This document shows, one piece after another, positions 1 through 32,262 of a DNA stretch of 32,262 bases. Source of the DNA: Bacteroidota bacterium (GTDB taxonomy: Bacteria > Bacteroidota > Bacteroidia > Bacteroidales > UBA10428). A program made the position numbers and the translations under genes. Numbering within the stretch: the stretch's first letter is position 1; every line of letters begins with the position of its first letter. The stretch is taken from positions 1 through 32,262 of the forward strand of contig QKEH01000023.1 of the NCBI GenBank assembly GCA_003252385.1, in the 5' to 3' direction. A model generated the notes under the pieces. The model was not told the DNA's origin. It worked only from the letters and a program-made list of their open reading frames with translations, and made no database searches.

Positions 1-356
1 ACGCTCTTTTCGGCAGTAAACAGCTCGTAGCTGTTCATGCCGGGGTATTCCTGTTCAATATGCAGCATCAGTTTCCGGCCAATTCCCCTGCGTTGAAACT
101 GAGGCAGTACAATCAGCCGGCCAATAACCAGTGCAAGCCCTGCCCGCTGGCAAACTTTTACCGAGGCGACAATCTCGCCCTGAATCACCGCTTTGTAAAA
201 TTCAAAGGCCTGAAAATCGGCAATCAACGATTCCAGGGTTTGCACCATAGGAGGTATGGTAAAGTTGTGGTGCAGTTCGGCTTCGGAATGGAATGCTTTG
301 CGCTGAACGGAAAGGATCTCCGTAGCGTCTTCGGGGTTGGCCTTTAAAATGAGCAT
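1..356 (-). CDS. GNAT family N-acetyltransferase (partial, N-terminal part)
   Basis: This reading frame begins with ATG at 354-356 on the minus strand and stays open to the left edge, so only the first 118 residues are present. The visible part has the GNAT layout: an N-terminal strand (MLILKANPEDATEI), then near residues 80-98 the acetyl-CoA binding motif A, reading LIVLPQFQRRGIGRKLM with the R-R-G-I-G-R pyrophosphate loop. Members move an acetyl group from acetyl-CoA to an amine; the substrate cannot be told from the sequence. The rest of motif B lies outside the window. The fold assignment is good and the specificity is unknown. Confidence 0.85.
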   Translation of the reverse strand, partial: MLILKANPEDATEILSVQRKAFHSEAELHHNFTIPPMVQTLESLIADFQAFEFYKAVIQGEIVASVKVCQRAGLALVIGRLIVLPQFQRRGIGRKLMLHIEQEYPGMNSYELFTAEKS

Positions 357-955
357 GCGGGGAATAAAAGGTGAAGGATGAGTACAAATAATTGTTAATG
401 TGTGGTTTGCAAGTTAAGAATTAATACAGGGATCTGACTGGGTATGCCGGTACTTTAAGAAGGCTTTGAATGCAACTTTTCAACAAAAGAACAGGCAATA
501 GTTTTTTCTGAGCTTCCGAAAGGATAATGTGACCCGGGGGCTTCCTGAATGAACCAAATGCGCTTCAGGTGGCTGACAATGGATCCAATTAGTTGCAACC
601 CTGCGTGGTTAAGCTACCTCGGGACTTGTACGACTTGTTTGGTGGTACAGGTATTAGTGAAGAGATAACTCAATTGCCTTCTGGTTACTATTCGGCTTAA
701 TATCAACGGTCCGCTTGCCGACAGGGACTTTATCTGCTAATGCTCCTAAAATCATTTCGTCCCATTCACTCTCCGGATAAAAGCTACCTGACTGACATCT
801 TCCAAAAAATGATGTTTTTCAAATTACTTCAGTGCATTCAGCATGTTGTGGGTGTTCTGAATGGATTTTTCATTTGGAAAAGATGTGCAAGCCATGCCTA
901 GCCTTTAATTGTAAATTACACCTATATTAGCGCAAGATAAGTTAGAACATATTTT
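357..955. other. Intergenic stretch with traces of decayed coding sequence
   Basis: About 600 bases hold no convincing gene. On the minus strand two short open stretches read like protein: about 660-810 (containing ESEWDEMILGALADKVPVG, ending in TAA) and about 474-590 (containing IVSHLKRIWFIQEAPGSHY). They are in different frames, have no start codon or ribosome site, and are interrupted. I read them as possible remnants of older genes, but cannot name the family. No clear promoter for the gene at 956 was found. Confidence 0.4.
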
Positions 956-3199
956 ATGAAACAACTATTTTTAATTTCACTTGCCATACTTGTTAATATC
1001 AGCATTTTGGAAGGTCAGGTTTATATTGATCCTTCGGCCCCGGTAAATGGAAATGGCACTATGAATTCGCCATACAACACTTTGGATGGCATTGGTTTAG
1101 TATCAAACACTTCCTATCTGTTTAAAAGGGGGACGAGCTACGATAAAAACGTTAAACTGGCAGTCAGCAATATTGTGGTTGATGCCTATGGTACAGGTGC
1201 CCGCCCGGTTTTGATCAACGGCATGGACATACAGGCAGAAAATTGCCAGGCCCGGAATTTAGATATACGTGGAAAAGCCAACACCACGGTACTGGGGCTT
1301 AGAAATGCACCCAACTGCCTGGTTTATAACTGCGAGGTGAGCGGGGGACAAAATGGCATTGGCATTGGAAATACCTATGGCAAAGCGGTAAAGCTTACAA
1401 AAGTTGAAATACATGAACTGGATCAGGAAGGCGTTTATATCGATGGCTTAGACTCCCTGGTTATGGACAGTTGTTACGTACATGACGTAAACCTGTATTA
1501 TGTAAAAAAAATCTATTTTAAAGCAACGGGCGACGGACTGCAAATTTCAAATACGAATTTTATAAAAATAAGCAATACCACTGTTGACCGATCGGGCACC
1601 AACAACAAGTTCTGTATGATCCTGCAAAGGTGTCAGCAGGCCCGGATTTACAACTGTAACTTTATTGGCTCGCCCCAGGACGATTTGTCGAGGGAACTGG
1701 AGGCAGGCATGACCTGTGCCTACCTGAGCGCAGTTGACGATACCCGCTTTTATAATTGTTTGTTTTATTCGGGAGTAGTAGGCCTTTGGAACCAATATTC
1801 AGGGAATATTGAAGTACATGATTGTTCGTTTATCAAGCAGGAAAGTATTGGTTTTGACGGCGCGTTAACAGGGAGAGCAACCAACTGCTTTTTTTACAGG
1901 GCTAGCCTGAGAGGGCTTAATATGGCATGGATCCCAGATGCAAAATCGTTTGACATCCTGGATTGTACCTTTTACCAGAATGGGCAAATGCACATAAGCG
2001 CACCTGCTGGCGATACCATTTCCGGGAATACCTTTTATCCACCCCAGTTTAATGTTGATTCTGACCCCATTGATCTGGGTGTTTGTGAAATGGATACGGA
2101 TCTTTTTTCAAACGGAGGCTTTACGGATTTGAAAATTTTTTCGCCCATTGCTACCCAGGACTGGCACCTCTATAAAAACAGTACCTGCTTTGCCGAAGGG
2201 TATAATTTATACCATCCAAACAAAGAACGTGTCAATATTTTTATTGATGTAAATTACCATAATGCCCTGCTAACAGCTGCTAATAAAAATTCAAACATCA
2301 AGCTGAGCGTGCAAAAATATACCGGAACCATCGATACGGCCAGCTTTGAAACTACCTTTATGGATAGCTATAAAAAGAATTTCGCCACCTGGGACACCGG
2401 AATTTACGATTTTACCATTCAGGAAAATGCAGAAACCATTTTAAAAAAGTTGTATTTAAAAGAGGGCTATGATTTTAATGAAATTGATTTTGTAGACAAA
2501 ACCAACAAAACCGCAGACGTACGTAATGTCTTCTCTGCGGATACCGTGGTTTACCCAACTTTCATAAACAAAGACGTAAACCGTAAAGTGGTGCGATACA
2601 GAAAGGATTTTTTTGAAGGATACTATTTGGATTCTTTTCCAAATTTTGAATTCTTTTACGAAATAAACCTCGAGAACTTTTTAATCAAACCTATTGATCC
2701 CATCGATCGCTACGATATTACAATTGTATCAGGAAATGGCAATATAATGCATCGCCAAAGCCATGCCGCTGGAATTCAATCTATCTATATTGATGCTTGG
2801 AATGATGGCATGTACGATGTCGAATTATTTGATTCCGAGACCAACGAAAGCTTGTTTCATGTGAACTTCCTGAAAAGAAATGCTTTGTTTGTCCCCGGGA
2901 ACGAGTTGCCAAACGGTAATTCTACCCAGTCGGTTATTGCATATTCTGGTTCGTTAAAAAGTACACAATCCTACAATCAGGCAAGCCATGAGCTAACCAT
3001 TGCTATACCCGAAAATACGGATAACAAAACCTATCATATTCGTGTCTATAATTCGTCCGGGATATTAAAATTTAAGGGAACCATGAACTCTGCCACCAAA
3101 ACTTTTATGCTCAGCGAACCCATTGGGCTTTATGTTACACGGGTATACAATCAGGAGCAAACGGAAGCTTGGGCTACCAAATTTATAATCATGCAATAG
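956..3199 (+). CDS. Secreted right-handed beta-helix protein with T9SS sorting domain
   Basis: The 747-residue product starts with a signal peptide (MKQLFLISLAILVNISILEG, cleavage expected before QVYIDP). Residues about 22-60 show the opening VYIDPSAPVNGNGT..SPYNTL typical of pectate-lyase-like or NosD-like parallel beta-helix proteins. Residues about 90-350 carry repeated short turns of the type N.ARIYNCNFIG, consistent with helix coils. The last 80 or so residues (HIRVYNSSG, then GLYVTRVY) resemble the type A sorting domain read by the Bacteroidota type IX secretion system, so the protein is probably exported and surface-attached or released. Such folds often bind or cleave polysaccharides, but I see no specific lyase or hydrolase signature. 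The gene stands alone, with no terminator recognised after it. Confidence 0.8.
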   Translation: MKQLFLISLAILVNISILEGQVYIDPSAPVNGNGTMNSPYNTLDGIGLVSNTSYLFKRGTSYDKNVKLAVSNIVVDAYGTGARPVLINGMDIQAENCQARNLDIRGKANTTVLGLRNAPNCLVYNCEVSGGQNGIGIGNTYGKAVKLTKVEIHELDQEGVYIDGLDSLVMDSCYVHDVNLYYVKKIYFKATGDGLQISNTNFIKISNTTVDRSGTNNKFCMILQRCQQARIYNCNFIGSPQDDLSRELEAGMTCAYLSAVDDTRFYNCLFYSGVVGLWNQYSGNIEVHDCSFIKQESIGFDGALTGRATNCFFYRASLRGLNMAWIPDAKSFDILDCTFYQNGQMHISAPAGDTISGNTFYPPQFNVDSDPIDLGVCEMDTDLFSNGGFTDLKIFSPIATQDWHLYKNSTCFAEGYNLYHPNKERVNIFIDVNYHNALLTAANKNSNIKLSVQKYTGTIDTASFETTFMDSYKKNFATWDTGIYDFTIQENAETILKKLYLKEGYDFNEIDFVDKTNKTADVRNVFSADTVVYPTFINKDVNRKVVRYRKDFFEGYYLDSFPNFEFFYEINLENFLIKPIDPIDRYDITIVSGNGNIMHRQSHAAGIQSIYIDAWNDGMYDVELFDSETNESLFHVNFLKRNALFVPGNELPNGNSTQSVIAYSGSLKSTQSYNQASHELTIAIPENTDNKTYHIRVYNSSGILKFKGTMNSATKTFMLSEPIGLYVTRVYNQEQTEAWATKFIIMQ

Positions 3200-3605
3200 G
3201 TAGCCCGGCAAGATTCCCTGGTTGATTTTTCAGTTTGGTGCAGCAGTATATACTGGCAATATCAACGTATTAGTGGTAGTGTCATCGGTAAACACCAGTG
3301 TGTTCGTTGATTGTTCTGGGTTCACACCCTCTCACGAAAGTACGACTGGGAGGTTGCATATAGAGCCGTTCCATGTTTTCCGGGGAAACCCGGCACATAC
3401 AAATTCAGGCAAGGCAGCTAGCCTCTATTCTTGCAGGTGTTCCACGGAATGGTCGTTTTATAGTTGCCGCTAACGCCCGAAGATCGCTTCCTTCGGTGCA
3501 CCTTCAGGATAAATTGGCCTATCGGAAAGAACGTAAAAAAATCCAGCCTCCTGACAAAGGGTTGTCCTTTGTGCCTCTTAGGTTTGCTTCCTGGTACAAC
3601 TAGAA
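3200..3605. other. Intergenic stretch, no gene recognised
   Basis: Two overlapping plus-strand open frames here (to 3473 and to 3603) have no recognisable protein character. Small hairpins are present: CCGAAG/CTTCGG near 3476-3495 and ACAAAGG/CCTTTGT at 3554-3572. Neither is followed by a T-run, so neither is called a terminator. The stretch may be leftover DNA from an insertion or deletion. Confidence 0.35.
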
Positions 3606-3686
3606 ATGAATACTAAAGCAATGGTATTAATCGTCGTTGTTTCTCTTTTAGGAGGTGTAAGCAAGGCACAAACACAAAAAGTATGA
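3606..3686 (+). CDS. 26-residue signal-peptide-like mini-ORF overlapping the hydrolase start
   Basis: ATG at 3606 opens a 26-codon frame that looks like a complete Sec signal peptide: a Lys near the N-terminus, a hydrophobic core (MVLIVVVSLLGG), and a small-residue exit ending KAQTQKV. It stops at TGA 3684-3686, overlapping the ATG of the next gene in the four-base form ATGA. It could be the amputated N-terminus of a once-secreted protein, for example the hydrolase itself after a frame change, or a coupling mini-ORF. No separate function is claimed. Confidence 0.45.
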   Translation: MNTKAMVLIVVVSLLGGVSKAQTQKV

Positions 3687-4510
3687 TAAAAAATCAAATC
3701 ACAATTAGAGAAAAAAAAGTCGAAATCAATTATTTTCAACAAGGACAAGGCGGCACAGCCCTGTTGTTCTTGCACGGCTGGTGTATCGACGCAATGTATT
3801 GGAAGGATCAAGTGGATTATTTTTCGAAAACATACCATGTTTTCGCAATTGACCTGCCTGGATTTGGCAAATCCAAAGCCGAAAGAATCAACTGGACTAT
3901 CGAAGAATATGCTCATGATGTAACCGCATTCATAGACGCAATGAACCTTGAGAACGTGGTAATCATTGGACATTCCATGGCAGGCGAAATAATGTTACAA
4001 GCCGCGTTGTCCAACAATCCCAAAATAGTTGGCGTTGTAGGTGTTGACAATTTCAAATTTATTGACGTTGCATTTACATCGGAACAAATAAAACAAATGA
4101 CCGACTTTTTTTCAATGCTTGAAAAGGACTTTAAGCATTCAGCACCGGTATATGCAGAACGGATGCTTTTTCACCCGACCACTTCAGAGGAAGTGAAAAA
4201 CAGAGTAAAAACTGATATTGCAAATAGCCATCCCGTCGTTGGGCACGGAACATTCATGAACCTCATGCAATTTGCTTCGATCGAAGCACAAAAACTAGAA
4301 CAGCTGAATTATAAGTTGAATTTAATAAACTGTGATTATTTTCCAACAAATGAAACAGGACTACAAAACCATTGTAAAAATGGTTTTCAGGTAGAAACCA
4401 TCACTGCAACCGGACATTATCCCATGATAGAAAAGCCAACTGAATTTAATAGCCTATTAGAAAAAGTGCTGACAGGAATGCAATACAACTGCTGCTCATC
4501 GAGTAGGTAG
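3683..4510 (+). CDS. Alpha/beta-fold hydrolase
   Basis: The 275-residue product has the full alpha/beta hydrolase pattern: the oxyanion segment LLFLHGWCID near residue 30, the nucleophile elbow GHSMAG with Ser98, a likely acid in NCDYFPTN (Asp218), and the catalytic His245 in TGHYPMIEKP. Family members cleave esters, C-C bonds or related substrates; the substrate is not predictable here. Without its own signal peptide it should be cytoplasmic, yet it begins in a four-base overlap with a signal-peptide-like mini-ORF. The C-terminal tail QYNCCSSSR is unlike the family and may be read-through into neighbouring DNA after loss of the original stop. The gene is AT-richer than the rnf operon. Confidence 0.85.
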   Translation: MIKNQITIREKKVEINYFQQGQGGTALLFLHGWCIDAMYWKDQVDYFSKTYHVFAIDLPGFGKSKAERINWTIEEYAHDVTAFIDAMNLENVVIIGHSMAGEIMLQAALSNNPKIVGVVGVDNFKFIDVAFTSEQIKQMTDFFSMLEKDFKHSAPVYAERMLFHPTTSEEVKNRVKTDIANSHPVVGHGTFMNLMQFASIEAQKLEQLNYKLNLINCDYFPTNETGLQNHCKNGFQVETITATGHYPMIEKPTEFNSLLEKVLTGMQYNCCSSSR

Positions 4511-4655
4511 TCCCTCTTGTTAGTCGATCCTAGCGAACTTAATTTTGAAATCAGGTATGCGTGCAACTACCCGTTATCTTCGAGCGGGGGCTGAAAAAAA
4601 TGCGACTTTCGCAGTAGATTGTTCCTTGTAGCGTTACTTTTTTCAAGATTACTAT

Positions 4656-4789
4656 CGAAGCCCAACTAGAATGCCCCGGTCAGTAACCGGGGCATTGTAT
4701 TATAGCATGGCGTAAGTAGTGCCATGGTATACCATTTAAACTATATGGGCAAAGCCCATAAAGGCCATGGCCAGAATGCCGGCAATGAT
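4656..4789. repeat. Direct repeat, copy 1 (rnfA 3' end plus terminator)
   Basis: This 134-base block aligns without gaps to 7718-7851, offset by 3,062 bases, with only a scattering of mismatches. It includes the stem TGCCCCGGT/ACCGGGGCA, the spacer, the rnfA stop codon and its last codons. Copy 2 belongs to the intact rnfA. Confidence 0.9.
4672..4694 (-). terminator. Relic copy of the rnf operon terminator hairpin
   Basis: The nine-base stem TGCCCCGGT/ACCGGGGCA with loop CAGTA is identical to the hairpin after rnfA. The adjoining T-tract on the minus strand is damaged (ATTCTAG instead of ATTTTTATT), so it is probably no longer an efficient terminator. Confidence 0.55.
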
Positions 4790-4860
4790 GAAGGCTACAC
4801 CCATAATGGTTCAAGTGGAGGTAATCAGGGGATACATGATGCCCAGAGTTTTTTTACCAA
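4736..4860 (-). pseudogene. Internally deleted remnant of rnfA (C-terminal part)
   Basis: On the minus strand the sequence ending at TAA 4736-4738 encodes [19 protein letters not shown], against [19 protein letters not shown] at the end of intact RnfA. Directly upstream it reads LGIMYPLITST, then an in-frame stop, then TIMGVA, matching [18 protein letters not shown] of RnfA. About 50 residues between GVA and AFII are missing. Beyond about 4860 similarity fades into altered sequence. The stop and the deletion show that it is not functional. It could be a relic of this rnfA or of a close RnfA/RnfE/NqrD/NqrE paralogue, but the shared terminator favours rnfA. Confidence 0.85.
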
Positions 4861-5426
4861 TATTATTTGTGAGCAAAGGAGCGATGCGGTGAATTTCGGA
4901 ATGGCACGCTTTGTATTCAAAAAATAGTAGCTTAAATCCCTATAAATTTAATATTCCATTAGTATATTTCCAGGCTTTTGTTACGATAAAAAAACGATTG
5001 CGTGTTAATTGCTTCAAAAGAGAAACCTTAAGTCTCAAACAATAAAAAACAAAAGATTTCAGATCTATATAGTTATAGTTTTAATTTGAAAACCCAGACC
5101 CCTATTTTAAAAAAGAACCAGCCAATATTGAGAAGTATATTCAAAAAACAATATCAATTACAACCACTATAAAAAGAAAAGACGGTGAATATGAGGAGAA
5201 AAATCTAAAGGACATGCGAAATTGCAGCTGATCGAACCAAAGCAAATTTTGATATTTTGACACAGTTGTGCATGTGGTGTATAGGTATAATCCTAATAAC
5301 GAATTTCTTGACATGTCCATACTTGGTAAGAATATTTACCCCCAGTCCTAAAGGAATAATTGTTTTAATTGGTGGTGAATGGTTTATCTCCAACGAAACT
5401 GAAAATAACCAAACTTAGCATTAACC

Positions 5427-6179
5427 ATGTTCCAAGCTCATGTAAGCATAATTATAATTGCTTACAACGAACAGAAATATTTACCAAGGTTATTAAATTC
5501 ATTGGTCAAACAGATGTTAAATCCTTTTGAGGTTATCATAGTAGATAGTGATAGTAAGGATAGAACAGGTAGCATAGCGTTATCCTATAAGGACAAATTA
5601 CCTTCACTTAAGTATTTGAAACTTCCTGTTGCATTGGGCCCTGCTTATGCAAGAAACAGAGGGGCTGAAATATCCAGTTATGAACGCTTACTATTTTTGG
5701 ATGCGGATACCCGGGTAAAACCTGATTTTATTGAACGTGTAATAGCCGAGTTACTTCTATACGACCCTGATGTAGCAACTTGTCCCATAAGAATTGCCGA
5801 AAATCATTTAGCCTCAAATCTTGGAGCTATTTTTCTAAATAGTTTTATGATTCTTATGAAACCAGTTTATTCTGCAGCTTATGGAGCTTGCATTATAAGT
5901 ACAAAAAGTATTCATGTAAAATTAGATGGTTTCAGGGAAGATTTAGGTTTGTGTGAGGACTGCAACTATATAAAAAGAGCAAGACGAAACCACAAAATGA
6001 GATTTAAAATATTGTCTCCATATTTTTTTACTTCCGACAGAAGGGCTATGCTAGAAGGGGGGGCAGATTTTTTTCTGAAATACATTAGAATCCATCTGCT
6101 TAGGATGTTTACAGGAAGAGAAATATTAAAAGATGAAATTAAATACGAATACGGAAACTTTTACAATGGCGATGAGTAG
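5427..6179 (+). CDS. Glycosyltransferase family 2 protein
   Basis: The 250-residue product is a GT-A fold transferase. It opens with VSIIIIAYNEQKYL, followed by the nucleotide-sugar binding region VDSDSKD (Asp40-Asp42), the conserved YARNRGAE segment, and the metal-binding DAD at residues 92-94 (LFLDADT). A hydrophobic patch near residues 130-160 could touch the membrane, but there is no clear C-terminal transmembrane pair. It should use an activated sugar and probably a lipid or glycan acceptor. It is first in a three-gene run with a PAP2-type membrane protein, whose start lies inside its last codons, and a DUF2141 protein, suggesting a joint role in a membrane lipid or envelope glycan. Base composition is clearly AT-richer than the rnf operon. 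Confidence 0.85.
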   Translation: MFQAHVSIIIIAYNEQKYLPRLLNSLVKQMLNPFEVIIVDSDSKDRTGSIALSYKDKLPSLKYLKLPVALGPAYARNRGAEISSYERLLFLDADTRVKPDFIERVIAELLLYDPDVATCPIRIAENHLASNLGAIFLNSFMILMKPVYSAAYGACIISTKSIHVKLDGFREDLGLCEDCNYIKRARRNHKMRFKILSPYFFTSDRRAMLEGGADFFLKYIRIHLLRMFTGREILKDEIKYEYGNFYNGDE

Positions 6180-6849
6180 GTTAAACAATACAATAGATAA
6201 ACTAATTGAGCTTGTTAATGCATTAGTGGCATTGTTCAAAGATAAGTTCTTTTATGTGGGTCTTTTATTTTTAATAGGAGGCATTCAACTTAATTTCTTT
6301 TCACAAACGTATCTTCACAATTACATGAATGAGGGCAAAACACTTCCTGTTCTTTCCGACTTAATACTGGACAACTTGCCCTATTGGGATATTGATTATT
6401 TGTATGATTTATTCAGCTTGGTATCCGTTATCGTTTTTGGTAGTTATGTTATTCACAAGCGGGAATATAAAAAAGTGCCATACTTTCTTCTGCTATGTGG
6501 CGTTTTTCATTTGGTACGAGGCGTTTTTATTGTTCTCACTCCATTTGGTAATCCGCCAATGTTCGACGGCACACAGGGCATGTTTAATGGATTCTCTAAA
6601 TATGAACTGGGCGTATATCCATCCGGGCATACGGGCATTGCCTACATGTATTTTATTTTAGCCAAAGATAAATATTACCGTGCTGTTTTATTATTTAGTG
6701 TTTTGATGATCATTGCCTCCTTGTTTTTATCGAGAGGGCATTATAGTATTGATATTTTGTCGGGTATCTTTTTTGCTTTTGCAATAAAAGCATATGCTGA
6801 TAAATACCTGTTTAACTGGATGTACAAGAGCAATGATAATTTGATATAA
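6166..6849 (+). CDS. PAP2-superfamily membrane protein with sphingomyelin-synthase-like motifs
   Basis: An integral membrane protein of about 227 residues with five to six hydrophobic segments. Three motifs stand out: HLVRGVFIVLTPFGNPP (Arg118 of the ATG-6166 product), YPSGHTGIAY (His155), and SRGHYSIDIL (His192, Asp196). The compact H-Y-x-x-D third motif, the SGHT second motif and the R-x(5)-LTPFGNPP segment fit the PAP2_C or sphingomyelin synthase-like branch better than classical PAP2 phosphatases, whose third motif is SR followed by five residues and H. His/His/Asp would form the catalytic triad. Such enzymes move or remove phospho-head groups on lipids. Start chosen at 6166 to reduce overlap with the upstream gene; 6133 and 6172 are in-frame alternatives. 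Confidence 0.75.
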   Translation: MAMSRLNNTIDKLIELVNALVALFKDKFFYVGLLFLIGGIQLNFFSQTYLHNYMNEGKTLPVLSDLILDNLPYWDIDYLYDLFSLVSVIVFGSYVIHKREYKKVPYFLLLCGVFHLVRGVFIVLTPFGNPPMFDGTQGMFNGFSKYELGVYPSGHTGIAYMYFILAKDKYYRAVLLFSVLMIIASLFLSRGHYSIDILSGIFFAFAIKAYADKYLFNWMYKSNDNLI

Positions 6850-6860
6850 TCACTGGTTGT

Positions 6861-7280
6861 ATGAGGTTTATTGCATTTTTATTCGTATTGGCTCTGAGTT
6901 ATAATGCTAAAAGTCAAATTTTAACAGTCTCATTCGAGCATGTCAGAAATTCAAACGGTGTTTTCCGTGTCGGATTTTTTACCAGTCACCAAACCTATAA
7001 GGATGGAGATCCGGTTTTTTATAAAACCATTGCAAAAACTGGTTTGAACAATGGGACACTGATCTATAATTTTAGAGATATACCAGTTGGTATTTATGGA
7101 ATTGTAGTTTTGGACGATGAAAATTCAAATGATAAAACCGATTACTCTTGGTTTATCCCTTCAGAAGGATTTGGTTTTTCGAACCACACCATTGAAAAAG
7201 TTGAAGTGCCCGATTTCGATGATTTTGATTTTAGTTTTTACAAAGATTGCTTTGTTAAAGTAGTTTTTAAATACTTATAA
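6861..7280 (+). CDS. DUF2141 domain secreted protein
   Basis: The 139-residue product has an N-terminal signal peptide (MRFIAFLFVLALSYNAKSQ) and then one small beta-rich domain. It includes NGVFRVGFFTSH, FRDIPVGIYGIVVLDDENSNDKTD and a final strand ending VKVVFKYL. This is the typical layout of DUF2141 proteins of Bacteroidota, whose function is unknown. The D-D-E-N-x-N-D-K-x-D stretch resembles an acidic calcium-binding-like loop, which is inference. It follows the PAP2-type gene after 11 bases and closes the three-gene unit. A weak AT-rich hairpin (ACACTT/AAGTGT, 7291-7320) follows but is not a convincing terminator. Confidence 0.8.
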   Translation: MRFIAFLFVLALSYNAKSQILTVSFEHVRNSNGVFRVGFFTSHQTYKDGDPVFYKTIAKTGLNNGTLIYNFRDIPVGIYGIVVLDDENSNDKTDYSWFIPSEGFGFSNHTIEKVEVPDFDDFDFSFYKDCFVKVVFKYL

Positions 7281-7717
7281 ATTCCAGTGGACACTTCTTT
7301 TCCAATTAAAATCAAAGTGTAATTGTAGCAAACATACCAAGTAAATACCCTTCACACATAGAAACAACTCTTTTGTATAGAATATCTTCGTTGGTAGTGC
7401 TTTTCCCTTTGATTTTTTTTCAAAAACGTGGCTTGTATTGAACAAATGCCGTGTAATTTTCTGGTTGAAAATGAAACCGAAAATCATGAGAAATGAAACC
7501 GTACTTTGTTTCAGTTTTAAAATGTTATGGAAAGGATACACCTTGTCAGATAATCGGCAGTTCAGGTGGATGTAGTTATTGAGGCATGTATAAATCCGGA
7601 TGATTATCCCTGGGAGTCATTGAAATGACTGGCGTGTAAACTCTTAACTTACAAGATTCAAAATCTTGTAATCGATTCTTTCATTCATAATTTTTCGTTG
7701 TCCAATGTACATCCTGC
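7281..7717. other. Intergenic stretch between DUF2141 gene and rnf terminator
   Basis: No gene is supported. An 88-residue minus-strand frame (7275-7541) has no family character and overlaps the end of the DUF2141 gene. A perfect ten-base inverted repeat with three-base loop lies at 7649-7671 (TTACAAGATT/AATCTTGTAA); it could equally be drawn as a five-base stem with a seven-base loop TTCAAAA. No T-run follows it. Confidence 0.4.
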
Positions 7718-7851
7718 CGAAGCCCAATAAAAATGCCCCGGTCAGTAACCGGGGCAGTGTATTATAGCATGGCGTAAGTAGTGCCAAGGTATACTATTTA
7801 AACGATATTGGCAAAGCCCATAAAGGCCATAGCCAAAATGCCGGCAATGAT
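7718..7851. repeat. Direct repeat, copy 2 (intact rnfA 3' end plus terminator)
   Basis: This block is the gap-free partner of 4656-4789. It contains the working terminator and the last 18 codons of rnfA. Together the two copies bracket the AT-rich glycosyltransferase/PAP2/DUF2141 unit. Confidence 0.9.
7726..7756 (-). terminator. Rho-independent terminator of the rnf operon
   Basis: On the minus strand, about 40 bases past the rnfA stop, a nine-base GC-rich stem (TGCCCCGGT/ACCGGGGCA) with a five-base loop is followed by TTTTTATT. This is a textbook intrinsic terminator at the end of the operon. Confidence 0.85.
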
Positions 7852-8370
7852 AAACGCAATCGGAACACCTTTCATACCCTTGGGAATTTCGGCCAGTTCC
7901 AGTTGTTCGCGAATACCCGAAAAGGTTACCAGTGCCAAGCCAAAACCTATGGCATTCGAAGCAGCATAAACTACCCCCTGAAGCAGGTTAAATTCTTTCT
8001 GGAAGGTAAGGATGGCAACACCCAGAATGGTGCAATTGGTGGTAATCAGAGGCAGAAAGATACCCAGCGCCTGATACATCGAGGGGCTTACCTTTTTAAG
8101 AATAATTTCGACCAACTGAACCAGTGCGGCAATAACCAGAATGTACGACACCGTTTGCATAAACCCAATCTGCAGAGGTTCCAGTATGTACTGCTGCAAC
8201 AGGTAGGTAACCATGGTGGCAATGATCATTACAAAGGTTACCGCACTTGCCATACCTATGGCAGTATCCACCTTATTCGAAACCCCGATAAAAGGGCATA
8301 TGCCCAGAAACTGGGACAGAACAATATTATTAACAAATACGGCTCCTATTACTATTAAAATATACTCCAT
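7798..8370 (-). CDS. rnfA: Electron transport complex subunit RnfA
   Basis: The 190-residue product is an integral membrane subunit of the Rnf complex (ferredoxin:NAD+ oxidoreductase, coupled to Na+ or H+ transport). It has about six hydrophobic segments, and the conserved half-repeats [20 protein letters not shown] and [14 protein letters not shown] each carry a Cys in mid-membrane. In Rnf/Nqr structures this pair, together with RnfE, holds a membrane [2Fe-2S] centre. Length is normal for the family. It is the last gene of the operon, nine bases after rnfE, and is followed by the intrinsic terminator. Its 3' end is duplicated in degraded form at 4656-4860. Confidence 0.96.
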
Positions 8371-8379
8371 AGTGCCAGA

Positions 8380-8997
8380 TTAAGAGTTTGCTAGTTTCTT
8401 TTTAAGTTTATTCATAATCATGATGAGGTAGCCCAGAGCTAGGAAAGCACCGGGTGCCATGATAAAAATCAGCATGCCATCGCCCTGGATGAATTTATGT
8501 CCAAAGAACGAGCCGTTACCCAGTAACTCGCGCACGGTACCCAGCAGGGTAAGTGCAAAAGAGAAACCCAAACCGATACCGATACCATCGAGTAACGAAG
8601 GCAGTACGCTGTTTTTGGCCGCGAAGGCTTCAGCACGTCCCAGAACGATACAGTTCACCACAATCAGGGGGATGAAAATCCCCAGGTTGTCGTATAAACT
8701 GGGTTCTCCGTGAGGTCCCGGTGTGTTGGTATAGGCGCTCATCAACAGGTCGACAATGGTTACAAATGACGCAATGATTACGATGAATGAGGGAATGCGG
8801 ACCTTATCGGGAATATACTTACTGAACAGGGCAATGAATACATTCGACAGGGTGAGCACTGCTGTTGTGGCCAGTCCCATACCCAGTCCGTTGATTGCCG
8901 ATCCGGTTGTCCCCAGGGTAGGGCATAATCCCAGAAAGAGCACAAATGTGGGGTTTTCTTTTAAAAACCCTTTGGTAACATGTTTAAGCTGGCTCAT
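8380..8997 (-). CDS. rnfE: Electron transport complex subunit RnfE
   Basis: The 205-residue membrane protein is homologous to RnfA. It shows the two Cys half-sites LFLGLCPTLGTTGSAING and IPLIVVNCIVLGRAEAFA and about six hydrophobic segments. With RnfA it forms the central membrane part of Rnf. Its ATG overlaps the stop of rnfG in the form ATGA, and a strong ribosome site (GAAAGGAGG) precedes it within rnfG, so translation is probably coupled. The C-terminus ends in a short Lys-rich tail. Confidence 0.96.
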   Translation of the reverse strand: MSQLKHVTKGFLKENPTFVLFLGLCPTLGTTGSAINGLGMGLATTAVLTLSNVFIALFSKYIPDKVRIPSFIVIIASFVTIVDLLMSAYTNTPGPHGEPSLYDNLGIFIPLIVVNCIVLGRAEAFAAKNSVLPSLLDGIGIGLGFSFALTLLGTVRELLGNGSFFGHKFIQGDGMLIFIMAPGAFLALGYLIMIMNKLKKKLANS

Positions 8998-9572
8998 TGC
9001 TTGCCTCCTTTCTTAAGTGCATCGTAGGCGCGTTGTACGGCATCGCAATAGGCGCGCGAAGTAATGGTTGATGCAGTGATGGCATCTACATCGCCACCAT
9101 CTTTTTTAACTTGTAATTTGTAGTTGCCGGGGTTTTTACCATTGAACTGGTAGCTCCAATCACTTTTAGCTTTGGTCATCTTATCGCCCAGTCCCGGTGT
9201 TTCCTTATGCTCCAGCACGGCAATGTCGTTAATGGTGCCATCGGGGCTGAAACCTACCAGAAGTTTCAGGGTTCCGCCAAAGGCCTTGTTCGAGAAGGTC
9301 TCGGCGGCATAACCAACGGTATCGTTTCCCTTTCGGGCTATGTAAAAGTATACTGAGTCACCATCGGCAGCTACGCTGAAGTTTTCTTCACCGGGATGGT
9401 TATCGAAAGCTGGAGCAACTCGTTGAATGGCCAGGGTCTTTTTAGCGCCTTTGGCCAGATCGATGGGTTCTTTGGTCAGATTGTACACAGCACCCATTGC
9501 TGCCGATGCCAACAGGGAAATGATCAGCAGGGTAAGCAGCATATTGCTGAAGGTTGATTCTTTCTTAGCCAT
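8994..9572 (-). CDS. rnfG: Electron transport complex subunit RnfG
   Basis: The 192-residue product has one N-terminal membrane anchor (about residues 10-28) and a periplasmic FMN-binding domain. FMN in RnfG/NqrC is bound covalently through a phosphoester to a Thr in an S(T)GATxT motif. Here the corresponding segment is AITASTITSRAY with Thr169 as the likely attachment site. This is a variant of the common SGAT form, since Gly is Ala and Ala is Ser. The ATG overlaps the 3' end of rnfD by eight bases, and AGGAGG lies just upstream. Confidence 0.94.
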   Translation of the reverse strand: MAKKESTFSNMLLTLLIISLLASAAMGAVYNLTKEPIDLAKGAKKTLAIQRVAPAFDNHPGEENFSVAADGDSVYFYIARKGNDTVGYAAETFSNKAFGGTLKLLVGFSPDGTINDIAVLEHKETPGLGDKMTKAKSDWSYQFNGKNPGNYKLQVKKDGGDVDAITASTITSRAYCDAVQRAYDALKKGGKQ

Positions 9573-10575
9573 TTTTTACCTCCTCTCCGAAGCGTTTGGG
9601 TTTGATATAGCGATTTAACAGCGGCACAAAGCCATTCATGATCAGGATGGCGAAGGACACCCCTTCCGGATAGGCTCCAAAAACCCGGATAATAACCGTG
9701 AGCAATCCGATACCAATCCCATAAATTAGCATTCCCAGCGGATTCATGGGCGAGGTTACGTAATCGGTAGCCATAAAGATGGCACCCAGCAGTAAGCCGC
9801 CGGTGAGTATATGGAACATGGGGCCGGCATAAACTTCAGGGTTGGCCAGGTTCAGTATGCCGGAGAACACCACCACGGTTCCCAGTATGCTAACCGGTAT
9901 GTGCCAGGTAATAATTTTACGAACGAGCATATAAACCAACCCGATCAGCAGGGCTACACCGGCTACTTCGCCCATGGATCCTCCCATATTGCCTAAAAAC
10001 ATATCGAGGTAGCTCGGGATTTTATGAGCCAGGTCACTAAAAGATTCACCGGCTTTCAATCCTTCTTTGATCACGCCCAGCGGTGTGGCACCGGTAAACC
10101 CTTCGACCGTACTTTGATAGGGGGTGCTGATACCGGCAGGTACGGGGTATTTGGTCATCTGAACCGGGAAGGATATTAACAGGAACACACGGCCCACCAA
10201 GGCAGGGTTGAAGGGATTGTTTCCTAACCCGCCAAAGGTCATTTTACCTATCCCGATAGCCACCAAGGCGCCCACCATAATGATCCACCAGGGCAGATTA
10301 GAGGGCAGGTTAAAAGCCAGCAGGATTCCGGTTACCAGTGCCGAACCATCGCTGATTCGAACCGGTGTTTTCAGTATGAATTTCTGAATCAGATATTCGA
10401 ATAACAGGCAGGAGGCTACGGAAACCAACGTTACCACTATGGCACCCATGCCATAAAACAGCACCGAAGCCAGAAGAGCCGGTACCATTGCTAGTACCAC
10501 GCCGTACATGAGTTTGTTCACGGACTGCCCGCTGTGCACGTGCGGCGACGGTGATACGGTTATTAGTTTATTCAT
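9565..10575 (-). CDS. rnfD: Electron transport complex subunit RnfD
   Basis: The 336-residue product is the polytopic flavin-bearing subunit. It begins with the conserved SPSPHVHSGQSVNKLMYGVV and has many hydrophobic segments. The covalent-FMN motif GFTGATPLG has Thr164 as the likely flavin-linked residue. The loop GNNPFNPALVGRVFLL and the segment MATDYVTSPMNPLG are also family signatures. It overlaps the stop of rnfC by one base and rnfG by eight, showing a tightly packed operon. Confidence 0.96.
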   Translation of the reverse strand: MNKLITVSPSPHVHSGQSVNKLMYGVVLAMVPALLASVLFYGMGAIVVTLVSVASCLLFEYLIQKFILKTPVRISDGSALVTGILLAFNLPSNLPWWIIMVGALVAIGIGKMTFGGLGNNPFNPALVGRVFLLISFPVQMTKYPVPAGISTPYQSTVEGFTGATPLGVIKEGLKAGESFSDLAHKIPSYLDMFLGNMGGSMGEVAGVALLIGLVYMLVRKIITWHIPVSILGTVVVFSGILNLANPEVYAGPMFHILTGGLLLGAIFMATDYVTSPMNPLGMLIYGIGIGLLTVIIRVFGAYPEGVSFAILIMNGFVPLLNRYIKPKRFGEEVKNG

Positions 10576-11906
10576 TATTTTTTTCTTGATCTGATGATTT
10601 TTCCAACTTCTGATTTACCCAAACGGATGTAGTCGAGCAGGGGGCGACTCGATGGACAAATGTAGCTGCACGAGCCACATTCAATGCAATCCATTACCTT
10701 ATCGCGCTCGAGGCGCTCATGCAGTCCTTTCTGACCCATGGACATGAGCAGATAGGGTTCCAATCCCATGGGGCAAACCGACACGCACTTGGCACAGCGG
10801 ATACAGGGTTCAACGGGTTTCCGTTGGGCTTCCGTCTGTTTCATAATGAGGATGCCTGAGCTGCCTTTTACAATGGGCACTTCGGTCGAAGCCAAGGCTT
10901 TTCCCATCATAGGCCCGCCATTGATCACTTTCCCGGTATCATCGGGCAGGCCTCCGGCTTTTTCAATCAGTTGCGATACGGGGGTTCCGATCCGCACTTT
11001 GAAATTGGCCGTTTCCTTCACCGATTTACCGGTAACCGTAACAATGCGTTCAAACAGGGGTTTGTTTTTTTGAACCGCTTCGTACACGGCATAAGCGGTG
11101 CCCACGTTAAATACTACTGCGCCCACTTCAATGGGCAGGGCTCCGGAGGGCACTTCGCGTCCGATAACCGCATTGATCAGCTGTTTTTCGCCACCTTGAG
11201 GGTACTGCACTTTGAGTGCCTGTACCCGGATACCCGTATATTTTTTAGCCAGTTCGCTCAATTTGGCAATGGCATCGGGTTTGTTATTTTCGATTCCGAT
11301 GATCGCTTTTTCCACCTGAAGCCCTTTTTGCAGGATATGGATTCCCACCAGCAGTTCCTCGGCTTTTTCCATCATCAGCACATGGTCGGCGGTGAGGTAG
11401 GGTTCGCATTCTACCCCGTTTATAATAAGGTATTCGGCGGTTTTACCCCGGGGGACAGCCAGCTTTACATGCGAGGGGAACGTGGCTCCGCCCAGACCAA
11501 CAATACCGGCTTCGCTAATGCGTTGCAGGATTTCTTCGGGGCTGAGTTCGCAGGTGATCTTTAATGCGTCCGAGCGATCGATGGTATCCATCCATTCATC
11601 ACCTTCCACATCAATAAATATAGCATCGCGGGTATAGCCACTGGCATCGAGGGCTTTGTCAATTTTTGCAACCTTACCGGAATAGGGCGAGTGAATGTTG
11701 GCAGATACAAAGCCGTTCTTTTCGGCAATGAGTTGACCTACCTTCACGGTATCGCCTTTTTGCACAATAGCTTTGGCCGGAACACCCAGGTGCATTCCCA
11801 GAGGAATAGTTACATGAGTGGGCAGTCCCAACTCCTGAATGGGTTTGTTTGCCGACAGCTTATTTTCCGGAGGATGAACGCCTCCTTTACTAAACGTTTT
11901 TAGCAC
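10575..11906 (-). CDS. rnfC: Electron transport complex subunit RnfC
   Basis: The 443-residue peripheral subunit carries, in order, an N-terminal KGGVHPPENK segment and lipoyl-like/barrel region (about 1-100), the flavin/NADH-binding region with GIVGLGGATFPSH near residue 133, an SLBB-type region, and two [4Fe-4S] sets near the C-terminus (CIRCAKCVSVCPMGLEPY and CIECGSCSYICPSSRP). It is the NADH-reacting subunit of Rnf. The start is GTG at 11904-11906, chosen because AGGAGG lies eight bases upstream and no ATG fits. It lacks the long C-terminal repeat seen in some gammaproteobacterial RsxC proteins. Confidence 0.96.
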   Translation of the reverse strand: MLKTFSKGGVHPPENKLSANKPIQELGLPTHVTIPLGMHLGVPAKAIVQKGDTVKVGQLIAEKNGFVSANIHSPYSGKVAKIDKALDASGYTRDAIFIDVEGDEWMDTIDRSDALKITCELSPEEILQRISEAGIVGLGGATFPSHVKLAVPRGKTAEYLIINGVECEPYLTADHVLMMEKAEELLVGIHILQKGLQVEKAIIGIENNKPDAIAKLSELAKKYTGIRVQALKVQYPQGGEKQLINAVIGREVPSGALPIEVGAVVFNVGTAYAVYEAVQKNKPLFERIVTVTGKSVKETANFKVRIGTPVSQLIEKAGGLPDDTGKVINGGPMMGKALASTEVPIVKGSSGILIMKQTEAQRKPVEPCIRCAKCVSVCPMGLEPYLLMSMGQKGLHERLERDKVMDCIECGSCSYICPSSRPLLDYIRLGKSEVGKIIRSRKK

Positions 11907-11934
11907 TGTAATTCCTCCTAATTGGTTTTATTTC

Positions 11935-12825
11935 TTATGAATTGGTGTTTTCTTGTTGGGTTGCCGATGTTTGCGTATCATCAGGGGTGGCTGTTTTGTC
12001 TTTTGCCGGTGGAAAGCCTATTTCAATAATGGACTGAGTGGGGCATTCCTGGGTGCATTTGCGGCACAGCTTGCATTTGTCGGCATCGATAAACGCCAGG
12101 CTGTTTTCCAGGGTGATGGCTTCGAATGGGCAAACCTTAACACACTTGCCGCATCCGATACAAGCCACAGCACAACTTTTCTTGGCTATGCCGCCTTTAT
12201 CGGTATTACGGCAGGCTACGTATATTTTGCGATCCTTCTTGGCGCGCTTGCGCAGTTCGAATAAATTTTTTGGACAGGCCGTAACACAGGCACCACAGGC
12301 GGTACATTTTGCATCGTCCACTTCGGGCAGTCCGGTTTCGGGGTTCATATGCAGCGCATCAAACTTGCATACTGTTACACAGTCGGCCAGTCCCAGACAA
12401 CCGTATTGACAACCGGTATCGCCACCGTAAAGAGCAGAAGCAATGGTACAGGATGAAGCGCCATCGTAAAGGGTGGTTTTAGGACGTACTTCGCAGGTGC
12501 CGTTGCAACGCAATACAGCAACCTGTGGATCCATGCCAATAGCATCGCGACCTAAAATACCGGCAATGGCGGTCATGGCATCGTTACCGCCCACCGGACA
12601 GTAAAGCCCTTCCAGACTGTCGGCTTTAACACAGGCCTCGGCAAAGTTCCGGCAACCGGCAAAACCGCAGCCTCCGCAGTTGGCAGCAGGCAAAGCTTCT
12701 TCCGCCTGGTCGATACGGGGATCTTCGTAGACCTTAAACTTTTGCGCAACAAAATAGAGCACAATAGCAGATGTTGCACCTAAACCACTTAAGGATAAAA
12801 TGGTATATAAGATGGTTGTGTTCAT
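11935..12825 (-). CDS. rnfB: Electron transport complex subunit RnfB (polyferredoxin)
   Basis: The 296-residue product has an N-terminal membrane helix (about residues 5-27) and then a 4Fe-4S domain with the motif NCGGCGFAGC ending at YCPVGG. Further Cys-rich segments follow: CTACGACVTACPKN, CIGCGKCVKVCPFEA and CKLCRKCTQECPTQS. RnfB takes electrons from reduced ferredoxin and passes them into the membrane part of Rnf. The C-terminal tail after about residue 270 is polar and low-complexity (KDKTATPDDTQTSATQQ). It begins one base after the rseC stop and lies 28 bases upstream of rnfC. Confidence 0.96.
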   Translation of the reverse strand: MNTTILYTILSLSGLGATSAIVLYFVAQKFKVYEDPRIDQAEEALPAANCGGCGFAGCRNFAEACVKADSLEGLYCPVGGNDAMTAIAGILGRDAIGMDPQVAVLRCNGTCEVRPKTTLYDGASSCTIASALYGGDTGCQYGCLGLADCVTVCKFDALHMNPETGLPEVDDAKCTACGACVTACPKNLFELRKRAKKDRKIYVACRNTDKGGIAKKSCAVACIGCGKCVKVCPFEAITLENSLAFIDADKCKLCRKCTQECPTQSIIEIGFPPAKDKTATPDDTQTSATQQENTNS

Positions 12826-12826
12826 A

Positions 12827-13249
12827 TCAACTTACTTTTCGAAGTGTAAATGTGAAGGTGTTTTTTAAACGATCGCGAAAATAATACAATCCCCCAAAAT
12901 AAGGAACCAAGAGGGCTATGGCAATAATACCTGACCATAACTCGTTGATGTGTAGGATATTGAGGACAACCAGAACGAGCAGGACAAGAATAAAGGGAAG
13001 TACATAGGCAATTAGCGTGGCTTTAAGTCCCAGATTGCGCTGCATAACCACTTCCACCATCTCACCAACGTGGTAGTTTTCTGCCTCAACCGGAATATCC
13101 ATAACGCGCTCCTGCGATTCGGACATGCCACATCCTGCTTTACTCTGACAGCTGGCACAGGCCGAGAAGGTGGTAAAGCGTACACTGGCCATGCCGTTTT
13201 CCAGCTGGTCAATAATCCCTTTCTGCTGAATGCAGGAGGTAGTGTCCAT
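12827..13249 (-). CDS. rseC: RseC/SoxR-reducing-system family protein
   Basis: The 140-residue product has an N-terminal soluble part with a Cys cluster (SACASCQSKAGCGMSE, residues about 30-47) and two membrane helices (about 80-100 and 105-125). This matches the RseC/MucC family, regularly the first gene of rnf operons in Bacteroidota. The Cys-x2-Cys-x5-Cys pattern suggests metal or Fe-S binding, which is inference. As leader gene next to rnfB it probably helps Rnf assembly or maturation rather than carrying electrons itself. Confidence 0.9.
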   Translation of the reverse strand: MDTTSCIQQKGIIDQLENGMASVRFTTFSACASCQSKAGCGMSESQERVMDIPVEAENYHVGEMVEVVMQRNLGLKATLIAYVLPFILVLLVLVVLNILHINELWSGIIAIALLVPYFGGLYYFRDRLKNTFTFTLRKVS

Positions 13250-13274
13250 TAGTTTGTTGTGTTGTTAGGGGCTG

Positions 13275-13308
13275 TAAAATTATATATGTTCAGCATATCT
13301 CAGTCAAA
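13275..13308 (-). promoter_or_regulatory. Candidate promoter of the rnf operon
   Basis: On the minus strand a TTTG (-33-like, 13305-13308) and TAATTTTA (-7-like, 13275-13282; consensus TAnnTTTG) lie 22 bases apart, 26 bases upstream of the rseC ATG. The spacing is slightly long for the Bacteroidota housekeeping promoter, so the call is tentative. Confidence 0.4.
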
Positions 13309-13339
13309 AGGAAAGAAATATTATGCTTTTTAGACTGAG
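13299..13339. promoter_or_regulatory. Imperfect inverted repeat upstream of rseC-rnf
   Basis: The arms CTCAGTCAAAAG (13299-13310) and CTTTT-TA-GACTGAG (13326-13339) are complementary except for a two-base bulge and are separated by 15 bases. The proximal arm covers the candidate -33 element, a good position for a repressor or other regulator site. Confidence 0.4.
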
Positions 13340-13506
13340 TATAAATAATACCGTATGCGAAGTCATTTTTGGGATGCCTCCCTAACTTAATGCTTATGTA
13401 CGAGGTGTAATAAGTTGTAGATAAATGAAATAGAAATAGCATGGCAAGAGGTGCAAGAAGGATAGATAAAGGTTTAACAGGAAAGGCGTGCTGCGAATAG
13501 TTCGTT

Positions 13507-14256
13507 TTAAAGCGTTACCAGTAGCGGATTGCAGAATCCTGTATTATCCTGATGAGGATACCCTGCCGGGTTGGACAGAACACGGGTATTTGCAATTGCG
13601 TAATCGCAGGCTTGATGGAGGTGTCCGTGGATCCAGAGTGCAGGTTGCTGTTCCTGAATGAGGGTTTCCAGATCGGAGGCATAGGCAGCTGCAATAGGAT
13701 CGGACCGTAAGGATTCTGGTACCGAAAGCCGGCTGGGTGCATGGTGGGTGATTACAACATTTTGACAGGTGGGGCTGTTTTGCAGACTCTTATGCAGCCA
13801 GTTCACCGATTGGTGATGACTTTGGGCGATCTGCTGGGGTTGTATGATTGTTTCGCTTGAACCCGCATGGATCAACCGGTAATCGTTCATCCGATACTGG
13901 CATTCGCGGCGGGTAAGTTCCGGTGTACCAAACAGGTCGAAATCGGTCCACAGCGTACAGCCGTGAAACGTGATGCTTCCCATCTGGAACGATTCGTTTT
14001 CAAGTACATGGATATGGGTGTGGGCAGTTTCGTGTTGTAATAACTGAACCTGAAGGGGATAGCTGCCATAGTAAAACTCATGATTCCCCAGAATGTAGAT
14101 TACCGGGGTGGGAGGCGGAATGTGTTCCCGGATCCAGTCTATGGCAAGCGATCCAACATGGATGTCGCCTGCCAGAATTACTCCATCGCTTGCAGGCAGT
14201 TCAAACTTGCGAAGTCCAAATTCAAGGTGGATGTCACTTAGAATTTGCAGAGTCAC
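13507..14256 (-). CDS. Metallophosphoesterase (calcineurin-like)
   Basis: The 249-residue protein has the whole dimetal phosphoesterase motif series: LSDIH (residues 6-10), LAGDIH (about 28-33), LGNHEFYYG (about 56-64), ITHHAPS (about 168-174) and the closing GHLHQ (about 205-209). It should hydrolyse a phosphoester using two metal ions; the substrate is unknown. The start is GTG at 14254-14256: an in-frame stop lies five codons upstream and no ATG precedes the first motif. No signal peptide is seen. It sits 35 bases after the GT39-type gene on the same strand and may be the last gene of that operon. Confidence 0.88.
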   Translation of the reverse strand: MTLQILSDIHLEFGLRKFELPASDGVILAGDIHVGSLAIDWIREHIPPPTPVIYILGNHEFYYGSYPLQVQLLQHETAHTHIHVLENESFQMGSITFHGCTLWTDFDLFGTPELTRRECQYRMNDYRLIHAGSSETIIQPQQIAQSHHQSVNWLHKSLQNSPTCQNVVITHHAPSRLSVPESLRSDPIAAAYASDLETLIQEQQPALWIHGHLHQACDYAIANTRVLSNPAGYPHQDNTGFCNPLLVTL

Positions 14257-14291
14257 GAGCGGGGTACTTTACAGATTATTGTTTACTAAAG

Positions 14292-15758
14292 TTACTCCTT
14301 CCTGGGGATAAATTCATATACTTTAAAGAAGTCGCCGAATACGAAACTTGCCCCGGGATTGCTGTATTGGGCCAGTTGCTGAAGTATGTCATTGTCCGGA
14401 AATGCCTGGTTGGCTCCGGCATCCAGGAAAATAATTTTGTCAGCTGAGCGAAACCTGCCGGTATCCAAATTGGTCCAGTTGTAAATGGGATATACTCCCT
14501 GATCGTTCAGGCAGGCACAGGAGTTTTCTTCTCCGGGGTTGGTCGGGTAGGATTGGAAACAGGCCGGGTCGAAGTAGTATCGGAAGTTCAGTTCAAACCA
14601 GGGGGGGCACATATAAATCAGGCTGTTCTCCGTGGCCATTTCCTGTATCTTGGCAATAGTTTCGCGAACATTACGCTTATTGTTGAAATTGGGCTGAATG
14701 GTGATCAGGAAAAACAGCGTTACCAATGCGGGAAGCGCAAGGTTCCAAATCTTCTTTTCCATGATCGAGTCGGCTGCCAGTGCAACAAGAAGCACAAAAC
14801 CAATAGAGGCAGGCATCAGATAACGATCCAGAAACATCGGAATCCAAAACGATATTCCGAACATAAACAGGAAAGGAAACAGAAACCAAAGAACCACGAG
14901 CCGGGAGGCCGGACTATATACTTTTTTGTTTCGTAGTACGAACAGAGTACCTGCGGCGAGCAGTAGCGGAATTACCAGCGAGGTCACCACGAGTTCGTTG
15001 GTAAAAATCCGAAGCATACCGTACAGCGATGAAATTCCACCAGGTGGCGCTACCCAGGTGCCATGAGAGGACGAATCGATAAAACGGCGGATGAAGGTGA
15101 CCCCGTTGGGGATATAGGCAACAAGAACGATACCCAGTCCCAGGAAGAAGGGACGGTACAACCCTTTCCGGTTTATAGGGCTGCCTAAAAAATGAAGCAG
15201 CTGGATAATCAGAACAAAAAAGCCGAAATAGTGGGCGTAAATAAGAAGGATATTGCTGATGACTAGAAGTACAAATGGCGTTCGGATTTTCAGGCTCCCC
15301 GAAATGCTCTTCAGATAGAAGTACATGGAGGCGGCGGTTAAAAAGCCCAGGAATGCATATGTTCTGGCTTCGTGGGCAAGGCCTATCTGGTAATTTGAGA
15401 AGCTGAAGAGCAGGCTCGATACTACAGCCACCCGGGAGGAGAAGAATTCAGTTCCGATGTGGTACAGAAAATATACGGTAAGCGTGCTGAATAGCAACGA
15501 AGGGAGTCGCACCGAAAAGATTCCGATGCCGAACAACTTGATCCAATAGTGCAATACCAGTTCGTACAGTGGCGGGTTGTTGCCGGTAGCAAGTTCCCGA
15601 ATAATTGTCCCAACGTCCATTTGAGCGTGGTAGATGCTAAAGGGTTCATCGCCGGCAATGGAACCCGATGCCAGATACCAGCCTTTAACGAGAAGGTTGA
15701 GTAGCATTAACCCATATAACCACAGACTGCCTGCAAATGGTTTGGGGTGGCGAAACAT
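14292..15758 (-). CDS. GT39-type (ArnT/PMT-like) membrane glycosyltransferase
   Basis: The 488-residue product has about ten transmembrane segments and the GT-C hallmarks. An acidic pair lies in the first loop (SIAGDEPFSIYHAQ, residues about 33-46), followed by NNPPLYELVLHYWIKLFG and SVRLPSLLFSTLTVYF, then AHEARTYAF near residue 131. Such enzymes take a sugar from a polyprenyl-phosphate sugar and add it to a lipid, glycan or protein on the outer face of the inner membrane. A soluble C-terminal domain (about 375-488) follows the last helices. It starts directly after the stop of the GT2-like gene, so the two are co-transcribed. Confidence 0.85.
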   Translation of the reverse strand: MFRHPKPFAGSLWLYGLMLLNLLVKGWYLASGSIAGDEPFSIYHAQMDVGTIIRELATGNNPPLYELVLHYWIKLFGIGIFSVRLPSLLFSTLTVYFLYHIGTEFFSSRVAVVSSLLFSFSNYQIGLAHEARTYAFLGFLTAASMYFYLKSISGSLKIRTPFVLLVISNILLIYAHYFGFFVLIIQLLHFLGSPINRKGLYRPFFLGLGIVLVAYIPNGVTFIRRFIDSSSHGTWVAPPGGISSLYGMLRIFTNELVVTSLVIPLLLAAGTLFVLRNKKVYSPASRLVVLWFLFPFLFMFGISFWIPMFLDRYLMPASIGFVLLVALAADSIMEKKIWNLALPALVTLFFLITIQPNFNNKRNVRETIAKIQEMATENSLIYMCPPWFELNFRYYFDPACFQSYPTNPGEENSCACLNDQGVYPIYNWTNLDTGRFRSADKIIFLDAGANQAFPDNDILQQLAQYSNPGASFVFGDFFKVYEFIPRKE

Positions 15759-16631
15759 TTATATAAGGGTGTAGTTTTGGTATTCCATAATGCGTTTTCC
15801 GGTAATTCGCTCAAAGAAGCGCTTGATTTTTTCCTTTCGTGAAAAGCTGTTTTTCGAGAGGTCGAAATCGAATTTCCAGTTGATGCGTTGAATGCGCTCC
15901 TGCATCACGCCGGGGTGGGTGCCGGTGAAGCGGGACAGGGCATCTACCTGGCTGTAATCGAACTCATGCGCTTTGGCCACATTCTTCTCAATCCATTCGT
16001 CGTTATGCCAGTACTTGTTGAAGTTCTCCTGTTTACCTTGCATGGCGCGGGGGTCTTTTACCCAACCGTAATGGTGCATGTAGGCTTCGATGTATTTAAC
16101 ACGTAATTTTTCGTTGTCGTTCTTGCGAAAACCCTGGGCATCGCGGTAGGAATAGATGTTCTTGTTGTTTTTTACCACCCGAATTTCGCGACGGTACCAG
16201 CGGTAGGCTTCGCCGACATAATCGTAGGAGCCGTAAAAATGCCGGTAGTTGAACAGCAGTCCGTCCACGTTGGGGTCGTGGGCATATTTTTCCATGGCTT
16301 CGCGGATAACCGGCAGATATTCTTCGTGCAGTACCTCATCGCCCTGAATGTAGAAGCACCAGTCGCTTTCGGGGTCAATGGCCTGGAAGGCTTTATTGGT
16401 TTCATCGGCCAGCACCCGGCCACCTTCGCGCAGGGTGTCGTCCCATACAGTTTCAAGTATTCTGATTTTTCCGGGAGCAATTCCTGAAATGAGCTGCAGG
16501 GTGTCGTCGTCGGAATTTCCCACCGCCACCACAAAATCATCGCAAATTGGGAGTATCGACCGGATGGCCTCCTCGATGGGGTAGTCGAACTGGATTGCGT
16601 TACGAATGAAACTAAAGCCGGTAACTTTCAT
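15759..16631 (-). CDS. GT2-like glycosyltransferase
   Basis: The 290-residue product begins with KVTGFSFIRNAIQFDYPIEE and contains VVAVGNSDDDT and, near residues 90-103, CFYIQGDEVLHEEY. This places it in a GT2-related family of Bacteroidota whose metal site is Q-G-D-E rather than DxD. The Trp-rich region HHYGWVKDPRAMQ and the basic C-terminus are typical of this group. It is probably soluble or loosely membrane-bound and modifies a surface polysaccharide or lipid-linked glycan. It is first in a run with the GT39-type gene and possibly the phosphoesterase. A -7-like box lies about 70 bases upstream. Confidence 0.8.
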   Translation of the reverse strand: MKVTGFSFIRNAIQFDYPIEEAIRSILPICDDFVVAVGNSDDDTLQLISGIAPGKIRILETVWDDTLREGGRVLADETNKAFQAIDPESDWCFYIQGDEVLHEEYLPVIREAMEKYAHDPNVDGLLFNYRHFYGSYDYVGEAYRWYRREIRVVKNNKNIYSYRDAQGFRKNDNEKLRVKYIEAYMHHYGWVKDPRAMQGKQENFNKYWHNDEWIEKNVAKAHEFDYSQVDALSRFTGTHPGVMQERIQRINWKFDFDLSKNSFSRKEKIKRFFERITGKRIMEYQNYTLI

Positions 16632-16701
16632 AGTTTTCTATGCTGTATATGGAGCCTTACTGTAACAGTTTGCTCCATGAGTTAATACTGCTGCACACGG
16701 G

Positions 16702-16709
16702 CAAAGGTA
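16702..16709 (-). promoter_or_regulatory. Candidate -7 box for the glycosyltransferase operon
   Basis: On the minus strand this reads TACCTTTG, a perfect match to the Bacteroidota -7 consensus TAnnTTTG, 70 bases before the ATG of the GT2-like gene. The expected -33 TTG is not clear, so support is partial. Confidence 0.4.
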
Positions 16710-16804
16710 TTCCCGGGGCGTGGTAAAAATAGAAAAACTATGAATGGTAAATGCAGGAAGCTGAAATAAAGATGGGTACGAACGGGAAGGTTGACGGCTC
16801 AACA

Positions 16805-16890
16805 CGATAAGTCCCGGATCCTGCTGCTCAGTGGTGCTGCAACTCGGCGAAGCACCCTGGACAACAACAACCGGGACAGTTTTACTTTTT
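16805..16890 (+). other. Structured element ending in a T-run
   Basis: Plus-strand arms GTCCCGG (about 16811-16817) and CCGGGAC (about 16871-16877) enclose a second hairpin GGTGCT/AGCACC with a 12-base loop. The outer stem is followed by TTTTACTTTTTTT. The layout resembles a small structured RNA ending in an intrinsic terminator, but no plus-strand gene precedes it and no promoter was found. Confidence 0.25.
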
Positions 16891-17082
16891 TTAAGCGGCT
16901 ATGTATTCGAAAATATCGTTTATTACATCGGAGTGCGATGCTCCGTAATTGGCTTTCAGCCACTTATGAAGATTGATAATCTCGTAAGACTTCAACCATT
17001 TAAAGGATTTAACGATTTCCTTCCGAAACAGCTCCTTGTCATAGCTGACCTGATGCAACAGCATTTTTTGATGTTCTAACAT
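16891..17082 (-). CDS. Small hypothetical protein (63 residues)
   Basis: A short protein beginning MLEHQKMLLHQVSYDKEL. It is rich in Lys, Trp and Leu and probably all helical, with the segment FRKEIVKSFKWLKSYEI and a final DVINDIFEYIAA. It has coding-like composition and resembles small conserved Bacteroidota proteins of unknown function, though I cannot name a family. The ATG at 17080-17082 is preferred over the in-frame TTG two codons upstream. It stands alone between the glycosyltransferase operon and the divergent TonB receptor operon. Confidence 0.55.
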   Translation of the reverse strand: MLEHQKMLLHQVSYDKELFRKEIVKSFKWLKSYEIINLHKWLKANYGASHSDVINDIFEYIAA

Positions 17083-17312
17083 GTTCAACCGGATTTTGTG
17101 TATAATTCGAAATTACTATTTCACACCTCTCTGGCGAAATTTTTTAGGGTGAGATACATCATCCGGAAGCGGTTATTCATGCTAGTCCCAGAGCTTTTCC
17201 GAAGGAGGGGGTCTGTTGTGATAAAATGGGATACCTTTCAGAAACAACAAGGAATAGAGCAGTATTTAAGGACGTTTTTTGAAATCAGGTGTGTTAACCC
17301 CGAATTATTGTA

Positions 17313-17320
17313 TACATTTG
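17313..17320 (+). promoter_or_regulatory. Candidate -7 box for the TonB receptor operon
   Basis: TACATTTG matches TAnnTTTG exactly and lies 27 bases before the GTG proposed as the receptor start. No good TTG-type -33 element is seen at the expected distance, so an activator may be needed or the match may be chance. Confidence 0.4.
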
Positions 17321-17347
17321 GACGGAAGTAGCACAAAAAAAATTAAC

Positions 17348-19201
17348 GTGACACGATCTACTCGGCTTTTCGCCCTTATTCTGGGAAGTTTGGCATTCAA
17401 CCTGTTTGCTCAAGCTCCCCCATCATTTTTAGACGATACTCTGGCTCTTGAGGAAGTAACCGTTTCAACCACTAAAATAGAAGTGCAGGAATTTTCGGCT
17501 CCCTTAAGCATAACCAGTATACACAGCGAGGCTATTGAATCCTCATCGGAATCGGCTTTGTTTCCCATTTTGTCCGAGCAGGTTCCGGGGCTGTTTATTA
17601 CAGAACGGGGGGTTACCGGGTTTGGCGTATCGACTGGTGCTGCCGGCCAGATTTCAATGCGGGGTATAGGGGGCAACCCTACCTCGCAGGTGCTGATACT
17701 GTTGAATGGAAACCCTCAATATATGGGGATTATGGGGCACCCGTTGGCCGATGCATACACCACTTCGGGCGTGGAACGTGTGGAGGTGATTCGCAGCCCG
17801 GCATCGATGCTCTATGGTTCCAATGCCATGGGAGGGGTAATCAATATTATCACCCGCGAACCTCACGACGATGGCGCTCATGCCAGTGTGAAGGCGCAAT
17901 ATGGCTCGTTCAATACCGCTAAACTGATGGCTCATGCCTCCTGGAAACATAAAAAACTAAGCTTTTACGGCGGTATTGGCTACGACCGGACCGATGGACA
18001 TCGCGATTCTTCCGATTTCCACATTCTGAATTCAACCCTTCGGGGAAATTACCAGTTAAACAGCCACCTTCGGATTTACGCCGACTGGTCCATGGCGCAT
18101 TTTGAGGCGCAGGATCCGGGAGCCTTCGATGCATCCGCCGGGGAACGAATCAACATCCACAGGGGAATGTACAGCGTGGGCGCAGACAATCGTTTCGGGA
18201 AAACCCAGGGATCGCTGCGTTTTTTCCGGAATTTTGGCGAACATTCTATTACCGATGGTTTTCATTCGAAAGATTACAACTACGGTTTGGCGTTGCATCA
18301 GTCGGTGAATTTATGGAAAGGCCAAACCCTGACCCTGGGCAGCGATATGAAGCAATTTGGCGGAAGGGCTGAAAATGTACTGGCCATGCAGGGAAAGGGT
18401 TTGATGTTGCTAGATACTTCGTTGTACGAGAGGGCCGGTTATATGCTGCTTCGGCAGGAACTATTTTCCGGGCGCTTATTCCTGAACGGCGGATACCGGA
18501 TGGATTACCACAGTAATGCTGGTTGGGAGCCGGTTCCCATGGCCGGAATTACCTGGCGGGGATGGGAAAAAACCATATTCAAAGCATCGGTGGCGAAAGG
18601 ATTCAGAAACCCCACCCTGCGCGAGTTATACATGTTTGGAACGGCGAACGATCAGCTAAAGGCCGAAGATATGGTAAACACCGAGGTAAGTGTCATTCAG
18701 CATTTCTGGGACGACAAGTTCCGCACCGAACTTACTATGTACTATGCCGAAGGACACAATCTGATCGGTTCGCGTACCCTGGCCGGAAGAACCCAGCTAT
18801 GGAATACCGGACATTTTATACACAAAGGAGTAGAACTTCTGGCTTCCTGCAAATTGAACCGGCAATTCAGTGTAACCGCTAATTATTCCGGGCTGAACAT
18901 GGACGATCCTGTACCGGGCACGCCGGAACAGCAATGGTATGCCAATCTCAAGTTTAAGCAGAACAAATGGGGAGCCTATCTCGCCTGGCAGCACATTCAT
19001 CATTTGAATTTGACACAACTAAACGGCTCCTGGGTAAAAGAAAACTACCACTTGCTCAATACCGGCATCGATTACCGGGTAAACCACTGGGTGCAATTTT
19101 TTCTAAAAGCAGATAACCTGCTCAACGCAAGCTACGAGATGAATGCCGGGTACCCCATGCCGGGTATCATGGGATTTGTTGGAATTAATGTAAATTTATA
19201 G
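17348..19201 (+). CDS. TonB-dependent outer membrane receptor
   Basis: A receptor of about 617 residues with a signal peptide (TRSTRLFALILGSLAFNLFAQ), a TonB-box-like segment (LEEVTVSTTK), a plug domain (ISMRGIGGNPTSQVLILLNG, then GVERVEVIRSPASMLYGSNAMGGVINIITR) and a 22-strand-type barrel ending MGFVGINVNL. It has no CarboxypepD-like N-terminal domain and is short, like siderophore, cobalamin or metal-complex receptors rather than SusC. The start is set at GTG 17348 because it gives a proper signal peptide; a TTG at 17279 would add 23 unlikely residues. It is followed after three bases by the NicO-like gene, which suggests that the ligand is a metal or metal complex. Confidence 0.93.
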   Translation: MTRSTRLFALILGSLAFNLFAQAPPSFLDDTLALEEVTVSTTKIEVQEFSAPLSITSIHSEAIESSSESALFPILSEQVPGLFITERGVTGFGVSTGAAGQISMRGIGGNPTSQVLILLNGNPQYMGIMGHPLADAYTTSGVERVEVIRSPASMLYGSNAMGGVINIITREPHDDGAHASVKAQYGSFNTAKLMAHASWKHKKLSFYGGIGYDRTDGHRDSSDFHILNSTLRGNYQLNSHLRIYADWSMAHFEAQDPGAFDASAGERINIHRGMYSVGADNRFGKTQGSLRFFRNFGEHSITDGFHSKDYNYGLALHQSVNLWKGQTLTLGSDMKQFGGRAENVLAMQGKGLMLLDTSLYERAGYMLLRQELFSGRLFLNGGYRMDYHSNAGWEPVPMAGITWRGWEKTIFKASVAKGFRNPTLRELYMFGTANDQLKAEDMVNTEVSVIQHFWDDKFRTELTMYYAEGHNLIGSRTLAGRTQLWNTGHFIHKGVELLASCKLNRQFSVTANYSGLNMDDPVPGTPEQQWYANLKFKQNKWGAYLAWQHIHHLNLTQLNGSWVKENYHLLNTGIDYRVNHWVQFFLKADNLLNASYEMNAGYPMPGIMGFVGINVNL

Positions 19202-19204
19202 GCC

Positions 19205-19849
19205 ATGGATACAAACACTACATTTTTAGCCGTAACCGCAATGTCGGTGGGGGTTTTTCACACCCTTGCAGGCCCCGACCACTACCTGCCTTTTGTGGCG
19301 ATGTCGAAAACCAGAGGGTGGTCTATGATGAAAACCATTCAGGTGGTTATTGCCTGTGGGCTGGGGCACGTGCTTAGTTCGGTGCTTATTGGTTTTATTG
19401 GCATTGGAGCCGGTATTGCCGTTCGGGAAGTGGAATGGTTCGAAGGGGTACGGGGCAATATTGCTGCCTGGCTGTTATTTTTATTCGGTGTGCTGTATAC
19501 CCTTTGGGCCGTTGTACAAATTGCACGGAACCGGCATCACCATCACCACGAAATTTCGGAGAAGCGTAAAATGACCTTCTGGATTCTTTTTACCATATTC
19601 CTTTTTGGCCCCTGTGAGCCGCTGATCCCGATATTGATGTACCCGGCTGCTCAAAACAACGGAATGGCACTGGTACTGATTACCGGCATTTTTACCGTAG
19701 CTACTGTGGGGACTATGATTCTTACCGTAGTGACCCTCTTACGGGGGCTTTCGCTGGTTAAAATGCATGTTTTGGAACGCTACCAGCATTTTATGGCGGG
19801 TTCGGCACTGGCAATTTGCGGTGCGGGTATTCTTTTTCTGGGTCTCTAG
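19205..19849 (+). CDS. NicO/UreH-like metal transporter
   Basis: The 214-residue membrane protein has about six hydrophobic segments. The first carries GVFHTLAGPDHYLPF (His19, Asp25, His26), the H-x(n)-DH signature of NicO/RcnA/UreH-type nickel-cobalt permeases. The second carries GLGHVLSS. A His run (NRHHHHHE, about residues 110-117) lies in the central loop, and FGPCEPLIP is in the fourth segment. Family members move Ni2+ or Co2+ across the inner membrane; direction and ion cannot be fixed from sequence. It lies three bases after the TonB receptor and nine bases before the nucleoside-hydrolase/FmdE gene, hence one operon. Confidence 0.82.
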   Translation: MDTNTTFLAVTAMSVGVFHTLAGPDHYLPFVAMSKTRGWSMMKTIQVVIACGLGHVLSSVLIGFIGIGAGIAVREVEWFEGVRGNIAAWLLFLFGVLYTLWAVVQIARNRHHHHHEISEKRKMTFWILFTIFLFGPCEPLIPILMYPAAQNNGMALVLITGIFTVATVGTMILTVVTLLRGLSLVKMHVLERYQHFMAGSALAICGAGILFLGL

Positions 19850-19858
19850 AATGAACGT

Positions 19859-21271
19859 ATGAAACGATGGCTCTCACTTTTTTTCCTGGTTTTAGTGCTT
19901 CATGCAGCAGCTCATCCCTGGAAAGCTCAACATTATGTGATTGTGGATACTGATTGCGGACTCGATGACTTTCGGGCATTGAACCTCATGCTTGCTTCAC
20001 CGCAAATCCGGGTGTTGGCGGTGGTCACCTCACCGGGGGTGGTTTCGGCCGAACTGGGATCTGTCAAAGTGAAAGCATTGCTTCGCGACCTGCATCATGA
20101 TGGTATTCCGGTAGGGGCGTGGACCGCATCGGACATAAAGGCCAAAAATTGTCCCGCTGCGCTTCGTTTCGAATGGGGAAGCTCGGTGCAGGATTCCGAT
20201 ACCATTGCGAATGCTCTGGATGTGGTGCGGAAGGTTTTCCGATACACCCGGGAACCGGTTCAATGGGTAGCACTGGGAAGTCTCGATTTTACCCGGCATG
20301 CTGCCGACAGTCTGGATCATTTTGTCCATCGGGTACAGGAAGTGGTTTGGTTAAGTTCCGGCAGTATGGATTCGCTCGACTTTAATTACTATCTGGCACC
20401 CGAGGCCTGTCGTGCAGTCAGAAACCTGGGCATACCCTGTCATGCGATTGCCGCCAGGCGCATGTCGTATCCCGATTCGTTGCAGGCTCTGCTGAATTCC
20501 GTTTCCGGCAATCGGTATAAAAGACTGGCTGCCAGCCTGCAGGAAGCGGCACCTTTCGCTACAACTTGTTTTGATGAAGAAAGTGTATGGCATCTGATTC
20601 AGGAAAACAGTTACACGGCCGATACTTCGGCAGGCGGGGTATTCTATCGAAATAATGGAACTATGGCTCTATATGATTTCTACCGGCAGCTGCTCGGCTG
20701 GGAGCCTGCTGCGCAGAATCAGGTATTGTCCACATTTCCGATGCAAGCGGCTAACTATCTGGACGACGTGTCCACTATCGCGGATCAAACCATTCGAGCC
20801 TATGGGCAGGAAGAATGGATAGCCGGAGTTATAGCTAATGAGATGCACCGGCATCTGGGGGTATATGCCATTACGGGTGTAAAAATGGGCATACGGGCCA
20901 AAGAGTATTTTGGTGCCGGACTGGACGAACTTTGCATAACAAGCTATACCGGACTGGTTCCTCCCTTTTCATGTATGAACGATGGTTTGCAGATTAGCAC
21001 CGGAGCTACTTTAGGGCATGGTTTGATATGGGTTGCAGGCGATTCTTTGCAGTTGCCGCGTGCCGACTTTAGCTATATGGGCACCACCATCCGGATGCAA
21101 CTAAAAGAGGAATACCGGTTAAAACTGGCCCGGCGCATCCGGGAGTATGAGCAATTTTATGGTTTGCGCAGCGACATCTATTGGGAACTGGTGCGTGGCG
21201 AAGCTCTGAAAATATGGAGAGATTGGAACCGTTACGATATATTTGACATTACGGTGTGCAAAACGGAATAG
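19859..21271 (+). CDS. Exported nucleoside-hydrolase-like protein fused to FmdE-like domain
   Basis: The 470-residue product has a signal peptide (WLSLFFLVLVLHAAAHPWKAQ). Residues 25-270 resemble inosine/uridine-preferring nucleoside hydrolases: VDTDCGLDD (Asp30, Asp32, Asp36, Asp37) gives the Ca2+/ribose site, VALGSLDFTRHAADS replaces the usual GPLTN loop, and DFNYYLAPEACRAV matches the EFN..DPEA segment. Residues about 316-430 resemble FmdE: HRHLGVYAITGVKMGIRA (His330, His332), then FSCMNDGLQISTGATLGHGLI with Cys372 kept, but the second Cys of the family's TGCTLGKG changed to Ala and its Lys to His. The fusion is unusual. It may process a nucleotide-like or metal cofactor in the periplasm (inference). 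Confidence 0.78.
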   Translation: MKRWLSLFFLVLVLHAAAHPWKAQHYVIVDTDCGLDDFRALNLMLASPQIRVLAVVTSPGVVSAELGSVKVKALLRDLHHDGIPVGAWTASDIKAKNCPAALRFEWGSSVQDSDTIANALDVVRKVFRYTREPVQWVALGSLDFTRHAADSLDHFVHRVQEVVWLSSGSMDSLDFNYYLAPEACRAVRNLGIPCHAIAARRMSYPDSLQALLNSVSGNRYKRLAASLQEAAPFATTCFDEESVWHLIQENSYTADTSAGGVFYRNNGTMALYDFYRQLLGWEPAAQNQVLSTFPMQAANYLDDVSTIADQTIRAYGQEEWIAGVIANEMHRHLGVYAITGVKMGIRAKEYFGAGLDELCITSYTGLVPPFSCMNDGLQISTGATLGHGLIWVAGDSLQLPRADFSYMGTTIRMQLKEEYRLKLARRIREYEQFYGLRSDIYWELVRGEALKIWRDWNRYDIFDITVCKTE

Positions 21272-21339
21272 CAGGTTTTTGGATCGTTGACAGGCAAACT
21301 GTGGCATTGGTATCCGGTTCCTTGCAAAATCCGGAAAAT

Positions 21340-22317
21340 TCAAATCCTGGCCAGTGCCAGAAAGATAACATGTACCGAAATACTCACCGCCAGATAAATG
21401 GCACGTGCACTTTCTGATTTTAGTCCCCTCAGCTTGTAACGAATGGCGTTTCGGGAGCAGGTGGTGATACAATCGCCGCAATGGGTGCAGGTTCGTCCCA
21501 CCTTTCGTTCCCGGATCAGCTCAGGGGAGAGCGCCTCGTAACGACAGGCCGGAAGACAATGCTGGCAGCCATTGCACGCCGGGTCAATTTTAATCCGTAT
21601 GGGGTTAATGCCTTTCAGGTAGCTGACCACGGTGCCAACCGGGCAATAGTAAATGCAATGCACCATTTTCCCTTTCTTTGCAGACAGAAAGAAAATGACG
21701 GTTAATCCGCCGATTCCGAAACTGGCTACCAATGCGGAACCGAAGGAAGGTGGCAGGTTCAATCCTCTAAAAAGCAGTGCTGCGGAAATTACAACAAGCA
21801 GCACCGTATTTTTGATTAGCCACAGGTGTTTGTGGGTGGGGGATGGCTTTTTTCTGTCGGCAGCCCATCCGTCCAGTGCTCCCAAATAGCACAACTGGCT
21901 GCACCAGGCAGGGCCTGCCAGTACAAGGGTACTCAGAAAGAGCAGGGGCATAAAGCTCATTTCGCCACGGTAGATGGGGCCTGCCAAAATCATGGCGGGA
22001 ACCGGGAAATGCAGCCGGCCGGTCATTAAAAATCGCGAATCAAGCAACAGGCCAAGGAGCAGCTGTCCAAAGAAAGCCAGGGAAAAAACTTTCCAGGATC
22101 GCAGTCTCCATTTCGCAGTTTGTGCCGGCAGGAGCATGTGATACAGCAGAAAAGCTCCGTAGGTGGCAATCAACCCGATCTCGATCCAGCCGCTGCCGGC
22201 TATAAAGCGTTCGGCCAGAAGCATAGGCTGCTTCATATTAGCTTGAATTCCGCTCAGCAGGGCAGCCACAAAGATAAAAACACTTAGGGACCAAAGTAGC
22301 CTCTTGTTTCTGGTCAT
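21340..22317 (-). CDS. NapH-like polyferredoxin membrane protein
   Basis: The 325-residue protein has about seven membrane segments and two short Cys-x3-Cys sites characteristic of the NapH/CcoG/YccM group (CSQLCYLGALDGW and CIYYCPVGTVVSYLKGINP). Two [4Fe-4S] ferredoxin motifs follow at the C-terminal side (CNGCQHCLPACRYEA and CTHCGDCITTCSRNA). A final hydrophobic segment follows. Such proteins pass electrons between membrane quinol and periplasmic or cytoplasmic partners. It lies 60 bases after nrfA on the same strand, so it probably serves or assists nitrite ammonification. It converges on the nucleoside-hydrolase/FmdE gene with no clear terminator between. Confidence 0.82.
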   Translation of the reverse strand: MTRNKRLLWSLSVFIFVAALLSGIQANMKQPMLLAERFIAGSGWIEIGLIATYGAFLLYHMLLPAQTAKWRLRSWKVFSLAFFGQLLLGLLLDSRFLMTGRLHFPVPAMILAGPIYRGEMSFMPLLFLSTLVLAGPAWCSQLCYLGALDGWAADRKKPSPTHKHLWLIKNTVLLVVISAALLFRGLNLPPSFGSALVASFGIGGLTVIFFLSAKKGKMVHCIYYCPVGTVVSYLKGINPIRIKIDPACNGCQHCLPACRYEALSPELIRERKVGRTCTHCGDCITTCSRNAIRYKLRGLKSESARAIYLAVSISVHVIFLALARI

Positions 22318-22377
22318 GTTATAAAATACGTACCATACGGTGTTACTGAAAGCAGGGTGTACGAGTTGTGCAATGTG

Positions 22378-23901
22378 CTAGTTGGGAGTTTGAACCGGGT
22401 AGCCTGCCTCACGTTCACGGGCGGTGGCAAGCCATTGGGGAAGCAGGGTTTTCAGAAATTCCGATTTTTCAGCCTCCAGTTGTTCCATATTGAGCCCGAT
22501 GTATTGCTGCGCTTTGGCTTTGGTGCTGATATCCGGATAGGGCACTTGCTCGTTGTACCCCAAGCTGGCTAAAAGGCGTGCCAGTTTGAGACGGGCTTCC
22601 TGAGCCAGGTCGATGCCGGTGGCAATTACCCGGCCGGTTTCCACCGGGGAATGGAAAGAACCTCCATGGCTGGCAGCTGCATAGTCCCATCGCCATTGTG
22701 CGTGTCGGATGTCCAGAAGCACGTCTTGCATTTGCTGCTCTGTTGCCCCTAAGTCCCAGGCTTTTTTGGCTTCTACGTGGGCATGTACCAGCAATTCTTC
22801 CAGGGTGTTTCGGTTTTCGATAATCCGATCCTGCCTTTCGTAAACGTCGCGAACCAGGTGCTCGGTTTCTTCGCGGTGACAAACCTGGCACGAGTTGGAG
22901 ACGTTCTTCAGCGGACTCACAATGTGATGGCTGGTGAATTTCTGTCCTCCTTCCGAGATATACGGCATGTGACAATCGGCACAGGATACGCCGCGGCTGG
23001 CGTGCGTACCGGTTAAATAGATTTCGTACCCGGGGTGTTGTGCCTTAAGCATGGGCGCCTTGCTTAACTGATGGGTCCAATCGGAAAAATCCTTAGCATC
23101 GTAGTAGGATTCCATGGCTTCCGCCGACATGCCATTGTCCCAGGGGAAGGTAAGGTAGGGAACTTCCTCGGAACCCGGCCGATGCTTATCGAAATAGTAC
23201 TCCACATGGCATTGGGCGCACACCAGGCTGCGCATTTCCTGGTGACTGGCCTGCGAAATATCTTTTCCCTGTCGGTTAAAGGCTTCGATTAATGCCGGAC
23301 GCGAAATGCGCAGGTTCATGGTTTGGGAATCGTGACAATCGGCACAGCCAATGGCGTTTACAATTTGGTGTCCTTTGGTGTCCCAGCTGCCGCTGTAAAA
23401 TTCGGCAATGCCTACTTCGTTCATCAGACGGGGAACATCGGGACTTTTACAGGTCCAGCAGGTGTTCGGCATGGGGCTTTTTCGCTCGGAGGTGGGGCCG
23501 CCCGTACGCAGGGTATTCCAAATGTCTTTTACTGCATACTGATGGCCGCGTGCCTGGTTGTAGTCTTTCGAAAAACCGTAACCGGCCCATAGCACCACCA
23601 AACGGGGATCCACTTCCAGCATGTCGATGGTGGCCGAGCCGTTGTACTTGGTGCGCAACGAGGTGTCGCGGGTTTGCATAAAGGATTGGTATTCACGGGG
23701 AAAGTTCTGTCCCCATACTTCGTTCCGGGGTTCAAACTGATCGTATTTTACCTGGGGGGTGTAGGCAAAAGTGGCTTCTGCCCGGCGTTGCATGATGGAG
23801 GAGGCCAGCATGCCCAACAGGAAAACTACGGCAGCGGTTGCCAGAAACAAGGCCCATCCGATCACGGGACGTTTTTTAATCTGTTCGCTTAAAGGCTTCA
23901 T
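22378..23901 (-). CDS. nrfA: Ammonia-forming cytochrome c nitrite reductase
   Basis: The 507-residue pentahaem enzyme reduces nitrite to ammonium with six electrons in the periplasm. The active-site haem motif CWTCK (about residues 148-152, Lys as axial ligand) is followed by four CxxCH motifs: CADCHDS, CAQCHVEYYF, CADCHMPY and CQVCHREE. The conserved KFTSHHIVSPL carries the active-site His region, and VEYYF the calcium/Tyr region. An N-terminal signal anchor (about residues 13-34, GWALFLATAAVVFLLGMLA) probably exports the protein. It lies 32 bases after nrfH, its quinol-oxidising partner. Length is normal for the family. Confidence 0.97.
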   Translation of the reverse strand: MKPLSEQIKKRPVIGWALFLATAAVVFLLGMLASSIMQRRAEATFAYTPQVKYDQFEPRNEVWGQNFPREYQSFMQTRDTSLRTKYNGSATIDMLEVDPRLVVLWAGYGFSKDYNQARGHQYAVKDIWNTLRTGGPTSERKSPMPNTCWTCKSPDVPRLMNEVGIAEFYSGSWDTKGHQIVNAIGCADCHDSQTMNLRISRPALIEAFNRQGKDISQASHQEMRSLVCAQCHVEYYFDKHRPGSEEVPYLTFPWDNGMSAEAMESYYDAKDFSDWTHQLSKAPMLKAQHPGYEIYLTGTHASRGVSCADCHMPYISEGGQKFTSHHIVSPLKNVSNSCQVCHREETEHLVRDVYERQDRIIENRNTLEELLVHAHVEAKKAWDLGATEQQMQDVLLDIRHAQWRWDYAAASHGGSFHSPVETGRVIATGIDLAQEARLKLARLLASLGYNEQVPYPDISTKAKAQQYIGLNMEQLEAEKSEFLKTLLPQWLATAREREAGYPVQTPN

Positions 23902-23933
23902 AACGACTGTATTATTGGATAAGTTAGGGGGTG

Positions 23934-24509
23934 TTACTGGTGGGTTATTTTACGGCGGAGCCAGGCGGGTACCGGATTTTCCGGTAAGGGTACCCGGGCA
24001 TATGGAACACTCGACAGGCTGTTTACCCTTCCGTGTGGTGTTTCGCGATGGCATTCCCAGCATTTGCGGCTGGTACGGTTCATTTTGTGCTGGTGGATAT
24101 GCATAGCCATTTTAGGGTCAAGCAGGGTTTTGGAATGACAGCGTATACAGTTTTGCTGCACCACTTCTTGACCTTCTTCATGAATGTAGATTACCTGGGG
24201 CTCTTTGCGCAGCGTAAAAATGGTCGCATGGCGCATACCATCCTTAGCTTTAAAGTAGTATTTATTCAGTACGGAATTGTGGGGTACGTGGCAATCGTTA
24301 CAGTTGGTTACCTCCCGATGGGCGCTGTGGCTCCAAGTGGCATATTGCGGCGCCATGATGTGGCAGTTGACACAGGTTTTCGGGTCATCGGAGAGGTAGG
24401 AGTTCGCTTTGGACAGGCGAAAAGCAAAAACAGACAGTCCGGCCAGGATGCCCAGAATTATAATAACGGGCAGTTTCCAGGTGTCGGGAGGGCGGAGGAA
24501 TCTCAACAT
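23934..24509 (-). CDS. nrfH: Cytochrome c nitrite reductase small subunit (tetrahaem)
   Basis: The 191-residue product has one N-terminal membrane helix (about residues 13-32) and four CxxCH motifs: CVNCHIM, CNDCHVP, CIRCHSK and CWECHRE. The first, CxxCHxM, is the NrfH form in which a Met ligates the quinol-oxidising haem. NrfH belongs to the NapC/NirT group and passes electrons from menaquinol to NrfA. The C-terminal extension after the last haem (about 30 residues, Pro/Arg-rich) is slightly long. It is first in the nrf operon, divergent from the LytS-type kinase gene. Confidence 0.96.
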   Translation of the reverse strand: MLRFLRPPDTWKLPVIIILGILAGLSVFAFRLSKANSYLSDDPKTCVNCHIMAPQYATWSHSAHREVTNCNDCHVPHNSVLNKYYFKAKDGMRHATIFTLRKEPQVIYIHEEGQEVVQQNCIRCHSKTLLDPKMAMHIHQHKMNRTSRKCWECHRETPHGRVNSLSSVPYARVPLPENPVPAWLRRKITHQ

Positions 24510-24621
24510 AAAAACAGACCTTTAAATCTTAATAATAAAGTAAAGTTACAAAGAAAGATTAAGCAGGCGATGGTGTGATCGTTATTTGGAATCATTCTGA
24601 AAGAATGGAAGATGTGGGTGG

Positions 24622-24670
24622 AATTGGTCAATTCATTCTGTTTGATGGTTGATGAATTACAACGGTTAAT
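24622..24670. promoter_or_regulatory. GGTY-RAT repeats between nrfH and the LytS/LytTR genes
   Basis: Three similar plus-strand sequences occur: TTGGTCAATTC (GGT at 24626), ATGGTTGATGAAT (GGT at 24647) and ACGGTTAATTGAAT (GGT at 24664). The first two are 21 bases apart, two helical turns, as in LytTR-type direct-repeat operators. They could be targets of the adjacent LytTR regulator acting on its own genes, on nrf, or on both. Confidence 0.35.
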
Positions 24671-24714
24671 TGAATGTTTTAGAAAATACCGGAGGCTTTT
24701 CAGTAGCTTTAACC

Positions 24715-25881
24715 ATGGATATCAGAAACCGACTGCAGATTATTAAGCACTGGAGTGTGGTGGAGCAAGCCGGCTATTGGCTGGTATGGATGCTCCTTTT
24801 GGCTCTTCCCCTCATATTTTGGGACTTTAACGACCCTTTTCAACACCGACGGATCATTGGTGGATGGATACGGATACTTCCTTACCTGATTATATTTCTG
24901 ATACACAATTTATACCTATTACCCCGGGTACTTTTACAGAAGAAATACTGGCTTTACCTTACAGCTACTCTGGCTGTGATATTGCTGGTGAACTATTGGT
25001 TTGTTCTGGACGATCAGGTACACTTTATGATCAGGCAGTTTCTTGAACGAAACAACCTGTCTGCCGAAGACGCGGTGGCATTGCATTCGCACGGTCAGCT
25101 CTTCCGTCCGGGAAGCGGTCCGTCGGGGCATCCGGGCGAGGGCATGGGATTCTATGGCGGTTCGCGCCGTGGGCTTTCTGACGCCATGGTCTATGTTTAC
25201 AGTGTTCTGGTTTCCTTTCTTTTGGTGGGGTTCAATATTACCCTAAAACTGGCCAGCAGGTGGTTGCAACAGGAACAATGGCAAAAGGAAAACGAAAAGG
25301 AAACCCTCAAAGCTAAGCTGGCTGCACTTCAGAATCAGGTAAGCCCGCACTTCTTCATGAATACCCTCAATAACATTCATGCCCTGATTGATTACAGCCG
25401 GGAGGATGCCAAAGATGCGGTGGTGCAACTCTCAAAACTGATGCGCTTCATGCTGTACAATACCTCCGGCGGGGTAACAACCCTGGAGGATGAGATGCAG
25501 TTCTATAAAAATTACATTCACCTGATGCACCTGCGCTTACAACCCGAAGTGGATTTGAGAGTGGTTTTTCCCGATCCGGTTCCCCATTTCAGGGTGTATT
25601 CCCTGCTGGGTATAGCACTCATTGAGAACGCCTTTAAGTATGGAGTTCGTGCACAGGGAGCATCCTTCATTTACATCGAATTTGAGACCCGGGGTACCTG
25701 GTTGTACATGAACTGCCGGAACAGTAAGGCAACTCCTTCCAAAATGGGAAGTACCGATGGAGGAATTGGCATCGCCAATACCCGTAGGCGTCTCGATTTG
25801 CTTTTCCCCGAAGCGTATTCACTGACTATTTACGACCGAGAGCAGGAATTTGAAGTGAATTTAAACTATCCCATGCAATGA
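24715..25881 (+). CDS. LytS-type sensor histidine kinase
   Basis: A kinase of about 388 residues of the His_kinase (LytS/YehU) family. Four hydrophobic segments in the first 200 residues form the sensor: three lie before residue 115, followed by a Gly/Pro-rich external loop and one more helix near 165-190. A short coiled coil (QEQWQKENEKETLKAKLAAL) leads to the phospho-acceptor motif NQVSPHFFMNTLNN (His212). The ATP-binding part has LIENAFKYG (Asn305) and GGIGIANTRRRL. It overlaps the LytTR regulator gene by four bases, so they form a two-component pair. ATG 24715 is preferred; an in-frame TTG at 24670 would add 15 residues. Confidence 0.92.
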   Translation: MDIRNRLQIIKHWSVVEQAGYWLVWMLLLALPLIFWDFNDPFQHRRIIGGWIRILPYLIIFLIHNLYLLPRVLLQKKYWLYLTATLAVILLVNYWFVLDDQVHFMIRQFLERNNLSAEDAVALHSHGQLFRPGSGPSGHPGEGMGFYGGSRRGLSDAMVYVYSVLVSFLLVGFNITLKLASRWLQQEQWQKENEKETLKAKLAALQNQVSPHFFMNTLNNIHALIDYSREDAKDAVVQLSKLMRFMLYNTSGGVTTLEDEMQFYKNYIHLMHLRLQPEVDLRVVFPDPVPHFRVYSLLGIALIENAFKYGVRAQGASFIYIEFETRGTWLYMNCRNSKATPSKMGSTDGGIGIANTRRRLDLLFPEAYSLTIYDREQEFEVNLNYPMQ

Positions 25882-26594
25882 AAATACGTTGTATAGCCGT
25901 TGACGATGAGCCATTGGCGCTCAGGCAAATGTCCGATTTCATTCGGAAAACCCCCTTTCTGGAAGAAGTGGCAGTATGTTCCAGTGCACTGGTCGCGGCT
26001 CAGGTGGTTTCCGAAACCGAGGTTGATTTGATGTTTGTGGACATTCAAATGCCCGAACTCAACGGGTTGGATTTTGTTCGTTCGCTGGAAAATGGACCCG
26101 AAGTAATTTTTACCACCGCCTTTAGCGAGTTTGCCGTGGAGGGTTTTAAGGTGGCGGCACTGGATTATTTGCTCAAACCCGTCGGGTATCCCGATTTTCT
26201 GCATGCAGCCAACAAGGCAAAAGTGTATTTTGACACCCGGCAAAGGGCTGCCGAAAACGGTTCCGGCAGCGACGATTTCCTGTTTGTGAAGTCGGAATAC
26301 CGGGTGGTGAGGATTAACTACAACGATATTAAATATGCCGAAGGTATGAGGGAGTATGTGCGCATTCACACTCTTTCAGGCGAACGGATCATGTCGCTGA
26401 TGAGCATGAAATCGCTGGAACAAAAATTACCCCCCGACCGCTTTATGCGGGTGCATCGTTCGTTTCTGGTCAATTTACAACAGGTTCGGCGTATTGAGCG
26501 GGGGCGTATTTTCTTTGGTAACGAGGCAGTTATTCCGGTGGGGGAGCAGTACAAGGAAGCTTTTCAACAGTACGTCGACCGTCATTTTTTATAA
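25878..26594 (+). CDS. LytTR-family response regulator
   Basis: The 238-residue regulator has a receiver domain (residues 1-120; acidic pocket Asp9-Asp10, phospho-acceptor Asp55 in MFVDIQMPELNG, and a Lys in LLKPVGYPDFLHA). Residues about 135-238 form a LytTR DNA-binding domain (LFVKSEYRVVRINYNDI, EYVRIHT, RVHRSFLVNLQQV). It is translated in a four-base overlap with its kinase. Its 3' end overlaps the convergent MauE-thioredoxin gene by six bases. LytTR proteins bind pairs of direct repeats; candidate repeats lie upstream of the kinase gene, next to nrfH. Confidence 0.95.
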   Translation: MKIRCIAVDDEPLALRQMSDFIRKTPFLEEVAVCSSALVAAQVVSETEVDLMFVDIQMPELNGLDFVRSLENGPEVIFTTAFSEFAVEGFKVAALDYLLKPVGYPDFLHAANKAKVYFDTRQRAAENGSGSDDFLFVKSEYRVVRINYNDIKYAEGMREYVRIHTLSGERIMSLMSMKSLEQKLPPDRFMRVHRSFLVNLQQVRRIERGRIFFGNEAVIPVGEQYKEAFQQYVDRHFL

Positions 26595-27599
26595 GGGTTC
26601 CTCTGCTGCCGGACGCAGATAGTCCAGTACTTCTTTTCCATGAAAGGACCGGTACCCGTATTGTTTTACCACCTGTCCGTTTTGGATCAGAAAAAGCACC
26701 GGCACTCCTTTGCCGATATACCTGAAAAACCACGGTGAGGTGCAGATGTAGTAAGGAAAGCGGGCGGAGTGGCTTTCTTCCCAAAACTGGTCGACCTCGT
26801 TCGCAGTACCGTTAAAGATGTATACGATGGGCAGTTGTTCTCCTTGTTTCCGGGAAAAGTCTGAAATGCGCTGCGCAGTCCACTTACAATATTTACAATG
26901 AGTACTCAAGAAACAAAGTAAAACCTCATTTCCATAGGCCACCCGATTGCTGTCGGAGATGACCAGGGCTTCATCAAACAGCTGTAGTGAAATATGGTCT
27001 GGAGCGGCTTCCTGTTGCGAAAGGAACCAATTGCGCATCATAAAATCGGGGGGGCGAAAGCATGAAGGAATCAGGAACGCACCAGTCAGCAGGGAGATGA
27101 CCATCCATTGGGGCCGTCGGGCATCGCGTGGGAGTTTCCAAAGTAAAAATCCCGCAATCGCCAGCATGGCCAGGTTTTTTAGCACCGAATGGCGGGTATC
27201 CAGGGGAAGGGCGGTTCCAAAGCAGAAACAATTATCAAGGCCGCCTGGTTGTTGAGCCAGCAGGAGGTAAATTGTAAAACCGGTTAAGATCAATGTGGCA
27301 AGCAGGGCACTTTTTCGCGGATGGAAGTTGAGAAAAAGTAAACCACCCAACGCCAGTTCCCCTCCAATGAGTAAACGGGAACATAATACCGCCATATTCC
27401 AGGAGAGAGCCGGAAGGTGATACAAATACAACTCAAATTCGCCGGAGACCAGTAGTTTGGCAATTGCTGAAAAAATAAAGACCCCGCCCAGCAATACCTC
27501 GAAAATTCGGGTTGGCGTGCAGTGGTGCGCCAAAATACTTCGAACCGCCCGAAGCTTGTACAAAAGGGTATTTTTCAACGAAGGTGTTTTACAATCCAA
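26589..27599 (-). CDS. MauE/DoxX-like membrane protein fused to thioredoxin-like domain
   Basis: The 336-residue frame encodes about five membrane helices (residues about 33-190) of the MauE/DoxX-like type, with CFCFG in an external loop. A thioredoxin-like domain (about 205-330) has the redox motif CKYC (Cys235, Cys238) and the cis-Pro segment GKGVPVLFLIQ. MauE-like membrane modules commonly pair with periplasmic thiol-disulfide proteins, so this is probably a periplasmic thiol reductase or a disulfide relay. No ATG fits: the frame opens at TTG 27599, and further TTGs follow at 27578, 27563 and 27533, so the start is uncertain. The 3' end overlaps the LytTR regulator gene. Confidence 0.8.
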   Translation of the reverse strand: MDCKTPSLKNTLLYKLRAVRSILAHHCTPTRIFEVLLGGVFIFSAIAKLLVSGEFELYLYHLPALSWNMAVLCSRLLIGGELALGGLLFLNFHPRKSALLATLILTGFTIYLLLAQQPGGLDNCFCFGTALPLDTRHSVLKNLAMLAIAGFLLWKLPRDARRPQWMVISLLTGAFLIPSCFRPPDFMMRNWFLSQQEAAPDHISLQLFDEALVISDSNRVAYGNEVLLCFLSTHCKYCKWTAQRISDFSRKQGEQLPIVYIFNGTANEVDQFWEESHSARFPYYICTSPWFFRYIGKGVPVLFLIQNGQVVKQYGYRSFHGKEVLDYLRPAAEEPL

Positions 27600-27604
27600 G
27601 GCAA

Positions 27605-27634
27605 TAAAACTACAATAAATTTGACAACCCCAAA
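27605..27634 (-). promoter_or_regulatory. Candidate promoter of the MauE-thioredoxin gene
   Basis: On the minus strand TTTG (27631-27634) and TAGTTTTA (27605-27612, near TAnnTTTG) are 18 bases apart, close to the normal spacing. Transcription would begin near 27599, where the longest frame starts, so a later TTG is the more natural start unless the mRNA is leaderless. Confidence 0.35.
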
Positions 27635-27738
27635 CGCAGTGGGTGGGTTTGCTGATAAAACTTTCCGGTTGGTTGAATCTTTTTTCGTTTCGTGTGGCTT
27701 CGGGGTAAATTTATATCTAAACCGTAAAAACAGGAAGT

Positions 27739-27849
27739 ATGAAACACCCATATTCTTGCGAACACTACCGGGCTTGCGAGCTCAACGTAGTGGAATTCGA
27801 TAGCAATAAAATTACCATAATGGGTGTTCCATCCAACCTTAAAAATTAA
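27739..27849 (+). CDS. 36-residue mini-ORF upstream of the Spy-like gene
   Basis: ATG at 27739 is preceded by AGGA at good spacing and opens a 36-codon frame (MKHPYSCEHYRACELNVVEF, with two Cys, to a TAA 11 bases before the next gene). It has no signal peptide and no recognised family. Position and ribosome site suggest that it is translated as part of the same transcript, either as a small protein or as a translational lead-in. A weak -7-like TAAATTTA lies at 27706-27713. Confidence 0.45.
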   Translation: MKHPYSCEHYRACELNVVEFDSNKITIMGVPSNLKN

Positions 27850-27860
27850 ATTTTATTAGG

Positions 27861-28292
27861 ATGAAAACAGCAATTAAACTTGGTTTAGCCGCCCTGATAC
27901 TGGGTTGGGTAAGTATGTCGGCATTGCAGGCACAGTGCGGAAATGGACAGGGCAAAGGCCCCGGTTACGGCCCGGAAGCGGGCCACGACTCCTGTCGGGT
28001 TCAGCTTAAGGTAAACGATATGGACGAGGCACTGGATTTAAGCGATGCTCAAAAGGCAAAAATTCTTCAGATGCATTACGATCATATTGTTGAAATGAAG
28101 GCATTGAAGACCCGGTACAAGGACAATTGTGTGGAAGGTCGCGAAGCAATTGGCAAGGCACGCGATGCATTTGATCAAAAGGTCAGGAGCGAACTGACTG
28201 CTGAACAGGCCGATAAATACGATGCATTTCTCATAGGGCGTCGGAGTGCTAAGAAGGGCATGGGCCCTGGGCGAGGTCCTCGTGCAGAGTAA
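27861..28292 (+). CDS. Spy/CpxP-like periplasmic protein
   Basis: The 143-residue product has a signal peptide (KLGLAALILGWVSMSALQA) and a Gly-rich mature start (QCGNGQGKGPGYGP). It then has a helical region with the LTxxQ-like repeats of the Spy/CpxP family: LSDAQKAKILQMHYDHIVEMKAL near residues 58-80 and LTAEQADKYDAFL near 114-126. Family members act as periplasmic chaperones or metal/stress sensors. The C-terminus is basic and Gly-rich (AKKGMGPGRGPRAE). A strong bidirectional terminator follows at once. Confidence 0.8.
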   Translation: MKTAIKLGLAALILGWVSMSALQAQCGNGQGKGPGYGPEAGHDSCRVQLKVNDMDEALDLSDAQKAKILQMHYDHIVEMKALKTRYKDNCVEGREAIGKARDAFDQKVRSELTAEQADKYDAFLIGRRSAKKGMGPGRGPRAE

Positions 28293-28293
28293 C

Positions 28294-28316
28294 AAAAGAG
28301 GCTTTAGGCCTCTTTT
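28294..28316. terminator. Bidirectional intrinsic terminator
   Basis: The nine-base stem AAAAGAGGC/GCCTCTTTT with loop TTTAG is followed by T-runs on both strands. It ends the Spy-like gene on the plus strand. On the minus strand the stop codon of the LarE gene lies inside the loop and its last codons form one arm, so the hairpin serves both convergent genes. Confidence 0.85.
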
Positions 28317-29128
28317 TTGTGGGTTAAAGCCCGGTTGAGCTTTCCCGATACCAGTCCTTCAGGGTCAATGATGCAGTTCCGGAATCCTATATTTTTCAAT
28401 TTTTGCGCCAGCTCTGGGTAATGCACTTTCAAATCGGAAATCTGTGCATGGGGAACCTCAATCCAGGCTTCATGGTTCCTGTAGCGGACCCGAACCTCCC
28501 GAAAGCCCAGGTCATTTAGTAAATTCTCCGCCTGTTCCACACTTCGTAATTTCGGTTCGGTAATGGTTTCGCCATAGGGGAAACGACTGCTCAGACAGGG
28601 ACTGGCCGGTTTTTTCCAATTGGGTAACTGGTAATGCAGTGCCATACTCCGAATGTGTTCCTTGGTCAATTGGCAGTCGGCCAGCGGACTTTTAACCCCA
28701 AAGTTTTCTGCTGCCTGCAGGCCGGGCCGGTAATCGGAACGATCCGAGTAATTCGTGCCATTCACGGGAACAAAGCCGGGGTAGCGCCGTGCTATCAACT
28801 GCTGCATGGCTTCATACAAGGCAGTTTTGCAAAAAAAACAGCGGTTGGCCGGGTTCTGAACATAATCGGGGTCATCCATTTCCCGACTGTTAATTTCCAG
28901 CAATTTGATATCGAATTGTTGTGTAAAAGCCCGGGCTTCGAGCAGGTCGTTTAGTTTCAGGCTCGGCGAAGTGGCTATCACGGCAATGGCATTGTTTTTT
29001 CCCAAAAAATGGCGTGCCAGAAATGCCACCAGCGAGGAGTCGGTACCTCCTGATAGTGCTACCATCACCCGCTGGTTTTGGGCAAACCATGCTTCGAGGC
29101 GTTGATCCATTTCCTGACTAAGGTTCAT
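28304..29128 (-). CDS. larE: ATP-dependent sulfur transferase LarE, three-cysteine type
   Basis: The 274-residue PP-loop enzyme has LSGGTDSS (residues 25-32) for ATP, NRCFFCK (Cys97, Cys100), VNGTNYSDRSDYRPG, the conserved PASPCLSSRFPYG (Cys178), and GLVSGKLNRA near the end. LarE adds sulfur to the nicotinic-acid-derived precursor of the nickel-pincer nucleotide, the cofactor of lactate racemase and related LarA-type enzymes. Single-Cys LarE sacrifices its Cys sulfur; forms with a CxxC plus the later Cys bind [4Fe-4S] and can turn over, and this protein has that pattern. LarB, LarC and LarA are not in the window. A -7-like box lies almost at the ATG, so the start may be Met7 or the mRNA leaderless. 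Confidence 0.92.
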   Translation of the reverse strand: MNLSQEMDQRLEAWFAQNQRVMVALSGGTDSSLVAFLARHFLGKNNAIAVIATSPSLKLNDLLEARAFTQQFDIKLLEINSREMDDPDYVQNPANRCFFCKTALYEAMQQLIARRYPGFVPVNGTNYSDRSDYRPGLQAAENFGVKSPLADCQLTKEHIRSMALHYQLPNWKKPASPCLSSRFPYGETITEPKLRSVEQAENLLNDLGFREVRVRYRNHEAWIEVPHAQISDLKVHYPELAQKLKNIGFRNCIIDPEGLVSGKLNRALTHKKEA

Positions 29129-29132
29129 TGTA

Positions 29133-29140
29133 CAAAGTTA
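29133..29140 (-). promoter_or_regulatory. Candidate -7 box immediately upstream of larE
   Basis: On the minus strand this reads TAACTTTG, a perfect TAnnTTTG, ending five bases before the annotated ATG. Transcription would begin at about the start codon. No clear -33 TTG is at the usual distance. Confidence 0.35.
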
Positions 29141-29363
29141 GTACAAAAAAGACAAATAACTCTTAATATCAACACATGCATACCATCGGATCTGTCCGGG
29201 GAGTTGTCAAAACGCGATTGGTATGGCTTCCTAATGCCCGGTGTAAATCCTTCGGGGTTGAAGGGGGAGGCTGGATTGGAGAAATGCTATCATAGTAGAT
29301 TGGACATCTGAGGATCGTGTTTCATTATTCGGAAAATAGTCGTAAATTCTGGTAAAAAACAAT

Positions 29364-30497
29364 ATGGACACCAAATATGCGCCGGCCGGGCGCGATTCCA
29401 GAACCCAACTGATGGATGAGTTGATCTTTATCCGGAATGTTGAATATATCGAAAAACTGATCAATACCCTTCCATACATCGGGGCTATTCTTAATGAAAA
29501 ACGTCAGGTGGTATTTGCCAACGACCAACTGCTGGAGATGCTGAAACTTACGACGGTGGAAGACCTGTTGGGTCAGCGGCCGGGCGAAATGCTGCACTGT
29601 GTTAACGCCCATCGGGAAATTGGAGGTTGTGGAACTAGCGAGAATTGCAGCGTTTGTGGAGCAGTAAACTGCATATTAGGGGCGCAAAAAAATGGCAGGA
29701 AGGAGCAGGCGGAATGTCGTATTCTGGCTAAAGAGCAGGAGCAATTTGTGGCTTACGATTTTCTGGTTACTACCAGTCCGTTTCAATGGCAGGGGCATAT
29801 GTACTATGTGCTTTCCCTGGCCGATATCAGCAGCGAAAAGAGGAGAAAGGCCATGGAACGTATCTTCTTTCACGATGTGATCAATAAAACGGGCAGTATG
29901 TACGGGTTTATTGACCTTCTTAAGGAAGAGCAGGACATGGATCGCATCCATCAGTTTATTAATTTTCTCGACACATTAAACCGGGATCTTACCAACGAGA
30001 TTGTCGGCCAGCGCGATTTGACGGCGGCTGAAAATGGCGAGCTGCGCGTATCGGTTTCAGAGCACGATTCCTTGGAGATTATTCAAAACAGTATTCAGCA
30101 AATAGCCTACCATGAGGTGGCAAAACACAAGGCCATTCTGGAAGATCCCGGTTCGGAATCCTTTATATTAAAAACCGATGGCACACTGTTGCGTCGGGTA
30201 CTGATGAATATGTTGAAGAATGCTCTCGAAGCCACCGAAGTCAGGGGAAAGGTATCCGTGGGGTGTTCGCAAACCCATTCAACCCTGAGTTTTTGGGTTC
30301 ATAACGATGGGATTATCCCCCGGGAAAACCAGTTGCAGATCTTTCAACGATCGTTCTCAACCAAAGGTGTAGCTCGCGGCCTGGGTACATATAGTATGAA
30401 ATTATTGGGTGAACAGTATCTGGGGGGACGGGTGGGATTCCTGTCGAACGAAAAATCCGGAACCCGTTTCTATATCGAATTCCCGGCCAATAACTGA
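29364..30497 (+). CDS. PAS-domain sensor histidine kinase with cysteine-rich insert
   Basis: The 377-residue soluble kinase has no membrane segments. A PAS domain (residues about 35-155) begins LPYIGAILNEKRQVVFAN and carries a Cys cluster from Cys79 to Cys103 (HCVNAHREIGGCGTSENCS then VCGAVNC), with Cys at 79, 89, 95, 98 and 103. This suggests bound metal, Fe-S or redox sensing. The phospho-acceptor segment is FFHDVINKTGSMYGFIDLL with His170, a variant H-box. The ATPase part has MLKNALEATE (Asn286), STKGVARGLGTYSMKLL and GTRFYIEFP. No response regulator is adjacent, so it is an orphan here. It is transcribed alone, between larE and the adhesin gene. Confidence 0.87.
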   Translation: MDTKYAPAGRDSRTQLMDELIFIRNVEYIEKLINTLPYIGAILNEKRQVVFANDQLLEMLKLTTVEDLLGQRPGEMLHCVNAHREIGGCGTSENCSVCGAVNCILGAQKNGRKEQAECRILAKEQEQFVAYDFLVTTSPFQWQGHMYYVLSLADISSEKRRKAMERIFFHDVINKTGSMYGFIDLLKEEQDMDRIHQFINFLDTLNRDLTNEIVGQRDLTAAENGELRVSVSEHDSLEIIQNSIQQIAYHEVAKHKAILEDPGSESFILKTDGTLLRRVLMNMLKNALEATEVRGKVSVGCSQTHSTLSFWVHNDGIIPRENQLQIFQRSFSTKGVARGLGTYSMKLLGEQYLGGRVGFLSNEKSGTRFYIEFPANN

Positions 30498-30701
30498 GTG
30501 AGCCTTCCTGTACACCCTTGTCTTCCCACAACTTGTTAAAAGCCGTTTCTTTCAACTGGATTATTATGTGTAACTTCCCTCCTTGGATTACAAAAGTGCA
30601 CCGTATAACCATAAATAGCTGACATCTAATCAACTGCAATGAACCTATTTGCCCGAATGCCGTATAAACGACCATATCATCTCCTAGTAATATTTCGCCC
30701 C

Positions 30702-32262
30702 ATGAAAAAGAATCTGGTACTCTCCGCGCTTGCCTTTTTGTTAGTTTGTACAACATTGCAGGCACAAAACAGCAATAAAACAGGAAATTGGACGGATGGC
30801 GGGGTTTGGGACGGTGGCGTGGCTCCGGCAACCACTAACATTTCGTCCACGGTGATCATTCAGTCCGGAAGTCGGATTACCCGCTATGGCAACCTGAGTT
30901 TTAATTCCGGTTCCAATATCGATCTGATTGTGAATGACACGCTCATTATTTATGGTGATGTAAGTATGGGTAACTGGCCATCGCTGGTGGTAAACAGCGG
31001 AGGGGTGGTTATCATTGTTGGGAATTACACCGCAGGGAACAAAACGGATGTTTACCAGAATGGCTATTTGATTGTTACCGGCGACTTCTACGACAACAGC
31101 AATCAGGGCGAAATTTACAACAACAACCCGGCCGGTTTCTATCTTTTTGATGACACCCCTTTTTTTAACGGAGAAATAGAAACCTATGGCGATGAGGAAG
31201 ACATAGTAAACGATCCCATTTACGATTTCTTTCTGCAAATTGTCGGAGGGCATCCGGGTTGTCATCTGTCGGTTTCCGCGGCGATAACTGATGTGACAAC
31301 AGCCGGTGCTAGTAATGGAGCTATTAATATTACGGTATCTGGAGGAACGCCGGATACGTACACCTGGCAAACCAGCGATGGTTCGGGTCTGTCCATCCAT
31401 GCCGAAGATCAAACCGGGCTTACTGCCGGCACCTATACCGTGGCTGTGAGCGACGGGGCATGTTATGCTTTTGGTTCGTACACGGTAACCGAACACTTGT
31501 GCACCCCACCGAGCATAACAGGAACATCACCAGCAAGCCGGTGTGGAGCCGGTACGATTACCCTGTCGGCAACTGCCAGTTCCGGAACCATAAGCTGGTA
31601 CACCACTGCCAGCGGGAATTCACTTACGGCTACGGGGAGCAGCTTTACCATTCCGTCACTTGCATCCAGCACCACCTACTATGTAGATGCTACCGATGGA
31701 TGTACTACTGCAAGTCGCACTCCGGTGGTGGCAACCATCTATCCCGCGGTGAGTTTATCTCTAACCGAAACCACTCCAATGGCTTGTCCGGGTGGCACTT
31801 CTGTGATCACCCTCACGGCCTCCGGTGGCGATGGAAACTTTTCGTATTCCCGCGACGGCGTTAGTTATCAGGCAGGAAATACCTTTACTTTGGCTGCAGG
31901 AGCCAATCAGACTCTATTTGTTCGCGATGGAAACCTTTGCGTGGCTTCCAATCAAATTAGTATTAACCCAACTCCGGACGTGCAGGCACCGGTAATCAGC
32001 GGCTGTCCGGCCAACCGGAGTGTGGCGATGGACGCTGGCAGTTGTGGCGCTATCGTAACTTTTACCGCTCCCACGGCTACCGACAACTGCGACGGAGCCA
32101 TTATTCCCGTACGCACCGATGGCAGCGTCCTGAACTCGGGCGATCGTTTCCCGGCAGGGGTCACCACCATCAGCTATTCGGCTACCGATGCAGCGGGCAA
32201 TGCGAGCACTTGTAGCTTCACCATCACCGTAGCTCCCGATGCCCAGGCACCGGTAATCAGCG
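30702..32262 (+). CDS. Large secreted SprB/Ig/HYR-repeat adhesin-like protein (partial)
   Basis: The frame starts at ATG 30702 and is open to the right edge (520 codons seen). A signal peptide (KKNLVLSALAFLLVCTTLQA) is followed by a beta-rich region (about 22-180, NKTGNWTDGGVWDGGVAP). An SprB-type repeat follows (about 186-265, GGTPDTYTWQTSDGS, GLTAGTYTVAVSDG), then an Ig-like repeat (about 267-345, GTISWYTTASG, STTYYVDATDGC), a further Ig-like unit, and from residue 427 a HYR repeat (DAGSCGAIVTFTAPTATDNC) whose successor begins at the edge. Such proteins are usually large surface adhesins or gliding proteins exported by type IX secretion; the sorting domain would lie outside. Confidence 0.85.
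   Translation, partial: MKKNLVLSALAFLLVCTTLQAQNSNKTGNWTDGGVWDGGVAPATTNISSTVIIQSGSRITRYGNLSFNSGSNIDLIVNDTLIIYGDVSMGNWPSLVVNSGGVVIIVGNYTAGNKTDVYQNGYLIVTGDFYDNSNQGEIYNNNPAGFYLFDDTPFFNGEIETYGDEEDIVNDPIYDFFLQIVGGHPGCHLSVSAAITDVTTAGASNGAINITVSGGTPDTYTWQTSDGSGLSIHAEDQTGLTAGTYTVAVSDGACYAFGSYTVTEHLCTPPSITGTSPASRCGAGTITLSATASSGTISWYTTASGNSLTATGSSFTIPSLASSTTYYVDATDGCTTASRTPVVATIYPAVSLSLTETTPMACPGGTSVITLTASGGDGNFSYSRDGVSYQAGNTFTLAAGANQTLFVRDGNLCVASNQISINPTPDVQAPVISGCPANRSVAMDAGSCGAIVTFTAPTATDNCDGAIIPVRTDGSVLNSGDRFPAGVTTISYSATDAAGNASTCSFTITVAPDAQAPVIS
31983..32262 (+). repeat. Start of tandem HYR repeats (261-base unit)
   Basis: The 19 bases CAGGCACCGGTAATCAGCG at 31983-32001 recur exactly at 32244-32262, one unit of 261 bases (87 codons) later and in frame, both encoding QAPVIS. 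The second unit is cut by the window edge, so its overall identity cannot be measured. Confidence 0.75.

Follow-up and report, generated by a model that had tools for sequence, protein, structure and literature searches.

The receptor, permease and fusion genes described here probably form an operon for nickel acquisition that belongs to the NikR-regulon type, an assignment drawn from sequence and comparative genomics. The metal handled is very likely nickel, to which the reading was narrowed because relatives of the operon show nikR, NikR-type operators, nikMLQO, hyp and hydrogenase genes, and lar genes. In the window (the whole analysed stretch of 32,262 nucleotides of contig QKEH01000023.1), ORF analysis places a TonB-dependent outer-membrane receptor (17348..19201), a UreH-like inner-membrane permease with a His-rich loop (19205..19849) and an exported nucleoside-hydrolase/FmdE fusion of 470 residues (19859..21271) in this order on the plus strand. 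The gaps of 3 and 9 bases bear out the three-gene unit of the initial annotation. No nikR adjoins the operon in the window.

Pfam recognized both the barrel and the plug domain of the receptor (PF00593, 1.1e-24; PF07715, 2.2e-18), whose relatives likewise adjoin the fusion; its start is uncertain, being either TTG 17279 or GTG 17348. The -7 promoter element of Bacteroidota has the consensus TAnnTTTG, and the only match within positions 17001-17400 is the promoter-like box TACATTTG (17313..17320, plus strand). A candidate NikR operator, GTAGCAC-N13-GTGACAC (17328..17354, plus strand), begins 7 bases past this box and overlaps the assumed GTG start; it scores 12/14 as a direct repeat and 11/14 in the everted form, is weaker than the 12-14/14 sites of the relatives, and its score of 12 was reached by 14 of 5,000 shuffles of the 155-base stretch.

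The initial annotation had called the permease NicO/UreH-like, and only the second half of this label was retained. NicO (PF03824) was absent from the families matched at E<=1 by 14 members of the permease family, and the name was rejected on this basis; "UreH-like" is the better fit because a permease that is linked to nikR and carries HVVSGPDHLAA as its motif belongs to the same Pfam family as the relatives of the window permease. We take this GPDH motif to be the UreH signature. DsbD_2 (PF13386) was matched by 13 of the 14 aligned members (best 3.6e-9), a set that does not include the window copy; the latter had no Pfam match at E<=0.01, and its structural model comprises eight helices with no significant PDB match. 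The family resembles the UreH-type secondary nickel transporters in its GPDH motif and its adjacency to nickel genes, but it forms a divergent branch within Bacteroidota, has a His-rich loop and, in its window copy, lacks a direct Pfam match.

Both halves of the fusion, previously recognized by their motifs, exceeded the Pfam cut-offs. The nucleoside-hydrolase half (residues about 22-285; 19922..20713, plus strand) matched PF01156 at residues 27-195 (5e-14, 53.1 bits versus a cut-off of 34.2) and contains DTDCGLDD at residues 30-37 (19946-19969). The FmdE half (residues about 290-465; 20726..21253, plus strand) also gave a significant result, matching PF02663 at residues 329-392 (1.5e-11, 44.9 bits versus 22.9), with HRHLG at residues 330-334 and SCMNDGLQISTGATLG beginning at residue 371. 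Among the 42 columns invariant across 20 aligned homologues are H330 and H332 (20846-20854) and C372 (20972-20974), the three residues that the initial annotation had proposed as a metal site; this conservation, like the presence of the fusion in 20 of 23 genomes of the family, speaks against a chance arrangement. An AlphaFold2 model built with these 20 homologues reached a pLDDT of 84.7 and a pTM of 0.86; Foldseek related its first half to RihA-type nucleoside hydrolases (1yoe, 1.6e-11), and the 50 matches listed were all nucleoside hydrolases. As judged by eye, the N-terminus resembles a signal peptide. Of 108 scored fusions, 81 have a His at the very start of the predicted mature N-terminus (type AHPWKxxHY or AHSGK), and this His (region of residues 1-24, 19859-19930) is a possible amine/imidazole metal site.

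Alignment with RihA separates two sets of residues in the hydrolase half. Those for calcium and ribose (DxDxxxDD, the Asn and the late Asp) are retained: DxDxxxDD is kept in 107 of 111 fusions, N176 is invariant and D239 occurs in at least 90% of the 20 aligned homologues. The catalytic His preceding the late Asp is absent, together with the substrate-holding Asn and Glu of RihA; these roles are the ones that we assume for the RihA residues. The fusion shares with nucleoside hydrolases of PF01156 (RihA, 1yoe) the fold, DxDxxxDD, the Asn of the FN motif and the late Asp, but it differs from them in lacking the catalytic His and two substrate residues, in being exported and in its union with FmdE. 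The idea that the protein breaks down a nucleotide-bearing cofactor accordingly fared unevenly: the calcium and ribose residues speak for it, and the missing catalytic His and the state of this half in nikR-linked loci, where it is degenerate (L122) or missing so that FmdE stands alone (L093 and L126), speak against it.

The FmdE half is more constant within nickel operons. H330, H332 and C372 align with the Zn/Ni ligands H15, H17 and C55 (B8FYU2 numbering; alignment with 2gvi via the protein of locus L127). The HxH motif is present in 111/111 fusions and Cys372 in 109/111, both misses being N-terminally cut rows; the fourth ligand, C19 in B8FYU2, is replaced by Gly (G334) in 110/111, and the metal site is therefore left open. 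These metal residues are equally conserved in orphan fusions and in copies linked to nickel genes; the site was lost in the orphan fusion L128. Compared with FmdE proteins of PF02663 (B8FYU2_DESHY; Q9HJ63_THEAC/2gvi), the fusion passes the HMM cut-off and has the HxH and Cys ligands, but it is exported, carries FmdE behind a hydrolase-like half, has Gly for the fourth Cys and lacks a zinc-finger domain. By eye, a signal peptide is lacking from the FmdE-only proteins of L126 and of L127, the hyp-linked locus. Because the hydrolase half is degenerate or missing in L122, L093 and L126, all of them nikR-linked, FmdE is the more constant part there, and ligand cutting would be optional or absent; periplasmic nickel capture was accordingly put first and ligand hydrolysis second. 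An adjacency of most FmdE genes to metal-ion transporters has already been noted in the available text of PMC2954224.

The search for the fusion in relatives was productive at the family level, where 20 of 23 genomes match. At the order level, 34 of 247 genomes reach E<=1e-20, several of them through a single half (FmdE in L125, L126 and L127; hydrolase in L130) or in degenerate form (L122 and L128). An even draw across the phylum yielded 21 matches among 345 genomes at E<=1e-10, at full length only in the window genome. A single window protein as query found no match in named genomes; at least 277 loci were nevertheless confirmed there, of which the best 80 were retained. These best 80 of at least 277 are nearly all from Bacteroidota, mostly Bacteroidales, and include Odoribacter laneus, Alistipes and Tannerella, in addition to a single Ignavibacteria, a single Aminicenantes and one unclassified record.

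Neighbouring genes in these relatives repeatedly point to nickel. Among 58 stretches, profiles detected the receptor family in 18, the permease in 14 and nikR in 13. The 58 include 5 outgroup or hidden-core loci (weak outgroup matches in L094-L097; a fusion hidden under an overlapping ORF in L116) and two near copies (L025/L026), and a core gene was recognized in 53; profile counts are quoted since the 18-locus receptor cluster comprises L111 with low receptor scores (67 and 49). In the best 80 of at least 277 named loci, the corresponding counts were 17, 8 and 5. The identity of NikR was established by Pfam in L031, L093 and L195, and CbiM/NikM-type ECF genes adjoin the fusion in L033 and L195, the latter with the gene run nikR-nikM-nikL-nikQ-nikO-fusion. 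In L127 (2544-12999), an FmdE-only gene lies amid hyp and [NiFe]-hydrogenase genes, with hypF, hypC, a hypB-type GTPase and the large subunit recognized by profile and the remaining genes by eye; a hydrogenase subunit was also found in L126 (Pfam) and L116 (by eye). Two further genomes carry the fusion elsewhere: one has a single NikR-headed run nikR-larE-larC-larB-permease (L236, 5640-9548), the other a run of nikR, a canonical FmdE and a UreH-like permease (L234), which is an independent joining of the FmdE, permease and nikR families. The metal uptake proposed initially is thus supported by nickel neighbours, NikR-type operators and conserved FmdE residues, at the level of predicted function. 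Its molybdenum or tungsten context was dropped, as no Mo/W gene was recognized by eye among the recurrent neighbour clusters.

The expected recurrence of the receptor and permease near the fusion held for a part of the loci: receptor, permease, nikR or nikM lie near 38 of 111 fusions, and 73 have none of them in the stretch covered, a count in which loci on short contigs were scored as "none". The linked fusions are scattered over the tree, with at least 12 changes forced. In the best 80 of at least 277 named loci, neither nikR nor an operator accompanies the receptor-fusion pairs of Odoribacter and of most Tannerella and Alistipes loci. A NapC/NirT-type multihaem gene is the divergent neighbour in 29 of 76 named loci from the same best 80. 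Such a NapC-like gene adjoins many orphan fusions and was, together with the convergent nrfHA/napH genes, regarded as synteny; in the window, napH-like, nrfA and nrfH genes (21340-24509) are convergent to the fusion, an arrangement repeated in L027 and L029. The Pfam check of this multihaem gene covered L100, where it is fused to an FGE-sulfatase domain.

Of 170 system genes, 31 have a NikR-operator-like site in front of them, compared with 11 of the 967 remaining genes in these loci (p 2e-18); such sites also occur ahead of some fusion genes. The scored site was GTGTTAC-N13/14-GTAACAC as an inverted repeat, plus direct and everted forms; the range of orientation classes was enlarged following the first scan, and the control genes were scored with identical classes. 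The first dyad scan had been swamped by A+T runs, and the half-site GTGTTA served as the lead for the later ones. For deltaproteobacterial NikR, the available text of PMC545781 gives both an inverted consensus and an everted form; the direct-repeat form is an addition of this analysis.

The host genome encodes a NikR (G000:C114, 1.6e-29), as well as a [NiFe] hydrogenase with hyp-like genes, LarA and LarC. No operator candidate was found at the host nikR, and with up to 3 mismatches the inverted form occurs at 97 places in the host genome versus 258 for a control pattern, i.e., it is not enriched. The host nikR is situated at a maf-UbiA-KdsC locus (names assigned by eye), which carries receptor, fusion and permease in L122 and part of this set in L036 and L039; possibly, the window operon once lay next to nikR and was later relocated. 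Directly after the host nikR lies a NupC-type nucleoside transporter (L131, 3200-4995). A nucleoside link via this gene was considered and rejected, since it occurs in 1 of 21 nikR loci and is hence not conserved; these 21 comprise 20 other loci and L131, and L229 among them showed no nikR.

Co-occurrence across the 247 order genomes, in statistics that ignore kinship, associates the fusion with nickel use. NikR is present in 16/34 fusion-matching versus 37/213 other genomes (p 4e-4), the permease family in 14/34 versus 42/213 (p 0.008), LarA in 6/34 versus 6/213 (p 0.002) and LarC in 10/34 versus 21/213 (p 0.004); the permease family occurs together with NikR in 28 order genomes (p 3e-8). The [NiFe] hydrogenase alone is not enriched (13/34 versus 58/213, p 0.22), a count for which 71 of 97 PF00374-matching genomes were kept and those with matches to positions 1-69 only (complex-I-like frames of about 400 amino acids) or weaker than about 4e-12 were omitted. 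At least one of NikR, LarA and [NiFe] hydrogenase was found in 20/34 versus 73/213 genomes (p 0.008). The remaining 14 of the 34 lack all three markers, and none of these 14 has a urease; two of them (G406 and G422) do carry the permease family.

In the proposed mechanism, a nickel complex would cross the outer membrane via the receptor, the His-His-Cys site of the FmdE half would capture the nickel in the periplasm, and the permease would import Ni2+ to supply the [NiFe] hydrogenase and LarA. The half resembling a hydrolase would bind, and perhaps cut, the organic portion of the complex, which would be hydroxylated or ribosylated; binding is its most likely contribution and cutting an optional one, but this is the weakest step and is put forward tentatively. 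The stricter view that this half is a true N-ribohydrolase, which destroys the organic ligand of the imported nickel (a ribosylated chelate or dephosphorylated nickel-pincer nucleotide) and leaves the metal to the FmdE half, seems unlikely. It agrees with the ribohydrolase fold, the near-universal DxDxxxDD, the constancy of N176 and D239, the enrichment of LarA and the presence of the permease family inside a lar operon, but three RihA residues, the catalytic His and two for the substrate, are not kept, the half is degenerate or absent in nikR-linked L122, L093 and L126, and the host has LarC, which makes synthesis of its own pincer cofactor probable. Salvage of the pincer nucleotide was demoted as the main reading because of this LarC, and a literature search on the subject listed no paper with a title on this topic. 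It is quite improbable that the fusion is a periplasmic nickel-ligand hydrolase, which would cleave an imported ribosylated nickel chelate at its N-glycosidic bond and pass the freed nickel to the His-His-Cys site of the same protein; such a chelate may be, e.g., a dephosphorylated nickel-pincer nucleotide taken up after its release by other cells or otherwise scavenged from them.

The many orphan copies raise the question of whether the fusion has a general periplasmic role related to nucleosides, sugars or redox reactions and was recruited to nickel operons only sometimes. The 73 of 111 fusions without nickel-type neighbours, the 14 genomes without the tested nickel markers, the divergent NapC/NirT-type gene and the convergence of the window fusion with napH, nrfA and nrfH are in line with this, but linked loci are scattered over the tree, orphans keep the metal residues as well as linked copies, and operators precede some fusion genes, so that we consider a general role doubtful. 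The orphan fusions may work with a different metal or enzyme; otherwise, the role of the fusion is a broader one. An uptake of cobalt or cobalamin instead of nickel is highly unlikely: the receptor aligned with the TonB-B12 model over most of its length (1.7e-27), and the ECF genes are homologous to CbiM/CbiQ, but the receptor score is far under the model cut-off, a heme-receptor model scores equally well, an Rfam search of the window detected neither a cobalamin riboswitch nor any other match, and the regulators and neighbours are NikR, hyp and lar. Nickel acquisition remains the preferred reading of the operon.

NikR regulons with a TonB receptor or NikMNQO are known from the available parts of the reports on deltaproteobacteria (PMC545781) and Caldithrix abyssi (PMC5317091), with which the present set has NikR, the operator consensus, the TonB receptor and the ECF transporter in common; it differs from what is described there by the addition of a UreH-like permease and the nucleoside-hydrolase/FmdE fusion, and FmdE is not mentioned in the available text of PMC545781. 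A literature search, with preprints and most subscription journals outside its scope, yielded neither a description of the fusion nor a paper joining FmdE with "nucleoside hydrolase" or with TonB and nickel. The set would therefore be a variant of NikR-type nickel uptake with a component for which this search gave no description. According to the accessible text of a 2009 survey (PMC2667541), 6 of 30 Bacteroidetes were nickel users, and very few nickel transporters were assigned. With this operon, Bacteroidota, among them the gut genera Odoribacter, Alistipes and Tannerella with their paired receptor and fusion, would have a candidate nickel route, and the FmdE domain, whose function is unsettled, would gain a link to nickel. 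The operon would also make it possible to test whether an enzyme-like domain works on the ligand of a metal within the periplasm; hydrolysis of a nickel ligand, if true, would be a salvage step without a described counterpart in our literature search.

Other nikR loci of the relatives contain additional genes. Downstream of nikR, L220 and L222 have another kind of TonB receptor plus an ABC permease of the BtuC/FecCD type, which likely represent a second nickel-chelate route. Between nikR and the permease, L217 (3759-4613) and L221 (6556-7407) encode a protein that looks secreted, has about 284 residues and could be placed in no family with confidence; similar-looking proteins lie beside nikR in L226 and L227.
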